A DNA stretch of 64,000 nt. Origin: Spartobacteria bacterium (lineage in GTDB: Bacteria > Verrucomicrobiota > Verrucomicrobiia > Chthoniobacterales > UBA10450). Location: the NCBI GenBank assembly GCA_003134785.1, contig PLCN01000019.1:1-64000 (forward strand), read 5' to 3'. The notes under the pieces were generated by a model. That model saw only the letters and a list, made by a program, of their open reading frames with translations, made no database searches and was not told the DNA's origin. The position numbers and the translations under genes are program-made. Of this stretch, positions 1-64,000 are shown in pieces. How positions within the stretch are numbered: position 1 is the stretch's first letter; the number at the start of each line of letters is the position of its first letter.

Positions 1-13
1 CACTTTTTGGGGG

Positions 14-97
14 TCAGGCCACAGCGACTTTCTTGGTCGTGCCGGTGATGTAGTAGCCGACCTGCTCGCCGGGTTTGTAATCGCGGCCGCTCGCCAG
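14..97 (-). pseudogene. Remnant of the C-terminal end of a B-family DNA polymerase
   Basis: Read on the minus strand, positions 97 to 17 give 27 codons (LASGRDYKPGEQVGYY, then ITGTTKKVAVA) followed by a TGA stop at 14-16. This matches residues 661-687 of the complete polymerase at 1881-4082 (LASGRAYKPGEQISYY, then VKATPKKVAAY). Upstream of the CTG codon at 95-97 the reading no longer resembles the polymerase, and the secreted TPR gene begins at 143, so no intact gene can be present. It is most simply a decayed duplicate or rearrangement scar. The stop falls about 45 residues earlier than in the full gene. The homology is seen directly; how it arose is inference. Confidence 0.7.
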
Positions 98-142
98 TCT
101 GTCTTGCCGGGAATGGCGGGAGTACGATAATCTTTTCGTGCT

Positions 143-1798
143 ATGAAATCGCTTCGACTTGCCAGCAGACTCTTCGTTTCCGTGACGATCGCGTTCAGCA
201 GCGTCAGCACCCTCTCGGCGCGGGAGCCGGTGTTCGATGGGCTGGGGACTTATTCACGCACGGTTACGACGGAGTCGCCGAAAGCGCGGCGCTATTTCAC
301 CCAAGGGCTCGCGTTCTATCACGGCTTCAGTCACGGCGCGGCCATCCGGTCGTTTGCGGAAGCGGCGCGGCTCGATCCAAAGTGCGCGATGGCGCATTGG
401 GGGATCGCGCTGGCGAGCGGGCCGCACATTAATTTTCCGCTGGTGCCGCCGCCCGCGGCGGAGCGGGCTTGGAAGGAGCTGACGCTCGCGCAAGAAAATG
501 CCGCGAAAGCGTCGCCCGTCGAGCGGGCGTTGATCGAGGCGCTGGGACATCGTTACGCGAATCCGCAGCCGGAAGATCGCGGTCCGCTCGATCGCGCTTA
601 TGCGGATGCGATGCGCGAAGTTTGGAAGACGTATCCGAACGATCCGGATGTCGGCGCGTTTTTCGCGGAAGCGATGATGGACCTCCGGCCTTGGAACCAG
701 TGGACGCTCGACGGCCAGCCGAACCCCGGAACGGAAGAAATCGTCGCAACGCTCGACGCAGTCTTGAAACTGAACCCGAACCATCCGTTCGCGAACCATC
801 TTTACATTCACGCCGTCGAAGCGTCGCCGAACCCGGAGCGCGCGGACGCGGCGGCGGATCGGCTGCGCAATTTGCAACCGGGCCTTGCCCATAATGTCCA
901 TATGCCATCGCATATCGATATCCGGCGCGGCCGCTGGCAGCAGGCGATCGATACGAACGTGAAAGCGATCGCAGCCGATAAGCGCTACCGGAATATCGTG
1001 GGGCCGCCCACCGGCTTGCTCCCGGTTTATGCAGCCCACAACCGCCACATGCTCGCTTTCGCCGCGTTGATGACCGGGCAGCGCGAAGTCGCGGTGAAAA
1101 ATGCGCGCGCGATGGTCGCAGAAATTCCGGCGAAGTTCGTGAAGGAAAGCGCGGCCTTCGCCGATGGTTTCTTCGCCGTGCCGCTCGAAGTGCTGGTGCG
1201 CTTCGGCCGCTGGGATGAAATCCTGGCAGAGCCTGACAAATATCCGAAGGACATGCCGTTCGTGCGCGCCTTTCATCACGCCGCCCGCGCGACCGCCTAC
1301 GCAGCCAAGGGCAACACGGCGAACGCGCGGAAAGAGCAGACCCTCTTTGTGGAAGGCGCGAAGCTGGTCCCGCCGGCAACGCAGCTGGGGAACAACGCCG
1401 CCGCCGCCGTGCTCTCGCTCACCACGCACATGCTCGAGGGCGAGATTCGCGTCGCCGAGAAAAATCTGGACGCTGGAATCACCGAGTTGCAGACCGCGAT
1501 GAAGGAACAGGACGCGCTAAAATACGATGAGCCGCCGGCCTGGATGATCCCGATCCGCCACTCGTTAGGCGCGGTCCTCATGAAGATGCGCCGCTTCGCC
1601 GAGGCCGAGCAGGTTTACCGCGATGATCTCGCGCGACTGCCCGACAACGGCTGGTCGCTCTTCGGTCTTGCTGACAGCTTGCGCGAACAAAAAAAGAACG
1701 ACGACGAAGCCGTCGCGACGAACGCCAAGTTCCAGAAAATCTGGGCCAAGGCCGATACGAAGATTACCACTTCCTGCCTCTGCCAGGCGCGGAAGTAA
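143..1798 (+). CDS. Secreted TPR-repeat protein
   Basis: A 551-residue protein with an N-terminal signal peptide (a basic start, then a hydrophobic stretch ending near SVSTLSA). The rest is helical and TPR-like: repeat-type segments begin around residues 45-85 (ARRYFTQGLAFYHGFSHGAA, then RSFAEAARLDPKCAMAHWGI) and recur near 190-235, 390-430 and 500-530 (FAEAEQVYRDDLARLPDNGW). Such proteins usually act as interaction scaffolds outside the cytoplasm; no catalytic motif is visible. Two Cys near the C-terminus (SCLCQ) could form a disulfide. It stands alone, converging on the polymerase gene with a palindromic repeat between the stops. The function is unknown; TPR-type fold and export are well supported. 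Confidence 0.85.
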   Translation: MKSLRLASRLFVSVTIAFSSVSTLSAREPVFDGLGTYSRTVTTESPKARRYFTQGLAFYHGFSHGAAIRSFAEAARLDPKCAMAHWGIALASGPHINFPLVPPPAAERAWKELTLAQENAAKASPVERALIEALGHRYANPQPEDRGPLDRAYADAMREVWKTYPNDPDVGAFFAEAMMDLRPWNQWTLDGQPNPGTEEIVATLDAVLKLNPNHPFANHLYIHAVEASPNPERADAAADRLRNLQPGLAHNVHMPSHIDIRRGRWQQAIDTNVKAIAADKRYRNIVGPPTGLLPVYAAHNRHMLAFAALMTGQREVAVKNARAMVAEIPAKFVKESAAFADGFFAVPLEVLVRFGRWDEILAEPDKYPKDMPFVRAFHHAARATAYAAKGNTANARKEQTLFVEGAKLVPPATQLGNNAAAAVLSLTTHMLEGEIRVAEKNLDAGITELQTAMKEQDALKYDEPPAWMIPIRHSLGAVLMKMRRFAEAEQVYRDDLARLPDNGWSLFGLADSLREQKKNDDEAVATNAKFQKIWAKADTKITTSCLCQARK

Positions 1799-1814
1799 GC
1801 GCGCGAATTCATTC

Positions 1815-1880
1815 TCAAGGAGCGGCGGTTTGAAACCGCCGACCAAGTAAAACGGCGATTTAGAAATCGCCGCTCCTTGA
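1815..1880. repeat. Palindromic intergenic repeat, GCGGCGGTTT family
   Basis: The outer arms TCAAGGAGCGGCG and CGCCGCTCCTTGA are exact reverse complements, and an inner smaller palindrome lies on each side. It ends one base before the stop codon of the polymerase gene and lies between two convergent genes, so it could fold into a bidirectional terminator-like hairpin. The same arm sequence recurs at 6189-6281. Confidence 0.8.
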
Positions 1881-4082
1881 TTACAGAAGAGTCGCCTGTT
1901 TGGCCTCCGGCGCGGTAACGCCAGAGAACTTCTTCACCAGCTCATCCAGCTTCGCGACATAGTAGTCGACGTTCTCATCGCGGTTTTGCGGGTCGAAGTC
2001 ACTGGCTAGTTTCGCGGCTTCGTAGGCGGCGACTTTCTTCGGCGTGGCCTTGACGTAGTAGCTGATTTGCTCGCCCGGCTTGTAAGCTCGGCCGCTGGCG
2101 AGGGCGAGCTCGTAGGCGGCGGCGCGATTGCGGGCGGAGCCGGCGATCTTGGCGCGGTACTTATCGAGCGAATCCTGGAGGGTGTCGGTTTTCATCAGCA
2201 TTTCGATCGTCCAGGCGCGCTCGCGAATTTTCTTCTCGAAATCGTTCCGAAGCTCCGGAATCGCTTCCGGTTTTCCCTGCATGAGGAGCTTGATCATTTC
2301 TTCGAGGAAGACGCGCTGGAATTTTTCGAGCCCACGCGACTTGAGCGCGCCGCCTTTGATGATGACTTCGCCGTCGCGCGTGAGGAGCGCGTAATTCTTT
2401 GCCTTGTAGCTAAACATCGCGTCGAATTGCTCGTCGAACTCGACTTCGATGCCGGGCGGCAACTCTTTCGCGAGAGCGTTTCGTAATTCATCGGCGTTGG
2501 CGTTCGCGGGCGGGACGAAATAGATGCCGTCGGTATCGACCTCGATGACTTGGGCGCCGCGCGCGTTCAGCCAGTCGATCATCTTCTGCAACAACTCGCG
2601 GCCGATCTGAGTGACGCGCGCGGCCGCTTCGAAATCGGCGAAGTGTCCCTGCGCGAAACCAAGGTAGCCGTAAAAGCTGTTGATCAGAATCTTGAAAGTG
2701 TTCTGGAGCGCGTGGAAATATTGCTGCTGCGGTCGATCTTTCGCGGCGCGCATGCTCGCCTTTGCTTCGAGCCGGAATGTGCGGAGATCGGTGAGCAAAT
2801 GGCGAAAAATTTGGAGCTGATCGGTGACCGGGAAGCAATCGAACTGCAACATGACCGACGGATAGAGCGACGCGATATCGCAATGCCAGACGTTGCGCGC
2901 GACCCCGGTAAAGAAGATCGCGGTGTAGCCGCCTTCGAACCCGCGCACCATCGGCATTTCCGGAATGGAATGGCGCTGCCGGAAATATTCGCGTAGGAAC
3001 AGCGCGTTGATCCGCGTGGCATTTCCGCGCACGATCACGTCCTGGTAGTTGTAGGGAAAAATCTGCGCCTGGATGAAGTAACTCGGGCTCAACAGATCGG
3101 CGACCGCGCGCGTTTCGCGCACGGCACAGAGAGCGCGATCGCGAAAACGATCGGCGTCCTCCAGGTACGCGCGCTGCAGCTCCTTGCCGCTGAGCGATGA
3201 GATTTGCGTTTCGTCGGTCAGCCCGAAATGCAGCGCAACATCGACACGTTCGAAGCCGGACAAGCTGCGCATGCCGACGTCGTAGAATTGCGCGAGCAAA
3301 AACGTATCGACGAAGTGCCGGCCATCGACGGTGAACTTCGGATAATCGATCGTCTTCTCCGCGATCTGAAGCCTCGACGGACGCGAGCGCAGAAAACCGC
3401 CGCTCCGCCCCCAATCCAGTTTCACTTTTGCTTTGCGCGCGCGCGCGACGAGATAAGGCAGATCGAAGCGAAAGAGATTGTGGCCTTCGACCACATCGGG
3501 GTCGCGCTCCTTGATGATCGCCGTGAGTCGCTTGAGCGCGGCCTTTTCCGATTCCTCGATGTTGTTCGAGTCGACTACGATCACTTCTTCCCAGCCGCTG
3601 TTATCCGAGAGCGCGATGCTTATGATGTGATCGGATGGCTGCGACGCGTCGGGAATTTCCGTTTCGCCTCCGACGAATGAGAGGACTTCGAGCTGGAGCC
3701 GGCGCAGCTCTTCGAACGCCAGACCTTTGAAGAGGGTGCGACCAGTATGCGTGAGGTAATGCTGCACCGGATCGCTCAACGCGAAGAAACTGCGGCCGGC
3801 GTTTTTGAGCCCATTGCGCAGCGCGATCAATTCTTTCCAGCTATTGACGCTGATCCGCCAGCCATAGCGCAAATCGCCGGCGAGTTTTTCAGCGTCGAGA
3901 TTGAGATCGGTGACGTCCGAATCGCACCAGACGAAAGGATGAAACGGCTCGATGTCGGTAGTAGTCGAGCCATCCTTCTCCCGCCGATAAATCTTGACCG
4001 TACCCGTCTCGCCCAGCTCGATCGCGACGATGCGCGAGGTCGGATCCGATCCAAAGAGGAGCTTGTTTTCCTCGAAAGCCAT
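1881..4082 (-). CDS. B-family DNA polymerase
   Basis: A 733-residue family B polymerase. The polymerase motifs are intact: motif A DIASLYPS (D402), motif B KILINSFYG (K464, N468, Y471, G472) and motif C VDTDG (D516, D518), plus the KSRG thumb-side motif near 581. The N-terminal third is a 3'-5' exonuclease fold with a clear Exo II motif (GHNLFRFD, N202 and D207). The segments that align with Exo I (LEVLS, about 131-135) and Exo III (CAVRE, about 319-323) lack the usual D-x-E and Y-x3-D residues, so proofreading may be reduced or lost. Family members act in replication restart, repair or translesion synthesis; which applies here cannot be told. No obvious Shine-Dalgarno precedes the ATG. A partial copy of its C-terminus lies at 14-97. 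Confidence 0.9.
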   Translation of the reverse strand: MAFEENKLLFGSDPTSRIVAIELGETGTVKIYRREKDGSTTTDIEPFHPFVWCDSDVTDLNLDAEKLAGDLRYGWRISVNSWKELIALRNGLKNAGRSFFALSDPVQHYLTHTGRTLFKGLAFEELRRLQLEVLSFVGGETEIPDASQPSDHIISIALSDNSGWEEVIVVDSNNIEESEKAALKRLTAIIKERDPDVVEGHNLFRFDLPYLVARARKAKVKLDWGRSGGFLRSRPSRLQIAEKTIDYPKFTVDGRHFVDTFLLAQFYDVGMRSLSGFERVDVALHFGLTDETQISSLSGKELQRAYLEDADRFRDRALCAVRETRAVADLLSPSYFIQAQIFPYNYQDVIVRGNATRINALFLREYFRQRHSIPEMPMVRGFEGGYTAIFFTGVARNVWHCDIASLYPSVMLQFDCFPVTDQLQIFRHLLTDLRTFRLEAKASMRAAKDRPQQQYFHALQNTFKILINSFYGYLGFAQGHFADFEAAARVTQIGRELLQKMIDWLNARGAQVIEVDTDGIYFVPPANANADELRNALAKELPPGIEVEFDEQFDAMFSYKAKNYALLTRDGEVIIKGGALKSRGLEKFQRVFLEEMIKLLMQGKPEAIPELRNDFEKKIRERAWTIEMLMKTDTLQDSLDKYRAKIAGSARNRAAAYELALASGRAYKPGEQISYYVKATPKKVAAYEAAKLASDFDPQNRDENVDYYVAKLDELVKKFSGVTAPEAKQATLL

Positions 4083-4143
4083 GGGCCAGCAACTACGCGG
4101 CGGAAGAGCGGTGAATCAAGTGACGGCGTTTCGTCTGAATTTC

Positions 4144-4220
4144 TCTCGTGCTCGTGCTCGTAATCGTGATCGAAGTTTTTGATCCAAGAATCGATCACGA
4201 GCAGGAGCACGAGCACGAGA
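4144..4220. repeat. Palindromic repeat of the CTCGTGCTCGT type
   Basis: The left arm at 4144-4173 (TCTCGTGCTCGTGCTCGTAA...) and the right arm at 4191-4220 are near-perfect reverse complements of 30 bases with a 17-base loop. It lies in the 196-base gap between the divergent polymerase and amidohydrolase genes. Related sequence occurs at 36774-36799 and, more loosely, at 46387-46467. Confidence 0.8.
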
Positions 4221-4278
4221 AGAAGGACAGTCATTAATCGCCATATGCTTTTTTGCCGGCGCTTGGTATACGTCCCGG

Positions 4279-5616
4279 ATGAAGATTCGTTTTCTTTCTC
4301 TCGCGTTATCCCTCGTCTCCACGTCGCTTCTCGCGCAACAAACTCCCCAATCTCTTGCCGACGCCGAGCTGCCGTCCTTGCTCACCATCTACAAAGATCT
4401 TCATACGCATCCCGAGCTATCGACCCACGAGGAGCGTTCCGCCGGGATCGTGGCGAAGGAACTCAAAGCGGCCGGCTGCGACGTGACCGAGCACGTGGGC
4501 AAATACGAGAAGCAGGGACTGACCTGCTTTGGCGTGATCGGCGTGATGAAAAATGGCGACGGCCCGACGGTCGCCGTGCGCACTGATCTCGACGCCTTGC
4601 CTGTGCATGAAGAGACCGGCCTTCCGTACGCAAGCACCGTCACCACCAAGAATGACGCCGGACAGGAGGTCGGAGTGATGCACGCCTGCGGCCACGATAT
4701 TCACATGTCCACCTTCATCGGCACGGCCCGCGCCCTCGGGAAACTGAAGGACCGCTGGCACGGCACGATCATCTTCATCGGGCAGCCGGCTGAGGAAACG
4801 GTCGGCGGCGCGCGCGCACTATTGAAGGACGGCCTCTACACGCGATGGCCGAAACCAAACTACGTGCTCGGCTTGCATGACGACGCGGAGATCGCCACCG
4901 GCCAAATCGGTGTCACGGAAGGCTATTGCTACGCCAACGTCGATTCAGTCGACGTCAGTGTGAAAGGAATGGGCGGCCACGGCGCCTATCCGCACAAGAC
5001 GAAAGACCCGATCGTGCTCGCCGCGGAGATCATTAACGCCTGGCAGACGATCGCGAGCCGCGAGACGAATCCTCACGATGACGTGGTCGTGACCGTCGGC
5101 TCCATTCACGGCGGCACGAAGCACAACATCATTTCGGACGAAGTGAAGATGCAGCTCACGGTGCGCACATACAAAAAAGAAGTCCGCGACATCGTGCTGG
5201 CGGCGATCGATCGAATTGCCAAAGGTTGCGCCGCCGCCGCTGGTTTGCCGGCCGATAAAATGCCAGAGGTGAAGGTGCGAACCGACGAATTTACACCGGC
5301 GACTTACAACAATCCGGAGCTGACCAAGCGGGTCTCAGCCGCGTTGAAGGTCGCGATCGGGGCAGAGAACGTAGTCGCGAAAGATCCGACCATGGGTGGC
5401 GAAGATTTTAGTGAATACAGCCTGCCGGATCATTCAGTCCCGGCGTTCATGTTCAACGTGGGCGCCGTCGATCCAGCCAAAGCGGCCGAGAGCAAGAAGA
5501 ACGGCACGCCGCTGCCGAGCTTGCATTCCAGCAAGTTCGCGCCCGTCCCGGAGCCGACGATTCGCACCGGAATAATCGGCATGACCAGTGCCGTGCTCGA
5601 TTTGCTGAAAAAGTAG
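4279..5616 (+). CDS. Secreted M20-family amidohydrolase
   Basis: A 445-residue metallopeptidase-type hydrolase of the M20D (HipO/AmhX/indole-acetyl-amino acid hydrolase) group, which cleaves N-acyl amino acids or similar amides. It starts with a signal peptide ending around LLAQQT, so it is probably periplasmic. Metal-site motifs are visible: HACGHD (C137, H139), QPAEE (E172, E173) and a late HSSKF His; LHDDAEIATG and MGGHGAYPH are typical of the dimerisation and substrate region. The length is slightly above that of the cytoplasmic family members because of the signal peptide and a short insertion at AAESKKNGTPLP. It converges on the pilin gene with 20 bases between stops. The acyl substrate cannot be inferred. 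Confidence 0.88.
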   Translation: MKIRFLSLALSLVSTSLLAQQTPQSLADAELPSLLTIYKDLHTHPELSTHEERSAGIVAKELKAAGCDVTEHVGKYEKQGLTCFGVIGVMKNGDGPTVAVRTDLDALPVHEETGLPYASTVTTKNDAGQEVGVMHACGHDIHMSTFIGTARALGKLKDRWHGTIIFIGQPAEETVGGARALLKDGLYTRWPKPNYVLGLHDDAEIATGQIGVTEGYCYANVDSVDVSVKGMGGHGAYPHKTKDPIVLAAEIINAWQTIASRETNPHDDVVVTVGSIHGGTKHNIISDEVKMQLTVRTYKKEVRDIVLAAIDRIAKGCAAAAGLPADKMPEVKVRTDEFTPATYNNPELTKRVSAALKVAIGAENVVAKDPTMGGEDFSEYSLPDHSVPAFMFNVGAVDPAKAAESKKNGTPLPSLHSSKFAPVPEPTIRTGIIGMTSAVLDLLKK

Positions 5617-5636
5617 CGCGTCGACCGCGCGCACTT

Positions 5637-6134
5637 CTATTCCAAAATAAAAGTGTAGCGGCCGCTGCTCTTGTCCTGGAAATGGCCGGTGAAGAGATCG
5701 CCGTCGTCGATCATGGCATCGATGTCGAGCAGTTGCTGCTGCGAAACGGCCGGACTCACGACGGAAATGCCGGCTTTGAAGCTGAAGACGTCCTTGTCCC
5801 AGTCCCATTGGCCTCCGATCGGAGTCGATGCGGTCCAATCCAAACTCGGACCGAAGTAGGGGGCCATGCCCGGCGGCACAATCGCGCGGTTCACATCCGC
5901 CGGATAACTGCTGTGCTCCATCGCATACATATCAAAAGCGCCTGAAGCGACACGGAGAGCGTTGATGAATTTCGCATTTTGCGCGCGTTGGCGGGTGCGC
6001 AAAAAGGATGGCAGCGCGATGACGGCAAGCAGCGCGATAATGCCAACAACGATCATCAGCTCGATCAGAGTAAAGGCATCTCGGCGGCGGCCACGCATCA
6101 ACAAAAAAATACCAGAATTCATGCCAAGCAGCAT
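5637..6134 (-). CDS. Type IV pilin-like / major pseudopilin-like protein
   Basis: A 165-residue protein with a class III (prepilin) signal: a basic leader MRGRRRDA, then FTLIELMIVVGIIALLAVIA, giving cleavage at A|F with Glu at mature position +5. The rest resembles small GspG/PilA-like proteins of Verrucomicrobiota, with an alpha-helix (LRTRQRAQNAKFINALRVAS) and a short soluble domain. The start is uncertain: ATG codons at 6134, 6122 and 6098 are all in frame, and none has a clear Shine-Dalgarno. It is alone, with no pilus assembly genes beside it; possible partners lie at 33936-41127 and 58252-59430. Confidence 0.85.
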   Translation of the reverse strand: MLLGMNSGIFLLMRGRRRDAFTLIELMIVVGIIALLAVIALPSFLRTRQRAQNAKFINALRVASGAFDMYAMEHSSYPADVNRAIVPPGMAPYFGPSLDWTASTPIGGQWDWDKDVFSFKAGISVVSPAVSQQQLLDIDAMIDDGDLFTGHFQDKSSGRYTFILE

Positions 6135-6188
6135 CCGGGCAGTGAATTAGGCTGGGAAAAAGCGCGGTTACGGGAAGGCTTTCCTTTC

Positions 6189-6281
6189 CAAGAGCGGCGG
6201 TTTACAAACCGCCGAGCGCTCACAAAGGAGACGCCTTTTTCGGAAGACGATGTCGGCGGTTTGTAAACCGCCGCTCCTTGA
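6189..6281. repeat. Palindromic intergenic repeat, GCGGCGGTTT family (second copy)
   Basis: Arms at about 6190-6213 (AAGAGCGGCGGTTTACAAAC...) and 6254-6281 (...GTAAACCGCCGCTCCTTGA) are reverse complements around a 40-base centre. The right arm matches the outer arm of 1815-1880. It lies just after ftsZ (stop at 6298) and could act as the terminator of the dcw cluster. Confidence 0.8.
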
Positions 6282-6297
6282 TGGGAAATAAACCAGC

Positions 6298-7764
6298 CTA
6301 TTTCACCCGCACGTTCTTGCGAAGAAACGTCGGGATATCGAGATCCTGGCCTTCCACGATGGTCGGCTCGCTCTTCTCGAAACGACCGCGCGTGACCGGT
6401 TCGAATTGCAGCACTTCCTGTTTCGCGTGCAGCTTTTTTTCTTCGACCGGCCGCGGTTCCTTAACCGGCGCCGGTTTCTTTTTCGGCAGAATCACCCGTG
6501 GCTGCGGTGGCGCTTCTTCAATCACAGGATCTTCTTGAATGCATGTCACCGGAGCAGCCTCGGGCTCAGCAATTATCTCAGGCGCCGGTTCCGCCATCTG
6601 AATAAATTCTGGCTCAAAGACCGGCTCCGCAAATGTCGGCGGCGGCTCGGGGGTTATCGCAGCCACCGGTTCCGATTGTTCCCAAATCGGCAGGACCGGA
6701 GGGGCGATTGGTTCCGGTGTCGGTGCTAATGTCGCCGGCTCGGGCTTCGCGTAGCTCACCGATTTTGTGATTGCGGGAGCTTCTTCCTCCGTCGAAAGCG
6801 AGCTGATCAGCGTCACGCTCAACCGGTTCCCCATCCGCCCATCAACTGAAGTGCCGAAGAGGATCTGCGTCTGGTCGTTGATATGCCGGCCGAGTTCCTG
6901 CATCAGGATCTCGACTTCCGAGAGTGTCATCGCAGGTCCGCCCGCCACCTGTACGAGAACGTGCGATGCGTCGGCCAGCATGCGCCCGCGATCCATCAGC
7001 GGATTTTTCAACGCCTGGGTGAGCGCGTCGTGCGCGCGATTATCGGAATCCGATTCGCCAAAGCCGAACAGGCAACGGCCATTGGGACTGCGCAGCGCCG
7101 AAAGCAAATCGTCGAAACCGATTCGGATCAAACCGGGCCTTTGAATCAAGCCCACGATCGAGCGCACGCTCTGGCTGATTGTGACGTCGGCCACGGCGAA
7201 GGCCTGATGAATTCCTGCTTTCGGCGCGACCATGTCACCCATCCGATCGTTCTCGAAACAGATCACGGCGTCGGCGTTTTCGCGTAATCTGGCCAGCGCT
7301 TCTTGGGCTTGCGCCGCGCGGCGTTTTCCTTCGAACGCAAACGGTAACGTCGCGAAAACGACTACGAGCGAACCCGCCTCGCGCGCGACCTGGGCCACGG
7401 CCGGCGCTGCTCCCGAACCAGTCCCGCCGCCGAGGCCGGTGCAAATAAAAATCATTCGCGCATCTGCCAGGGCCTGGCGAATTTCATCGGCCGATTCATA
7501 CGCGGCGTTGTAGCCGAGTTCGGGATCGCCGCCGGCGCCGAGACCGCGCGTGACGGAGCGGCCGAGCTGGACTTTGTGCGCCGCCACTGAACTGGCGAGT
7601 GATTGCACATCGGTGTTGATCGCGATGAGATCGGCCTTGTCGAGCCCATCGAGCACGATCCGATCGAGAACGTTCGAGCCGGCCCCGCCGACTCCGACGA
7701 CTTTGATCGGGATCTCTTCCTCTGCCTTCTCGGGCATGTTGTAGTTGCGGTTAAGTTGGATCAT
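6298..7764 (-). CDS. ftsZ: Cell division GTPase FtsZ
   Basis: A 488-residue tubulin homologue that polymerises into the Z-ring. The GTP-binding glycine-rich loop GGGTGSG is at 112-118, with GGAGSN at about 26-31 and the T7-loop region near 190-215. After the globular domain (ending about residue 325) comes a long Pro/Glu-rich linker of roughly 130 residues and then a canonical C-terminal peptide DIPTFLRKNVRVK (476-488), which binds FtsA and other tethers. The linker is longer than in E. coli. It is the last gene of the dcw cluster, but a 233-base gap with a large inverted repeat separates it from ftsA, unlike the tight spacing elsewhere in the cluster. Confidence 0.97.
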   Translation of the reverse strand: MIQLNRNYNMPEKAEEEIPIKVVGVGGAGSNVLDRIVLDGLDKADLIAINTDVQSLASSVAAHKVQLGRSVTRGLGAGGDPELGYNAAYESADEIRQALADARMIFICTGLGGGTGSGAAPAVAQVAREAGSLVVVFATLPFAFEGKRRAAQAQEALARLRENADAVICFENDRMGDMVAPKAGIHQAFAVADVTISQSVRSIVGLIQRPGLIRIGFDDLLSALRSPNGRCLFGFGESDSDNRAHDALTQALKNPLMDRGRMLADASHVLVQVAGGPAMTLSEVEILMQELGRHINDQTQILFGTSVDGRMGNRLSVTLISSLSTEEEAPAITKSVSYAKPEPATLAPTPEPIAPPVLPIWEQSEPVAAITPEPPPTFAEPVFEPEFIQMAEPAPEIIAEPEAAPVTCIQEDPVIEEAPPQPRVILPKKKPAPVKEPRPVEEKKLHAKQEVLQFEPVTRGRFEKSEPTIVEGQDLDIPTFLRKNVRVK

Positions 7765-7796
7765 AGGCGTGCTTATTTTTGATTGGCTTTAACGCG

Positions 7797-7979
7797 TGTC
7801 ATCCCGAGCCGCGCAGACGGCGAGGGACCTCCCGGTTACTCGGGCAATTACGCAAGCCAGAATAAGCGCCGAGTCAGTCCGGACGTTGTTCGTCCGAAGG
7901 CTGCAAGACCTTCCGACTCCGGGTGCGAGGTCGGCGCTCCTCCCGGGTCGCGATCCCGTCTGCGCGGCTCGGGATGACA
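7797..7979. repeat. Large inverted repeat between ftsA and ftsZ
   Basis: The terminal arms at 7797-7820 and 7956-7979 (TGTCATCCCGAGCCGCGCAG... and its complement) are exact reverse complements over 24 bases and flank about 135 bases with smaller internal palindromes. There is no open reading frame of note. It resembles non-autonomous palindromic elements with a TGTCATCC-type end. It fills almost the whole ftsA-ftsZ gap. Confidence 0.8.
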
Positions 7980-7997
7980 GATAAAAACATGCGACCG

Positions 7998-9212
7998 TCA
8001 TGAACGCATCCCGTTGAAGATTTTTCCGAAGAGACGCCCGAATCCGCCGCGCGGGCGTCGATCGATCTGCACCGCCTGCGCGTATTTGATCAATCCGATC
8101 GCGGCGGAGAATTGCGGGTTTTCGAAAGCACTCGTTAGGCCGGACATCGTCTGCGCGTGAGCGACCCGGGCCGGCAATTCGAAAATCTCTTCGGCGAGGT
8201 GGTCGATGCCATTCAAGTGACTGCATCCGCCGGTGATAAAAATGCCTTCACCGATGTAATTAATGAACGGTTCTTCCTCGAGCTTCCGTTTCAAGAGCTC
8301 GAACGATTCGCGCAGCCGCAAATGAATGATCGTGTTGAGCGTTTCGCGTTCGATCTCCTTTCCGGCAAATCCAGAATCGTCCTTGAGCAGGATCGTGTCG
8401 CCCGGCAAAGAGTTCCCCAGCGTTACACTGCCCTCTTCGATCTTTAGTTTTTCCGCCCGCGTCATCGGGATGCGCAGGCCCATCGAGATGTCGTTCGTAA
8501 TGTGATCGCCGCCGACACCGAGCACGCCGCTTTGTTTGACCGCGCCATCCACATACAAAATGTAATCAGTCGTTCCGCCGCCGACATCGATCACGAGCGC
8601 GCCGAGATTTTTTTGATGCTGCGTCAGCACGACCTGCGCGGATGCGAGCGCGGTGAAAACCACGTCTTCAACCTCCAGCGGCAATTCCTTTACGCACCTG
8701 ATCGTATTTTGAATGCGCGTCCGCACCCCGTGGATGATATGGAAATCAGCCTCGAGTTTTTGCCCGAGCATGCCGACGGGGTTGAGCACGCCATCCTGTC
8801 CGTCGACGTGGTAATGCTGGATGATCGAATGCAGGAACGCGTTGGGCGCGGGGATGCTCACCTCGCGCGCGTTGATCTTCACGTCCTCGATGTCCTGCTC
8901 GTCGATTTCATCCCTATCTTCCGGCAGCGAGACGGAGCCACGGTTGTTGAAGCTTTGGATGTGCGAGCCGGCGACCCCGACATACACGCTGCGAATCATC
9001 ACGTCGCTCTTCGTCTCCGCGTCGACCACGGCTTCGTGCACGCATTTCATCGCGGTCTCGAAATCGACGATCTCGCCTTTGCGCACCCCGCGCGACGGCG
9101 CCTCGCCAACACCGAGAATCTTGATCGTGCCGTCGGGCCTCCCTTCGCCCACGACCACGCAGATTTTCGACGTGCCAATTTCGAGACCAACCATGAGATC
9201 GCTGCTTGCCAT
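7998..9212 (-). CDS. ftsA: Cell division protein FtsA
   Basis: A 404-residue actin-family ATPase that anchors FtsZ to the membrane. The actin-fold signatures are visible: an N-terminal phosphate loop (VGLEIGTSKICVVVGEG), a second phosphate motif (VIDVGGGTTDY) and an adenosine motif (GIFITGGCSHL). A division-specific 1C domain lies near residues 80-160. The C-terminus ends in a basic amphipathic helix, GGFGRLFGKIFNGMRS, the expected membrane-targeting sequence. It begins five bases after ftsQ, so the two are probably co-translated. The length matches the family. Confidence 0.96.
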   Translation of the reverse strand: MASSDLMVGLEIGTSKICVVVGEGRPDGTIKILGVGEAPSRGVRKGEIVDFETAMKCVHEAVVDAETKSDVMIRSVYVGVAGSHIQSFNNRGSVSLPEDRDEIDEQDIEDVKINAREVSIPAPNAFLHSIIQHYHVDGQDGVLNPVGMLGQKLEADFHIIHGVRTRIQNTIRCVKELPLEVEDVVFTALASAQVVLTQHQKNLGALVIDVGGGTTDYILYVDGAVKQSGVLGVGGDHITNDISMGLRIPMTRAEKLKIEEGSVTLGNSLPGDTILLKDDSGFAGKEIERETLNTIIHLRLRESFELLKRKLEEEPFINYIGEGIFITGGCSHLNGIDHLAEEIFELPARVAHAQTMSGLTSAFENPQFSAAIGLIKYAQAVQIDRRPRGGFGRLFGKIFNGMRS

Positions 9213-9217
9213 TTCGC

Positions 9218-10294
9218 TTAATCCTTTCTCGGTCGCCGGACCGGAATTGCTTTTCGGACCGGCGGTGGAGCTGCATTCGTTCGCGCCTTCGCCGAGGCCG
9301 GCGGCGTTTCCGTTTTCGGGTGAACCGGTATCGCCTTCAAAATTCGCGGCTCCGCGCCGTCCGGGTCGATTGTATCGTTGATCACTTCCACCGGATTCTT
9401 CATGAAGGTCACCGGAATGTTTCGCTGCACGAGCAGGTTCACCGTTTCGAGTTCGCGCTTCGAATCGTCGGCGTAAACCAGGAACTGCTCCAGCCGCTGC
9501 AATTGTCCCTCGAGATTATCGAAACCGAAGGTAACGCGCGTGTGGTTCTTGTCCGAAACGACCACGCAATAACCCTTCGAGACATCGATTTCACGAATCT
9601 GGAAACGCGTTTGCATGAAGCTGCGGGTGCTCAATCGCAGTAGCTCGAGCGCGGCCTTGCCTTCGACAGACTCGACGACTTTCCCTGCCACGAGCGCCTC
9701 GCTCGTGCACCCCGTGATCAGCGGAAGGCCGAGATGTTCAGTCAACAACTTCTTCTCTTTCATGAGAACGCCGCGCGCGTCCACCAGAAAAGCGGCATCG
9801 GAGGCAAATGGATCCAAAATCGTTTTGTCCGACGTGATCCAGGCGATCGGTTTGCGCTCGACGATCCGAACGTCGATCCGGTTGGGCATGTTCCGCTCCA
9901 CCTGCACTTCGTCCACCTGCGGCAACTGCTGCAAGCGATCGTGCACCTGCGCGAGATTTACACTGAAAATATTTTCACCTTCGCGCAGAGCGGCCGCCTT
10001 CAGGATTTGCTCACGCTGCAAAGTTCCATCGGTCACCACCTCGATCAGGCTCAGCCGATAATCGGGGTTCTCGAAAAAGAGGCGTTTCGCGCCTAGCTTC
10101 ACGCCAAGGTAGAGACCGGCGCACACCACAACAGCGAGCAGCACCTTCGAGATAACGACTAACACTTTGCGGTTGCGATGTTGCGTCGCCTTGTGCGAAC
10201 GGACGCGGACATCGAGCAAATGTTGCTGGCGGCGCTGACGTGGATTTGAGACGCGCTCGTTTCGAACGCGTGGGCGTTGCTTCGTCGCTCTCAT
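9218..10294 (-). CDS. ftsQ: Cell division protein FtsQ (POTRA domain)
   Basis: A bitopic membrane protein of about 358 residues. A basic cytoplasmic tail is followed by a single membrane segment (VLVVISKVLLAVVVCAGLYL) and a POTRA domain (LIEVVTDGTLQREQILKAAA, then EVQVERNMPNRIDVRIVERK), then the FtsQ beta domain and a Pro/Ala/Lys/Arg-rich tail. FtsQ links early and late divisome proteins. I chose the ATG at 10294 over an in-frame start further upstream, because it overlaps the ddl stop as ATGA, the coupling used repeatedly in this cluster. The C-terminal basic extension is longer than in model species. Confidence 0.92.
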   Translation of the reverse strand: MRATKQRPRVRNERVSNPRQRRQQHLLDVRVRSHKATQHRNRKVLVVISKVLLAVVVCAGLYLGVKLGAKRLFFENPDYRLSLIEVVTDGTLQREQILKAAALREGENIFSVNLAQVHDRLQQLPQVDEVQVERNMPNRIDVRIVERKPIAWITSDKTILDPFASDAAFLVDARGVLMKEKKLLTEHLGLPLITGCTSEALVAGKVVESVEGKAALELLRLSTRSFMQTRFQIREIDVSKGYCVVVSDKNHTRVTFGFDNLEGQLQRLEQFLVYADDSKRELETVNLLVQRNIPVTFMKNPVEVINDTIDPDGAEPRILKAIPVHPKTETPPASAKARTNAAPPPVRKAIPVRRPRKD

Positions 10295-11226
10295 TGCTTC
10301 GCTCCCTTTCGCTTTTGCGAAAGCTCGATGATCCGTGCGCACAATTCCGGATACCCGATTCCGACGGCGGCCGCGGCGTCCGGCAGCAGACTCACTTCCG
10401 TCATGCCCGGGATGGTGTTGACCTCGAGCACGGTAGGTTCGCCCTCGTTAGGCAAGATGATATCCACCCGCGAATAAACCTGCAGCCCGAGCGCGCGATG
10501 CGCCCGCAGCGCGAGGTCCTGGATGGCGCGCGTCTGCTCCTCCGAAATTTTCGCCGGACAGACGTGCTCCGCGCCCCCGCCCGCGCTCGGATTCAGGAAC
10601 GGATACTTGTTCGTGAAGTCGTAGAAACCGCCCTTCGGGATGATTTCCAAAATGGGCAGCGCCAGGTCGCCTAAAATGCCAATCGTCAGCTCGCGGCCCG
10701 GAATAAATTTCTCCACCAGGAGTTCGTTTGCGTACTTCGATGCATCGGCCAAGGCGGCGTCGATTTCGCGCTCGTTCTTAATGATATGGACGCCGACCGT
10801 GGATCCTTCCCGCGGGGCTTTGATCACGAATGGAATCGGAATTGTCGGGCGTTGCCCCACGGTCACGATCTGCCAATAGGGGGTGGTAATGCCGTGTTTT
10901 GTGAATGCCTCCTTCGAGCGAATCTTATCGAACGCGAGTTCGCTCGCCGCGACGCCATCTCCGGTATAGGCGATGCCGCGCTGCTCCAGAATTCTTTGCA
11001 GCTGGCCGTCTTCACCGAAGGTTCCGTGGATCGTGAGGAAGGCCAGCTCTGTGCCAGGAGGCAGTTCGAAGTCCGGACCTTTGACGTCGACCTCCGTGAC
11101 CTCCGCGCCTAACGAGCGCAACGCTTTCGCTACACCCCTGCCCGTGGCGAATGAAACATCGCGCTCCGAGCCAGGCCCGCCCATCAACACCGCGATTTTT
11201 TTTGGCAGCGCGTTCATTTCTTTCAT
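10291..11226 (-). CDS. ddl: D-alanine--D-alanine ligase
   Basis: An ATP-grasp ligase that makes D-Ala-D-Ala for the murein pentapeptide. Visible features are the N-terminal GGPGSERDVSF motif, the ATP-grasp core (FVIKAPREGSTVGVHIIKNE, ELLVEKFIPGRELTIGILGD) and the metal-binding C-terminal part (YSRVDIILPNEGEPTVLEVN followed by TIPGMTEVSLLP). The start is taken at the ATG at 11226; a second ATG lies nine bases on. Open frame continues upstream, but that part is translated repeat sequence, not Ddl. A palindromic repeat ends only two bases before the start codon, so the ribosome-binding region is repeat-derived. Confidence 0.93.
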   Translation of the reverse strand: MKEMNALPKKIAVLMGGPGSERDVSFATGRGVAKALRSLGAEVTEVDVKGPDFELPPGTELAFLTIHGTFGEDGQLQRILEQRGIAYTGDGVAASELAFDKIRSKEAFTKHGITTPYWQIVTVGQRPTIPIPFVIKAPREGSTVGVHIIKNEREIDAALADASKYANELLVEKFIPGRELTIGILGDLALPILEIIPKGGFYDFTNKYPFLNPSAGGGAEHVCPAKISEEQTRAIQDLALRAHRALGLQVYSRVDIILPNEGEPTVLEVNTIPGMTEVSLLPDAAAAVGIGYPELCARIIELSQKRKGAKQ

Positions 11227-11227
11227 G

Positions 11228-11378
11228 GGTAGCGCAGGCTGCCAGCCTGCCCCGGTCGGCAGCTTGCCGGCCGCACGTCTGCAATTGCGCTTTCGAATTT
11301 GTCTCGCGCGGTGGCGCTCCCCGCGAAGCGTGTGCTCGGCAAGCTGCCGAGCACTGCAGGCTGGCAGCCTGCGCTCCC
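11228..11378. repeat. Inverted repeat with internal hairpin between murCB and ddl
   Basis: The outer arms at 11228-11250 (GGTAGCGCAGGCTGCCAGCC...) and 11356-11378 are reverse complements. Inside, 11331-11355 holds a further hairpin, GTGCTCGGC then GCCGAGCAC. It directly abuts the ddl start codon on the minus strand and separates ddl from the otherwise tightly packed murCB gene. Confidence 0.8.
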
Positions 11379-11407
11379 CAGATCCGGCATTCCACACTCG
11401 AGATCCT

Positions 11408-13705
11408 TCACGCGTCCTCCCCCACGATTTGCACTTCGGTTTCCAACTCGACTCCGCGTTGCGTCCGCGCGACATCCTTGATCCTTTCGATCAACTCAAG
11501 AACTTCGGCCGCCGTCGCTCCGCCTTCGTTGATAATGAAATTCCCGTGAACTTCTGAGACGCGGGCATTGCCCACGCGCGAATTCTTGAGCCCCAGCTCG
11601 TCCACCAGTTCTCCGGCCGGACCGCTCTTCGGATTCTTGAAAATGCAGCCGGCGCTCTTCGCGCTCGGTTGGGTGGTTCGCCGTTTTTCCTGCGATTCAT
11701 CCAGCCGCCGCGCGATCTCTTCCGGAGCCGCAGGGATTCCGTGGAACACTGCCGCGACCGCGTAATTGTGGTCCAGCGAAGGAACATGACGATAATTGAT
11801 CTCCAATTCCGCTGGAGTCTTCGTATGCGCATTGCCTTCCGCGTCGAGATACCGAACGCGCACGACGTTTTCAAAAGTCTGCGCTCCCATTGCTCCGGCA
11901 TTCATCCGCAAGCCGCCGCCCACCGCGCCCGGAATCCCTTCCATCCATTCCAGACCGCCGAGGCCGGCCGCTTTGCCCGCATAAGCGACCTGCTTGAGTT
12001 TCGCGCCGGCACCAGCGGTGATTTCGGTTCCGGAAACCTCCACCGCGTCGAAGTCCCCGCCGCATGGATGAACCACCACGCCGCGGATTCCCCCATCGCG
12101 CACAAGCAAATTCGATCCGCGCCCAATGACGAAGAGCGGAAGATTCTCGGTGCGGCAATAGCGAATCAGATCGGCGAATGCATTCTCGCTGCGCGGCTCG
12201 ACCCAGAATTGCGCCGGTCCGCCCACGCGTAACGTGGTGTGCTTCGCGAGCGGTTCGTAAAGACGAACATCGCCTTCCTCGCCCACGATCGCCTTCAGCC
12301 GTTCCGCGATGACTAAATCGGCGGCGAGAATCGAAAGCTGCTCATGAATATTGCCGGCGCCCAAACTCAAAATCAGGTCGCCCGAAGCAATCATGTTCCC
12401 GAGGTCGCAATGAAGACGCTCGAGCCGTGGCTGATAACTGACGCTACGATGGCCGTGCGCCATGATTTCATCCGCGATGGTCTGCCCGGTGATTCCCGGA
12501 AGCGGCGCTTCGCTCGCCGGATAAATGTCTGTGATCACAACGCGATCGGCGCTATCGAACGCGCGCCCAAACTCGCGTCGCAATGCTTTCGTACGCGAAT
12601 AGCGATGCGGCTGAAACATCGTGAGGACGCGATTGCGCCCAGCTGATTTCGCCGTGGCCAGCGTCGCGGAAATTTCCGTGGGATGATGTGCGTAATCGTC
12701 CACCAGGAGAAAACGATCGCTCTCGTATTTGATTTCGAAACGCCGGCGCGCGTGCTCGAAACGCCGGAGCGACGTGACGATTTTCTCAAACGGAATTCCC
12801 AACTCCGTGGCGAGCGCGATCACGCCCAGCGAATTGCTGACATTGTGCCGGCCTGGAACATTCAAGACCGCTTCGCCCAGTTTCTCGCCGCGGCGAAAAA
12901 CACAAAAGACCGACGCGAAATCCTTCAGGTCGATATCCGTGCCGCGATAATCCGCATTTGGCGCGAAGCCAAAAGAAATGGAACGCGCACGCGTGCCGCA
13001 AATCCTCGTGGCGTGGAGATCGTCGGCACAATAGAAAACCGATCCCGTGGTCTGATCCATCAACTGCTCGAAGACCGCCTCGATCGCGGCGAGGTCGGCA
13101 TAAAAATCGAGATGCTCCTCCTCGATGTTCAAGATCAGCGTGTGCTCCGGCTTGAAGAATCGCAACGTTCCATCGCTTTCATCTCCTTCCGCGACGAAAT
13201 ACTCACCGCGCGAATCCCAGTGTGCGTTGGCGCCAAGCAGCGGAATCTCCGCGCCGACATAGTGCGATGGATGCGCGCCGCCTTCGCGCAAGACATGCGC
13301 CGCCATGGCCGACGTGGTCGTTTTGCCGTGCATCCCCGCGATGATGATCCCGCGTTTGCCGGACATGATCGCGGCCAGCGCTTCCGCGCGGCGCACGAGC
13401 GGCTTGCCCGCAGCCTGCGCGCTCAGCAGGATTGGATTGTCCTTCTTGATCGCCGAAGAAAAAATCACCAGCTCGGCGTCGTTCGCGTCCTCCGCCCGAT
13501 GCTGCACATGGAAACGCAATCCGAGCCGGACCAGGCGCTCGGTCTCGATCGACCCGACTTTGTCGGAGCCGCTCACTGCATGGCCAAGCTCGAGCAAAAG
13601 CGCGGCGATGCCGCTCATGCCGCTCCCGGCCACGCCGATCAGATGGATCCGGTGCCGCTCGCGGGTCAGCAATGTTTGCAGATCGAGTTCAGAGGCGAGC
13701 GTCAT
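11408..13705 (-). CDS. murC: Fused UDP-MurNAc--L-alanine ligase / UDP-MurNAc dehydrogenase (MurC-MurB)
   Basis: A 765-residue fusion of two consecutive enzymes. Residues 1 to about 465 are MurC: a Rossmann-like start (IHLIGVAGSGMSGIAALLLE), the ATP loop GMHGKTTT (125-132), and the Mur ligase central and C-terminal domains (DDYAHHPTEI, FQPHRYSRT). Residues from about 475 to 765 are MurB: an FAD-binding segment (HTTLRVGGPAQFW, GRGSNLLVRDGG), GIPGAVGGGLRMNAGA, and the catalytic-loop motif AGCIFKNP, where Cys replaces the Ser found in E. coli; many MurB proteins have this. MurB makes UDP-MurNAc and MurC adds L-Ala. The start overlaps the end of murG by 17 bases. Confidence 0.94.
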   Translation of the reverse strand: MTLASELDLQTLLTRERHRIHLIGVAGSGMSGIAALLLELGHAVSGSDKVGSIETERLVRLGLRFHVQHRAEDANDAELVIFSSAIKKDNPILLSAQAAGKPLVRRAEALAAIMSGKRGIIIAGMHGKTTTSAMAAHVLREGGAHPSHYVGAEIPLLGANAHWDSRGEYFVAEGDESDGTLRFFKPEHTLILNIEEEHLDFYADLAAIEAVFEQLMDQTTGSVFYCADDLHATRICGTRARSISFGFAPNADYRGTDIDLKDFASVFCVFRRGEKLGEAVLNVPGRHNVSNSLGVIALATELGIPFEKIVTSLRRFEHARRRFEIKYESDRFLLVDDYAHHPTEISATLATAKSAGRNRVLTMFQPHRYSRTKALRREFGRAFDSADRVVITDIYPASEAPLPGITGQTIADEIMAHGHRSVSYQPRLERLHCDLGNMIASGDLILSLGAGNIHEQLSILAADLVIAERLKAIVGEEGDVRLYEPLAKHTTLRVGGPAQFWVEPRSENAFADLIRYCRTENLPLFVIGRGSNLLVRDGGIRGVVVHPCGGDFDAVEVSGTEITAGAGAKLKQVAYAGKAAGLGGLEWMEGIPGAVGGGLRMNAGAMGAQTFENVVRVRYLDAEGNAHTKTPAELEINYRHVPSLDHNYAVAAVFHGIPAAPEEIARRLDESQEKRRTTQPSAKSAGCIFKNPKSGPAGELVDELGLKNSRVGNARVSEVHGNFIINEGGATAAEVLELIERIKDVARTQRGVELETEVQIVGEDA

Positions 13706-14792
13706 GATGTGGTTGCGTATATCTTTCCATCGTTTCCACCACGAGAGCGGCTGCGTTTTTCGGCGCCAGCCGCGCGGAATGTTCCGACATGTGCCGGAGT
13801 TTGTTCGCGTCGTCGATCAACTCCCGGATTTTCCGCCCGAGCAGATCGCTCGCGAGATCGGACTCCTTCAGAATGAGAGCGGCCTCGGCGTGCACAAAAA
13901 TCTCCGCGTTCCGGGTTTGATGATCCTCCGCGGCATAGGGAAACGGGATCAAAATTGCGGGCAAAGCAAAGGCAGCCAGCTCCGCCAGACTGGCCGCACC
14001 GGATCGCGCGATCGCGAAATCTGCTGCGCTATACACCTCTTCCATCGCGTGATGAAAGGCCGCGACATGCGCCGGAATATTTTCGCGCTGATAATTGTCG
14101 GCCACGAGCCGCTCATCGCGCGCGCCGGCAAGGTGAATGACCTGGAGTGGCAAACCCTGCAGCGCCGGCAGCGACTTGATCACCGCCTGATTGATCCCGC
14201 TCGCGCCCTGACTTCCGCCCATGATCAGGAGCGTGAGCAAATCCTCGCGCAGACCCAATCGTTGGCGCGCGATTTTCCGATCCATTCGCTGGAGGTCATG
14301 GCGAATCGGCGTGCCGGTGACCTCTGTGCGCACGCTAGGAAAAAAGGGAGCACATTCCTTGAAGCCAAGCAGAACCGCGCGAACCATTCGGGCCGTGAGC
14401 CGGTTCGCCTTTCCCGGGATCGCATTGGACTCGTGAATGAAGGTCGGGATGCCGCGCATTTTCCCCGCCAGCACTGGCGCGGTGGAGGTGAACCCACCCA
14501 TTCCAAGGATCACATGCGGTTTGAATTTCCGATAAATGCCGCGGCAGATGGAAAGACTTTCATTGAAGCGGCGCAGGAATCCGAGCACTGCGGGCGAAAA
14601 AGGCGAAGGCAAACCGACCGTCGGCAATTTTTCGAAACGGAATTCGGACCGCCCGGACACCGCAAGCGCATCGATCTCCTTTTCGGAAATAAAGAGCATC
14701 ACCTCGTGACCGCGGCCGCGCAAGATTTCCGCCACTGCGAGTCCGGGAAACAAATGCCCGCCAGTTCCTCCGCATGCGATCACCGTGTTCAT
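13689..14792 (-). CDS. murG: UDP-GlcNAc:lipid I GlcNAc transferase MurG
   Basis: A GT28-family transferase of about 367 residues that converts lipid I to lipid II at the inner face of the membrane. The N-terminal glycine loop CGGTGGHLFPG and the donor-site motifs GGSQGASGINQ and RSGAASLAELAAF (followed by LPAILIPFPYAAEDHQ) are present. The ATG at 14792 (MNTVIACGGTGG) is chosen because the extra upstream open frame shows no MurG similarity. Its 3' end overlaps murCB by 17 bases. A 190-base repeat-bearing gap precedes it. Confidence 0.96.
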   Translation of the reverse strand: MNTVIACGGTGGHLFPGLAVAEILRGRGHEVMLFISEKEIDALAVSGRSEFRFEKLPTVGLPSPFSPAVLGFLRRFNESLSICRGIYRKFKPHVILGMGGFTSTAPVLAGKMRGIPTFIHESNAIPGKANRLTARMVRAVLLGFKECAPFFPSVRTEVTGTPIRHDLQRMDRKIARQRLGLREDLLTLLIMGGSQGASGINQAVIKSLPALQGLPLQVIHLAGARDERLVADNYQRENIPAHVAAFHHAMEEVYSAADFAIARSGAASLAELAAFALPAILIPFPYAAEDHQTRNAEIFVHAEAALILKESDLASDLLGRKIRELIDDANKLRHMSEHSARLAPKNAAALVVETMERYTQPHHDARL

Positions 14793-14885
14793 CGAATGAT
14801 TGATGGGGAGCGCACCCGCCCCGCGTGCTGACGAAGGCGCCCTCGCCTGCGCGGACTTTTCCAATCACGAAGTGTGCTTTCGGCA

Positions 14886-14949
14886 TCGCCTCGAAAATTT
14901 CGTTTCGGCGAGGCGCCGAAACCAACAACCGAGACGCGTGCGCTACCCA
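14886..14949. repeat. GGGTAGCGCACGCG-type repeat, minus orientation
   Basis: On the minus strand this reads GGGTAGCGCACGCGTCTCGG, then a TTGGTTTCGGCG...CGCCGAAA palindrome. The same opening and TTGG motif appear at 53363-53447. It lies in the 190-base gap between ftsW and murG, which otherwise holds nothing recognisable. Confidence 0.65.
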
Positions 14950-14982
14950 GAGTAGACGAGCCCGCGATAATGTGGCCGGCCT

Positions 14983-16125
14983 TCATATTCTCGGCGTCGT
15001 TCGCACCTGGATCGTGGTCCGTTTCTTGTTCGCCGGATCGAGCACTCCCTGGCGATAAATGCTCAGAAGCAATCCAATTCCAAAAAGGCAGGCGGCCAGG
15101 TTAGATCCGCCGTAGCTCACGAAGGGCAAGGGCAAACCTTTGTTCGGCAGGAGTGACGTCGTGACGCCGATGTTCACCGCGGCCTGCAATCCGAGAAGCG
15201 AGACAATGCCGCAACCAAGCAGCAACCCGAAACGGTCCTTCGCGTGGAGCGCGATCATCGTTCCACAGACGATGATCACGACGAACAGAAACACGACGAG
15301 CAGGCTCACTCGCAAACCGAGCTCTTCACCGATCATCGGGAAAATGAAATCGGTGTGCGCATACGGAAGGTAGAGCATTTTTTGCCGGCCGTTCCCGAGG
15401 CCCAAGCCTTCCATCCCACCGCTGCCCCAGGCGATCAACGCCTGCATTTGCTGCAAGCCGGCGTCATCCTTGAAGCGCTCGGGATCCATAAAAGCAGAGA
15501 GGCGGTTCATCCGTTCCGACATGTGAGTGGCGACGAACAGAATGCCGCCCAATCCGCCTAACGAGAGCAAGCCGAGCAGGACCGGATGCGTTCCCGCGAC
15601 GAACATGATCACGAACATGGTCGCGCCAATCAGCGCCGTCGTTCCGAGATCGACTTCCGTCACGACCAGTGCCAGCAGCGTCGCGACGACGGCAAATGGA
15701 ATGACGAAGCCCTGCAGAATGCGCCCGCTGTTTTTTTCGTGCTTCGCAAACCACCAGGCGAGAAAGAGGACGGCGGCGACTTTCGCTATTTCCGAAGGCT
15801 GAAATGTGACCGGTCCGAAACCAACCCAACGGCGCGAGCCGTTGATCCGCATTCCGATATGCGGCACGAAGCAAAACGTGAGCGCGACGAGAGCGAGGCC
15901 GAACCAGATCCACCAGGTGCGCCGCCAAAAATGGTAATCCATGATCGCGGCGGCGGTGCACACGACGAGGCCAACGCCCAGCCAGACCAGCTGTCGCTTG
16001 ATGAAAAAATAGACGTCGCCATGGCTGTCCCTCGCGAACGCGCTGGTGCTGAAAAGCATGACGATGCCGATGACCAGCATGCCAAGCACAGCCAGGAACA
16101 AAATGTAGGCGCTCTTGCGATGCAT
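14983..16125 (-). CDS. ftsW: Septal peptidoglycan polymerase FtsW (SEDS family)
   Basis: A 380-residue SEDS glycosyltransferase with about ten membrane segments. Typical features are the N-terminal FSTSAF with the downstream FFIKRQLVWLG, the motif GSRRWVGFGPVTFQPSE, and the C-terminal VSYGGSNLAACLFGIGLLLS. It polymerises lipid II together with the class B PBP encoded at 22257-24017. The location in the dcw cluster between murG and murD supports FtsW over RodA. A 77-base gap separates it from the LysM gene. Confidence 0.95.
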   Translation of the reverse strand: MHRKSAYILFLAVLGMLVIGIVMLFSTSAFARDSHGDVYFFIKRQLVWLGVGLVVCTAAAIMDYHFWRRTWWIWFGLALVALTFCFVPHIGMRINGSRRWVGFGPVTFQPSEIAKVAAVLFLAWWFAKHEKNSGRILQGFVIPFAVVATLLALVVTEVDLGTTALIGATMFVIMFVAGTHPVLLGLLSLGGLGGILFVATHMSERMNRLSAFMDPERFKDDAGLQQMQALIAWGSGGMEGLGLGNGRQKMLYLPYAHTDFIFPMIGEELGLRVSLLVVFLFVVIIVCGTMIALHAKDRFGLLLGCGIVSLLGLQAAVNIGVTTSLLPNKGLPLPFVSYGGSNLAACLFGIGLLLSIYRQGVLDPANKKRTTIQVRTTPRI

Positions 16126-16202
16126 CTAGTTTCGCGGCGGCGGTGGCACCGGCGGACAAAAACGGATTGGCTCCTCGAGGAAGCATTCGTGCTGGTTTCT
16201 CA

Positions 16203-16799
16203 TTATTCAGCCTTCTTCTTTTTCACCGGCTTGATTGGAACGATCAGCTTTTGCCCGATCTTGAGTTTGTGGGAATCCTCGATGTGATTCGCGGCCATGA
16301 GGGCATCGGAGGAAATCTTAAATTTTCGTGCGATCGAGACGGGAGTGTCTCCTTTCGCCACCACATATGTTTTTCCGGCATCAGTTTTGGCCGGGATGCT
16401 TTCGGGGAGTTTGGGATGGTCTGTTTTTTTCTCTTCTTTCGCCGTCGCCTTGGTTGCGACTCGCACTGGGATTGAATCTTCTTTCCGCGTGGCGGGCTGA
16501 TCCGACGACGAGGAAACGGACGATCGATCGGATTTCACCGTAGAGGTTTGAGCTGCGGTGACGCTCTTCGTTTGAACGGGAGGCAACGGCAGCGGTCCCT
16601 GTCGCGACTTGATGGTGTTGAACGCGATAATGCCGGCGACGGCAACGACATGAAGCACGAGCACGATGAGCAACGCACGAGAGAGCTTCATGTTCGGCTC
16701 GGACATCTCTTCGTAGTCCATGTCGTCGGGCGCGCCGAGCGCTCGGCGCGCAGTGGTCGCGCGCAGTTTCTTTCGAGAGAGAATCGTCGGTAGTTTCAT
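16203..16799 (-). CDS. Membrane-anchored LysM-domain protein in the dcw cluster
   Basis: A 198-residue protein. A basic cytoplasmic region (1-36) is followed by one membrane segment (ALLIVLVLHVVAVAGIIAFN), a Ser/Thr/Lys-rich linker, and a C-terminal LysM domain at about residues 143-190 (KTYVVAKGDTPVSIARKFKI...IGQKLIVPI). LysM domains bind GlcNAc in peptidoglycan, so it probably tethers or senses septal wall. Its start overlaps the murD stop as ATGA, showing co-translation with division genes. It has no counterpart in the E. coli dcw cluster. The enzymatic role, if any, is unknown. Confidence 0.88.
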   Translation of the reverse strand: MKLPTILSRKKLRATTARRALGAPDDMDYEEMSEPNMKLSRALLIVLVLHVVAVAGIIAFNTIKSRQGPLPLPPVQTKSVTAAQTSTVKSDRSSVSSSSDQPATRKEDSIPVRVATKATAKEEKKTDHPKLPESIPAKTDAGKTYVVAKGDTPVSIARKFKISSDALMAANHIEDSHKLKIGQKLIVPIKPVKKKKAE

Positions 16800-18130
16800 G
16801 ATTTTTGTTTGGGCAGGGCGTGCACCAGCGCGCGAAATTGATCGCCGCGATCGGCGTAGCTCTTGAACATGTCGAAGGAGGAGGTGCCCGGGGAAAAGAG
16901 GACGACCTCACCGGGCTTCGCAATCGCGTGCGCGCGCTCGACGGCATCGGCGAGCGAATGCGCGATCTCGCAAGGAACAGCGTCCTTCCAATCTTGCGCG
17001 ATGCGACCGGCCATCTCGCCGATCAGAATCGCGGCGCGCACTTTTTCGGAAACGAGCGAGCGCAACGGTGCGAAGTTGAAGCCCTTGTCTTTACCGCCCG
17101 CGATCAGGATCACCGTCTTGTTCTGCGCGGCCAATCCCTTTTCGACGGCGTCGAGGTTCGTTGCCTTCGAATCGTTCACGTAAATGACGCCGCCGACTTC
17201 CCGCACGAATTCGCAACGGTGGGGCCGCGGCTCGTACGCGCAGAGTGGCGGTAGCATTTGTTCGAAAGACAAACCGCGCGCCAGGCCTACTGCGAGCGTG
17301 GCCATAAGATTCTCGATGTTGTGCGAGCCGCGCAGTTTCGTGTCCGCCATCCGAAGGACGGGACTGTTGTGATAAACGATCGATCCGCCTTCGAGCCGGA
17401 AATCCGCGTGGTTTGCGTACGCGCTGAAGGTCACGGCGCGGGCGGCGATTTTCGGCAGCGTTTCGCCGGCGTTGATCACGGCAACGTCGTCAGCCGTTTG
17501 ATTTTCGAAGATGCGAAGCTTCGCGGCGCGATACTCCGCGACGGAGCGATAGCGATCGAGATGGTCGGGAGCGAAATTTAACCAGACGCTGATGGCCGGC
17601 CGAAACGTCCGAATGGTTTCGAGCTGGAAGGAACTCACTTCCACGGTGAGCACGTCGAATTTGCGCTGCCTCAATGCCACTTCGCAGAGCGGTTTGCCGA
17701 TGTTGCCGCAAGCGATGGTGCGTTGACCGCACGCATTCAACATCTGCGCGAGCAACTCGGTCGTGGTCGTCTTGCCATTCGTGCCGGTGATCGCGATGAT
17801 CGGCAGTGTGACCGAGCGGAAACCCAACTCGAGTTCGCCCAGGGTCTCGATCTTTCGCGAAGAGAAATTTGTCGCAAGTGGTGAGATAGGATCGATCCCC
17901 GGACTCAGGACGACAAAATCATACGGCGCTGAATCTTTTTCGGACGCGGCACCGCAGCGAACCTCCACTCCACGCGCCCGCAGATTTTCGATGGTCGATT
18001 TCAGCAATGTCTTTTCGTCAGCGCTGTCGAGGACCGTGACCTCCGCCCCTTCGCTGCGAAGCAAAAGCGCCGCGGCCGTTCCACTCAGGCCGGCTCCCAG
18101 CACCGCAACTTTTTTGTCCTGGTATTTCAC
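16796..18130 (-). CDS. murD: UDP-MurNAc-L-alanine--D-glutamate ligase MurD
   Basis: A 444-residue Mur ligase that adds D-Glu to UDP-MurNAc-L-Ala. The N-terminal Rossmann domain begins KVAVLGAGLSGTAAALLL, the ATP loop is GTNGKTTTTEL, and the central domain carries LNFAPDHLDRY. The C-terminal domain has VNDSKATNLDAVEKGLA and IAGGKDKGFNF, typical of MurD. The gene begins three bases after mraY and ends overlapping the LysM gene. The length matches the family. Confidence 0.96.
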   Translation of the reverse strand: MKYQDKKVAVLGAGLSGTAAALLLRSEGAEVTVLDSADEKTLLKSTIENLRARGVEVRCGAASEKDSAPYDFVVLSPGIDPISPLATNFSSRKIETLGELELGFRSVTLPIIAITGTNGKTTTTELLAQMLNACGQRTIACGNIGKPLCEVALRQRKFDVLTVEVSSFQLETIRTFRPAISVWLNFAPDHLDRYRSVAEYRAAKLRIFENQTADDVAVINAGETLPKIAARAVTFSAYANHADFRLEGGSIVYHNSPVLRMADTKLRGSHNIENLMATLAVGLARGLSFEQMLPPLCAYEPRPHRCEFVREVGGVIYVNDSKATNLDAVEKGLAAQNKTVILIAGGKDKGFNFAPLRSLVSEKVRAAILIGEMAGRIAQDWKDAVPCEIAHSLADAVERAHAIAKPGEVVLFSPGTSSFDMFKSYADRGDQFRALVHALPKQKS

Positions 18131-18133
18131 GAG

Positions 18134-19234
18134 TTATCTCAGTTTCAGCGTGGCCAATCCCAGGAGCGCGAAGATCGCCGATAGAATCCAGAACCGGACG
18201 ATGACGGTGTTTTCCTTCCAGCCGCTCAACTCAAAATGGTGATGGATCGGCGACATCAGGAAGATGCGCTTTCCGGTTAGTCGAAAACTCAGCACCTGAA
18301 GAATCACCGAGACCGCTTCGAGAACGAAGACGCCGCCCACGACCGCGAGAAGCAGTTCTTGTTTGCAGCAGATAGCGATGACGCCGATGACGCCGCCGAT
18401 GGCCAACGCACCGGTGTCGCCCATGATCACTTTCGCGGGATGGCAATTGAACCAGAGAAAACCCAGGCCTGCTCCCACGAGCGCGGAGCAGACTACGGCC
18501 AGCTCACCGGTGTAGGGATAGAACGGGACCTGAAGATATTCCGCGATGCGAAAATTCCCGGCCGCATAAGAAAGCAACGAGTACGCAAACGCGACGGTGA
18601 TCGTGCAGCCAATGGCCAGGCCATCAAGACCGTCGGTGAGATTGACCGCGTTCGACGAGCCGGTGATGACAAACGCGAAAAAGAGCAGTGTGACCCAACC
18701 CATATCCGGCACGACGGGAATCTTGAAAAACGGCAGATAGAGCGAACGCGCCTGCACTTCGATCAGCGGATTGGTCAGGAACACCGCACCGACGATCGCG
18801 GCGAGAGCAAGTTGAAAAACCAATTTCAGCCGGCCGCTAATTCCGGCCGACTTCTTCTTGGTGACCTTCAAGTAGTCATCCGCGAAACCGAGGAGACCGA
18901 GGTAAATCATGCTGAAGAGCGCCAGCCAAACAAAGCGATTGTCCGGACGCGCCCAAATGAGACTCGAGACCAGAACCGTGCCGATCACGAGGACGCCGCC
19001 CATCGTAGGCACTCCTTGTTTGGCGCTGTGCAATTCGGCGAGCCGGTGCACTTCCTCCGCGGTGCGGATTGGCTGGCCCGCTTTTAGCGCGATTAATTTC
19101 CGGATGACGAAATTGCCGAAAGCAAGCGAGAGGACGAAGGCCGTCACCGCAGCCGCGACGGCGCGGAAGGTCACATAACTAAAAACGTTGAAGCCTTTAA
19201 TCTGCTCACTGAGGAGATGGAGGTAATACATCAT
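18134..19234 (-). CDS. mraY: Phospho-MurNAc-pentapeptide transferase MraY
   Basis: A 366-residue polytopic enzyme that attaches phospho-MurNAc-pentapeptide to undecaprenyl phosphate to give lipid I. The catalytic Asp motif GFADDYLKV, the motif NLTDGLDGLA and the C-terminal SPIHHHFELSGW signature are all visible among about ten membrane segments. The start overlaps the stop of murF by four bases (ATGA). Confidence 0.97.
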   Translation of the reverse strand: MMYYLHLLSEQIKGFNVFSYVTFRAVAAAVTAFVLSLAFGNFVIRKLIALKAGQPIRTAEEVHRLAELHSAKQGVPTMGGVLVIGTVLVSSLIWARPDNRFVWLALFSMIYLGLLGFADDYLKVTKKKSAGISGRLKLVFQLALAAIVGAVFLTNPLIEVQARSLYLPFFKIPVVPDMGWVTLLFFAFVITGSSNAVNLTDGLDGLAIGCTITVAFAYSLLSYAAGNFRIAEYLQVPFYPYTGELAVVCSALVGAGLGFLWFNCHPAKVIMGDTGALAIGGVIGVIAICCKQELLLAVVGGVFVLEAVSVILQVLSFRLTGKRIFLMSPIHHHFELSGWKENTVIVRFWILSAIFALLGLATLKLR

Positions 19235-20625
19235 GGCGAGGCCTCCGCGGTTGACTGGCGTCTCGCGAACGCTTCCAGCACGCGCTCCATCCGCGCTGTG
19301 CGGCTTCCCTTGACCAGAATCAAATCGCCGGGCGAAGCCATTTCTCCGAGCAGCTCGGCAGCTTCCTCCGGTGAATTCACGGAGACGCTTTTTTCCAAAC
19401 CAGCTTTCTGCGCCGCGCGCGCGATGGCCGCGCCAGTCGCGCCGACTGCGATCAATTCGTTGACGCCGAGCGCCGCTGCCGTTTCACCGACTTCGCGGTG
19501 GCCGCGGTCCGATTCTTTTCCCAACTCGCCCATCTCTCCGAGCACCGCGATTCGGCGGCCGTCAGCGTCCAATTCGATCAAGGTGCGGAGCGCAGCTTTC
19601 ATCGAATCGGGGTTGGCATTGTAGCTGTCGTCGATGAACTGGATGCCGTTGATCTCCTTGATTTGGAGACGCGCCTTTGTGAGCGGAGTCGAGGCAAGGC
19701 CGGCAGCGCATTCCTCGAGCGACAGGCCAAAGGCGCGGCCGGCAGCGACTGCCAGCATCGCGTTTTGCACCATGTGAATTCCGGGCACAGGTAATTGCGC
19801 GCGGCACCGGTGCGCGCCTTCTAAAATCGTGAACTCACATCCAGTCGGACTTTGAGTGACTTCGCTCGCGCGGATGGTGCCGTTCTCAACGCCGGCAAAA
19901 ATAACTTTGGCGGTGGTGCGTCCGGCGATTTCTTGGCTGAAGGGATCGTCCGCGTTTAGGATCACCGTGCCGTCGGCGCCGACCGCTTCCGCGAGCGCGC
20001 CTTTTTCCAAAGCGATCGCGTCGTGACTGCCCATGAATTCGATGTGCGCGAGACCGACGTTGGTAATGATCGCGGCATCCGGTGCGGCGAGCTTTGCCAG
20101 CGCCGCGATCTCTCCGGGATGATTCATCCCAATTTCCCAAACAGCGATTTCGTCGTTCGAGCTTGCCGCCAGCATCGTCTGCGGCAGGCCGACATGATTG
20201 TTGAAATTGCCTTCGGTTTTCGTGACGCGAAACCGGCGTGTGAGCGTGGCCGCGACAAAATCTTTCGTGCTGGTTTTGCCGTTGCTGCCGGTGATGGCGA
20301 TGACTTTTAGCGGCAGCGATTTTCGATAGTTCGCTGCCAGCGTTTGATAAGCGACGAGCGTGTCCGCCACGCGAATCAATGGAAAATTCTTCGGCATCGC
20401 CCCTTTCCAATTTTCTTTGACCATCGCGCCGATGGCGCCGCGTTCGCTCGCCTGCTCGACGAAACGGTGGCCATCGAAATTCTCACCGCGCAGCGGCACG
20501 AACAGATCGCCCGGCTGGAGTGTTCTCGAGTCGGTGCTGATCTGGGAAACGGTTGCGTTGGCTTTTTCTGACTGAAGAGCGCCACCCGCAAATTTCGCAA
20601 TCTGAGAAAGCGTTAGCGGGTCCAT
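19231..20625 (-). CDS. murF: UDP-MurNAc-tripeptide--D-alanyl-D-alanine ligase MurF
   Basis: A 464-residue Mur ligase that adds D-Ala-D-Ala, the product of Ddl, to the tripeptide precursor. The ATP loop is GSNGKTSTKDF and the central domain carries MNHPGEIAALAKLA; the C-terminal domain has DDSYNANPDSMKAAL and AVLGEMGELGKESD, all characteristic of MurF. It is translationally coupled to mraY by a four-base overlap and separated from murE by a palindromic repeat. Confidence 0.96.
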   Translation of the reverse strand: MDPLTLSQIAKFAGGALQSEKANATVSQISTDSRTLQPGDLFVPLRGENFDGHRFVEQASERGAIGAMVKENWKGAMPKNFPLIRVADTLVAYQTLAANYRKSLPLKVIAITGSNGKTSTKDFVAATLTRRFRVTKTEGNFNNHVGLPQTMLAASSNDEIAVWEIGMNHPGEIAALAKLAAPDAAIITNVGLAHIEFMGSHDAIALEKGALAEAVGADGTVILNADDPFSQEIAGRTTAKVIFAGVENGTIRASEVTQSPTGCEFTILEGAHRCRAQLPVPGIHMVQNAMLAVAAGRAFGLSLEECAAGLASTPLTKARLQIKEINGIQFIDDSYNANPDSMKAALRTLIELDADGRRIAVLGEMGELGKESDRGHREVGETAAALGVNELIAVGATGAAIARAAQKAGLEKSVSVNSPEEAAELLGEMASPGDLILVKGSRTARMERVLEAFARRQSTAEASP

Positions 20626-20632
20626 GGCTCTC

Positions 20633-20727
20633 TCAGGTAGGGACGCCGCGCTGCGGTGTCCGTCTCTTGTCCCTCACATAGTGCTTCACAAATGCGACGG
20701 ACGCCGCAGCGCGGCGTCCCTACCTGA
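20633..20727. repeat. Palindromic repeat between murE and murF
   Basis: The arms TCAGGTAGGGACGCCGCGCT... (20633-20664) and its complement (20696-20727) match over 32 bases with one or two differences around a 31-base centre. It occupies most of the 124-base murE-murF gap. There is no T-run that would make it a classic terminator, and the downstream genes must still be transcribed. Confidence 0.8.
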
Positions 20728-20749
20728 AGAATGATCGGAAACTTCATCA

Positions 20750-22273
20750 TCAAAATTCCAGCGGGCGATCTTCCAGGGCGCGGCGCGCCACCTGGATGTC
20801 GTCGAACGGCACAGTGTGATCGGCAAATTCCTGGTAAGCTTCGTGGCCCTTGCCAGCGATGAGAACTATGTCGCGGGGCTGGGCCAGCTCGATCGCGCGC
20901 GCGATCGCTTTCGCGCGATCCGCGATCTTTTCGTAGTGGTCCGAGCGAAAACCTTTTTCCACTTCGGCGATGATCGAGTCGGGATCTTCTTTCCGCGGAT
21001 TATCCGAAGTGATGATGCCAAAGTCGGCCTGCTGATCCACGACTCGACCCATGAGCGGACGTTTTTGCCGATCGCGATCGCCGCCGCATCCGAAGACGAC
21101 GATGAGACGCCGGGGCGAAAGTTCGCGCAGCGTTTTGATGACATTGAGCAACGCATCATCCGTGTGCGCGTAATCGACGAAGACCTGGAACTGCCGCTTC
21201 GCCGGCACCGCCTCGAGTCGTCCCGGAACCTGCGGCGATCGGGCCAGGCTGAGAATCGCGTCGCGCAAGTTAATGCCGAGGCTGCACGCGGCGGCGAGAG
21301 CCGCCATGGAATTGCCTACGTTGAAACGCCCGATCAACGGGACACGCACGAGATAACTCTTCCCGTGGGCGTCGAGTTGGAAGGACGTGCCGGCAAATTC
21401 CGCGTGATAATTCGACGCGCGAAAGTCGGCGCGGGCGCCGACGCCATAAGTAATGACGGGAACTTTTTTCTCCAGCCGGTCGACCAACTGCGCGCCATAT
21501 CGATCGTCGATATTGATTACCGCCGTCGATTTCGTCTTGGCTGTCTGTTCCGCCAGATCAGTGAAGAGTTTCGACTTCGCTTCGAAATAGTTTTCCATCG
21601 TCCCGTGAAAATCGAGGTGGTCCTGGGTGAGGTTGGTGAAGACCGCGACATCCCATTCCAGCCCGCGGACCCGATCCTGCGCGATCGCATGCGAGGAGAC
21701 TTCCATCGCGGCGGCTTTGCATCCCGCGTTCACCATCTGCGCGAGCAGTTCCTGGACATCGAGCGACTCCGGCGTCGTCCGGACTGCAGGCAAGACGCGA
21801 TCGCCGATTTCATAACGGACTGTTCCGATCAACCCGCAACGCATTCCCGCTTTCTCGCAAATGTGTTTGATCAGGAACGACGTCGTGGTCTTGCCGTTCG
21901 TCCCCGTGACTGCCGCCATCTTGAGCCGGCGCACTGGCCGATCGAAAAACGCGGCTCCGAGATCGGCCAAGGCGTGACGCGTGTTCTCGACAACGAGGCA
22001 AGTGGCGCGAGCCTGTGTTACCTCTTCCTCGGTCACGATCACCGAGGCGCCTTTTTCGATGGCCTGATCGACGAACTGATGGCCATCGCTTTTTTCCCCG
22101 CGCAAGGCGGCGAAAAGAAAATTCTTTTGCACTCGCCGCGAGTCATACGCGATGCCTTCCACGACGCGATCAAGCGGCCCGATGACTTGGCGGGGCGAAA
22201 TGGCAGCGGCGAGAATTTTGAGCTGCATGAGCATGCGGTCCCGAAAGCTTTCGGGGTCAACGGTGTGAGGCAT
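20750..22273 (-). CDS. murE: UDP-MurNAc-tripeptide synthetase MurE (meso-DAP type)
   Basis: A 507-residue ligase that adds the third amino acid of the stem peptide. The ATP loop is GTNGKTTTSFL, followed by the MEVSSHAIAQDRV and NLTQDHLDFH motifs. The C-terminal specificity motif reads SDNPRKEDP; DNPR is the known signature of meso-diaminopimelate-adding enzymes, so a DAP-type murein is inferred. The assigned ATG overlaps the ftsI stop by 17 bases; internal ATGs at residues 14 and 16 are alternatives. Confidence 0.95.
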   Translation of the reverse strand: MPHTVDPESFRDRMLMQLKILAAAISPRQVIGPLDRVVEGIAYDSRRVQKNFLFAALRGEKSDGHQFVDQAIEKGASVIVTEEEVTQARATCLVVENTRHALADLGAAFFDRPVRRLKMAAVTGTNGKTTTSFLIKHICEKAGMRCGLIGTVRYEIGDRVLPAVRTTPESLDVQELLAQMVNAGCKAAAMEVSSHAIAQDRVRGLEWDVAVFTNLTQDHLDFHGTMENYFEAKSKLFTDLAEQTAKTKSTAVINIDDRYGAQLVDRLEKKVPVITYGVGARADFRASNYHAEFAGTSFQLDAHGKSYLVRVPLIGRFNVGNSMAALAAACSLGINLRDAILSLARSPQVPGRLEAVPAKRQFQVFVDYAHTDDALLNVIKTLRELSPRRLIVVFGCGGDRDRQKRPLMGRVVDQQADFGIITSDNPRKEDPDSIIAEVEKGFRSDHYEKIADRAKAIARAIELAQPRDIVLIAGKGHEAYQEFADHTVPFDDIQVARRALEDRPLEF

Positions 22274-24017
22274 TAGTTAATGCAACTCGCCCTGCGGCAG
22301 TCGGTTTTCCGATATCCTCATGCGGCTCGAGATCGAGATAACGCGCGGCTTTTTCAGCGATGCGCGAAAAGATGGGGCCGGCGACGAGACCGCCGTAATT
22401 CAACTCCGGCTTCGTCGTGTGCGCGTCATCCAGCACCACGAGCCCGACAAATTCCGGATGATCGGAAGGCAAATATCCGGTGAAGGAAACAACGTATTTC
22501 CCCTGCTCGTATCCGCCTCTCGGATCCACTTTTTGGGCGGTGCCGGTCTTGCCGGAAATGGTGAAACCTGGCACCGCGGCGGCGGCGGCCGTGCCTCGAT
22601 CGCTCACCACGCCGCGCAACGCCTTCCCAATTTGCGCGGCCGTTTCCGGCGCGATGACCTGACGCAGGACCACGGGAGAAAATGTGCTCACGGTGCCATC
22701 GTCCTTCGTGATCGATTTCACGATGCGCGGCGTGACGAGTTTGCCGCCATTTGCGATCGTCGCCATGGCGATGGTCATTTGCAGCGGAGTGACGCCGACT
22801 TCATGACCCATTGGAATGCGAGTGATGGAAATCTTGCTCCACGCTTGGGGCGGCCGAATGACTCCGGGGATTTCGCCGGGCAATTCAATTCCGGTGCGCT
22901 CACCGAAACCAAAGCGCCGGATGTATTCGTAAAATTTTTGGTCGCCTACTGAGATGGCCAGCTTCGCCGCGCCGATGTTGCTCGATTTCACGAGAATGTC
23001 CTGCACGCTCAGCTCGCCGTAGGCCTTGTGATCGTGCAGCGGACGGCCGCCGAAATTCCACAGGCCGTTCTCGCAAAAAATCGTCGTGTCGAGCCGGACC
23101 TTGCGCTCGTTGAGAGCGGCGGCGGCGGTGACGATCTTGAAAGTCGAGCCCGGCTCCATCATGTCGATGATGGCGCGGTTTTTCATTTGCTCTGGTTTCG
23201 CTTCCGAGCGCTCGTTCAGATCGAAGGCGGGGCGATTGGCCATGGCGAGAATCTCGCCGGTCTGCGGCCGCATCAGAATGATCGTGGCTTTCTGCGGCCG
23301 GTATTCGCGCATGGCCGCGTCGATTTCGTTCTCGACGATATTTTGCAGGTTGAGATCGACGGTCAGCCGCACCTGATTGCCGTTGCGCGGCGCGTGTTCG
23401 GAGCCGCGATACAACACCATTTCCTGACCCGCGCGGTTGTGCTCGATGAAACGGTAACCGTCTTGTCCGTGAAGATATTCTTCCATGGAAGATTCCACGC
23501 CTTGAATGCCACGATGCTCGAAGTCGGTGAACCCGATGACGTGGCAAAGCATCGAGCCATTCGGATAGACGCGGGTGGAATCGCGCTCGAAATAAATGCC
23601 GCGAAGATTTTGCGCGCGCAATTTTTCCCGCAGCAGCGTCGCCACGGCCGTGGGCACTTCGCGTTTCAAAACGATATAGCGCCGCTCCCCTTGCAACTTC
23701 TCCGAAAGCTCGTTCGCGGGAATTTCCAATGCGTCGCGCAGCACCGGGATAAGCGCGTCGCGATTATTCAGATGCGTCGCATCGGCCACCACGGTCTCGA
23801 CCGGAGTGTTGTGCGCGAGGACCTGGTTGTTCGCGTCGAGGATCTCGCCGCGCTCGGCGAAGATAGCCTGCCGGTAGACGTGTTTCTCAGCAGCCAGTTC
23901 GGCGTACTCGTCGTGCCGGCTCATCTGCAAATAAACGAGCCGGAAGGAAAACGCGCTGAACAGAGCTGTGAATGCCAGGCAGACCAGCGCGCAACGAATC
24001 CGGCTGTTCCACTTCAT
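22257..24017 (-). CDS. ftsI: Division-specific class B penicillin-binding protein (FtsI/PBP3)
   Basis: A 586-residue transpeptidase. After a short cytoplasmic tail and one membrane segment (ALVCLAFTALFSAFSFRLVY) comes the dimerisation/pedestal domain (with RGEILDANNQVLA), then the transpeptidase domain with S291-TFK, SSN (345-347) and K490-TGTA. It crosslinks septal murein made by FtsW. No PASTA domain is present. It overlaps both the preceding ftsL gene (ATGA) and the following murE, so the three are probably co-translated. Confidence 0.96.
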   Translation of the reverse strand: MKWNSRIRCALVCLAFTALFSAFSFRLVYLQMSRHDEYAELAAEKHVYRQAIFAERGEILDANNQVLAHNTPVETVVADATHLNNRDALIPVLRDALEIPANELSEKLQGERRYIVLKREVPTAVATLLREKLRAQNLRGIYFERDSTRVYPNGSMLCHVIGFTDFEHRGIQGVESSMEEYLHGQDGYRFIEHNRAGQEMVLYRGSEHAPRNGNQVRLTVDLNLQNIVENEIDAAMREYRPQKATIILMRPQTGEILAMANRPAFDLNERSEAKPEQMKNRAIIDMMEPGSTFKIVTAAAALNERKVRLDTTIFCENGLWNFGGRPLHDHKAYGELSVQDILVKSSNIGAAKLAISVGDQKFYEYIRRFGFGERTGIELPGEIPGVIRPPQAWSKISITRIPMGHEVGVTPLQMTIAMATIANGGKLVTPRIVKSITKDDGTVSTFSPVVLRQVIAPETAAQIGKALRGVVSDRGTAAAAAVPGFTISGKTGTAQKVDPRGGYEQGKYVVSFTGYLPSDHPEFVGLVVLDDAHTTKPELNYGGLVAGPIFSRIAEKAARYLDLEPHEDIGKPTAAGRVALTNASHR

Positions 24018-24382
24018 CTGCCGGCACGTTTGTTTGCGACCGGTTGGACGGCGTCTTCTCCGAGCGGATGCGCGGGCAGGTTCAATCGCACGATGTTGCG
24101 CTCGGTGATCGGGACCATCTTGAGGTAACCTTCCTTCAACCGGCGCTGCATCGCCCCGTGCGAGGTCAATACGTTAATCTGCCCTTTCGCGACTTCGTTT
24201 TGCGCGCGGGTGCTCACCAGTTCATTTTCTAGCGCCTTCTTGCGGTCTCCCTGATGATAGAGCTGAAGGTTGAGGTAAACGTAAATCAAGCCGGTCAACC
24301 CCACAAAGATCGTGATCACGATCCAGCGCGCGAGCGAGGCGGCGTTGACCGTGTTGAAGTGTTTGCGGCGCGGCGCGTGCAT
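24014..24382 (-). CDS. ftsL: FtsL-like bitopic division protein
   Basis: A 122-residue protein with one membrane segment (WIVITIFVGLTGLIYVYLNL) followed by a short coiled-coil stretch (GDRKKALENELVSTRAQNEV, continuing to about residue 75) and a basic tail. Primary sequence is weakly conserved in FtsL proteins, so the call rests on topology, size and position between rsmH and ftsI, where FtsL is normally found. It overlaps the rsmH stop by one base (TGATG) and the ftsI start by four. Confidence 0.85.
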   Translation of the reverse strand: MHAPRRKHFNTVNAASLARWIVITIFVGLTGLIYVYLNLQLYHQGDRKKALENELVSTRAQNEVAKGQINVLTSHGAMQRRLKEGYLKMVPITERNIVRLNLPAHPLGEDAVQPVANKRAGR

Positions 24383-25305
24383 CAGATTTTTTCGGCGACG
24401 CGCAACTTCGCGCTGCGTGAACGTGGGTTAGCGCGTTGTTCGTTTTCACCGGGTTCAATTGGCTTCGACGTGATGAGACGGAAAGCAAAATCAGGGTTGG
24501 GCTTTGGCTCGGGCCACTCGGGGCGATCGAGAAATTCGCGGCTGCGGTCGCGGAAGAAATTTTTCACGATCCGATCCTCAAGCGAGTGGAAGGTGATGAC
24601 GGCGATGCGCGCGCCAGATTCGAGTCGCCCGCTCAGAACGCGCAAGCCTTCTTCGAGCGCGCCCAGCTCGTCATTCACTTCCATGCGCAACGCCTGGAAA
24701 ACCTGCGTGGCCGGATGACGCCGGCCGTGCCGCCAGACAATTTTCTCGACGGCCTTCGCCAGCTGCAACGTGTCGTGGAACGGCGCGGTCTTGCGCTGCT
24801 TGACCAGTTGGCTGGCAATGCGCCGCGCGGCCGGTTCTTCGCCGAGATCGCGAAAGAGGCGGGTCAACTCTTCCTCACTGTAGGAATTCACGACCATCGC
24901 GGCCGTCAGCTCCTGGCGCGGATCCATTCGCATATCGAGCGGACCGTTGCGCATGACGCTGAAACCGCGCTCCGCATTTTCCAGTTGGCGCGATGAGACG
25001 CCAAGATCGAGAAGCGCTCCGCCGATTCCCACGATCCCGAGTTGGTCCAGTGCTTCCGCGGCGTTGCGGAAATTTATTTGGCGCAGCGTCACGCGGCCGC
25101 CGTAGGAAGAGAGCCGTTCGCTCGCATACTCGATCGCGTCCGGATCTTGATCGAGGGCCAGGACATCAGCGCCGGTGCGCAGGATTTCCTCGGTGTGGCC
25201 GCCGCCGCCCAGCGTGGCATCGACAATCAAGGCGCCGGCGCGCGGCGCTAGCAGCTCGACGGCTTCCGTCACGAGCACCGGACGATGATAAGTGAAGTCC
25301 TCCAT
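24382..25305 (-). CDS. rsmH: 16S rRNA m4C1402 methyltransferase RsmH (MraW)
   Basis: A SAM-dependent methyltransferase of about 307 residues acting on C1402 of 16S rRNA. The SAM-binding motif DATLGGGGHTEEIL, and motifs ALDQDPDAIE, DLGVSSRQLENAERGFS and AVITFHSLEDRIVK, are diagnostic. I place the start at the ATG at 25305 (MEDFTYHRPVLVTEAV) because a strong GGAGGAGG lies eight bases upstream and the protein then lines up with known RsmH. An in-frame ATG at 25383, six bases after mraZ, would add 26 residues and remains possible. Confidence 0.95.
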   Translation of the reverse strand: MEDFTYHRPVLVTEAVELLAPRAGALIVDATLGGGGHTEEILRTGADVLALDQDPDAIEYASERLSSYGGRVTLRQINFRNAAEALDQLGIVGIGGALLDLGVSSRQLENAERGFSVMRNGPLDMRMDPRQELTAAMVVNSYSEEELTRLFRDLGEEPAARRIASQLVKQRKTAPFHDTLQLAKAVEKIVWRHGRRHPATQVFQALRMEVNDELGALEEGLRVLSGRLESGARIAVITFHSLEDRIVKNFFRDRSREFLDRPEWPEPKPNPDFAFRLITSKPIEPGENEQRANPRSRSAKLRVAEKI

Positions 25306-25389
25306 TTCCTGCGCCTCCTCCTCAATCTCGAGCGGACCGGTCGCGAACCAGATGGGCCGCTCAAATAGCAACGCGTTCATCATTCGTCC

Positions 25390-25845
25390 CTACAGTCCGA
25401 TCACATTCGCCACGTGCTGGTAGGTCGGCGTTTCTTCCTCGTGCGCGCGCTTTCGCTTTTGCGAATTCCAGATTTCAAAACGACCGCGACCGCCCACGAG
25501 CGCGACCTCGCCCTTCAAGCCAACCTGCTGGCAAAGAGCTTCCGGCAACACGAGCCGGCCATGGCGGTCGGATGCGCCATGTTCCGCGCGCGCGTGCAGT
25601 TGCCGCGAAAACACGCGAAATTCAGTGGCCGAGATCTTGGGGTCCGACTCCGCTTGCGCACTCAAGCGGGCGAACTCCTCCGGCGACAAGACCACAAGAC
25701 ATTGCTGCTTGGTTTCCGCCACAATGATGAACTCTTCGCCCTCGTCCCCGCGCCAGCGCCGGGGAATGGTGATGCGATTTTTTTCGTCGAGAGAATGACG
25801 GAATTCGCCGGCGAAAGATTTTCGGGGTTTAGAGTCGTCGTCCAT
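25390..25845 (-). CDS. mraZ: Transcriptional regulator MraZ
   Basis: A protein of about 151 residues with two SpoVT/AbrB-like half-domains, recognised by DEKNRITIPRRWR and DRHGRLVLPEALC. MraZ proteins form rings and repress their own dcw operon by binding short direct repeats upstream. The ATG at 25845 is preferred to an in-frame GTG at 25878, because the GTG lies within the array of predicted MraZ boxes (25865-25900) and has poor spacing from any Shine-Dalgarno. It is the first gene of the cluster. Confidence 0.92.
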   Translation of the reverse strand: MDDDSKPRKSFAGEFRHSLDEKNRITIPRRWRGDEGEEFIIVAETKQQCLVVLSPEEFARLSAQAESDPKISATEFRVFSRQLHARAEHGASDRHGRLVLPEALCQQVGLKGEVALVGGRGRFEIWNSQKRKRAHEEETPTYQHVANVIGL

Positions 25846-25864
25846 ACTCGAGCGGAGAATCGTT

Positions 25865-25900
25865 CCATTCTCATCCACTTCCCCCCACTTCTAACCACCT
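25865..25900 (-). promoter_or_regulatory. Predicted MraZ operator: four direct repeats at 10-base spacing
   Basis: On the minus strand the sequence holds AGGTGG (25895-25900), AAGTGG (25885-25890), AAGTGG (25875-25880) and GAATGG (25865-25870), each exactly ten bases apart. MraZ operators in other bacteria are direct repeats of a short GTG/TGGG-containing core at a ten-base period just upstream of mraZ. The position, spacing and core all fit. The exact core and autoregulation here are inference. Confidence 0.75.
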
Positions 25901-25917
25901 TCCGTACCAGGGGTCAA
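25889..25917 (-). promoter_or_regulatory. Possible sigma70-type promoter of the dcw cluster
   Basis: On the minus strand TTGACC (25912-25917) and TTAGAA (25889-25894) are separated by 17 bases. The -35 is good and the -10 weak. The -10 region lies inside the first two MraZ boxes, so MraZ binding would block it, in keeping with autorepression. Confidence 0.4.
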
Positions 25918-25962
25918 TAAAAATTAACGCCCGAGGTACGTTTGGGTTTTGGAATCGCGACC

Positions 25963-26044
25963 TTGAAGCCGCTTCGCTGTGCGAAGGGTGAGCCGGACAT
26001 TCATAAGTCTCGATCTCTCGCCGCCCACAGGGCGGCGGCTACAG
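25963..26044. repeat. TGTAGCCGCCGCC-type palindromic repeat
   Basis: On the minus strand it opens TGTAGCCGCCGCCCTGTGGG and closes with CTTCGCACAGCGAAGCGGCT. Both parts recur at 60740-60813 in the same order. It lies in the divergent gap between mraZ and exbB; the remainder of that gap shows no other feature beyond the operator region. Confidence 0.75.
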
Positions 26045-26110
26045 CGCTTCACAACCAGAACCTGTTCCACCCTTGCCACCGGCGCGAAAGGCGGCTAAGA
26101 CAACTCCGAG

Positions 26111-26770
26111 ATGATCGACTACATCCAGAAGGGTGGCTTATTGATGTGGCCGATTCTTGCCTGCAGCGTCATTTCGATCGCTGTTTTCGCGGAGCGGCTT
26201 TTCTATTTACATCGCGCCACCATCCACGTCGGCGAATTCTTACAGGGCCTCTCGAATCTGGTGCAGCGTCGCAATTTCGCCGAGGCGCTTCACGAATCCG
26301 CCGGCACGCCCGGTCCCGTCGCGCGCGTGATTCACGCTGCGATCATCCGTCACGATGCGCCGCGCGCGGAACTTCGCGAGATCGTGCAGGAAGCAGGGCA
26401 ACTCGAAGTGCCGAAGCTCGAACGTTTTCTCGGCGTGCTCGCGACGCTTGCGTATCTCGCGCCGCTGCTCGGCCTTCTCGGCACGGTCGCGGGAATGATC
26501 GACGCCTTCAGCACGCTCTCGTCGAACGGCGGTTACGCCACCGTCACCGAACTCTCGAATGGCGTTTACAAAAGTTTGCTCACCACCGCGGCCGGCCTGG
26601 TCGTCGCCACGCCGACCTTCGTTGCCTACAGCTACCTTTCTTCCCGCGTGAACACGTTGATGCACGAAATGGAACGGGCCGGGATCGAAGTGGTCCACAT
26701 GTTGACCGACCGCGAGCCGATGAGCGACATCATCACTTTCCAGGCGCCGGTTGAAGATCAAGGGCGCTAA
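26111..26770 (+). CDS. exbB: MotA/TolQ/ExbB proton channel family protein
   Basis: A 219-residue inner-membrane protein with three membrane segments: near 10-30 (LLMWPILACSVISIAVFAER), near 108-130 (LATLAYLAPLLGLLGTVAGM) and near 155-175 (LLTTAAGLVVATPTFVAYSY). The LGLLGTVAGMIDAF motif is the family signature. With ExbD it converts proton flow into mechanical energy for an outer-membrane partner. It is the first gene of a four-gene run with exbD, a TonB-like protein and a small zinc ribbon protein. TolQ is an alternative, but no TolA/TolB/Pal lies nearby. Confidence 0.9.
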   Translation: MIDYIQKGGLLMWPILACSVISIAVFAERLFYLHRATIHVGEFLQGLSNLVQRRNFAEALHESAGTPGPVARVIHAAIIRHDAPRAELREIVQEAGQLEVPKLERFLGVLATLAYLAPLLGLLGTVAGMIDAFSTLSSNGGYATVTELSNGVYKSLLTTAAGLVVATPTFVAYSYLSSRVNTLMHEMERAGIEVVHMLTDREPMSDIITFQAPVEDQGR

Positions 26771-26800
26771 GTTTTCATCGGCCGCCCGGCCGCGCATCCC

Positions 26801-27205
26801 ATGAAGCTTTCCCGAACGAAAGAATATCATTTCGGCTGGCTCGCGGTCATTCCGATGCTGGACGTGATTTTTCTGCTGATCTTTTTTCTGCTGCTCAGCT
26901 CGAACTTTATTTTGCAACCGGGCATTTCCGTCTCGGTGCCGTTGTCCCGCTTTACGCTCGGTCCGCAAATCAATCCGCAGATCATCAGCATCACCGGCGG
27001 CGCCACACCGGCGATCTACTTCCGCGATCAAAAAATCGTGATCGAACAACTGGGACCGTTACTGGATGAAGCGAAAAAAGAAGGGCGCCCGATTATTATC
27101 AAAGCCGATCGCCTCACTCCGTACTCGGTCGTGGTCGAGGTGACCAACCTGGCTCTCGAACACGGGATTTCCTCCGTGGCTCTCGCCACTACTCCGCCGA
27201 AGTGA
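26801..27205 (+). CDS. exbD: ExbD/TolR family biopolymer transport protein
   Basis: A 134-residue bitopic protein. A short cytoplasmic N-terminus precedes the membrane helix VIPMLDVIFLLIFFLLLSSN, which carries the conserved proton-relay Asp (D21). The periplasmic domain ends in the usual alpha/beta fold (IVIEQLGPLLDEAKKEGRPI, then KADRLTPYSVVVEVTNLALE). It lies 30 bases after exbB, and its stop overlaps the GTG start of the next gene (GTGA), implying co-translation. Confidence 0.9.
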   Translation: MKLSRTKEYHFGWLAVIPMLDVIFLLIFFLLLSSNFILQPGISVSVPLSRFTLGPQINPQIISITGGATPAIYFRDQKIVIEQLGPLLDEAKKEGRPIIIKADRLTPYSVVVEVTNLALEHGISSVALATTPPK

Positions 27206-27999
27206 GCGCCTCTCTCGCCTCCGAGAATGAATCGGATCTCATCTTCGGCTGGGACACTCCGCGCCGGCGAAAAATGGCGATCACGGGATTTCTCTTTGCC
27301 TCGCTCGTTTTGCACGCACTCGGTTTCTATCTTTTCCAGATCGTCTATCCGCCGGCCGTCGCTCTCCTGCCTCCTCCCGGCCGGATCAACTTGATCGCGC
27401 CCAACTCCGACGAAGGCCGCGTCTTGTTGCGTTGGCTCGAAGCCGAAGATCCCGCGCTCGCATCCACCACACAGACGCCCGCGGATGGAAAATCACTCAC
27501 CATGCCCACGATCCAGCACGCTCCGTCGTATTTGTCGCGCCAGCCCGCATTGAGAGACGTCCCGCCGCTCACCTCCGACCTGCGTGTGCCCAGCGCGCAA
27601 CCTCCGGGTCCAGTCCAGCGGATGTCCGCCCCAATTTCCACCACGCCGAAAATCTCGCCGACAACTTTGCGCTTCTCATCCGAACTCGAAGCGCTCGGCC
27701 CGGTGCAGGGATCCGAAATGAAATTCACCTCCCCCAGCCGCGAATCGCCCGCAGCGGCGCAATTTCAACTCGCCGTTAATGAAAACGGTGAAGTGCGCTA
27801 CTGCTTTATGGAAAACTCCTCCGGCGATGCCACCCTCGACGAACAAGCGAGAAAATATCTGGCGCTCTCTCGCTTCTCCCCAATCCAAAATCCAAAATCC
27901 AAAATCCAAAATGACCTGGTCTGGGGCCTTGCCACCGTCGAATGGGGGAACGACATCGCCGCGCCGGCATCCCCAACCCCGCAACCTTCCGCGCCGTGA
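27202..27999 (+). CDS. TonB-like energy transducer
   Basis: A 265-residue protein with a GTG start overlapping exbD. A short cytoplasmic N-terminus is followed by one membrane helix (GFLFASLVLHALGFYLFQIV), then a long Pro/Ser/Thr-rich periplasmic region (about 50-180) and a C-terminal segment resembling the TonB C-terminal domain (QLAVNENGEVRYCFMENSSG, then DATLDEQARKYLALSRFSP). The Pro-rich spacer plus ExbB/ExbD linkage support a TonB role in driving outer-membrane receptors. The C-terminal part is interrupted by QNPKSKIQN, encoded by four tandem CCAAAAT units (27885-27912), which breaks the expected strand order. The family assignment is by architecture, with low sequence identity. Confidence 0.7.
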   Translation: MSASLASENESDLIFGWDTPRRRKMAITGFLFASLVLHALGFYLFQIVYPPAVALLPPPGRINLIAPNSDEGRVLLRWLEAEDPALASTTQTPADGKSLTMPTIQHAPSYLSRQPALRDVPPLTSDLRVPSAQPPGPVQRMSAPISTTPKISPTTLRFSSELEALGPVQGSEMKFTSPSRESPAAAQFQLAVNENGEVRYCFMENSSGDATLDEQARKYLALSRFSPIQNPKSKIQNDLVWGLATVEWGNDIAAPASPTPQPSAP

Positions 28000-28235
28000 T
28001 CCGCGTCAGTCTCTCCGCGCTGGTCACGATCTATTTGCTGGTTTTTCTTGCGGCGGTTTTTCTCCTCTGGATAGTTGGTGAGTGGAACCGCCGCCGCCGC
28101 GAGCGCCGCGCTTTGCGATATCGGCTGCGTTGCGTGATTTGCGCGTTCGAGTTTGAAGATCGCACGCCTGCTTTGCTTCCCCGGTGTCCACGCTGCGGAA
28201 GTTTGAACGAACGATTTAAACCGGAACAAATTTAA
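27996..28235 (+). CDS. Small membrane protein with a C-terminal zinc ribbon
   Basis: A 79-residue protein starting at a GTG that overlaps the previous stop as GTGA. It has one membrane helix (LVTIYLLVFLAAVFLLWIVG), a very basic stretch (WNRRRRERRALRYRLR), then a two-knuckle zinc ribbon CVIC...CPRC. The basic stretch suggests the ribbon is cytoplasmic. It may serve as a membrane-bound adaptor of the ExbBD complex; no function is known to me. Confidence 0.75.
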   Translation: MIRVSLSALVTIYLLVFLAAVFLLWIVGEWNRRRRERRALRYRLRCVICAFEFEDRTPALLPRCPRCGSLNERFKPEQI

Positions 28236-28237
28236 TT

Positions 28238-29416
28238 ATGGGAATGTGGATTGGCCGTAATCGAAAAGCTCGCGTGACCTATGGTTTCGACGAGATCGCT
28301 CTCGTCCCCGGTCGGGTCACGATCAATCCGAACGAAGTCGATATCGCCTGGCGCCTGCCTCGCCGCGACGCGGAACCGCTCGATTTCAAAATTCCGATCC
28401 TGGCCAGCGCGATGGATGGCGTGGTCGACGTGCGTTTCGCCATCGAGATGAGCAAACTCGGCGGCCTCGCCGTGCTGAATCTCGAAGGCGTGCAGACGCG
28501 CTACAAGAACCCGAAAGAAGTCCTCCAGAAAATTGTCGAAGCCGACAAGGCCGAGATCACCGGCTTGCTCCAAAAAATTTATCAAGAACCGGTGCAGGAA
28601 GATTTGATCGCGGCGCGAATCAAGCAAATCAAAGACAGCGGCGCGGTGGCGGCCGTCAGTTCCATTCCGCAGCGCGCCGAGGAATTCGGCCGGATTGCGC
28701 AGGAAGCCGGCGCGGATGTTTTCGTCGTGCAAAGTACGGTCTCGACCGTTCGCCACATCTCGTCGGAATATAAATCGCTCGAGCTCGAGAGATTCTGCCG
28801 GGAAATGCGCATTCCGATTATCGTCGGAAATACCGTTGGATACGATGTCACCTGCGAGATCATGGAATGCGGGCCCGCGGCAGTGCTCATCGGCGTCGGA
28901 CCGGGAGCGGCCTGCACCTCGCGCGGTGTGCTCGGCCTCGGCGTGCCGCAAGTCACCGCCACTGTCGATTGCGCTGCGGCGCGCGATGCCTACTTCAAAA
29001 AAACTTCGCGCTACGTTCCGATCATAACCGACGGCGGAATGAGCAAGGGTGGCGATGTTTGCAAAGCGCTCGCTTGCGGCGCAGATGCGGTCATGGTCGG
29101 CAGCGCCTTCGCCAAAGCGCACGAGGCCCCCGGCTGCGGTTATCACTGGGGAATGGCGACACCGCATGCAAATTTGCCTCGCGGCACCCGCATCAAAGTG
29201 GGTGCCACTGGTGCGCTAAAGCAAATCCTCTTCGGGCCCGCGGAGGTCGATGATGGCAGTCAGAATTTGGTCGGCGCAATCACGACCTGCATGGGCAATG
29301 TCGGCGCGCGCACTATCGCCGAGTTCCAACAAACCGAAATTATCATCGCCCCATCGATCAAGACCGAAGGCAAATTGTTCCAGACCGTGCAAAGCGTTGG
29401 CATGGGAACACGGTGA
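28238..29416 (+). CDS. guaB3: GuaB3-type IMP dehydrogenase-family protein
   Basis: A 392-residue TIM-barrel enzyme of the IMPDH/GMP reductase family with no CBS domains. The catalytic loop GVGPGAACTSRGVLG carries the active-site Cys (C226), and the nucleotide phosphate motif IITDGGMSKGGDVCKALACG and the SAFAKAHEAPG region are present. The overall layout fits the GuaB3 branch known from actinobacteria and cyanobacteria, where at least one member has been reported to behave as a GMP reductase. Here it follows a zinc ribbon gene by two bases. Whether it acts on IMP or GMP cannot be read from the sequence. Confidence 0.85.
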   Translation: MGMWIGRNRKARVTYGFDEIALVPGRVTINPNEVDIAWRLPRRDAEPLDFKIPILASAMDGVVDVRFAIEMSKLGGLAVLNLEGVQTRYKNPKEVLQKIVEADKAEITGLLQKIYQEPVQEDLIAARIKQIKDSGAVAAVSSIPQRAEEFGRIAQEAGADVFVVQSTVSTVRHISSEYKSLELERFCREMRIPIIVGNTVGYDVTCEIMECGPAAVLIGVGPGAACTSRGVLGLGVPQVTATVDCAAARDAYFKKTSRYVPIITDGGMSKGGDVCKALACGADAVMVGSAFAKAHEAPGCGYHWGMATPHANLPRGTRIKVGATGALKQILFGPAEVDDGSQNLVGAITTCMGNVGARTIAEFQQTEIIIAPSIKTEGKLFQTVQSVGMGTR

Positions 29417-29421
29417 AAGAA

Positions 29422-29514
29422 AGTGACGAGTGACATGTGACGTGTGACAGGTTTTCAAAGACACCACTCATGTTGCTGCTTTTTCCCGTCACTCGCCGCT
29501 CCTCACTCGTCGCT
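29422..29514. repeat. GTGACGAGTGAC-type inverted repeat
   Basis: The left part (29422-29450) repeats GTGACGAGTGACATGTGACG; the right part (29487-29514) reads CCCGTCACTCGCCGCTCCTC..., roughly its complement. It fills the space between guaB3 and fabF. Similar CACTCGTCGC strings occur at 36952-36976. Confidence 0.55.
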
Positions 29515-29519
29515 TCCGT

Positions 29520-30764
29520 ATGAACCGCAGAGTCGTCATCACAGGCCTGGGCGTTGTCACACCGGTCGGTAACGACCTCGAGACCTTCTGGAGCAATCTC
29601 AAAAACGGCGTCAGCGGCATTGAGTTGGTTCAAGCGTTCGATACCACGGCTTACGATTGTCGGATTGGAGGCGAAGTTCGGAACTTCAATCCCAAAGATT
29701 ATTTCAATAACCCGAAGGACGCCCGGCGCACCGACCGCTTTTCGCAACTGGCCATGGCGGCCGCGAAGTTGGCGATGGCGGATTGCGGCGTCGATCTGGA
29801 AAAGGTCGATCGCAACCGCTTCGGCGCGATCGTGAGCAGCGGCATCGGCGGCCTGCGCACGCTGGAGGATCAGCACGCCATCCTGCTCGCCAAAGGTCCC
29901 TCGCGCGTTTCCCCTTTCACCATTCCGATGCTGATCAGCAACATGGGGAGCGGCCTCATCTCGATGGAATTCGGATTGAAGGGCCCGAACCTTTGCATCG
30001 TCACGGCGTGCGCCACCTCGAATAACGCTATCGGCGAATCATGGCGGATGATTAAGTTTGGCGACGCGGATATCTTTCTCGCCGGCGGCTCGGAGGCGTC
30101 GATCGTCACCGTCGGCATGGCTGCTTTCTCGGCGATGAAAGCGCTCAGCACGCGCAACGACGACCCGCATGCAGCATCACGTCCGTGGGATCGCGACCGC
30201 GACGGATTCGTCATGGGCGAGGGTGCCGGTGTCGTGGTGGTGGAGGAATTAGAACATGCCAAAGCTCGCGGCGCGAAAATTTACTGCGAGCTGACCGGCT
30301 ACGGACTTTCCGCCGACGCGTACCACATGACCGCGCCCCCGCCGGATGGCGACGGCGCCGTGCGCGCGATGCAGATGGCGCTCGATCACGCGAAGATTAC
30401 ACCGGACCAGGTGGATTACGTGAATGCGCACGCCACCTCGACCGGTCTTGGCGATGTTTGTGAAACGCGCGCGATCAAAACCGTTTTCGGCCAATACGCG
30501 AAGACAGTTTCCATCAGCTCGACGAAATCGATGACCGGCCACTTGTTAGGCGGTGCCGGCGCGGTCGAGATGGCGGCGTGCGCGCTCGCCATTCGCGATT
30601 CCGTAATCCCGCCGACGATCAATCTAGAGAACCCCGACGAAGAGTGTGATCTGGATTACACGCCGAACGTGGCGAAGGAAAAGAAAGTGCGAATCGTGGT
30701 CAACAATTCCTTTGGTTTCGGCGGCCACAACGCCACGCTCGTCGCCGCGAAATTCACCCGGTAG
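29520..30764 (+). CDS. fabF: 3-oxoacyl-ACP synthase II (FabF)
   Basis: A 414-residue condensing enzyme of fatty-acid elongation. The Cys-His-His triad is intact: C164 in TACATSNNAIG, H304 in NAHATST and H341 in KSMTGHLLGGAG; the C-terminal NNSFGFGGHNA motif is present. The length matches FabF rather than the shorter FabH. No acpP or other fab gene lies in the window. It converges on the roadblock gene across a palindromic repeat. Confidence 0.96.
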   Translation: MNRRVVITGLGVVTPVGNDLETFWSNLKNGVSGIELVQAFDTTAYDCRIGGEVRNFNPKDYFNNPKDARRTDRFSQLAMAAAKLAMADCGVDLEKVDRNRFGAIVSSGIGGLRTLEDQHAILLAKGPSRVSPFTIPMLISNMGSGLISMEFGLKGPNLCIVTACATSNNAIGESWRMIKFGDADIFLAGGSEASIVTVGMAAFSAMKALSTRNDDPHAASRPWDRDRDGFVMGEGAGVVVVEELEHAKARGAKIYCELTGYGLSADAYHMTAPPPDGDGAVRAMQMALDHAKITPDQVDYVNAHATSTGLGDVCETRAIKTVFGQYAKTVSISSTKSMTGHLLGGAGAVEMAACALAIRDSVIPPTINLENPDEECDLDYTPNVAKEKKVRIVVNNSFGFGGHNATLVAAKFTR

Positions 30765-30772
30765 CGACGCCA

Positions 30773-30840
30773 AATGTGGAGGCGCCTGTGCCAAGCGCCT
30801 AACCAACAAGACAGGCGCTTGGCCCAAGCGCCTCTACATT
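30773..30840. repeat. AGGCGCTTGG-type palindromic repeat between convergent genes
   Basis: AATGTGGAGGCGCCTGTGCC... at the left pairs with ...CCAAGCGCCTCTACATT at the right; a second nested pairing is formed by CCAAGCGCCT (30791-30800) and AGGCGCTTGG (30813-30822). It lies between the stops of fabF and the roadblock gene and could terminate both. Confidence 0.8.
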
Positions 30841-30841
30841 A

Positions 30842-31309
30842 TTACTGCCCCGCGAAGATCGGGGTCGAGGTAATGTCCGAGGCGTCGAACGAAAATCCGT
30901 GGCCGGTATTCGAGAGCGCCTTCAACAGCGCGGCGACGCTCTGCGCGGTGCTGGCGGAATAAAATCGCACCAGACCCACCGTGGTCCGCTTGCCGAAAAC
31001 CGTGATCATGATCGTATCGTCGTCCACCGAATTCATGAAAATGTGATTGCCGTTGCCCTGGTGATAAAGCGCGTTGAATTCCACTTCGCCGATGCGCCGC
31101 GCGAGTTCCTTCGTCGCAGCGAACGATCCGGCAGCGAGCGCGGCGATGATCGTCACGTCCATCACGGTCATGTCGCCGAACTGCGAGATGACATTCCCGC
31201 CACGGTCGATCACTACCGTCAATTCCGCTTCGGCCTTCTGCAAAAAATCGCCCAGAACCCCGTCAAGATTCGCGACGTCTTCAATCGTTAGGCAAGGGAT
31301 CGCGTTCAT
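30842..31309 (-). CDS. Roadblock/LC7 domain protein, MglB-like
   Basis: A 155-residue protein made almost entirely of a roadblock/LC7 fold: a first helix (VLGDFLQKAEAELTVVIDRG), the GGNVISQFGD turn, a central helix (DVTIIAALAAGSFAATKELA) and the strands NHIFMNSVDDDTIMITVF. Roadblock proteins such as MglB of Myxococcus are GTPase-activating or exchange partners of MglA. Its start overlaps the stop of the MglA-like gene by four bases, so the two are co-translated and almost certainly partners. The C-terminal 25 residues are an unrecognised extension. Confidence 0.85.
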   Translation of the reverse strand: MNAIPCLTIEDVANLDGVLGDFLQKAEAELTVVIDRGGNVISQFGDMTVMDVTIIAALAAGSFAATKELARRIGEVEFNALYHQGNGNHIFMNSVDDDTIMITVFGKRTTVGLVRFYSASTAQSVAALLKALSNTGHGFSFDASDITSTPIFAGQ

Positions 31310-31980
31310 ACTGCTGCGTTCTCCTTCCGCGCCATTGCCGGCGGCTCGACCGGGATCGCCACCGGCCTCGGCGCCGTCTTCGGCACATCACTTTGCTTGC
31401 TGAATTTGTGCAGCAAAATCTGCGAGACCGCGTTCAGCGAAGCGAAAACATTTTGCCCGGTGCTGGAAATGACCTCGAAGCTCTGCACTCGTCGCTTCCG
31501 ATTATTCAGCACGTACTCGAGGTAATTGACCGGTGCGATGCTTTCGAGGTCGCGCTTGTTGTATTGGATGACGTAAGGAATTTCGTCGATCGAGATGTTC
31601 TGCTTCGCGAGATTGTCTTCGAGATTTTTGAAGCTCTCGACGTTCTCCTCCATTTTTTCCCACTGTGAATCGGCCACGAAAACGATGCCGTCGACGCTCC
31701 GCAAAACCAGTTGGCGCGTGGCGTTGTAAATCACCTGGCCCGGCACGGTGTAGAGCTGAAACTTCGTCACGAACCCTTTGATCACGACGGCGTTCAGCGG
31801 GAGAAAATCGAAGAACAAAGTCCGGTCCGCCGCGGTCGCGAGCGAGACCAGGTCGCCGCGATTCTCCGGATTAATGCGTTTGTGAATGTAATCGAGGTTC
31901 GTCGTCTTGCCGCAGAGCGCCGGCCCGTAGTAGACGATTTTGAACTGAATTTCGCGGCTGGCGTAATTGATGATCGACAT
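31306..31980 (-). CDS. MglA-like small Ras-family GTPase
   Basis: A 224-residue GTPase. The P-loop YYGPALCGKTTNL (G19-T26) has the Ala-Leu-Cys filling typical of the MglA branch; G3 is YTVPGQ (about 78-82), with Pro rather than the Ras-like Ala or Asp; and G4 is NKRDL (N141). A C-terminal tail of about 30 residues is Pro/Ala-rich. MglA controls front-rear polarity of type IV pili and gliding motors in Myxococcus. Here it is paired with a roadblock protein and sits just downstream of a GspE-type ATPase gene, which suggests control of that secretion or pilus machine. Confidence 0.9.
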   Translation of the reverse strand: MSIINYASREIQFKIVYYGPALCGKTTNLDYIHKRINPENRGDLVSLATAADRTLFFDFLPLNAVVIKGFVTKFQLYTVPGQVIYNATRQLVLRSVDGIVFVADSQWEKMEENVESFKNLEDNLAKQNISIDEIPYVIQYNKRDLESIAPVNYLEYVLNNRKRRVQSFEVISSTGQNVFASLNAVSQILLHKFSKQSDVPKTAPRPVAIPVEPPAMARKENAAV

Positions 31981-31993
31981 AGGAGAAGTCCTT

Positions 31994-33928
31994 CTAGACC
32001 GGATGGTGCGTGTATTTTCGTGAAAGCTCGTGCACGACGCGCGAGAGCTTCTCCCGCACCTCGGGGGTCAGGTCGCCGTTGGAATGAAGAGCCGCGAGGC
32101 AAAGATTTTCGTGCATGAAAAATGTGACGGCGCCTTTCGTGCAGGCCAGCGTCATCCCGCGGAGCGCGCCGAGTTTGGTGTCGACCATGTGGGTTTCGAT
32201 GCGCTGCATCAGCGAAGGCGCCATCGCGCAAAGGCCGTCCGTTTCACACTCGGGCGGTAAACTGCCCGCGAGACTGAGGCCGTCGCCGAACATGATCGCG
32301 CAAGCCTTCACGCCTGAAATCTTGTTTATGTGCGCGACCACGCCTTTCGCATCCAGCTTCTCATCCGTCCCGAGCGCGACCTGTAACGGATTGCGCGGCA
32401 TCACATCGAACGGCTTTCGCACGGTCTCCGCGGCTGGCGCGGCCGCTGGCCTGACTGCGACCGGCTCTTCCATCGGCTTCGCCACCGGCGTTCCGGCGAC
32501 GTTGAGCCGTTTCGCATCCTCTTCCGCTTTCGCGGAGAACGGCGTCGCAAAGTTTGCGCCCGCTTCCTGTTCTTCCTGGTCGTCGCGCATGCGCAACGAA
32601 ACCGTGGGCAAATTCTTCAACACCTCCTGCAACGGCAGAATGACGTCGCCTGCTTCATCGGCCTTGAAAAGACTCCGATATTCTTCCGGTATGCTCGCTT
32701 CGAAAACTTTCGGCGTGACCGTGATTCGACCGGCCGCAAGTTGTGGTTCGATTAGCGAGAACGGAAATTCGGCGCGCGCTTCCGCTGACACGCTCGCGGG
32801 ATCACCGCTCAACTGAAACGGCGGCAACGCCTGCAAGATCGGCTTCAGCGGGAGGACGATCTTCGTTTCTGTTTTGTCCGCAGGCTTGGGTGCAACGGTC
32901 GGCGCCGCAGTCTTTATGCTTTCGGCCGTCAGCCAGGGTTCTTGCTTTGGCCGCAGATCATCCGACGGAGCCGTCATCTTGAACGGGATCCGCACCGGGG
33001 CCGGCGGCGTTGATAAACTAGTCGGAACGGACGGCCCGCTTGAGGCTGGAACACTCTCAGTGACGGGCGCGTCCGTTCCATTCGGTGTAATTTTAAAAGG
33101 AATTCGCGTGGGCGGAGCCATTTCGTTCGCGGCTGGCTCGGGTTCCGCGGCGGCAAACGCTTGCGCCGTCGGCAGCTCCACCCGCACGGGGGGAAGATCA
33201 CCGGTCTCGACCGCTTCCATCGTGGTCCCAAATGTCGAATTGTCTTCGAGCGTGACCTTCAAGAATGGCGTCTCCACCTGCGGCACCGCCTGATGCCGCT
33301 CCTGATCGCGACGCACCTGCAAGCTGGTAAATTGTTCGAGCACTTTTTGGAAAGGAAGGTGCACCTGCGTCGTATCGGCCGGAGGAACGGTGCGCAGAAA
33401 AATTTCCGGCACCTGTTGGTAAATGGTGGCGACCGAAACCGCCGGCTTACCCTTCGCCATTCCTTTTTCCACTTCGGATGCCTTGAGCAGAATCCGGCGC
33501 GCGGAATCGGCCTCTGACAGCGGCCGCACATATCCCTCGGGCATGTGCGCGACGACATCCGCGATGTCGAGCGAGATCACGCGTTCCACTCTGGGTTCGA
33601 GTGCCAGCGCCACTGCAGGCGGCAAGTCACGCTGTCGCGCCGCAGGTTGCTGTCCCCCAAATGAAATCGTGCGCGAGCCGGTCGACGCCGGAGCGGTCGC
33701 AGTAGCGGAAGCCATCGAGCCTCCACCGGTCGAACGCGCCGCCATCTGAAACGGATCCTGCGGCGGAACCGTTCGCGTCGCATTCGGCATCACCGTCTTG
33801 CTGAAGCGATCGCTCTCCGGCTTTTCGAGCGGCGCCAGCGCCGGCTTGGCCGCCGCAGCGGACTGCTCCTTCTTCGCCCCGATCTGCGTCTTGGCTTTCT
33901 TAAAGAAATCTAAAAATGGAATCGTCAT
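31994..33928 (-). CDS. Large modular protein ending in a roadblock-like domain
   Basis: 644 residues, mostly low-complexity Ala/Pro linkers joining short conserved blocks. Residues about 145-210 (ASEVEKGMAKGKPAVSVATI ... LPFQKVLEQF) and about 390-452 (PQLAAGRITVTPKVFEASIP ... LPLQEVLKNL) are two copies of one module; a partial third copy lies at about 357-375 (IVLPLKPILQALPPFQL). Residues about 515-644 look like a roadblock/LC7 domain (GVVAHINKISGVKACAIMFG, continuing to the C-terminus). There is no signal peptide or membrane helix. It lies 13 bases upstream of the MglA-like gene and 7 bases after the ATPase. It could be a scaffold that recruits the GTPase to the ATPase; that is inference. 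I recognise no named family. Confidence 0.8.
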   Translation of the reverse strand: MTIPFLDFFKKAKTQIGAKKEQSAAAAKPALAPLEKPESDRFSKTVMPNATRTVPPQDPFQMAARSTGGGSMASATATAPASTGSRTISFGGQQPAARQRDLPPAVALALEPRVERVISLDIADVVAHMPEGYVRPLSEADSARRILLKASEVEKGMAKGKPAVSVATIYQQVPEIFLRTVPPADTTQVHLPFQKVLEQFTSLQVRRDQERHQAVPQVETPFLKVTLEDNSTFGTTMEAVETGDLPPVRVELPTAQAFAAAEPEPAANEMAPPTRIPFKITPNGTDAPVTESVPASSGPSVPTSLSTPPAPVRIPFKMTAPSDDLRPKQEPWLTAESIKTAAPTVAPKPADKTETKIVLPLKPILQALPPFQLSGDPASVSAEARAEFPFSLIEPQLAAGRITVTPKVFEASIPEEYRSLFKADEAGDVILPLQEVLKNLPTVSLRMRDDQEEQEAGANFATPFSAKAEEDAKRLNVAGTPVAKPMEEPVAVRPAAAPAAETVRKPFDVMPRNPLQVALGTDEKLDAKGVVAHINKISGVKACAIMFGDGLSLAGSLPPECETDGLCAMAPSLMQRIETHMVDTKLGALRGMTLACTKGAVTFFMHENLCLAALHSNGDLTPEVREKLSRVVHELSRKYTHHPV

Positions 33929-33935
33929 CGAAATT

Positions 33936-35666
33936 TTAGTGGTCCTCCGAGGTGACGCGCCAGATTTCTTCGAGCGTGGTCACGCCCTCCAGCGCTTTGT
34001 CGATTCCGACCATGCGCAGTGTTCTCATGCCCTCGCTCATCGCCTGGTTTTTGACGACGGCGGCCGAGGCGCGCTTGATGATTAGCCGGCGGATCGATTC
34101 GGTCACCGGCAGCGCTTCGATGATCGCGACGCGGCCGAGATAACCGCGCCCTTTGCAGCGCTCGCACCCGCTCCCGTGATAGAAGACAGCTCCCTCCGGC
34201 GCGGTCATGCCGAGGCGTTCGAAGATTTCCGGCTCCGGCTGAAACTCTTCGCGGCAATTCGTGCAGATGCGCCTAATGAGTCGTTGCGCGGCCGCCATGA
34301 TGACCGAGCTCGAGATCAGGAACGGCTCGATCCCCATGTCGTCGAGTCGCGTGATCGCACCCGCGGCGTCATTCGTGTGCAGCGTGCTCAAGACCTGGTG
34401 GCCCGTCAGCGCTGCCTTCACCGCGATGTCCGCCGTTTCGTTGTCACGAATTTCACCCACCATCACGATGTCCGGATCCTGCCGGAGGATTGAGCGCAGC
34501 GCCGAAGCGAAATCGAGTCCGATATCGTTGCGTACCGAGACCTGATTGATGCCCGACAGCTCGTACTCGATCGGGTCTTCCACCGTCACGATGTTGTATT
34601 GAGGGCTGTTCAGTTCCTGGAGGACCGAGTAAAGCGTCGTCGTCTTTCCCGAACCCGTCGGCCCGGTGACAAGAATCATCCCGTGCGGTGCGTCGATCGC
34701 CTTCTTGAATTTATCAAGCGTGGACGGATCCATCCCCATCTGGTCGATGCTTCCCGTCAGTGCTGCCTTATCGAGAATACGGATCACGATCTTCTCGCCG
34801 TAAGCGGTCGGCAGAATAGAGACACGCAAATCCACTTCCTTGCCGATCACCTTGATCCGGAACCGGCCGTCCTGTGGCACGCGGCGTTCCGCGATGTTGA
34901 GGCCCGCGAGAATCTTAATGCGCGACGTGATCGCGAGCTGGAGCGCTTTTGGCGGCGATTCCGCCATGAGCAATTCGCCGTCCACCCGATAACGCAGCTT
35001 CAGCGTGCGCTGAAATGGCTCGATGTGAATGTCCGACGCCTTCTCCTTCACGGCTTGCGCGAGAATCAGATTGACGATCTTGATGACGGGCGCGTCTTCG
35101 CTGTCCGTCGCCAGCCGGTCGAGATCGATCTCATCGCTCTTCTTCGCCTGGATCTCGATTTCGCCCGCGGCCGCCACGTCTTCCGCCACCTGCTTGAGCA
35201 CCTGGCTCATGTTCGAAGCGCCGTGCACCCCAGCGAGCGCGTCGGCCACCGCCTTCTCCGTCGCGATCATCGGCACGATCTCGAGCTGCACCCGCCGCTT
35301 CACGTCGTCCACCGCGAGCACGTTGGTCGGATCGGCCATGGCCACGAACAGCTTGCCGTTAAGCCGCGCGATCGGGATCAGCTTGTTCGTCTTCGCCATG
35401 TCGCGCGGGACGAGTGACATCACGTCCTCCGGCACGCGCAATTTCGAGAGATTGATCAGCGGCGTATTGAGACAGCGGCCCATGCTGACCGTCATGTCCT
35501 GGTCGGTCACGAACTGCTTGTCCGTCAAAATCTTCAGCAGCCGGCCGCCTTCTTTTTGCTGAATGCCAACGGCTTCCTCGAGCTGACCCGGCAGCAGGAG
35601 ACCGTCCTCGATCAGGACATCTGCGATGCGTTCCGCGAATGATTTGCTTCTCATCGTCGCGAGCAT
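33936..35666 (-). CDS. gspE: Type II secretion / type IV pilus assembly ATPase (GspE/PilB)
   Basis: A hexameric assembly ATPase of about 576 residues. The N-terminal MshEN/GspE-N domain (ERIADVLIEDGLLLPGQLEE) is followed by the core ATPase: Walker A GPTGSGKTT, Asp box (KASDIHIEP), Walker B IVMVGEIRDNETADIA, His box (LSTLHTNDAAGAITRL) and a C-terminal four-Cys zinc site (CTNC, CERC). It powers assembly of pilins or pseudopilins. The start at 35666 is chosen because it overlaps the TAA of the upstream gene (TAATG); the open frame extends much further but without similarity. No gspF or gspD is in the window. Confidence 0.94.
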   Translation of the reverse strand: MLATMRSKSFAERIADVLIEDGLLLPGQLEEAVGIQQKEGGRLLKILTDKQFVTDQDMTVSMGRCLNTPLINLSKLRVPEDVMSLVPRDMAKTNKLIPIARLNGKLFVAMADPTNVLAVDDVKRRVQLEIVPMIATEKAVADALAGVHGASNMSQVLKQVAEDVAAAGEIEIQAKKSDEIDLDRLATDSEDAPVIKIVNLILAQAVKEKASDIHIEPFQRTLKLRYRVDGELLMAESPPKALQLAITSRIKILAGLNIAERRVPQDGRFRIKVIGKEVDLRVSILPTAYGEKIVIRILDKAALTGSIDQMGMDPSTLDKFKKAIDAPHGMILVTGPTGSGKTTTLYSVLQELNSPQYNIVTVEDPIEYELSGINQVSVRNDIGLDFASALRSILRQDPDIVMVGEIRDNETADIAVKAALTGHQVLSTLHTNDAAGAITRLDDMGIEPFLISSSVIMAAAQRLIRRICTNCREEFQPEPEIFERLGMTAPEGAVFYHGSGCERCKGRGYLGRVAIIEALPVTESIRRLIIKRASAAVVKNQAMSEGMRTLRMVGIDKALEGVTTLEEIWRVTSEDH

Positions 35667-36586
35667 TAAGCCCGGCTCTCCAGCCGGTAGATGTCCTGCA
35701 AACATTTGATGATCGCACCGGGCCGCGCGAGGTACCACGTCACCGTGTAATCGAGCGATTGCTGCACCGCTTCCCGGCCCGCCGCGTCGAACGGATTGCA
35801 ACACGCCACCATGATCGTGCGGCTGATCAAATCGAACGGCACATAGAGCCGGCCCAGCGTCAGATGGTCCGGCAACATTCGCGCGATCTGCCGGTCCACG
35901 TCGTAATACTCCAGCGGCACATAGGCAAATTTTGTTCGGTCGATCAAGCCCGACAGCACCGCATCGAGCTTGTCCGTATCCTGCCGGCAAATTTTATCCA
36001 GAAGCGAAGCCGCGAGCGCCTGCCCGCTGAGATCCTTGTTCAAATGCTTCGTCGTCTCGACCGCTTTGGTCACCGCGTCTTCCGTGAAGAGCTGCTGCAT
36101 CACCAGGAATTTCGCCAAGTGATCGTCCCCGCGATCCTGCGGATGCAAACCGCCGCGTCCCTGTTGGAGATCTACCAGTCCGCCCTCGTGCGTACCGTTG
36201 TGCGTCAGACCATTCACGCCCCCGCTCGTCGGCGTCGCGATCAATCCATGCTTCGATCCGCTCGCCGCGATCGTCTGGCCCGCAGCCTGCAAACGCGTCT
36301 CGATATCGCCCAGCATCGCCAGGATTTCCGGCGCGTTCGGTTCCTTGAGCAAAATGACCTCGCACTCCTGCATTGCGAGCGTGTAGGAGCCGGCGCTGAA
36401 ATAAGCCTCCGCCAGGCGGCGCGAAGTCTTGAGGGAATCCTCTGCGCGGCCGACCTTTTGGTAAGCTTCCTTGAGGATTTCGAGCGACTGATAATCGTCA
36501 GGCTGAGTTTGAGTTATGACCTCAAACATCTCGATCGTCTGAACGATCTGACTATGCTCCTCCTCGGATAACGTGTGTTCCAGCAC
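35666..36586 (-). CDS. TPR protein with a C-terminal GspE-N-like domain
   Basis: 306 residues. The first 110 or so form TPR-like helices (YQSLEILKEAYQKVGRAEDS, YTLAMQECEVILLKEPNAPE). A linker follows, and residues about 160-306 resemble a GspE/PilB N-terminal domain (AKFLVMQQLFTEDAVTKAVE, YVPLEYYDVDRQIARMLPDH, VACCNPFDAAGREAVQQSLD). There is no ATPase core. It is the first gene of the operon and overlaps gspE by one base. Because GspE-N domains dock on the inner-membrane platform or on each other, it may bridge the ATPase to other components. This domain combination is one I do not recognise as a named family. Confidence 0.8.
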   Translation of the reverse strand: MLEHTLSEEEHSQIVQTIEMFEVITQTQPDDYQSLEILKEAYQKVGRAEDSLKTSRRLAEAYFSAGSYTLAMQECEVILLKEPNAPEILAMLGDIETRLQAAGQTIAASGSKHGLIATPTSGGVNGLTHNGTHEGGLVDLQQGRGGLHPQDRGDDHLAKFLVMQQLFTEDAVTKAVETTKHLNKDLSGQALAASLLDKICRQDTDKLDAVLSGLIDRTKFAYVPLEYYDVDRQIARMLPDHLTLGRLYVPFDLISRTIMVACCNPFDAAGREAVQQSLDYTVTWYLARPGAIIKCLQDIYRLESRA

Positions 36587-36936
36587 AACGCACCGTTAAA
36601 AGCTAGAACCATGCCCCCATCTCCCGTTGTCCCCGAAACCCGGGTAAAACATCCAGCCGTTTCACGTTGCTGCACGCGTCGCTTCTAATTCCTCGTAGCG
36701 GCGGTCTACGACCGAATCTCTTCGAATCCCGAATTGACTGCCGGATGTCGCGAACGCCGCAGATTTTCCTCATCGTACTCGTGCTCCTGCTCGTGATCGT
36801 CCCTTTCCCCGCCTCTCACCTCTCAGGCCTTCCCCCCAGAATCTCCTTCCTACTTTCCAATTTCTGCTTTCTAATTCCTCCACCCCTCTTCCCCGGTTAT
36901 TGCTGTGAAATTCCAAGTCGCTCCGTCCCCCGGTCC
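36587..36936. other. Divergent intergenic region with repeat-like sequence
   Basis: 350 bases between the divergent GspE-type operon and the pseudopilin cassette. It holds TAGCGGCGGTCTACGACCG (36697-36715), similar to the GCGGCGGTTT repeats, and a CGTACTCGTGCTCCTGCTCG stretch (36774-36799) related to 4144-4220. An open frame runs through it into the next gene but has the look of translated repeat. Promoters for both directions should lie here; I could not identify any with confidence. Confidence 0.5.
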
Positions 36937-37722
36937 GTGAACTCGTCCCTCGCCACTCATCGCTCGTTACTTCCTCGTGGCTTTACCCTGATCGAGCTCA
37001 TGGCCGTCATCGCAGTCGTCGTCATTATGACCGTGCTGCTTGTCCCTGCCCTCACCAGTTTGAAAGGTTCCGGCGACATCACAAATGCCGCTTACACAAT
37101 TGCCGGAGCACTGGAGCAAGGCCGTGCCTACGCGATGGCTAATAACACCTACGTTTGGGTTGGCTTTTACGAAGAAGACGCAAACTCAATAGCTCCCACG
37201 AATGCCAGTCCAGCGTACCCTGGCCGCGGGCGCCTCCTTGTCGCGATTGTTGCTTCGACCAATGGTACCAAGATCTTTGAAAATGCAGATCCTATCGCTT
37301 CGCTACCGACGGCGCGCATCAGCCAGGTCGGAAAGCTAACGAAGATCGAAGGAGTCCACCTCACCGACATCGGCGCGCCACCATCGCCAGCGCCCATTCC
37401 AACACCAGCACCGAACAGCCTCGCTGGCAGACCGGACCTTCCCTACACCGAGGGTGCACCTTTCACGCATTTCAATCGGATCAGCAGCGATAGCACCGAC
37501 GCGACGAGATTTTCCTTCTCAGTTCAAAATTACACCTTTTATAAGACGGTCCGATTCAATCCGCGTGGAGAAGCAAATGTTAATAGCACCTATGCCATGA
37601 AGCATGCTGCTGAGATCGGCTTGCGCCCAACCCACGGTAGCGTCGTTGACACGAACAGCACGAATGTCGTCGCCGTTCAGTTCAGCGGTGTAAGCGGCGA
37701 TTTCAAAATCTACCGCCAGTGA
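36937..37722 (+). CDS. Pseudopilin-like protein, Verru_Chthon cassette protein D type
   Basis: About 261 residues from a GTG at 36937. The leader MNSSLATHRSLLPRG precedes FTLIELMAVIAVVVIMTVLL, with G|F cleavage and Glu at +5. The C-terminal domain is rich in Ser/Thr/Asn and short strands, as in GspH-like minor pseudopilins; a Pro-rich stretch (SPAPIPTPAPN) sits mid-protein. It is the first of four linked genes matching what I remember as the Verru_Chthon cassette (proteins A-D). The stop overlaps the next GTG start. Visible G+C content is lower than in the flanking genes. The start is inferred from the prepilin leader; the open frame continues upstream. Confidence 0.78.
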   Translation: MNSSLATHRSLLPRGFTLIELMAVIAVVVIMTVLLVPALTSLKGSGDITNAAYTIAGALEQGRAYAMANNTYVWVGFYEEDANSIAPTNASPAYPGRGRLLVAIVASTNGTKIFENADPIASLPTARISQVGKLTKIEGVHLTDIGAPPSPAPIPTPAPNSLAGRPDLPYTEGAPFTHFNRISSDSTDATRFSFSVQNYTFYKTVRFNPRGEANVNSTYAMKHAAEIGLRPTHGSVVDTNSTNVVAVQFSGVSGDFKIYRQ

Positions 37723-38201
37723 GGATTACCGCAAGATATCGCTCCGGCTTCTCCCTCGTTGAAGTCACTCTCGCGCTTGGAGTGGCCGCGGTATGTCTGG
37801 TGACGATTTTCGCTCTTCTTCCAGTCGGATTGCAGACAACGCAAAATGCGAATCAGCAGGTCGCGTCTGCTGACATCATGGGCGCCGTAATCGCTGACCT
37901 ACGCGCAACGCCACTCACAATCCCTCCCGGAAGGGCTGCCACATCCCCGAAGTTTGCGATTCCGATTCCAGCTAATCCCGTCGAAGCTACGGCCACTACG
38001 ATTCTATTTTTTGGTAGCGAAGGACAGTTTTCGAGTTCGGTAAATTTGGACTCACGTTATCAATTGGCCATCGCCATCGTGCCGAATAGTGCTCCGCGGG
38101 CCGCAACCCTTGTAAATTTGAAAATGACATGGCCTGCCGCCGCCTCTCCTGCTAACGCCTCCGGATCTGGTGAGATGTTTCTAGCCTTGGACCGAAACTA
38201 A
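37719..38201 (+). CDS. Pseudopilin-like protein, Verru_Chthon cassette protein B type
   Basis: 160 residues from a GTG that overlaps the preceding TGA (GTGA). The prepilin signal MRITARYRSG|FSLVEVTLAL has Glu at +5 and is followed by a hydrophobic helix (GVAAVCLVTIFALLPVG). The remainder is a small soluble domain ending SGSGEMFLALDRN. Size and order suit a GspI-like minor pseudopilin. It belongs to the same operon as the D-, C- and A-type genes. Confidence 0.78.
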   Translation: MRITARYRSGFSLVEVTLALGVAAVCLVTIFALLPVGLQTTQNANQQVASADIMGAVIADLRATPLTIPPGRAATSPKFAIPIPANPVEATATTILFFGSEGQFSSSVNLDSRYQLAIAIVPNSAPRAATLVNLKMTWPAAASPANASGSGEMFLALDRN

Positions 38202-38206
38202 CATCG

Positions 38207-39040
38207 ATGGATATGCAGCGATCAAAGGCATTCACGCTGGTCGATATGCTGGTATCGATCACGGTGCTAACGCTGATTATTCTCTTCGTTTCTCGACTGT
38301 TTAGTAGCGCCTCTGCGCTCACTACGTCCGGCAACAAGCGCATGGATGTGGACGGGCAGGTTAGACCCCTACTCGATCGGATTGCGATTGACCTTGCGCA
38401 GATGGTCAAAAGATTTGACGTAGATTATTTCCTAAAATCATCAAGCAATCCTCAGACAGGCAATGATCAGATAGCCTTCTACAGCGTGGTGCCTGGTTAC
38501 ACTACGTCCGCGGCCAGCCCGGTTTCACTGGTTGCGTATCGAATCAATATCAAGAATCAGATCGAGCGAATGGCGAAAGGATTGATCTGGAACGGTGATT
38601 CTTCCCCCGGAACTCCCGTTGTGTTTTTGCCACTCACGATCACCACAACATGGCCATCTGCGACCGACATCACTAGAGACGCTGATTACGAACTTACCGC
38701 TCCGAACGTTTTCCGATTTGAATACTATTACGTCCTAAGAAACGGTAGCAATTCTGATACGCCCTGGGATACCGCGGCAGGACACACAGGACCAGACGGG
38801 ATGCAGGACGTGGCTGCGATCTCCGTGGCAATCGCCGCGATTGACCCGAAAAGCCGGGTGTTACTGTCCGACGCGCAGCTTACCACGCTGGCTGCTGGTC
38901 TGAACGATTTTTCCAGTTCGATGGCCCCGGGGGCGTTGCTAACCCAATGGCAGACGACACTCGATGCCGCGACGGGCATGCCACGTTCCGCAATTGCTGG
39001 TATCAGGATTTATCAACGCTGGTTTCCAATCGCGCGTTAG
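38207..39040 (+). CDS. Pseudopilin-like protein, Verru_Chthon cassette protein C type
   Basis: 277 residues. The N-terminus MDMQRSKA|FTLVDMLVSITVLTLIIL is prepilin-like, but the residue at mature +5 is Asp rather than the nearly invariant Glu. The length and the C-terminal end (GIRIYQRWFPIAR) suit a GspJ-like minor pseudopilin. The start lies five bases after the B-type gene. The gene is visibly A/T-richer than the dcw region (for example, 22 of 60 bases at 38401-38460 are G or C). Confidence 0.78.
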   Translation: MDMQRSKAFTLVDMLVSITVLTLIILFVSRLFSSASALTTSGNKRMDVDGQVRPLLDRIAIDLAQMVKRFDVDYFLKSSSNPQTGNDQIAFYSVVPGYTTSAASPVSLVAYRINIKNQIERMAKGLIWNGDSSPGTPVVFLPLTITTTWPSATDITRDADYELTAPNVFRFEYYYVLRNGSNSDTPWDTAAGHTGPDGMQDVAAISVAIAAIDPKSRVLLSDAQLTTLAAGLNDFSSSMAPGALLTQWQTTLDAATGMPRSAIAGIRIYQRWFPIAR

Positions 39041-39051
39041 ACTTTCTCGTG

Positions 39052-41127
39052 ATGTGTTGTTTACGCCACAGTACTATTACACGTACCCGCGGCGTAGCAC
39101 TGGTTATTGTCTTGGCCTTCGTGGTGCTGTTGGCAGGTATTGTCGTCGCCTACCTAACGCGAACGGGCACCGATCGACAGCTCGCGCAGGAAACTTTCAA
39201 CGAAACCAGCTCCGATCAGTTAGCCAGAGCCGCGTTAGACATCATAGTTGCAGATTTCAAACAAGAGATTACTAACGGCTCCACTACGTCGACCGCGGGT
39301 AGTGCGACCATCTACGCGCCGTCGTCCAATGCAACGATAGTTCCACAGCGGAGTGGGACGCAAGCTGCCATCCCAAATTTGATTCGTCGCAGTGTTAGTC
39401 CTGATTTGATTTCGTTCCCTGGCGTCGGCAGCCGCGCCTCCGCCGTTAATTCAACGACGGATGTCTCATCCAACGGGCGCTTCGTAAGTTTGGCTCGTTG
39501 GAATAGCCATTATCTCATTCCAAAAATCAACCTCGCCGATGATACATCAGACCCGGTGGCGGCTTTCGTTGCTCCGGACTGGGTGCTTCTTTCACGCATC
39601 GGGCCTTCGATTCAAACTGGCGTGGACACGGGTTCCATCGCGCTAAACAACCGCCTGGTTACAAACGCGAATTACATCATTGGGCGTTATGCCTACGCTG
39701 TCTATGACGAAGGGGGATTGCTCGACATAAACGTAGCAGGTTTTCCATCCCCTACTCCCGCACCTGCAACGATTGCGGGAAGAAAAGGCGCAATAGCGTT
39801 CGCCGATCTCACCGCATTGCCCACGACCGGCTCTAGCTTTGTGTCCAACACGGCGATCAACAGAATTATCGGCTGGAGGAACTACGCGACGGTCCAGCCA
39901 ACCGGCGCTTTTCCTAACTTCACCTTCAATGCCACTTCCGGTTCGGCGTTTGCAACCTACTTCCTTGATACCGCTCGTAATTTCGGAACTGTCGCCACGA
40001 CGGTCTCAGGCGGCCGAACGGATCAAGCCTTTGTGAGTCGAGCGCAGCTCATACAGCTGCGGGCAGACATAGCCGGCAGTGCCAACATGCTTCAATATCT
40101 CGGCACTTTCTCGCGCGATCAAAACAAGCCAACATGGAGGATAGCTCCCACAGCCCCCCTTGCTAATAGGTTCGCGCTAGCGAAGCTCGCGGAAGTTGTA
40201 CCAAGTCCTCCGAATCCCGCGGCCGTTAAGGCGGATTTCGGTTTAGTATGGAAGAGCGATCACTGGGAGTATTGGAGCGCCAGCGGAAGTGCCGAACAGA
40301 GTAGCATTCCCGCAATCACCGGACCGTCTCCGGACTTCTTTCAATTACTGAGCTACGGAAGATCAAACCCCCTAATCGCCGAAACCCTTACGATCGGTGC
40401 CTCCCTGATAGATCAGTATGATGCGGACAATACAACCACCGTTATCGAATATGCCGGCGGCCCACCTCCTTCCCGTGCGTATGGAATGGAATCGTTAGCG
40501 GTGCCCACACCTTCTCCGGCTCCTTCGCCACCGGCGGGCGCAGTCATTTTGAATCGGCCATTCCGTAACGTGGGGGAATTCGGGTATGCCTATAAGACGA
40601 GTACCGCTACACTCGATTTTAAATCCAACAATCTCGACGGTGCCTTGCTCGATCTTTTCACCTACAATACTGCGAATCCGCGGCCTGGCATCGTCAGTTT
40701 GAACACGCGGAACAGTTCTGTTCTCGCAGCGATAATCAAGGGCGCCTTGCCCACCGAAGCAGCGGCGATGGGCATAACGAATGCCCAGGCAACGTCTGCG
40801 GCAACGAGTATCATTAGTGCCAGTACAATCCAGCCTGCTATGGGCCGTCAGGATGTGAGCCGGCTCGCCAGCGCTCCTGCTTCCGCCCCTTTCACGCTCA
40901 ATGAAGAAAACCGAGAAACTATTGCGCGTGCACTTGCTGAAGTCGGGCAAACTAGAACTTGGGGCCTGTTGATCGATGTAATAGCGCAATCAGGGCGCTA
41001 TCCACCGACTGCGACAAGTCTAGCCAACTTCGTTGTCGAAAGCGAAAAGCGTTATTGGCTTCATGTGGCGATCGATCGATTTACCGGAGAGATAATCGAC
41101 CAGCAACTCGAAGCCGTCTACGAGTAG
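39052..41127 (+). CDS. Large pseudopilin-associated protein, Verru_Chthon cassette protein A type
   Basis: About 691 residues from the ATG at 39052. The N-terminus carries a basic leader (HSTITRTRG) and then VALVIVLAFVVLLAGIVVAY, a membrane helix like those of GspK/PilX-type proteins but without the FTLIE motif. The long exported domain is rich in Ser, Thr, Asn and Ala and has no catalytic motif I can name. Its size and position as the last gene of the set fit cassette protein A; GspK-like tip protein is a plausible role. Residues SPTPAPATIAG and TPSPAPSPPAG mark Pro-rich linkers. Confidence 0.78.
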   Translation: MCCLRHSTITRTRGVALVIVLAFVVLLAGIVVAYLTRTGTDRQLAQETFNETSSDQLARAALDIIVADFKQEITNGSTTSTAGSATIYAPSSNATIVPQRSGTQAAIPNLIRRSVSPDLISFPGVGSRASAVNSTTDVSSNGRFVSLARWNSHYLIPKINLADDTSDPVAAFVAPDWVLLSRIGPSIQTGVDTGSIALNNRLVTNANYIIGRYAYAVYDEGGLLDINVAGFPSPTPAPATIAGRKGAIAFADLTALPTTGSSFVSNTAINRIIGWRNYATVQPTGAFPNFTFNATSGSAFATYFLDTARNFGTVATTVSGGRTDQAFVSRAQLIQLRADIAGSANMLQYLGTFSRDQNKPTWRIAPTAPLANRFALAKLAEVVPSPPNPAAVKADFGLVWKSDHWEYWSASGSAEQSSIPAITGPSPDFFQLLSYGRSNPLIAETLTIGASLIDQYDADNTTTVIEYAGGPPPSRAYGMESLAVPTPSPAPSPPAGAVILNRPFRNVGEFGYAYKTSTATLDFKSNNLDGALLDLFTYNTANPRPGIVSLNTRNSSVLAAIIKGALPTEAAAMGITNAQATSAATSIISASTIQPAMGRQDVSRLASAPASAPFTLNEENRETIARALAEVGQTRTWGLLIDVIAQSGRYPPTATSLANFVVESEKRYWLHVAIDRFTGEIIDQQLEAVYE

Positions 41128-41277
41128 CCACATCCGTGCGGCGTTGATTCCGCATGCAATCGCAGCCTCAATCTCCCAGACCGTCTCATCGCCACAAGAT
41201 TAGAGTTAAGTTTCTCTAATTGAGGATGCATTCTCTCACATTGATCGTCACTCGCCCTTTGTCACTCCGCTTTTGCT

Positions 41278-41904
41278 TCACGAAAACCGATCCTCCGTCC
41301 ACGGATCGGCGGTGTTGCTGTAGCCGCGCACTTCCCAGAAGCCGGGACGATCTTCGGCAGCGAACTCGATCGACTTCACGAACTTCGCGCCTTTCCAGGC
41401 ATAGAGCTTGGGGATGATGACGCGCGCCGGGCCGCCGTGCTCGCGCACGATCGGCTGGCCGTCGAATTGTCTGGCGATGAGGACGTCGTCGTCCAGGCAA
41501 TCTTCCAGTCGCACGTTGGTGCTGTAGCCATCGTAGCTGGTGAAGAGGACATGTTTCACTTCCGGCTTCGGTTTCACGATCTGGGCGAGAGTGAAGAAAG
41601 CGATACCAGACCAGCGGCAATCGAATTTGCTCCAGGTAGTAACGCAGTGGAAATCGCTCACGTCCTCGAAATGCGGGAGCGCGTTGAACTCCTCCCAGGT
41701 GAAAGTTTTCGGCTGCTCGATGAGGCCCATTACTTCGAGCCGCCACCTCTCGAGCGAGATATCGGGCCGAATGCCCAGGTCAAGGACCGGAAACCCAGTG
41801 GTGAGATGCTGCCCCGGCGGCAATCGATCCTGTGAGCGCGCGATCGGCTTCGCCTTGCCGCTCATCTTGCGCGCCCAACGTTCCTTGGCGGTAATCGAAG
41901 CCAT
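41278..41904 (-). CDS. Sulfite oxidase-like molybdopterin oxidoreductase
   Basis: A 208-residue protein consisting of the molybdopterin-binding domain of the sulfite oxidase family alone. The presumed Mo-ligating Cys is C87 in FHCVTTWSKFD, and HGGPARVIIPKLYAWKGAKF is the conserved cofactor-contact segment. No Tat signal or dimerisation domain is seen, so it looks cytoplasmic, similar to the small YuiH-like group. The natural substrate is unknown; the closest annotated activity class is sulfite oxidase-like. It stands alone between the cassette and a thioredoxin-like gene. Confidence 0.87.
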   Translation of the reverse strand: MASITAKERWARKMSGKAKPIARSQDRLPPGQHLTTGFPVLDLGIRPDISLERWRLEVMGLIEQPKTFTWEEFNALPHFEDVSDFHCVTTWSKFDCRWSGIAFFTLAQIVKPKPEVKHVLFTSYDGYSTNVRLEDCLDDDVLIARQFDGQPIVREHGGPARVIIPKLYAWKGAKFVKSIEFAAEDRPGFWEVRGYSNTADPWTEDRFS

Positions 41905-42003
41905 GGGCCGTTATCGGTAATTAGTTGTCAGCTATCAGCTTGCTCCGCGTAGTCAGTGGAGGAGGATTATCAGCCTCCCCATTAATCCATAACCAATAGA
42001 CTA

Positions 42004-42456
42004 TTAACCGGTCTGCTTCTTCTTCAGCTTCTGCATCCAGGCGATAACGTCCGCGGGCCTTTGATCTTCGTAGCCGTTGAGTTGACCGAGAACCTTTCCA
42101 TTCGGAGCAAGCATAACTACCGTTGGGTAACCCTCAACTTTGTATCGCCTTTCCAGAAGAGCGTTCTGTTTCTTGACCTTGTCGGGGAGCACTTTCCGTT
42201 GCGGGAAATCCAGCTCAACGAGAACAAGGTTCTGCCTTGCATAAGTAACGAAAGCGGGACTGGAGAAAACCACCTTCTTTATTTGAATGCAGTAAGCACA
42301 CCAATCAGAGCCGGTGAAGTCGAGCAGAACATATTTGTTCGAGGCCTTGGCGGTGGCCAGGGCCTGATTATAATCGGTGGTCCATTCGGCGCCTCGGGCG
42401 ACGGTGACGACGAAGGTAAAAGCGAGGGCTAGGATGGGAAGAATGATCTTAGACAT
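42004..42456 (-). CDS. Secreted thioredoxin-family protein
   Basis: A 150-residue protein with a signal peptide (ILPILALAFTFVVTVARGA) and a thioredoxin fold; the redox motif is WCAYC (C53, C56), and the cis-Pro segment is EGYPTVVML. It resembles DsbD-gamma/Thioredoxin_7-type proteins that reduce or isomerise disulfides in the periplasm. It has no operon partners. Confidence 0.88.
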   Translation of the reverse strand: MSKIILPILALAFTFVVTVARGAEWTTDYNQALATAKASNKYVLLDFTGSDWCAYCIQIKKVVFSSPAFVTYARQNLVLVELDFPQRKVLPDKVKKQNALLERRYKVEGYPTVVMLAPNGKVLGQLNGYEDQRPADVIAWMQKLKKKQTG

Positions 42457-42468
42457 GAGAGATGGTAT

Positions 42469-42533
42469 CAGTTATAGGTTATCAGTTATCGACCAGCCTT
42501 CACCTGTAACAAACAACAATTAACCAATAACTG
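42469..42533. repeat. CAGTTATNGGTTA inverted repeat
   Basis: CAGTTATAGGTTAT (42469-42482) pairs with TTAACCAATAACTG (42520-42533). It fills the gap between two co-directional genes. A related string (GTTGTCAGCTATCAGC) lies at 41927-41942. Confidence 0.55.
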
Positions 42534-42543
42534 CGCTACCGCG

Positions 42544-43296
42544 TTACGCCCCTTTCGTCTGCAAGAGCTTGATCGCGTCGCGCAGCTCGGCGGCGCGCTC
42601 ATAGAGTTCGCTCGCGATCGCGACTTCCATCTCGCGCTGCATGACCTCGAGTTTCGAGAGCGGGCGTTTTGAGCTGACTTCCTCGAGCCATTCTTCCAGG
42701 AACGCCAGCTCGGAGCTTTTCGCCGCCATTTCCGGGAAGTTCGATTGCTGGAAGAATTCCTGGATGGCGTCGCGCCCTTGCTCGATTTCGCGCATGGCAT
42801 CGCCGAACCGTCCTTCGCCGAGAAGGATCGAAGCTTTGGCTCGCGTGTTCATCATCACAACGTAAGGGCGGAATTGCTGGAAGCTCCAGATCAGTTCGTC
42901 GCGGTCGACGTGCTCGGAGACGAAGGCGAAGAGATCGAGGTTGCGCTGGGTGTCGCGAATGACGCCGGGAAAATCGTTGATCTGAAACAGGCTGAGGTAG
43001 CGGTGGTAGTACTGAATACCTTCCTGCTGCAGCTCGTTGCATTGCTCGGGGTTCAGCTCGTAGGTCTCGCCGCGCGCTTCGGCCCGCTCGGCCCGGCGTT
43101 GATGATAGACAAGCAACGACTCGCAGTTATGCGGCCGGTTGCCATCGGGCCGGCCGGTCACTTCCATTTGCAGAATGCCGAGATCGATCCGGAGCTGCAA
43201 TTTCTCGTGGCCATCGAGGCCAATGATTTTGCGCACCTTGATTGCACCCGATTCATGCGGCCAATCTTTCAAGAGTGAGTTGAGATCAAGACTCAT
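42544..43296 (-). CDS. UvrB/UvrC-motif protein of unknown function
   Basis: About 250 residues from the ATG at 43296 (MSLDLNSLLKDWPHESGAIK); an in-frame start 54 bases upstream is also possible. The centre is helical (GIQYYHRYLSLFQINDFPGV, RAKASILLGEGRFGDAMREI), and the C-terminus carries a UVR motif (MQREMEVAIASELYERAAEL, RDAIKLL), the helical hairpin by which UvrB and UvrC interact. The motif also occurs in McsA and other stress proteins, so it does not prove a repair role. The gene has its own repeat-flanked setting and no partner nearby. Confidence 0.75.
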   Translation of the reverse strand: MSLDLNSLLKDWPHESGAIKVRKIIGLDGHEKLQLRIDLGILQMEVTGRPDGNRPHNCESLLVYHQRRAERAEARGETYELNPEQCNELQQEGIQYYHRYLSLFQINDFPGVIRDTQRNLDLFAFVSEHVDRDELIWSFQQFRPYVVMMNTRAKASILLGEGRFGDAMREIEQGRDAIQEFFQQSNFPEMAAKSSELAFLEEWLEEVSSKRPLSKLEVMQREMEVAIASELYERAAELRDAIKLLQTKGA

Positions 43297-43348
43297 TATG
43301 CATTCAACGTCGGAACCATCGCTCCTTTTGTCAATCCTTGGGAGGATC

Positions 43349-43498
43349 AATCAGGAAAAAAGGAAAGCAGGAAACTGAATAGGACTTCCCGATTAATGGC
43401 GCGGCCAGATCTTTTTCCATTCCTATTTTTCTCTTTTTCTTGATTCGATTCCCTGACGTTCCTGATTCAATTTCCTGTTTTCCTATTTTCCTGATTCA
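43349..43498. repeat. AATCAGGAAAA-type inverted repeat upstream of the Xer gene
   Basis: The left arm at 43349-43384 (AATCAGGAAAAAAGGAAAGC...) and the right arm at 43462-43498 are imperfect reverse complements over about 35 bases and are strikingly A/G-rich. It ends eight bases before the GTG start of the recombinase gene. Confidence 0.7.
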
Positions 43499-43506
43499 AT
43501 GCCGAG

Positions 43507-44397
43507 GTGGAACAGGAGATCGATTCGTTTATCCGTTTCCTCGCCACGGAGCGCGGCCTCTCGGATAATTATCAGCTCTCAACCCGGCGCTCGCTGACGG
43601 AGTTCGCGGAATGGTGTTCGGCCGCACGGCAAATCACGGCGACGGGCGATGTGACCCAGCGGATCATCAGCGAGTACCTCGCCACCCGAAAGAAAGGAGG
43701 GCTGGCTGCGTCGTCGATCAAACTGATCGTGGTCGCATTGAAGATTTTTTTTCGGTTCCTGAGCGGGAAAGGCGCGGTGGAGCGCGATCCGACTGAGACG
43801 CTAACGCTGCCGCGGATCGAGCGGTTTTTGCCGGAGACGTTGAACGAGCTGCAAGTGGAGCAATTGATCGAAAGCATCGAGACCCAGCATCCGCTCGGGT
43901 TGCGCGATCGCGCGATGGTGGAGTTGCTCTACGCGAGCGGGCTGCGCATTTCGGAACTGGCTAATGCGCGCCTCGAGAACTTGAATTTCGAGGAGCGCAT
44001 TTTGCGCGTGACCGGCAAAGGAAACAAGATGCGCCTGGTACCGGTGGGACGGAAGGCGTGTGAGGCACTCAGCGCCTATATCTCGGCGGAACGGCCGAAG
44101 CTGGTGAAGCGGCGGAGCGGGAGCGAGATTTTCTTGTCCAGCCGAGGAACGAAACTGACGACGGTCCGCATCTGGCAAATCGTGAAGGAGCGGGCGCGGC
44201 GGTCGGGGCTGGAGACGAACATTTATCCGCATCTGCTCCGGCATAGTTTCGCGACCCATCTGCTTAGCAACGGAGCCGACCTGCGCATCATCCAAGAAAT
44301 GCTCGGTCACGCGGATATTTCGACGACGCAGATTTACACGCATGTGGATCAACAACGGTTGAAGGCCGTGCATCGGAAATTTCATCCGCGTGCATAA
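43507..44397 (+). CDS. xerD: Tyrosine recombinase of the XerC/XerD type
   Basis: A 296-residue tyrosine recombinase with the full catalytic set: R147 (SGLRISE), K171, H242 and R245 (HLLRHSF), H268 (LGHADIS) and nucleophile Y277 (QIYTHVD). The SAM-like N-terminal domain spans about 1-90. Length and motif spacing match chromosomal XerC/XerD, which resolve dimers at dif; no integrase-type extra domain or attachment repeat is seen. The GTG start overlaps a repeat-rich leader. C versus D cannot be decided without the second gene. Confidence 0.9.
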   Translation: MEQEIDSFIRFLATERGLSDNYQLSTRRSLTEFAEWCSAARQITATGDVTQRIISEYLATRKKGGLAASSIKLIVVALKIFFRFLSGKGAVERDPTETLTLPRIERFLPETLNELQVEQLIESIETQHPLGLRDRAMVELLYASGLRISELANARLENLNFEERILRVTGKGNKMRLVPVGRKACEALSAYISAERPKLVKRRSGSEIFLSSRGTKLTTVRIWQIVKERARRSGLETNIYPHLLRHSFATHLLSNGADLRIIQEMLGHADISTTQIYTHVDQQRLKAVHRKFHPRA

Positions 44398-44422
44398 CTC
44401 AGGCTCTTAATTTTCTATAGAG

Positions 44423-44565
44423 GCAGCCCTTTCGGCTGCATTATTCTGGGACTGCAGGTGACACGCCTGCCGCTACAGGTCGCCGCCCCGACCGGCGGAC
44501 GCCGCAGTGCGGCGTGCCTACCGAGAAAAATTCGCGGCGGCGACAGAGTGCCGCTACAATCTCCG
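44423..44565. repeat. Hairpin and composite repeat after the Xer gene
   Basis: A small hairpin GCAGCC-ctttc-GGCTGC lies at 44423-44439 and may end the xer transcript. Beyond it are GTGACACGCCTGCCGCTACA (44459-44478), GGACGCCGCAGTGCGGCGTG (44498-44517) and GACAGAGTGCCGCTACA (44540-44556), related to the CCGCTACA-containing repeats at 25963 and 60740. The open frame through here into the next gene is not considered coding. Confidence 0.55.
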
Positions 44566-44568
44566 GTT

Positions 44569-46377
44569 ATGAAACGATTTCAGCTGCTGGTCCTGGCGGC
44601 GGCCGTTACGGCGGGGGTGATTTGGTGGGGTCTTTACCGCGGTCGGCATGCCTCCAGTGCCGCGGTCACCGCCCTTCTGCCAAAGGAGACTCTCGCTTTC
44701 ATCCACGTGCCGGATTTTAACCGGTCGCACAACGATTTCCACCAGACCGATATCTACCAGATCTGGCGCGAGCCGGCGGTGCAGGATTTTCTGCAAAAGC
44801 CGCGCTCGAAAATTCCGAAGAACGAAGGCGTCGAGCAAACGCTGAGCGAGATCGAATCGCTCGAAATGAAGGACGCGTTCATCGCCGTGCTCTCGATCGA
44901 ATACAGCGCTTGGAAAATCGTGGGCGGTTTCCGGTGCACCGGAGATGCCGCGAACGCAGAGAAAGTGGTTGGGAACTGGAGGACGAAACTGCTCTGGCAC
45001 GGACCGGAATTCAAACAGGAAACGATTGATTACCGGGGCCACCAAATCCAGGCGGACAGCTCCGGAGTCGTGCGTTTCGCTTCGGTCCACGACGGCCCCT
45101 GGTTCTTGTTCGCGAACGATCCGGAGCAATTGAAAGCATTGGTGGACCGGGTGGATGGCCGCGTCAAAGATCCCGGGACGGCGCTCGCGGGGGAGGACGT
45201 ATTCGCAGCCGCGTCGAAGCATATGCCGGCGAGGTATGCCGCGCTCGCTTATGCGCGCATCGATCAATTTATCGAGAAGCTCATACCCGCGGAGGAGAAG
45301 AGCGCGGATGTCTCGGCTGAGCAGATGGCGATGATCCGCCAACTGCGCAGTTTCTGCGGCGCGGTCTCGTTCGACGGCGGGAAAATTCGCGACAAGATGT
45401 TTGTCGGCATGCCGAAGCTGTTCGATCCGGGCAAGCTGGCGCGCGTGTCGCTTCCGCTCGCGACCAAGGAAACTTTTCTCTACATCGCGGGATTCCTGAA
45501 CCTAACGAATCAGATGTCGCTCGGCCCGCAAGCGGCCGCGACCTGGATGGCGGGTTTGCAGAAAATCACCGAGGCCATTTCGGCGAAAGGGATCACGCTG
45601 GAGAGTTGGAACAGCGCTTTCGGGCCCGAGTTCGGCCTGGTGGGCGATTGGCCGGCGAATTCGCACTGGCCCTCACTCTTTGCCAGCCTTCCCGTGAAAG
45701 ATTCAGCGAAGGCGAACCAAGTCCTCACCGCCATGACCACGGCGGACACAAGCAACGAGTGGACGCGCCAGGAAAAAGATGGCGTGCATTATTTTTCGAC
45801 TCACACGGGCGGGCAATTCATTTCCCTCTCGCCCACGGTGGGGTTATCGGACCGGATGCTGATCGCCGGTGCCGATGCGACCTCGGTCGAAGCAGCAATG
45901 AAGCGGAGCGCGAGTGGAAGTTCCGAGCTGGCCGCTTCGAAAAATTTCCAAGAGACGGAGCGCTCGGTTCCCACCGCCGAGCAGGCGTTCACTTACATCG
46001 ATCCGGCGCTGATTTACCTCCGGATCGATGCCACCGTGCGGCCGATGCTCTTCATGGGCGCGGCTTTTATCCCAGGAATCGCCGACACGGTGGACTTGAG
46101 CAAGGTGCCGGCGCCGGAGGTCATCACGAAACATCTCAGCCCGATCGTGATGTCGCAGAGTTATGATGGGGATGGATACGTGGCCGAGTCGGTAGGGCCT
46201 GTGACTGCAAACCAGGCGCTCTTCGGGGTGGCCGCCGCGGGCGGCGCGGCAGCGTATGTGTATCAACGCCAAACGCAATCGATGCGCGATCGGACCAACC
46301 CTTCGCCATCCCCAGCGATCATCCTGCCGATCGCGCCGTCCGCCTCGCCCTCGCCGACGCCGGGCGATTCTGAGTAG
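44569..46377 (+). CDS. Exported or membrane-anchored protein of unknown function
   Basis: About 602 residues from the ATG at 44569 (MKRFQLLVLAAAVTAGVIWW), whose hydrophobic N-terminus is a signal anchor. The large extracytoplasmic part (LLPKETLAFIHVPDFNRSHN early; KNFQETERSVPTAEQAFTYI late) is reminiscent of DUF3352-type proteins, which have no known activity. The C-terminus has an Ala/Gly-rich hydrophobic stretch (FGVAAAGGAAAYVY) and a Pro/Ser tail. No catalytic motif is visible. It has no operon partner. Confidence 0.75.
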   Translation: MKRFQLLVLAAAVTAGVIWWGLYRGRHASSAAVTALLPKETLAFIHVPDFNRSHNDFHQTDIYQIWREPAVQDFLQKPRSKIPKNEGVEQTLSEIESLEMKDAFIAVLSIEYSAWKIVGGFRCTGDAANAEKVVGNWRTKLLWHGPEFKQETIDYRGHQIQADSSGVVRFASVHDGPWFLFANDPEQLKALVDRVDGRVKDPGTALAGEDVFAAASKHMPARYAALAYARIDQFIEKLIPAEEKSADVSAEQMAMIRQLRSFCGAVSFDGGKIRDKMFVGMPKLFDPGKLARVSLPLATKETFLYIAGFLNLTNQMSLGPQAAATWMAGLQKITEAISAKGITLESWNSAFGPEFGLVGDWPANSHWPSLFASLPVKDSAKANQVLTAMTTADTSNEWTRQEKDGVHYFSTHTGGQFISLSPTVGLSDRMLIAGADATSVEAAMKRSASGSSELAASKNFQETERSVPTAEQAFTYIDPALIYLRIDATVRPMLFMGAAFIPGIADTVDLSKVPAPEVITKHLSPIVMSQSYDGDGYVAESVGPVTANQALFGVAAAGGAAAYVYQRQTQSMRDRTNPSPSPAIILPIAPSASPSPTPGDSE

Positions 46378-46386
46378 CAAGACTAC

Positions 46387-46467
46387 CTCCTGCTCGTGAT
46401 CCTAATCGCGCCCCTGATCCATTTCGCACCCATAAGCGCGATCAGGAGCAAAGATCAGAAGCACGAT
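46387..46467. repeat. CTCGTGATC-type imperfect inverted repeat
   Basis: CTCCTGCTCGTGATCCTAAT... (46387-46418) faces GCGCGATCAGGAGCAAAGAT... (46435-46467), an imperfect complement. It is related to 4144-4220. The remaining gap up to 46560 shows no gene. Confidence 0.55.
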
Positions 46468-46560
46468 GTACTCCGCCCAAACGCCTCGGAGCGAGGCCCT
46501 AGACGCTAGCCGGGAGAAATCTGCTGCGTAACGGGCAAAATGTGATATCATTTGCGCCTT

Positions 46561-46932
46561 ATGGCTATTCTGAAGAAAAATGCATTTTCGCGTCGCGTTC
46601 CCGATTTGGTGACCGAGGAACTGGTTGCCGTACTTTCCCGGCGTGCATCATTCGAGTTCAAACAGCTCTTTGATATCGTGCACGAAAACCTGCGCGCGCG
46701 GAATGCCGCCAGCGGTGGTGAGGAAATGCTGCGCCTGCGAGCTTATGAGAAGCTCCAAAATCTCGTCGCCCGCGGGGCGGTGAGAAAGACCGGCAAGAAA
46801 TACAAAGGCCTCCCGGCCGCTCTCGCCGCAGCGATCGCTCCGCAGAACGGACATATTCCGGCCGCGGCCGCCGCCGCCGCGAGTGCCAGGACTGCCGCCA
46901 TCGCCCGTGCCGCCGCGGCCGCCGCCAAATAA
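46561..46932 (+). CDS. Small protein with a winged-helix-like core and an Ala/Arg/Lys tail
   Basis: 123 residues from the ATG at 46561. Residues 1-85 are basic and helical (RRVPDLVTEELVAVLSRRAS, then YEKLQNLVARGAVRKTGKKY), in places like a winged helix whose wing is VRKTGKKYKG. From residue 86 the sequence is nearly all Ala with spaced Arg and Lys (PAAAAAAASARTAAIARAAA, then AAAK), a composition seen in histone-like and DNA-compacting tails. A nucleoid-associated role is a guess. It lies 45 bases before nuoA but is unrelated to it. Confidence 0.7.
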   Translation: MAILKKNAFSRRVPDLVTEELVAVLSRRASFEFKQLFDIVHENLRARNAASGGEEMLRLRAYEKLQNLVARGAVRKTGKKYKGLPAALAAAIAPQNGHIPAAAAAAASARTAAIARAAAAAAK

Positions 46933-46977
46933 CCGGCGCTTCCACCCGGCACCGCCGCGGTTTCTCGAGCGATCAAA

Positions 46978-47349
46978 ATGCTGCGCGACTATCTTCCGCT
47001 GCTCCTTCACCTCGCGGTGGCGATCGGTTTTGCTGTCTCAGCACTTCTCGTCAGCGTGCTGCTGGGCAAAGCCGGCCGGCGCACTCGCGTAAAGGATACC
47101 GCTTACGAATGCGGCATGGTGCCGCAAGGCGAAACGCAGCCGCGTTTCAGCGTGAAGTTCTATCTGGTTGCGATGCTCTTCATCCTGTTCGATCTCGAGA
47201 TCGTGTTCATGTATCCGTGGGCGGTGGTTTACAAAGAGATGATCGTCGAAAGCAAAATGATTCTCTGGAGCATGCTCAGCTTCATCACCATCCTGATGGT
47301 TGGCTACATCTACGCGCTGAAGAAAGGCGCGCTGGACTGGAAACGTTGA
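46978..47349 (+). CDS. nuoA: NADH-quinone oxidoreductase subunit A (NuoA), orphan
   Basis: A 123-residue three-helix membrane subunit of complex I. The family signature YECGMVPQGETQPRFSVKFY and the following LVAMLFILFDLEIVFMYPWA are clear. NuoA lies near the quinone channel with NuoH, J and K. In most genomes nuoA begins the nuoABCD... operon; here the next gene is an unrelated Dabb protein and no other nuo gene is in the window. Confidence 0.92.
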   Translation: MLRDYLPLLLHLAVAIGFAVSALLVSVLLGKAGRRTRVKDTAYECGMVPQGETQPRFSVKFYLVAMLFILFDLEIVFMYPWAVVYKEMIVESKMILWSMLSFITILMVGYIYALKKGALDWKR

Positions 47350-47476
47350 GCCCACAAACGAGCGCCGACCTCTCCGGTCTCATTTGCGTCTTTTGACATC
47401 TGCCTTCTGCCCGCTGTCTTCCGATCTTGTCTTCCGGCTTGCCTGCCAACGATTCTCCGCCTAAACCTAAACCCCC

Positions 47477-47794
47477 ATGGTCCACCACATCGTCTTGTTC
47501 AGACTCAAACCCGAGGTCACTCTGGCGCGGATCGAGGAGATGATGATGAACACACGCATGCAGCTCCTGAAGATTCCCGAAGTGCTTAGCATCAAGTGCG
47601 GGAAAAGGATCAAACCGGATCTGCCCTGGCCCTTTTTCATCGCGATCGATTTCGAGTCGATGGATCGATACGAGATGTTCCGCGAGAATCCGATCTACGT
47701 GAAATTCATGGAGGAGGTGATCAAGCCGAACACCGCCGACTCGCTCTCTCTCGACTTTGAGATGGATCCTGGGAAAGACGTGCAGTTTTCCTAG
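47477..47794 (+). CDS. Dabb (stress-responsive A/B barrel) domain protein
   Basis: A 105-residue protein that begins MVHHIVLFRLKPEVT, the typical Dabb opening, and continues with the PEVLSIKCGKRI and FFIAIDFESMDRYEMFRENP strands and helices of a ferredoxin-like dimeric barrel. The family includes stress-induced plant proteins and a few enzymes such as olivetolic acid cyclase; most bacterial members are of unknown function. It is isolated. Confidence 0.85.
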   Translation: MVHHIVLFRLKPEVTLARIEEMMMNTRMQLLKIPEVLSIKCGKRIKPDLPWPFFIAIDFESMDRYEMFRENPIYVKFMEEVIKPNTADSLSLDFEMDPGKDVQFS

Positions 47795-47802
47795 GCTCTG
47801 CA

Positions 47803-47870
47803 GTTGAGGGGTTGAGAGGACTCTGGCTCGACGTTTCTTTCGTTTCTGCTCAACCTCTCAACTCCTCAAC
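47803..47870. repeat. GTTGAGAGG inverted repeat
   Basis: GTTGAGGGGTTGAGAGG (47803-47819) is the near complement of CCTCTCAACTCCTCAAC (47854-47870). A further CCTCTCAAC copy runs to 47878, so the repeat touches the start of the glycosyltransferase gene at 47883. Confidence 0.7.
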
Positions 47871-47882
47871 CTCTCAACTTCT

Positions 47883-49793
47883 TTGCGCCTCGCCTACCTC
47901 TATTCGCGTTATCCGGTTCTTTCGCAGACTTTTTGCAACACGGAAATGCTCGCACTGGAACGGGGCGGCTTTTCTCTCGTGGTCGGATCGATCTATCCGC
48001 CGTTGACCAGCATTCGGCACCCGCAGGTTGAACGACTCCAGGCGCCAGTTCATTATGCGCCGCCCCCGCCAATCCTCCGGTTGTGGGAAGAAAAAATCCG
48101 GGCGGAGAATCGATGGCCGGAACAACTTATCGCCGCGCATGAGCAAAAATATGGCAGCGCTGCGAAGGCCGCGACGCGGGCTCGGAATGCGACTTATTTC
48201 GCGGAGCTATTTGCGCGAAACAGAGTCGGCCATTTCCACGTTCATTTCGCGAACCGCGCGGCGCATACGGCCCTGTTCTTGAAGGCGATGACGAACCTGA
48301 CCTTCAGCGTCACGGCGCACGGCCAGGATTTCATGGCCGATCTCGGCAACGACGATCTTCTTCGCGAAATTTGTGCGGCGGCTGAGTTCGTCGCGGTCGA
48401 GACCGAATACAGTCGGGGCTTGATGGCCCAACGCTGCCCTGACTCAGCCGGGAAGATCCACCGCGTCTACAACGGAATGGATCTGACCAATTTTGTCGGA
48501 CGCGCCGCGACGGTTCAACCGGCCGGACCGGCGCGGATCTTGAGCGTGGGACGGCTCGTCTCGTTCAAAGGATTCGAGTACCTCATCGAAGCGTGCGAGC
48601 AGTTGCGGCAGCGCAATGTGCATTTCCGTTGCGAGATCATCGGGGACGGGCCGTTGCGCGAGAGTTTGCAGCAACAGATTGATGCGTTGCGGCTCAGAGC
48701 CGTTTTCACGCTCGAGGGCGCTTTGCCGCAAGACCGCGTGATCGAGAAGCTGGAACGCTGTGACATTTTCGCTCTCGCTGCCACCTCGGATGACAAAGGC
48801 GCGAGTGATGTTTTTCCCACGGTGATTCTGGAGGCAATGGCGGCGGGGCTCGCCGTTGTCTCGACGACAATGGCCGGAATTCCGGAATCGGTCGTGGACA
48901 AGGAAACCGGCTTCTTGGTCCCAGCGGGCGAGAGCGGCCTTTTCGCCGATGCACTGGAAATATTGTGCCGCGACAGCGATCTGCGGTCTCGCTATGGTTC
49001 GGCTGGCCGCGCGCGCGTCGAGAAACATTTCCAAATTGAAACAACAATCCGGCCGCTCCGCGAGCTGTTCGAAAAGCAGAGTCAGGGCACGCTCGCGTCG
49101 AAGAATACCAGTTCGGCGAGTCCGCGGGTCGCTTATCTGATTGATCGCTGGCCAGATTACGCGCTGCCTGCAATCGAAACGGAATTGTTTGAAGTCAAAA
49201 AGCGAAATCCGGACGTGACGGCGTTCGTCTGTGAGTTTGCGGGGGACTGCCGGTTGACGGCCGCGATGAAACGACTGGCGTTGCAGCTTGAATTTTTGCC
49301 GGATGCGATGGCGCTCGAGGCGGAATGGCAGGCGAACCCCAAGCTCGTGCGAGCGCTGGAAGACGATCGCGCAAACGAATCTCCCCGGCCCCCCGCCGAC
49401 CTGTTTTTGCGGCAGGCGCGTTTTGCGCTCACCTTGCGGCGGATGTTCGCCCAGAGAAATATTTCGCACGTGCACGCGACCAGCTCGCGCGCCCTGATCG
49501 CCGGCGTTCTCTTGAAGAAGATCTGTGGAATCACTTTGAGCGCGTCGATCGAAGCGAAGTCCCTCGTCCCGCGCGACGTCATCGAAGGTGCGCTGCGTCA
49601 CGCGGTGGGCGGCCGAATCGCCGACCGTAAGTTGCGCGAACGCGTGGGCGATCCTTTTGTTTTCGATCGCGCCGGCTCGAACCAGGTTCTGATTCGAAGC
49701 GTGCGCTGGTTCAAGCCGCTCGATTTGACACGGCGCTCCGGTTTCTGGCAGGAATGGACTGCCCGACTCGGTCGCTGGAGCACCGGGACGTGA
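47883..49793 (+). CDS. GT4-type glycosyltransferase with a partial second GT-like domain
   Basis: 636 residues, apparently from a TTG at 47883 (LRLAYLYSRYPVLSQTF). Residues 1 to about 390 form a complete GT-B enzyme: an acceptor domain with FHVHFANRAAHTA and VTAHGQDF, and a donor domain with ILSVGRLVSFKGFEYLIEAC and the retaining-GT4 motif SDVFPTVILEAMAAGLAVVS. Residues about 410-636 (VAYLIDRWPDYALPAIETEL, HVHATSSRALIAGVLLKKIC) look like the N-terminal half of a second GT-B protein without its donor domain. It probably builds a surface polysaccharide, with rmlA starting 13 bases downstream. The sugar is unknown. Confidence 0.85.
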   Translation: MRLAYLYSRYPVLSQTFCNTEMLALERGGFSLVVGSIYPPLTSIRHPQVERLQAPVHYAPPPPILRLWEEKIRAENRWPEQLIAAHEQKYGSAAKAATRARNATYFAELFARNRVGHFHVHFANRAAHTALFLKAMTNLTFSVTAHGQDFMADLGNDDLLREICAAAEFVAVETEYSRGLMAQRCPDSAGKIHRVYNGMDLTNFVGRAATVQPAGPARILSVGRLVSFKGFEYLIEACEQLRQRNVHFRCEIIGDGPLRESLQQQIDALRLRAVFTLEGALPQDRVIEKLERCDIFALAATSDDKGASDVFPTVILEAMAAGLAVVSTTMAGIPESVVDKETGFLVPAGESGLFADALEILCRDSDLRSRYGSAGRARVEKHFQIETTIRPLRELFEKQSQGTLASKNTSSASPRVAYLIDRWPDYALPAIETELFEVKKRNPDVTAFVCEFAGDCRLTAAMKRLALQLEFLPDAMALEAEWQANPKLVRALEDDRANESPRPPADLFLRQARFALTLRRMFAQRNISHVHATSSRALIAGVLLKKICGITLSASIEAKSLVPRDVIEGALRHAVGGRIADRKLRERVGDPFVFDRAGSNQVLIRSVRWFKPLDLTRRSGFWQEWTARLGRWSTGT

Positions 49794-49806
49794 CGCCTTT
49801 TTTCGC

Positions 49807-50706
49807 ATGAACAAAAAAGCAATTCTCCTCGCCGGTGGCGCCGGCACTCGCCTCTATCCGTTGACGACGATCGTCTGCAAACAACTGCTCCCTGTTTACG
49901 ACAAGCCGATGATCTGCTATCCGCTGGCGACTTTGATGCTCGGTGGACTGCGAGACGTGTTGATCATTTCCACGCCGAAAGACTTGCCGATGCTCCAAGA
50001 TTATCTGGGCGACGGCGCGCGGCTCGGCATTCGGATCGAATACGCTGCGCAACCGAAGCCCGAGGGAATCGCGCAGGCTTTCCTGATCGGCGCGGATTTC
50101 ATCGGCGACTCCGGTGCGTCATTAATTCTGGGCGACAACATTTTCTACGGCCGTCTTGATTTCTACCGGGAAGCTCTCGCGATCGATCGCGGCGCGTGCA
50201 TTTTCGGATATCAGGTGCGCGATCCGGAACGCTACGGCGTGGTCGAATTCGATGAAGGAGGCCGTGTCATCAGTCTCGAGGAAAAACCGAAGCAACCAAA
50301 GAGCCACTACGCCATTCCGGGGCTTTATGTTTACGACAGCCGCGTGGTCGAATTCTGCCGAAAGTTGCGGCCGTCGGCACGCGGCGAACTGGAGATCACC
50401 GATCTCAATTCCGTTTATCTCAAACAAAACGAGCTTCAGGTGAAGTTGTTGAGCCGCGGGATGGCGTGGCTGGACACGGGAACGCAAACCAGTTTGCTCG
50501 AAGCGGGCAATTACATCGCGACGATCGAGCATCGGCAGGGATTGAAGATCGCCTGTCTCGAAGAGGTGGCGTTCCGCATGGGCTTTATCAACGAGGCGGA
50601 ACTGGAGCGCATCGTTGATGGCTTGCCGAAAGGCGAGTATCGCGAATACCTGCGGCTGGTCTGCGCAGAAGGCCCGGGTGAGAATCATCCCGAGCCTAGT
50701 TTCTAA
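49807..50706 (+). CDS. rmlA: Glucose-1-phosphate thymidylyltransferase RmlA
   Basis: A 299-residue nucleotidyltransferase that makes dTDP-glucose from dTTP and glucose-1-phosphate, the first step towards dTDP-L-rhamnose. The signatures GGAGTRLYPLT, KQLLPVYDKPMI, LGDNIFYG and EEKPKQPKSHYAIPGLY are complete, as is the C-terminal GMAWLDTGT motif. It is 13 bases after the glycosyltransferase gene, so the pair probably contributes to surface glycans. rmlB, C and D are not in the window. It converges on the sco gene with nine bases between. Confidence 0.95.
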   Translation: MNKKAILLAGGAGTRLYPLTTIVCKQLLPVYDKPMICYPLATLMLGGLRDVLIISTPKDLPMLQDYLGDGARLGIRIEYAAQPKPEGIAQAFLIGADFIGDSGASLILGDNIFYGRLDFYREALAIDRGACIFGYQVRDPERYGVVEFDEGGRVISLEEKPKQPKSHYAIPGLYVYDSRVVEFCRKLRPSARGELEITDLNSVYLKQNELQVKLLSRGMAWLDTGTQTSLLEAGNYIATIEHRQGLKIACLEEVAFRMGFINEAELERIVDGLPKGEYREYLRLVCAEGPGENHPEPSF

Positions 50707-50715
50707 TACAAAAAA

Positions 50716-51375
50716 TTACTTCGGCTGTTCGCGCAGAAGATGATTCGTATCTGCGAGTAATTTCGTGATCGCGTCGCTCTCAAGCGCATTGTAATAACCG
50801 CGAATTTGATTATGACGATCGACCAGCACCAGCCGGACATCATGGAGTAGTTGTCCCTCATCTCCACCATGTTCGATGGCTGTGAGATGAAATCCTTTCT
50901 CAATTAGATTGTAAATCTGCGTCTTCGAGCCAGTGAGGAAATCCCAACGTGCAGGCTGCGCTTTCAACTTCTCGGCGTAAGCGTGCAACACTTCGGGCGT
51001 ATCCGTTTCGGGATCGACGCTGAACGAAACGAGCTGAACGTCGCTCTTTTCGAGCGGCCTCTCCAATTCGCTCATGCGGGTGCTGATGATCGGACAGGGC
51101 CCCGGACAAGTCGTGAAAATGAAATCAGCGATCCAGATTTTTCCGGCCAGTTGCGCGGAACCGAACGGTTGTGCCTCCTGATTCACGAGCTCGAACGGCG
51201 GTACCGTGCCGTAGGCAGAAAGTTCGCGGTTTTTCAGGCGCTGCACCTCGACCTGGCGCAGCCAGAAGAGCAATCCGGCGGTGACGAGCGGGATGAGAAC
51301 GAGAGTCGCCTTCCAGGCGCCAGAACGCTTCGGCATCGCGGGTGTTCGTGAGATGGCGGCGGTTTCGGCTTTCAT
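50716..51375 (-). CDS. SCO1/SenC-family copper chaperone
   Basis: A 219-residue protein with an N-terminal membrane anchor (ATLVLIPLVTAGLLFWL) and a thioredoxin-like domain holding the copper ligands: C90 and C94 in TCPGPC, and H178 in LLHDVRLVLVD. SCO proteins deliver Cu to the CuA site of cytochrome c oxidase subunit II. It is the last gene of the cox operon and overlaps the ctaB stop by four bases, as expected for an assembly factor of the oxidase encoded at 53442-57994. Confidence 0.93.
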   Translation of the reverse strand: MKAETAAISRTPAMPKRSGAWKATLVLIPLVTAGLLFWLRQVEVQRLKNRELSAYGTVPPFELVNQEAQPFGSAQLAGKIWIADFIFTTCPGPCPIISTRMSELERPLEKSDVQLVSFSVDPETDTPEVLHAYAEKLKAQPARWDFLTGSKTQIYNLIEKGFHLTAIEHGGDEGQLLHDVRLVLVDRHNQIRGYYNALESDAITKLLADTNHLLREQPK

Positions 51376-52295
51376 GATTTCGTCAGGACGAGCGCAAGAA
51401 GAAGCAAAGGCAGATAGATGATCGAAGCCACAAAGAGTTTTCGCGCGTCGGCCGGCACCTGCGTGCGCAAAAATCGCATGGCGACGAGGATGAACAATCC
51501 GTTCAAAAGCAGCTCGAACGCGAGATAAAGGTGATTAACGATGTTGAGAAACGCAGGGAATCCGCAGGCAAGCAAAAGAGCCATGCAGAAGAGGACGGCC
51601 TGGCTGGCGCTGCGTGTTCCGGTGTCGTCGCCTTTCGAGACCATTTCAAATCCAGCGCGCGCATAATCTTCACGGTACATCCACGCGATTGCGAAAAAAT
51701 GCGGCATTTGCCAGAAGAACAGAATAGCGAAGAGACTCCACGCGCCCGGATCGAGCCGCCCCGTGGCGGCGACCCAGCCGATCATCGGCGGCAACGCGCC
51801 CGGAATCGCGCCCACCAGAGTGTTGGTCGTGCTGATTCGTTTCAGCGGCGTATAGGCGAAGATGTAGATGACGATCGTCGCAGCGGCGAGTGAGGCGCTG
51901 AGCCAGTTACAAGCGAGGGCGAGATAAACGACGCCGGCGAGAGCGAGCACGCTACCGAGAATGAAGGCGTCTCGCGGCAGCATACGCCCGGCGGGAATCG
52001 GGCGCGTGCGAGTGCGATGCATGAGCGCGTCGAGTCGGTGTTCCCACCATTGATTCAACGCCGCGGCGCCGCTGGCGGCGAGCGCAGTCCCGAAGAAGGC
52101 GTGGAAGAGCCTGATGAAATTGATCGGCCCTTTCGCGCCGAGATAAAAGCCAACCGCCGTTGTCAGCAAAACCAAAAGAGTCAAACGAGCTTTGATCAAC
52201 TCCGCGAAATCGGACATGACGCGCCGCTGCCTACCGCTCGGTTCGATCACGTTAGTTTCGATTTCCGTCACGCTTGAAATCGCACTCGTTTTCAT
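51372..52295 (-). CDS. ctaB: Protohaem IX farnesyltransferase CtaB
   Basis: A membrane prenyltransferase of about 307 residues that makes haem O. The UbiA-family Asp motifs are visible: NQWWEHRLDALMHRTRTRPI and a second Asp-rich loop, MYREDYARAG. Nine helices are expected. I take the ATG at 52295 (MKTSAISSVTEIETNV) because it overlaps the ctaA stop as ATGA; the open frame upstream lies inside ctaA. The 35-residue N-terminal extension before VMSDFAELIKARLTLLV is unusual. Confidence 0.93.
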   Translation of the reverse strand: MKTSAISSVTEIETNVIEPSGRQRRVMSDFAELIKARLTLLVLLTTAVGFYLGAKGPINFIRLFHAFFGTALAASGAAALNQWWEHRLDALMHRTRTRPIPAGRMLPRDAFILGSVLALAGVVYLALACNWLSASLAAATIVIYIFAYTPLKRISTTNTLVGAIPGALPPMIGWVAATGRLDPGAWSLFAILFFWQMPHFFAIAWMYREDYARAGFEMVSKGDDTGTRSASQAVLFCMALLLACGFPAFLNIVNHLYLAFELLLNGLFILVAMRFLRTQVPADARKLFVASIIYLPLLLLALVLTKS

Positions 52296-53335
52296 GACGC
52301 GTGCGCTTCTTCCGAAACGAGAATCGAGCGCGAGCGCGAGATCGATCGCCGGCTGTCCAACAGTCGCAGGCAAATCGCGGAAAGGCTCACGCCTACCGCA
52401 AGCATGGCAGCGCCGACCGCAACGTGCGCGGTCGCAATATCCGCGGCTTTATTACTCCAAATGACCCAGGCGCCCAGCGTGATCTGAGAGGCCAGCAGCA
52501 GAAACCAGAGATCCGAAAATCGCGCGAGGGCCGGTAAGCGATCGCCGTTTTTGTGGGCGCCGATCAAACACGCGATCACGCCGGCAGCGATGACCAAGGC
52601 AAGAAACCGGTGAGCCATCTGCAACCAAATTTGAAACGGTGTGACCTCCGAGAAGGCGCGGGCGTTTCGCCACTCGTTGATCTGAGCCAAATTCTCCGGC
52701 GAGAGATCAGGAATGAGTTTGCCGTAGGCGGCAGGGAAATCGAGGATCGCGAGGTCGCGATGTTCGTGGCGCATCGTCGCGCCGAGAGCGAGCTGGAGGT
52801 AGATCACGGCGGTGGTGAAGATCGCAACCCGCGCCAGAGTGCGCGCCGCTGTCGCAGAAAAATCGACCGCAGTAATCTGCTGCCACAAACGCGAGGTGGC
52901 GAGCGCGATGACGACGAGTAATCCGAAAAACACTTGGGCAATGCAGGCGTGAAAGATTCCGATCTCGTCTTTCAGCAAGGTGACCCGCAAGCCGCCAAGA
53001 ACGCCTTGTAGAATCACGAGAGCGAGCGCAGCCAAACCGAGATTGCGCAACCAGTGGCGGTTTTCTGCGCGCCAAAGCCAGAAGGCCAGGATGATCGTGA
53101 GAATTCCTACGGTGGAAGCGATCAGGCGATGGACGTGTTCGAGAAATATTCCGCCGACCCATTTGGAAATGGGAAAGAGAAACATGTTGTAACCGAAAGT
53201 CGTCGGCCAATCTGGCACAGCGAGGCCGACTCCTTTGCTCGTGACCATGCCGCCGCTGCAAATGAGGAAGAGCGTGGCGACGGCCGTGAAGAAGGCAAAA
53301 CGGTGAAGCCACGTCATCGATTTTTCCGGAGACAT
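52292..53335 (-). CDS. ctaA: Haem A synthase CtaA (COX15 family)
   Basis: About 347 residues; converts haem O to haem A. Eight membrane helices and the conserved haem-ligand His residues are visible in VHRLIASTVGILTIIL, FHACIAQVFFGLLVVI, MAHRFLALVIAAGVIA and ATAHVAVGAAM. The N-terminus MSPEKSMTWLHRFAFFTAVA is chosen from the position of the first helix; the upstream open frame is repeat-derived. A second ATG lies 18 bases further in. It overlaps ctaB by four bases and is separated from coxB by a repeat. Confidence 0.92.
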   Translation of the reverse strand: MSPEKSMTWLHRFAFFTAVATLFLICSGGMVTSKGVGLAVPDWPTTFGYNMFLFPISKWVGGIFLEHVHRLIASTVGILTIILAFWLWRAENRHWLRNLGLAALALVILQGVLGGLRVTLLKDEIGIFHACIAQVFFGLLVVIALATSRLWQQITAVDFSATAARTLARVAIFTTAVIYLQLALGATMRHEHRDLAILDFPAAYGKLIPDLSPENLAQINEWRNARAFSEVTPFQIWLQMAHRFLALVIAAGVIACLIGAHKNGDRLPALARFSDLWFLLLASQITLGAWVIWSNKAADIATAHVAVGAAMLAVGVSLSAICLRLLDSRRSISRSRSILVSEEAHAS

Positions 53336-53362
53336 TGCGTGAAAGCTTAAACGCAGAGTCGG

Positions 53363-53447
53363 GGTAGCGCACGCGTCTCGCGTGCTGGTTGGCCTATCGC
53401 CAAAACAATTTTTTCGAAAAATTCGCGATCCCGAGGACGCGCTACCC
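53363..53447. repeat. GGGTAGCGCACGCG-type repeat overlapping the coxB stop
   Basis: GGTAGCGCACGCGTC (53363-53377) faces GACGCGCTACC (53436-53446) at the other end, with TTGGCCTATCGCCAA and TTTTTTCGAAAAA palindromes inside. The right arm contains the complement of the coxB stop (53442-53444). The left part matches 14886-14949. Confidence 0.7.
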
Positions 53448-54368
53448 GCTAGGACTTGGGCTCGGCGCCTTCGGAGCCTCGCCCGGTTTGCCATCGGGCG
53501 CGCCGCTTGGGTTCGCCGTTTTAGGTGCGCCGGGAGGCGGCACAGTTCCCGGAGTCGGCCCGACTGGAGGTTCACCTGGCGGCCGGTCCGTTGGCGCGGG
53601 CGCAGGTGGTGCGCCGCCAAGTTCCGCCTGCTCTTTCAGCCATGCTTGATATTCCGCCGGGTTGTCGACCACGAGCATCCCTTTCATTCCATAATGGCCG
53701 AGACCGCAAAGCTGACCGCAGACGACCTCGTAGCTGCCGGTTTTGATTGGCTTGAACCACATCGGAATGAGCTGGCCGGGAATCGCATCCTGCGCCATGC
53801 GCATGTTCGGCAGTGCGAAATTATGGATCACGTCCTTCGAAGAAAGCTCGATGATGACTGGCCGATCGACGGGCACATGCAGCTCGCCCTGCACCACGAT
53901 GTCGTCCTTCGCCGCAGGATCGTTGTAATCGAGGCCGAGCGGATTCGAGTTGGAAAGGAGCGCGATCTCACGCCGGCCGAACTGACCATCCGGTCCCGGC
54001 AGATGAAAATTCCAGTTAAACTGCTGACCGATCGCGTGGACCAGGATTGCATCTTTATCTTCGGGAAATTGATTCACGCGCTTCGCCCAGAGCGGGATCG
54101 CGAACCCGACGAGCAGGACGGCTTCGATCAGCACGACGGCAAATTCCAGATGCGTAGAGATGCCGCTCTTCACACCTTCGTGATCGGCGACGGGATGCCG
54201 GCTTTTGCGGAAGCGCAGAAGCACGTAAATAAAAAACGCCGACCAGCCGATAAAAAGCGCACCCATGAACCAATGGCAGAACTCAATGATGTGATCGATT
54301 TGATAGCCGTGCTCGGAAGCATTCGGTGGGAGGCCGATCAATTCGTTGAGGAACGCGAGGCTAGTCAT
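53442..54368 (-). CDS. coxB: Cytochrome c oxidase subunit II
   Basis: 308 residues. Two membrane helices (WFMGALFIGWSAFFIYVLLR, FAVVLIEAVLLVGFAIPLW) are followed by the cupredoxin domain with the full CuA ligand set: H182 (VIHNFALP), and C217, C221, H225 and M228 in CGQLCGLGHYGMKG. No haem c motif (CxxCH) is fused, so it is not a caa3 subunit. The C-terminal 60 residues are a Pro/Gly/Ala-rich tail of unknown use. The stop codon lies inside a repeat. It overlaps the upstream small gene by eight bases. Confidence 0.95.
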   Translation of the reverse strand: MTSLAFLNELIGLPPNASEHGYQIDHIIEFCHWFMGALFIGWSAFFIYVLLRFRKSRHPVADHEGVKSGISTHLEFAVVLIEAVLLVGFAIPLWAKRVNQFPEDKDAILVHAIGQQFNWNFHLPGPDGQFGRREIALLSNSNPLGLDYNDPAAKDDIVVQGELHVPVDRPVIIELSSKDVIHNFALPNMRMAQDAIPGQLIPMWFKPIKTGSYEVVCGQLCGLGHYGMKGMLVVDNPAEYQAWLKEQAELGGAPPAPAPTDRPPGEPPVGPTPGTVPPPGAPKTANPSGAPDGKPGEAPKAPSPSPSG

Positions 54369-54621
54369 ATTTATCCAGATCCTCGTCAGTCAATTCCTGG
54401 TGCGGCTCGAGCGGAGCATTGGCGTGGCGCCAGAGATGAAAACCAAATGCTCCCACGCCGCCCATGACAGACATGACGACACCCATCAGGACCCAGATCG
54501 CGACCGCCATGTGCTCGGTCGATTTCGCATCTTGCGCGCCGAAGCAAACCGAGCAGGCCACGGCTTGTCCCATTTGGGAGCCGAGAAAAAGCAGGAAGGC
54601 GACGATTAGCTTCATCCTCAT
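54361..54621 (-). CDS. Small membrane protein with a CSVCFG motif, cox operon
   Basis: 86 residues, with a signal-like N-terminus (KLIVAFLLFLGSQMGQAVA) directly followed by CSVCFG, then a second helix (HMAVAIWVLMGVVMSVMGGV) and an acidic tail. The Cys pair lying at the periplasmic face suggests metal or disulfide chemistry, perhaps copper handling for the oxidase. The start overlaps the previous stop as ATGA. I do not recognise a named family. Confidence 0.7.
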   Translation of the reverse strand: MRMKLIVAFLLFLGSQMGQAVACSVCFGAQDAKSTEHMAVAIWVLMGVVMSVMGGVGAFGFHLWRHANAPLEPHQELTDEDLDKYD

Positions 54622-54827
54622 ATGATGATCCGAAGCCGTTTCATTTTTCGGTAAAACCAGATGCCGTAAATTATCAGCGCGACGGCGGAGAGAAAGGAAC
54701 AGATCGCGCCGACGCGAAAAGCGGGCGCATCGGCAACGGATTCAACCCAGAGACACCAGGCTCCCACACCGAGCGCGAGCAAAGTCGACACGCTGATGAA
54801 AACGATATGGAAACCTTTTAGCGACAT
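54618..54827 (-). CDS. Small two-helix membrane protein, cox operon
   Basis: 69 residues with two membrane helices (IVFISVSTLLALGVGAWCLW and AICSFLSAVALIIYGIWFYR) and a basic tail. It starts immediately after the coxD stop with no gap, and overlaps the next gene by four bases. Its position makes it a likely accessory or assembly factor of the oxidase; the sequence gives no further clue. Confidence 0.7.
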   Translation of the reverse strand: MSLKGFHIVFISVSTLLALGVGAWCLWVESVADAPAFRVGAICSFLSAVALIIYGIWFYRKMKRLRIII

Positions 54828-55196
54828 TTAGCGAGTGATCGGATCGTACCAGGCAAGATAGGTGAGCCAGAAAAGTCCAAAGACGAAAAAAAAGGTGAAG
54901 ACGAGGATGCGATAGATCATCCGCTTTTCGGAGGAAAGATGCATGAAGATCGCCGCGACGAGGCCGGCCTTAAACGTGGCTACGAGTAACGCTACCGCGA
55001 CGTTCGCCTTCGGCGTTCCGAAATTAACGTAAGAGAGGGCAACGGTGATACCGGTAAAAAGAAGAAGAGTCCCGCCGACCATGAGATAACCACGAATGTG
55101 TTTTGCGACATCGTGGGCGACGTGCTCGTCGTGCGAAGCATCTCCCGCGGTGGCGGGGGCGGTCTCGGCGATAAGCGGTTCGTGCGATTCGTCCAT
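54828..55196 (-). CDS. coxD: Cytochrome c oxidase subunit IV (prokaryotic type)
   Basis: 122 residues from the ATG at 55196 (MDESHEPLIAETAP). Three hydrophobic helices (GYLMVGGTLLLFTGITVALS; AVALLVATFKAGLVAAIFMH; ILVFTFFFVFGLFWLTYLA) match the prokaryotic COX4 layout, in which the middle helix ends in the FKAGLVAAIFMHL motif. It is four bases downstream of coxC. The longer open frame upstream is antisense-like noise. Confidence 0.88.
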   Translation of the reverse strand: MDESHEPLIAETAPATAGDASHDEHVAHDVAKHIRGYLMVGGTLLLFTGITVALSYVNFGTPKANVAVALLVATFKAGLVAAIFMHLSSEKRMIYRILVFTFFFVFGLFWLTYLAWYDPITR

Positions 55197-55200
55197 TGGA

Positions 55201-56076
55201 TTAAAGCAGGTAAAAGAGCGGGAAAACGAAAATCCAGACCAGATCGACAAAGTGCCAGAACAAGCCGGCAACCTCAACTCGATTGGCGAGATGCTCGGGG
55301 TTGCGCTTGTAAAGTTTCGTTCCGACCGGCAGCCAAAGGTAGGTGAAGACAATCACACCGCCGAGCACGTGTAATCCGTGCAAACCCGTGATCGTAAAGT
55401 AGCTCGCGAAATAAGCGCTGTGCTTCGGTAGAAACATGTTCGCGTATTCGACATCAGCTTTCTCGATGGTGACTACCTTGTCCGTCGCGGGGACATAGAG
55501 GAAGTGCGGGCGATCCATGTTCGGATTGGTCGGATCGGCGTTCACGGGATCGAGCGCCACCTCGTACTCCTTCACGTTCTCGTCATGGAGCGCCTCGGGA
55601 TTATGCAAGTGACCGCTGATTTCGATGCGAGGCGCAAGTCCCCTTTCAGCCAGGTGATGGTTCCCGAGATACGGCTCATATTTTTCGAGCGCGTCCTTTT
55701 TAATGAAAGCCCCAAAGTGCTCGAACTTTTGCGGCCATTCGTAGGCAAGTTTCACGCCGAGGAAAATGACGCCACACGAGATCGTGACGAGCATGTACCA
55801 CCAATAGGCGCGAAACCGGCGCATCTTGAGCGACGCCCAAGCCATCACGACGGTGACTGACGAGGCGATGAGAATCGCCGTGTTCATCGTGCCGACTGGC
55901 ACGTTCAACAATCCGTGCGGCCATGCGCCCGGGGCCGCATCAAGCCGCAAGAAAACATAAGCGGAGAAAAGCCCGCCGAAGAGCATCACTTCCGACGCAA
56001 GAAAAAGCCAGATGCCGACCTTCGCGTTCCAAAGTCCGGTATCGGGCCGGGCGGTGACTGTGTAGGGAATTTCCAT
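55201..56076 (-). CDS. coxC: Cytochrome c oxidase subunit III with a large hydrophilic insertion
   Basis: About 291 residues from the ATG at 56076. The N-terminal helices (KVGIWLFLASEVMLFGGLFS, NTAILIASSVTVVMAWASL) and the C-terminal ones (YFTITGLHGLHVLGGVIVFT, GLFWHFVDLVWIFVFPLFYL) are typical of heme-copper subunit III. Between helices, residues about 118-217 form a hydrophilic stretch (KFEHFGAFIKKDALEKYEPY to NADPTNPNMDRPHFLYVPAT) absent from standard subunit III. It starts four bases after coxA ends. Subunit III stabilises proton uptake in subunit I. Confidence 0.92.
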   Translation of the reverse strand: MEIPYTVTARPDTGLWNAKVGIWLFLASEVMLFGGLFSAYVFLRLDAAPGAWPHGLLNVPVGTMNTAILIASSVTVVMAWASLKMRRFRAYWWYMLVTISCGVIFLGVKLAYEWPQKFEHFGAFIKKDALEKYEPYLGNHHLAERGLAPRIEISGHLHNPEALHDENVKEYEVALDPVNADPTNPNMDRPHFLYVPATDKVVTIEKADVEYANMFLPKHSAYFASYFTITGLHGLHVLGGVIVFTYLWLPVGTKLYKRNPEHLANRVEVAGLFWHFVDLVWIFVFPLFYLL

Positions 56077-56080
56077 GGCG

Positions 56081-57994
56081 CTAATGAACGGCAGCGGCAG
56101 CTTCGTAGGCTTTGCGGTCGCTCTCGCGCATTGGTTCGCTTTGCATCGTGAAATCGGTCTCGCGGCCAGGAAGGCTATATTCGTATGGACCGCGGTAAAC
56201 CGTCGGGGTCGTAGCGAAATTTCCGTGCGGCGGCGGAGAAGGCGCGGTCCATTCGAGTGTCGTGGCTTCCCATGGATTGTCGTCTGTTTTCTCTCCGTGC
56301 TTGATGCTCCAGAAAAAATTGATGATGAACGGAATTTGCGCCAGACCCATCGTCCATGCGGCAATGGAGATCGGCGTGTTCCATTGGAATCCGCTCAGGC
56401 CCCAGACCTTTTCGCCCGCCAGTTGCCAACCCTGCCCACCGTCATACCAGCGCCGGTGCATGCCGAGCATTCCCTGCAAGAACATCGGCAAAAAGATCAT
56501 GTTCATGCAAATGAGCGAAGGCCAAAAATGCACCTTCCCCCAGAATTCATTCATTCTTCGCCCCGTCGCTTTCGGGAACCAAAAATAAATTCCGGCGAAG
56601 ACGGCGAAGATCGTTCCTGGCGCGACGATGTAGTGGAAATGCGCGATCACGTAATAGGTGTCGTGCAGGTAAAGATCGGCCGAATTGAAGGCGAGCGGAA
56701 TTCCCGTCAATCCACCGATGCCGAACATGGGCAGGAACGCCGTTGCGAAAAGCATCGGGACATTGAAGCGAATCGAGCCGCCCCAAAGCGAGATGAAGAA
56801 CGCGCTCAGGATGATGACGGACGGGATGGAAATGATCATCGTGGTCGTCTGGAAAAACGCGCTGACGACCGAACCCATTCCGGTGAGCCACATGTGATGG
56901 GCCCAGACGATGAAGGAAAGAAATCCGAGAACGAGCGCGGCGAAGACGAGCGACTTGTAACCCCAGAGCGGCTTGCGCGTGTTGTTCGCGATGATTTCCG
57001 CCACGATGCCCATGCCGGGAAGAATCAGCACGTAAACTTCGGGGTGGCCGAGGAACCAGAACAAATGCTGCCAAAGCAGCGGACTGCCGCCGCCGCTGTT
57101 GTGGAGCGGCGCGCCGTTGATGACGAGACCGCTCGGCATGAAAAAGCTGGTTCCGGCTACACGGTCCATCAATTGCATCACGACTGCCGACTCCAAGGGT
57201 GGAAATGCGAGGAGGAGCAGAAATGCCGTCACGAACTGCGCCCAGACAAAGAACGGCAGGCGCATCCAGGTCATTCCCTTGGCGCGGAGCTGAATGATGG
57301 TCGCGATGAAATTGACCGCACCCAGAAGCGACGACGTAATCAGCAAAATGAAGCCGATCAGCCAGAGCGTCTGGCCGTTGAAAATCGGATGGTAAGTCGG
57401 ACCTTTGTCAGCGATGACCGCGAGCGGGGTGTAGGAAGTCCAACCGCCTTTGGCCGCTCCACCCGGAACGAAAAAGCTGGTGAGCATAACGATGCCACCG
57501 AAAAAGAAAGCCTGGTAACTCGCCATGTTGATTTTCGGAAAGGTCATGTCGGGCGCGCCGATTTGGAGCGGCACGACGAAATTCCCGAAAGCCGCAAACG
57601 CGATCGGGACGATGCCGAGAAAGATCATGATCGTCCCGTGCATCGCGCCTAACGAGTTGTAAAACTCCGGCGTCATCTTGCCGTCCGGCATGCTGCCTTC
57701 GCCGAAGAAATGCCCGAGCCAGCTCCCGATCACCGGCAGGGCCTGGCCCGGATACGCCAGTTGCCAGCGCATCAGCATCATGAGCGAAAAACCGAAGAAA
57801 AGAAAAAGCAGGCCGGTGATGCCGTATTGGATCCCAATCACCTTGTGGTCGGTCGAGATAATGTACTTTCGCCAGAACGGAAGCTCGTGATGGTCGTGCC
57901 CGGCATCGTGATGATGCGGATCGCCTGCCGCGCCGGAGCCGGGCGAAGGCGGGTGTTCGTGCGTATCGGTAGCGAGGCCAGAGGAAGCGTCCAT
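56081..57994 (-). CDS. coxA: Cytochrome c oxidase subunit I
   Basis: A 637-residue heme-copper oxidase subunit with a His-rich N-terminal tail (GDPHHHDAGHDHHELPF). The metal ligands are present: H119 and H454 (haem a), H452 (haem a3), H317, H366 and H367 (CuB), with Y321 of HPEVY completing the His-Tyr link. The D-channel glutamate is retained (E319). At the position of the K-channel lysine (VPTGIKIF in Paracoccus) the sequence reads IPSVIILS, so an Ile (about I395) replaces it. It is the first gene of the cox operon. The class is A-type by the HPEVY motif. Confidence 0.96.
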   Translation of the reverse strand: MDASSGLATDTHEHPPSPGSGAAGDPHHHDAGHDHHELPFWRKYIISTDHKVIGIQYGITGLLFLFFGFSLMMLMRWQLAYPGQALPVIGSWLGHFFGEGSMPDGKMTPEFYNSLGAMHGTIMIFLGIVPIAFAAFGNFVVPLQIGAPDMTFPKINMASYQAFFFGGIVMLTSFFVPGGAAKGGWTSYTPLAVIADKGPTYHPIFNGQTLWLIGFILLITSSLLGAVNFIATIIQLRAKGMTWMRLPFFVWAQFVTAFLLLLAFPPLESAVVMQLMDRVAGTSFFMPSGLVINGAPLHNSGGGSPLLWQHLFWFLGHPEVYVLILPGMGIVAEIIANNTRKPLWGYKSLVFAALVLGFLSFIVWAHHMWLTGMGSVVSAFFQTTTMIISIPSVIILSAFFISLWGGSIRFNVPMLFATAFLPMFGIGGLTGIPLAFNSADLYLHDTYYVIAHFHYIVAPGTIFAVFAGIYFWFPKATGRRMNEFWGKVHFWPSLICMNMIFLPMFLQGMLGMHRRWYDGGQGWQLAGEKVWGLSGFQWNTPISIAAWTMGLAQIPFIINFFWSIKHGEKTDDNPWEATTLEWTAPSPPPHGNFATTPTVYRGPYEYSLPGRETDFTMQSEPMRESDRKAYEAAAAVH

Positions 57995-58251
57995 ATGCGG
58001 GAATCTGAAACTGAATATCAGGGCAAAGTTTTCAAGAGAAAAGCGCCTTTTTAATCAGAATACATTCCGCGATAAGATCGCGGCTTGGGGCCATTCTGCG
58101 TGTCACGTTTTTCGAAGACCCTCGTCCTGGCCTTCCCCCCGTTCGAAAGAAGGGGCGCCTGAGATGTGGACCCGTGTAAGGAATCAGTAGTCTCCCTCAG
58201 CCGGTCCGGCACACTTCTGGCTAAGTTATACCCCGGCTTCTCCGAGCTATT
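57995..58251. other. Divergent intergenic region before coxA and the PilT-like gene
   Basis: 257 bases separating two divergent genes. TTATACC (58226-58232) lies 20 bases before the GTG start of the pilT-like gene and could be a weak -10 or only chance. A short palindrome, CGTTCGAAAG (58140-58149), is seen. I find no open frame, RNA or clear promoter. Confidence 0.4.
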
Positions 58252-59430
58252 GTGAATAAGGAACTTATAGATGCTCTGCTTTCAGCGATGATCAGCAGCA
58301 GCGAAGGCATTTCCGATCTGCTCTTCGCTGTGGGCCGGCCCCCCATTATCGAGGAACATGGCCTCCTGGAAGAATTTCCCGTGGAAACGCCCACCGGCGT
58401 GCTGGATTCGGCGCTGGTCGAACAAATCGCGACCCACTTGATGGGCGGCGACGAGCGGCTCGCGAACGATTTCGCGACTTACGGATCGTGCGATTGCAGT
58501 TATGCGCTCTCGGGCTTAGCGCGATTTCGCGTCAATATTTTCAAGCAGAACGGCCGGCAAGCGATCGTGATGCGTAAGCTCCAGACCGAGATCCCGACGC
58601 TCGATCAACTGGGCCTGCCTCCGATTTTCAAGGAAATGATCAAGGAGAGGAACGGGATTATTTTTGTCACGGGCGCGACTGGGAGCGGCAAGACGACGAC
58701 GCTCGCCGCGATGCTGAACGAGCTGAACGAATCGCAAAAAATCCACATCCTCACGCTGGAAGATCCGATCGAGTTTCTGCATCCGCACAAAAGTGCGCTT
58801 TTTAATCAGCGCCAGCTCGGGAAGGATTTTCCCGATTTCGCGAGCGGGCTGCGCGCCGCGCTCCGGCAGGCGCCGAAGGTAATTCTCGTGGGCGAAATTC
58901 GCGACCGCGCCACGATGGAGATCGCGATGACGGCGTCAGAAACCGGTCACATCGTTTTCACGACGATGCACACGATTAACGCCGGCCAAACAATCAACCG
59001 CGTCCTCGGCATGTTCGCTAAGGATGAAGAACCGCAGCTCCGGCAGCGGCTGGCCGACACCGTCCGTTATGTGGTGAGCCAGCGGCTCGTGACCAAAGTC
59101 GGCGGCGGCCGCATGCTCGTTTCCGAAATCATGGGCAGCAGCCTGCGCACGCGCGAAACGCTGCTTTACGGCGAAGGCGAGAATCGGACCTTCCAGGAAA
59201 TCATCGAGGCCGGCGGAACGATGGGCTGGCACACTTTTGATCAATCGCTCCTCGCCGCTTACAAGGCCGATCTAATTACGGACGAGACCACTCTCATTTT
59301 CTGCGCGCATAAAAACAAAATGCGGCGCGACATCGACATGGTGAAAAAATTGCGGGGCCGCACCTACGAAGAACCGTCCGGCCTCCGGATGGAGCCTGAG
59401 CCCCAAGCGAATGCTTTCGCCGCTGCGTAA
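58252..59430 (+). CDS. Type IV pilus retraction-type ATPase (PilT-like)
   Basis: A 392-residue secretion-family ATPase with a GTG start. The N-terminal PAS-like domain (ISDLLFAVGRPPIIEEHGLL) is followed by Walker A GATGSGKT (141-148), the Asp box (TLEDPIEFLH), Walker B VILVGEIRDRATMEIAM and the His box (HIVFTTMHTINAGQTINR). There is no zinc-binding Cys cluster, which distinguishes PilT/PilU from GspE/PilB. PilT drives pilus retraction; the counterpart assembly ATPase in the window is at 33936-35666. It lies 22 bases before a receiver-domain gene, probably co-transcribed. Confidence 0.9.
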   Translation: MNKELIDALLSAMISSSEGISDLLFAVGRPPIIEEHGLLEEFPVETPTGVLDSALVEQIATHLMGGDERLANDFATYGSCDCSYALSGLARFRVNIFKQNGRQAIVMRKLQTEIPTLDQLGLPPIFKEMIKERNGIIFVTGATGSGKTTTLAAMLNELNESQKIHILTLEDPIEFLHPHKSALFNQRQLGKDFPDFASGLRAALRQAPKVILVGEIRDRATMEIAMTASETGHIVFTTMHTINAGQTINRVLGMFAKDEEPQLRQRLADTVRYVVSQRLVTKVGGGRMLVSEIMGSSLRTRETLLYGEGENRTFQEIIEAGGTMGWHTFDQSLLAAYKADLITDETTLIFCAHKNKMRRDIDMVKKLRGRTYEEPSGLRMEPEPQANAFAAA

Positions 59431-59452
59431 AATCAAAAGGACAGCCTAACAA

Positions 59453-60157
59453 ATGAAACAAACCAACGAGGCCAGAACTCTTCCCCCCGGGTTTGAGAAT
59501 AAAGGCTACCCTGCGTCAAGTAACTCGGACCCTCATCAACCGACGGAACGTGAATTCCGCGCCGACCTGAATCAAAAACTGCGCTCGCCCCTCAACTCCA
59601 TCATCGGATTCGCAGAGCTGGTGGCGATGCGTTCCGCCACCGCATCCAAGGACCCGGACGTCCAGCACATTCTCAAGTCCGCGCGTGAACTGCTCGAAAT
59701 CATCAATCGCGAATTGGCCGATCCGAACCTTCCTCTGACGAAGGCGCCGAGTCTGGTTCCGTCCATCGCCTGCGACGTTCTCTATATCGAAGACGATCTC
59801 GTGAATTTCACTTTGGTGGAGCGGATTCTGGAGTTCCGGCCGGCGCTCAAATTACTCCACGCGCCCCGAGGCGAGGTCGGTGTCGAGCTGGCGCAGATTC
59901 ATCGCCCGAAATTGATTTTGCTCGATCTCAATCTGCCCGACATGCACGGATCGGAAGTGCTCCGGAGATTGCGCGAAGATCCTTCGACCGCACAGGTGCC
60001 GGTCGTGGTGCTGAGCGCCGATGCGACACCGAGCCAGATCGAGAGACTGCTGACCGCGGGCGCGCGCAATTATCTCACCAAGCCCTTCGACATCGATCCG
60101 TTTCTCGCGGTAGTCGATGAGATGGTGAATGAGTCGGCTCCGGCCCCGCGCTGGTAA
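59453..60157 (+). CDS. Receiver-domain protein with a degenerate HisKA-like segment
   Basis: 234 residues. Residues about 33-90 read like a histidine-kinase dimerisation domain (EFRADLNQKLRSPLNSIIGF), but the phospho-accepting His of the SHELRTPLN box is Gln (Q41). No ATP-binding CA domain follows. Residues about 107-228 are a full receiver domain: acidic pair D114/D115, phosphoacceptor D158 (LILLDLNLPDMHG), S188 and K210 (YLTKPF). It therefore cannot act as a kinase and may be a dimeric single-domain regulator, possibly of the neighbouring PilT-like ATPase. The start at 59453 precedes a disordered 30-residue tail. Confidence 0.85.
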   Translation: MKQTNEARTLPPGFENKGYPASSNSDPHQPTEREFRADLNQKLRSPLNSIIGFAELVAMRSATASKDPDVQHILKSARELLEIINRELADPNLPLTKAPSLVPSIACDVLYIEDDLVNFTLVERILEFRPALKLLHAPRGEVGVELAQIHRPKLILLDLNLPDMHGSEVLRRLREDPSTAQVPVVVLSADATPSQIERLLTAGARNYLTKPFDIDPFLAVVDEMVNESAPAPRW

Positions 60158-60174
60158 GGCGGCCCATTCTTTCT

Positions 60175-60222
60175 GGAGGGACATGCGTCTGCATGTCCGG
60201 ACGTGCGGAAGCGCATCCCTCC
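60175..60222. repeat. GGAGGGACATGCG palindromic repeat
   Basis: GGAGGGACATGCG (60175-60187) pairs with CGCATCCCTCC (60212-60222), and CTGCATGTCC with GGACGTGCGG in the middle. It lies between the receiver gene and the methionine sulfoxide reductase gene. Confidence 0.65.
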
Positions 60223-60258
60223 GTGTGCATCGTCGAAAGCGTGTAAACTGAAAGAGCC

Positions 60259-60744
60259 ATGTTTGCCGCGTCCGATCTCAGCAAGTGCACCAAGCCTGAA
60301 CTTTATCAGCAACTCGCCGCGCAATTGCGGGCACTCACTGATGACGAGACCGATCCGGTTGCAAACATGGCTAACTGCGCGGCGCTGATTTTCCATTCTG
60401 TTCCGCGCTTGAATTGGGCCGGCTTTTATTTGTTGAAAGGGGGCGAGCTGGTGCTCGGCCCATTTCAAGGTCAGCCTGCCTGCATCCGTATCGCAATAGG
60501 AAGCGGTGTCTGTGGCACCGCAGCGGAAACGCACACGACTCTGCGCGTCGGAGACGTGACGAAATTCAAAGGACATATCGCGTGCGACAGCGCTTCGAGA
60601 TCGGAGATCGTGGTGCCGATGTTGACCGCCGATTCTCATCTCATCGGAGTGCTTGATGTCGATAGCCCGGAGGTGGATCGCTTCGATGCCGAAGATGAAG
60701 CCGGGCTCAAAATCCTCGCGGGCATCATGGCTCGCAAGCTGTAG
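60259..60744 (+). CDS. msrC: Free methionine-(R)-sulfoxide reductase (GAF domain)
   Basis: A 161-residue GAF-fold enzyme that reduces free Met-R-sulfoxide. The family motif GPFQGQPACIRIAIGSGVCG and GHIACDSASRSEIVVP carry the three redox Cys (C75, C85, C109) in the spacing seen in E. coli fRMsr. It is probably cytosolic and part of oxidative stress defence. The stop codon TAG at 60742-60744 lies inside a repeat element (60740-60813). Confidence 0.93.
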   Translation: MFAASDLSKCTKPELYQQLAAQLRALTDDETDPVANMANCAALIFHSVPRLNWAGFYLLKGGELVLGPFQGQPACIRIAIGSGVCGTAAETHTTLRVGDVTKFKGHIACDSASRSEIVVPMLTADSHLIGVLDVDSPEVDRFDAEDEAGLKILAGIMARKL

Positions 60745-60813
60745 CCGCCGCCTGTGGGCGGCGCAGCGTGCAGCCACGCAATACTCACGCTTCGCATAGC
60801 GAAGCGGCTACAG
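60740..60813. repeat. TGTAGCCGCCGCC-type palindromic repeat containing the msrC stop
   Basis: It opens CTGTAGCCGCCGCCTGTGGG and closes CTTCGCATAGCGAAGCGGCT ACAGG, with a CTTCGC-atag-GCGAAG hairpin. The same two blocks appear at 25963-26044 on the opposite strand. The first TAG is the stop codon of msrC. Confidence 0.8.
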
Positions 60814-60843
60814 GGCGTAATCGTTCCAGCCTCTCTCGGCTTC

Positions 60844-61872
60844 TTATCTTCTTTTCTTTTTGCGCCGAGCAGCGCTGGAGACGTTTTCCGGAACTGTTTT
60901 TTCATCCGCTAACTGCACTTCGCGAAATCGCCGCAGGGAATGTGTCGCGAGGCTCTCTTCGAAAAGATCGCGATTGATCGCCTGCGCCGCGGCGGCCCCC
61001 TGCCCCGCCGCTATGATCATCTGGCAATTCGCCGGGGTAACGCAACCGGCGGCATAAAGTCCCGGCACGCTCGTGCGCATGCATTGATCGACTTTAATCT
61101 GGCCGTCTGAATCCAGTTTTGCGCGAAGCTTTTCGGCCAGGCCGGTATGGAAAATATCGCCTCGCGTGGTGAAAATGTAATCGATCTTCACGCAAGTCCC
61201 GCCCGCGAAATCGAGCGCGCGGATTTTCCGCCTCCGGTGATCGACGTCGGTGATGCGTTTGCGTTCCACCGGGATTTCGTATTCCGCCAGCCAGCGCGCA
61301 TGCCGTTTATCCCAGCCCGGCTTCCGATCGTTCGTCGCCACGATCACGCACGCGGAGTAGTGGAGCATCCCGAGCGCGTACTCGACCGCTTCGTTGTTCG
61401 AGCCGATGATCGCGATCCGTTTTCCGCGCACGCGATATCCATCGCAATCTTTGCAAAAAAACATGCTGTGTCCGAGGCATTCCTTCACGCCGGGGATCTC
61501 CGGCGGCAGATGAAAAATACCGGTGGCGAGGAGTAGCCGTTTTGTGCGGTAGATCTTCTTTTTTCCTTTCAGAACGAACACCGACTTCTTCGACGAGACG
61601 GTTTGAATCTCATCCTGAACGAAACGGACCTCGTGATGTTTTGCCTGCTGCTCGCCATTTTTCAAAAGCTCTTCACCGCCGACGCCCCTCGGAAAACCGA
61701 GATAGTTTTCCACCACCGGTTCCCACTTCGCCATCGAGTGTCCGGAATCGATGATCAGCGTGTCGCGTTGGGCGCGCCCAAGATAAATCGCGGCGCTCAG
61801 ACCGGCGATGCCGCCGCCCACGACAATGACTTCACGCGTTTGCGGATCATCGAGATCTTTGTGCTGGATCAT
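60844..61872 (-). CDS. Thioredoxin-reductase-like FAD/NAD(P) oxidoreductase
   Basis: A 342-residue flavoprotein. The FAD motif VIVVGGGIAGLSAA is at the N-terminus, and the C-terminal FAD motif GLYAAGCVTPANCQMIIAAG is complete. The redox pair is C140-KD-C143 (FFCKDCDGYR), in the position of the TrxR CATCDG motif. The NADPH segment reads AIIGSNNEAVEYAL, lacking the usual GxGxxA glycines. It also carries an extra Lys/Arg-rich C-terminus (SSAARRKKKRR). The electron acceptor is uncertain; thioredoxin reductase or a related disulfide reductase is likely. It stands between two repeat elements. Confidence 0.87.
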   Translation of the reverse strand: MIQHKDLDDPQTREVIVVGGGIAGLSAAIYLGRAQRDTLIIDSGHSMAKWEPVVENYLGFPRGVGGEELLKNGEQQAKHHEVRFVQDEIQTVSSKKSVFVLKGKKKIYRTKRLLLATGIFHLPPEIPGVKECLGHSMFFCKDCDGYRVRGKRIAIIGSNNEAVEYALGMLHYSACVIVATNDRKPGWDKRHARWLAEYEIPVERKRITDVDHRRRKIRALDFAGGTCVKIDYIFTTRGDIFHTGLAEKLRAKLDSDGQIKVDQCMRTSVPGLYAAGCVTPANCQMIIAAGQGAAAAQAINRDLFEESLATHSLRRFREVQLADEKTVPENVSSAARRKKKRR

Positions 61873-61921
61873 GCGAGTTCGAGAAGGAATCGCGCAGGAG
61901 GCTACGCCAAGCTGTCTTTAC

Positions 61922-61991
61922 TGTAGCCGCGGCGCTCTTTCGCCGCGTGAAACGAATACGATTCCACGTGCCGAAAGGGCGGCGCGGCTAC
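61922..61991. repeat. TGTAGCCGCGGCG palindromic repeat
   Basis: TGTAGCCGCGGCGCTCTTTC (61922-61941) pairs with GAAAGGGCGGCGCGGCTACA (61972-61991). It shares the TGTAGCCGC end with 25963-26044 and 60740-60813. It lies between the oxidoreductase and the end of the cbb3 operon. Confidence 0.8.
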
Positions 61992-62006
61992 AGCGCGGAA
62001 CGAGTG

Positions 62007-62783
62007 TTACGCCTTTGGCTGAGACGGCGCGGGACTGGCCGCTGGATTTGGTGGCTCGCCTGGTTTCGTAGCCGCCGGCTCTCCCCCGGGAAGTTCCGCG
62101 TCCTCAGGAACTGCTTTCAAATCGGGTTCGGTAAAGGAGTCGGGATGATTGGCGAGTTCCTTTCGCAATGCGGCGATTTGCTGCGGCGAGACGGGTCCGC
62201 CTTTGTTCCCCCACTCCTGGCGAATGAAGGTGAGCACATCGGAGATCTTCGCATCGGTCAACGTTTTCTCCCACGGCTGCATCACTGCTGTGCCGAACGT
62301 CGCTCCTTTGACCGTGAGCGGACCCTGCAATCCTTTCAGCACAATCATTCCGAGGCGCCGAGTTCCACCGTTCACATATTCCGAACCAGCCAGCGGCGGA
62401 TATTGGCCCGCGACGCCGGTACCGCTCATCTGATGGCAGGTGGCGCAGTTCGCCGAGAAAATCTTTTTGCCGCGGTCGGCAGGTGAGAGTTCCGCTGTTT
62501 GCGCACCGCCCGGGCCGGTCGCGCCCGATTTGGTCGGACGCGGCGCGCCGCCGAGAGGATCGAGCCCATCGCCGCTGAAATTTCCTGAGTAACGTCCGAG
62601 ATAAGCGCCGCCAAAAAAGATGGCGAGACCGTAGATCGCAATCAACCAGAGCGAGAGCGGCTCGAGGCCCACACGCGGCTCGCGCTTTTCGCGCTGAATG
62701 GCGGCGTGAACCTGTTGGACGTCTTCGGTCTCACCGTAGTCCATCCCCTGCCGCACTCTGCGCTTCGGTGAGTTCTCGTTCAT
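62007..62783 (-). CDS. Mono-haem membrane-anchored cytochrome c in the ccoP position
   Basis: About 258 residues from the ATG at 62783, which overlaps the ccoO stop as ATGA. One membrane helix (LSLWLIAIYGLAIFFGGAYL) follows a charged N-terminus; a single haem c site CATCH (C113, C116, H117) has the likely axial Met at AVMQPW (M168). CcoP of typical cbb3 oxidases has two haems; this has one, like the shorter versions in some phyla. The C-terminal 60 residues are Pro/Ala-rich and disordered. It probably passes electrons to CcoO/CcoN. Confidence 0.85.
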   Translation of the reverse strand: MNENSPKRRVRQGMDYGETEDVQQVHAAIQREKREPRVGLEPLSLWLIAIYGLAIFFGGAYLGRYSGNFSGDGLDPLGGAPRPTKSGATGPGGAQTAELSPADRGKKIFSANCATCHQMSGTGVAGQYPPLAGSEYVNGGTRRLGMIVLKGLQGPLTVKGATFGTAVMQPWEKTLTDAKISDVLTFIRQEWGNKGGPVSPQQIAALRKELANHPDSFTEPDLKAVPEDAELPGGEPAATKPGEPPNPAASPAPSQPKA

Positions 62784-63760
62784 TTCACCTCCTTCGCCGG
62801 AGCGGGTGATGAAGGCGGCGCCGCGGTCACCTTCACCTCTTTCAACGCGTGTGATTGATCGAGCGACATCAGATACGCGACCAGACATTTCGCATCGTAG
62901 GTCGGCACCACTTCCCAGCCGTCCGGAAGCGCATCCGGGCCACTCAAGATTAAAGCGTCCGCCGCGCGTTCCCCGCCGACGCGCCGTTTCTCATAAAGGA
63001 AACGAAATGCCGGCATGTTGGAATCGTTCGAGACACTGCGCGGACTATAGAGATGGCGATGATGCCACGGCGCAGTGTAAGGGATCGGCGCGCCATTGGC
63101 CGCAACGGTGGTGTCGGCACTCGACGCAGCAGTGGTAACCGGGCTTGCGGGAGATGGCGCAGCAGCTGGTGAGTTTGCCGGAGCCGAAGAAGGCGAACTG
63201 GCCGCGGCAATAGCTTTCGCTGGCGACGCGGCCGGAGAAACTGAAGGAGCCGCCGCAACTGCGGGCGAAGGCGCGGCGGTCGCCGCAGGAGAAGCAGCTG
63301 GAGATGCGGAAGCGGCGGGCGAAGTGGATGGAGATGTTCCGGGCGCGGGGCTCGCAGCAGTTGTGGTCGAGGGCGGCGGAGCATTCTGATCTTCGACCGG
63401 CGCGCGTTTTCCAATGTTCGCGAGATCCGGACCCATCCTCATTTTGCCCAGCAATACCGGACGTTCGAAAAGATAATCGCGCGGCGCACTACGGCGCTCG
63501 CCCCATTTGCGATCGATGTCGGAGGCCGCGTCATCGGCGCGGACTTGCTGGCTGTGGCAATAGACGCAACCATTCGCCGCATAGATCCGCCGGCCGCGCT
63601 CGGCCATGCCCGACTTCGGCGCCGGATAGGCGTCGTTTCCGTCTTCGTCCATTTGCGGATCGAGGTGTCCGATTTGGTAGTTCGGAATCAGAATCAGCCC
63701 CGCCCAAGAGAAGGCGAAGGTGCCGAAGATTCCGAGAAAGAGCGGGACAATCCCTTTCAT
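62780..63760 (-). CDS. ccoO: cbb3-type cytochrome c oxidase subunit II (CcoO/FixO)
   Basis: A 326-residue mono-haem cytochrome. The N-terminal helix (IVPLFLGIFGTFAFSWAGLI) precedes the haem site GCVYCHSQQVR, RMGPDLANIGKR, and the distal axial Met in NDSNMPAFRFLY. Between these, residues about 122-229 are a low-complexity Ala/Pro/Ser insert absent from standard CcoO. It overlaps the ccoN stop and the following cytochrome start as ATGA, so the three form one operon. Confidence 0.9.
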   Translation of the reverse strand: MKGIVPLFLGIFGTFAFSWAGLILIPNYQIGHLDPQMDEDGNDAYPAPKSGMAERGRRIYAANGCVYCHSQQVRADDAASDIDRKWGERRSAPRDYLFERPVLLGKMRMGPDLANIGKRAPVEDQNAPPPSTTTAASPAPGTSPSTSPAASASPAASPAATAAPSPAVAAAPSVSPAASPAKAIAAASSPSSAPANSPAAAPSPASPVTTAASSADTTVAANGAPIPYTAPWHHRHLYSPRSVSNDSNMPAFRFLYEKRRVGGERAADALILSGPDALPDGWEVVPTYDAKCLVAYLMSLDQSHALKEVKVTAAPPSSPAPAKEVK

Positions 63761-64000
63761 AGACGCGCCTCGAGAGCCTCCTCTTCCTTCGGGTTGAGAA
63801 ATGTGGGAACGCTCGCCGTCCGGCCCAAACCAAAAAGCATCAGGCCGAAGTGAAACGCGAAAATGAAATGCGCGACGGTGAGCAGCAAGCCGGAAACGCT
63901 GCGGCCGCGCAGATACGGCAGGATTGTTTGCGTGCTCTCACTAAAGGCGAGCGACGGATCGTTCATGCTGCTGCCCTGCGCAAAACCGCCGACGAGCAGC
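63757..64000 (-). CDS. ccoN: cbb3-type cytochrome c oxidase subunit I (CcoN), C-terminal part, cut by the window edge
   Basis: The open frame runs from the right edge to a stop at 63757 and reads LLVGGFAQGSSMNDPSLAFS, then SVSGLLLTVAHFIFAFHFGL and an acidic tail. This is the last helix region and tail of CcoN, the catalytic subunit with haem b, haem b3 and CuB. The frame is still open at position 64000, so this is a partial CDS, not a short gene starting at the internal ATG (63966). It overlaps the ccoO start by four bases. Confidence 0.85.
   Translation of the reverse strand, partial: LLVGGFAQGSSMNDPSLAFSESTQTILPYLRGRSVSGLLLTVAHFIFAFHFGLMLFGLGRTASVPTFLNPKEEEALEARL

Follow-up and report, generated by a model that had tools for sequence, protein, structure and literature searches.

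A roadblock protein with repeated modules encoded beside MglA in Verrucomicrobiota: a candidate scaffold of the MglA/MglB GTPase switch

In Myxococcus xanthus, RomR, MglC and MglB form a complex in which RomR and MglC bring MglB to the pole (PMC10329633), and MglC binds MglB (PMC7949163). In the same genus, MglA-GTP acts via the TPR protein SgmX on the localisation of PilB (PMC7519303), while the conservons of Streptomyces (CvnA-D) are operons in which an MglA-like GTPase is encoded together with a roadblock protein (PMC4316618, PMC13343842). In this study, we analysed a stretch of 64,000 nucleotides from a Spartobacteria bacterium (contig PLCN01000019.1; hereafter, the window), in which a 644-residue roadblock protein is encoded within a probable leftward operon of five genes:

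35666..36586, minus strand: protein with TPR and MshEN domains, first gene of the probable operon
33936..35666, minus strand: PilB/GspE-type extension ATPase with MshEN domain (T2SSE, 463.9 bits), start likely near 35666
31994..33928, minus strand: the modular roadblock protein, 644 aa, residue 1 at 33928 (translation and full-length homologues across the family)
31306..31980, minus strand: MglA, Ras-like GTPase with P-loop GPALCGKT (Pfam Arf, 24.3 bits, above cut-off; neighbour in relatives)
30842..31309, minus strand: MglB, roadblock protein (Robl_LC7, 44.1 bits; NCBIfam MglB model, 60 bits, E 2.9e-16)

All five genes are co-directional with short or overlapping junctions, and the operon is retained in several families of the order. 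A plus-strand reading of 31994..33928 was rejected on account of its many stops. The ATPase matched both the PilB (646.5 bits) and the GspE model (622.6 bits), in each case slightly below the model cut-off. Upstream of the operon and divergent from it, four genes at 36667-41127 (plus strand) with pilin-like signal sequences matched the Verru_Chthon cassette models D, B, C and A, with B above its cut-off, and a PilT/PilU-family retraction ATPase, also above cut-off, was found at 58252-59430 (plus strand). The genome itself revealed several further PilT-sized ATPase matches, PilM and four PilB/GspE-type ATPases.

Compared with the Myxococcus systems, the operon encodes all three kinds of protein that are functionally linked in the SgmX pathway (TPR protein, PilB-type ATPase, MglA), though the TPR protein here has an MshEN domain and the modular protein is without a known counterpart there. 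As in the RomR/MglC/MglB complex, MglA and MglB stand beside an extra MglC-like roadblock domain, but while MglC is a stand-alone homodimer binding MglB and RomR, the domain is here fused to a long chain with new repeat modules, and no receiver domain was found in the protein. The Streptomyces conservons differ in having a sensor kinase and CvnC, and no scaffold with such modules is described there. Since proteins of the kinds that make up the MglA-SgmX-PilB pathway of Myxococcus are encoded in the operon, together with an MglC-like domain on a repeat-bearing chain, we propose that the protein may be a modular scaffold (adaptor) of the MglA/MglB small-GTPase switch, which, judged from gene adjacency and co-occurrence, we consider somewhat probable.

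The original prediction had described a modular protein with a duplicated block and a terminal roadblock domain, and profile comparisons, AlphaFold and Foldseek agreed with this layout. The following features were distinguished:

33890..33928, minus strand: short aromatic/basic amphipathic peptide at the N-terminus, MTIPFLDFFKKAK, residues 1-13 (pattern seen by eye in most N-termini of the protein family)
33773..33823, minus strand: linear motif KPxSxRxSKTVMPNxTR in the disordered N-tail, residues 36-52 (K44, V46, P48 and R52 invariant in 23 homologues)
33311..33592, minus strand: module 1, four beta-alpha units, residues 113-206 (profile comparison, HMMs, AlphaFold island at residues 115-204)
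33242..33283, minus strand: conserved tail after module 1, VETPFLKVTLED, residues 216-229 (alignment)
32873..33241, minus strand: Ala/Pro-rich linker with RIPFK motifs, predicted disordered, residues 230-352 (pLDDT <50; composition)
32585..32872, minus strand: module 2, residues 353-448 (profile comparison, HMMs, core pLDDT of the module model about 85)
32504..32551, minus strand: conserved tail after module 2, ATPFSAKAEEDAKR, residues 460-475 (alignment)
32009..32356, minus strand: Roadblock/LC7 domain, MglC-like by sequence, residues 525-640 (Foldseek; profile against the PDB; Pfam in relatives)

The two modules, of about 95 residues each, are colinear along their entire length. Profile-profile comparison of the two blocks using 23 homologues (hhalign) was significant with a probability of 97.8 and an E value of 5.9e-12 over 99 columns, and even for the single sequence the BLOSUM62 local score of 73 (31 ± 5.6 in shuffles) was reached by none of 2000 shuffles, so that the predicted internal duplication is well founded. 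In distant homologues, the HMM of each copy also matched the other copy. The copies had originally been placed at about residues 145-210 and 390-452, which do lie within the modules; the true units are larger, spanning about 113-206 and 353-448, and the supposed partial third copy at 357-375 turned out to be the beta-alpha unit with which module 2 opens. Within a module, halves of about 48 aa in turn align with each other (hhalign E 9e-7), so that, each of the two modules consisting of two similar halves, the protein would comprise eight beta-alpha units. The AlphaFold model of the module, derived from 14 rows taken from both copies, displayed four strand-helix units with a core pLDDT of about 85; the structure predictions rest on shallow alignments of 8 and 14 rows, drawn from the window and its related loci only. 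The full-length model revealed three folded islands, with the rest of the chain mostly of low confidence and predicted disordered, the Ala/Pro linkers of the original prediction being supported; with a pTM of 0.26, this model says nothing on the arrangement of the domains relative to each other. Behind both modules, the tails share the consensus (E/A)TPF....ED. At the N-terminus, a regex survey matched 27 of 62 peptides, more being alike by eye but unscored, and a peptide of the MTIPFLDFFKKAK type might serve as an anchor at the membrane or at a polar hub.

Searches for known relatives of the module gave only scattered weak Pfam matches among 31 module members, each in one member and with a best E value of 0.053, which gives no support for assigning the module to a Pfam domain. 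By sequence, the PDB contained no convincing relative (best E 0.053), by fold Foldseek reached a best E value of 6.6 against the PDB, and VIA-align against 23 chains resulted in none with Z>=2. Therefore, the idea that the blocks might be explained by a known unrelated domain found no backing in Pfam or in the PDB by sequence or fold. The module was also compared by hhalign with the ATPase, the TPR-MshEN protein, MglA, MglB and the roadblock domain, and its interpretation as MshEN, a degenerate roadblock or another domain encoded by a neighbour was rejected, as probabilities were at most 0.8% in every comparison. No relative was found in plasmid records. The module family thus appears to be undescribed in the libraries searched, though a new fold cannot be concluded from a missing match.

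Among relatives, the module number varies from one to three. The combination of disordered Pro-rich linkers with repeated folded domains is characteristic of multivalent hubs, and together with the variable copy number this would suit modules that self-associate into a polymer or condensate hub at the pole, to which the switch would be recruited via the roadblock domain only. We regard such a hub as distinctly improbable, as members with a single module occur (L051, L052). In three-module members (L091, L101, L106), a ComEA-type helix-hairpin-helix-like segment, NLNTAxxxxLxxLPGVG, was noticed by eye before the roadblock domain, and in two assemblies (L034, L036) the ORF of the protein is split into two frames.

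The C-terminal domain is, according to its predicted structure, a true roadblock fold. Foldseek with the AlphaFold model resulted in 66 PDB matches (E<=1e-3); each of the 50 listed was a structure of roadblock, MglB or LC7 type, or a complex that includes one. Though the protein itself reached only 14.8 bits for Pfam Robl_LC7 (cut-off 23), relatives scored above the cut-off with 25-34 bits, in line with the terminal roadblock domain originally predicted. In a profile search against the PDB, MglC was the best bacterial match for this fused domain (E 5.4e-4), with archaeal roadblocks scoring better and LAMTOR2 as a weak match, while MglB was absent from the matches at E<=1. The NCBIfam search of the protein revealed no match, and comparison of the domain profile with the operon's own MglB gave P=0.027. 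By these sequence criteria, the protein was not assigned to the MglB family, i.e., to the GAPs of MglA. The eukaryotic Ragulator/LAMTOR system is alike in that its platform for small GTPases is built from roadblock domains. It consists of heterodimers and is not known to include repeat modules of the kind described here.

Since small GTPases are commonly regulated by roadblock domains, the main role of the protein might instead be to regulate the GTPase. Its roadblock domain, either by itself or in a heterodimer with MglB, would then serve directly as a GAP or GEF co-factor for MglA, and its modules would be regulatory. Two f5 genomes (95% and 91% complete) would fit such a role: here the protein is the best roadblock match and MglA is adjacent, no MglB adjoins, and only weak roadblock matches are found elsewhere. 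However, the domain is closer to MglC than to MglB, no pull-down of MglA by MglC was reported (PMC10329633), and MglB is also present in most loci, so that we consider a primarily regulatory role rather unlikely.

Regarding distribution, 40 of 83 genomes of the family harbored both the modular protein and MglA, 41 harbored neither, none had MglA only, and two had the modular protein only, both being fragmentary assemblies (78% and 53% complete). A search with a module-only profile in 387 genomes of Verrucomicrobiota identified 32 carriers, 30 of them with MglA (30 both, two module only, 12 MglA without a detected module, 343 neither). Fisher values for this co-occurrence were 1e-21 in the family and 1e-32 in the phylum, but as the genomes are related to each other, both overstate the significance. 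G122 and G467 have module and roadblock domain, with MglA undetected. In a branch of the order (f7; L047-L050), a related roadblock protein retains an eroded module at best, and MglA does not adjoin it, and L109 likewise encodes a related roadblock protein without MglA nearby. In L048, the gene next to the roadblock protein resembles a TolQ/ExbB homologue, and such a gene was also seen near the operon of the window. In genus g14, all 35 sampled genomes were without the modular protein and MglA, which suggests that this genus lost the whole system.

In the 27 module loci whose adjacent genes were read, a C-terminal roadblock domain was present throughout (27/27), in three sequences detected only when these were searched with a broader profile. 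MglA adjoined in 23 of them, MglB in 17 and a PilB/GspE-type ATPase in two. The order of MglA and the modular protein varies by group, co-directional or divergent, while the pair remains together. These loci bear on the original suggestion that the periodic blocks are binding sites for the hexameric ATPase encoded next door, i.e., that the modules dock on the PilB/GspE hexamer and tether the extension ATPase. In this order and in L089, the ATPase gene does adjoin that of the modular protein within one probable operon, and in L100 it lies nearby. But the module loci had been found without reference to the ATPase, and in 25 of the 27 no such gene was seen nearby; furthermore, module counts of one to three give no sign of a sixfold match to a hexamer. 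We therefore do not favour the ATPase as the partner, and consider the docking of the hexamer quite improbable. With a PilB-type ATPase adjacent in only two of 27 loci, it is the GTPase, rather than the ATPase, that is constant as a genetic partner. That the modules are repeated sites for one partner, as such, stays plausible.

As MglA almost always adjoins these proteins of Verrucomicrobiota, a scaffold of the MglA switch is the reading that we prefer, and the protein probably couples the switch to machinery on the cell surface, e.g., a pilus. In such an arrangement, a flexible Pro/Ala-rich chain with an amphipathic peptide at its start would string together two modules and the MglC-like roadblock domain. 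The latter may dock on MglB and/or MglA, as MglC does on MglB in Myxococcus, and the chain would hold the docked complex at a site on the membrane or pole. The binding target of the modules might be the GTPase itself or a further component of the complex, with the duplication raising avidity. In this order, the assembly could then control two other products of its operon, the PilB-type ATPase and the TPR protein, comparable to the action of MglA and SgmX on PilB. More tentatively, the module may be a new domain, distributed across Verrucomicrobiota, with specific recognition of MglA or its complex, and roadblock proteins with one to three modules may represent a phylum-specific class of small-GTPase effectors or scaffolds connecting polarity to surface machines.

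Knowledge of MglA comes mainly from Myxococcus, whereas Verrucomicrobiota are a large, little-studied phylum; in the library searched, we found no literature naming Verrucomicrobia with MglA, GTPase and pili beyond one GTPase survey. A conserved third component that had not been labelled before and has a new repeat domain would offer an entry into how the polarity switch is wired to pili or secretion machines, and the protein may serve as a test case for how roadblock domains were built into larger GTPase regulators.
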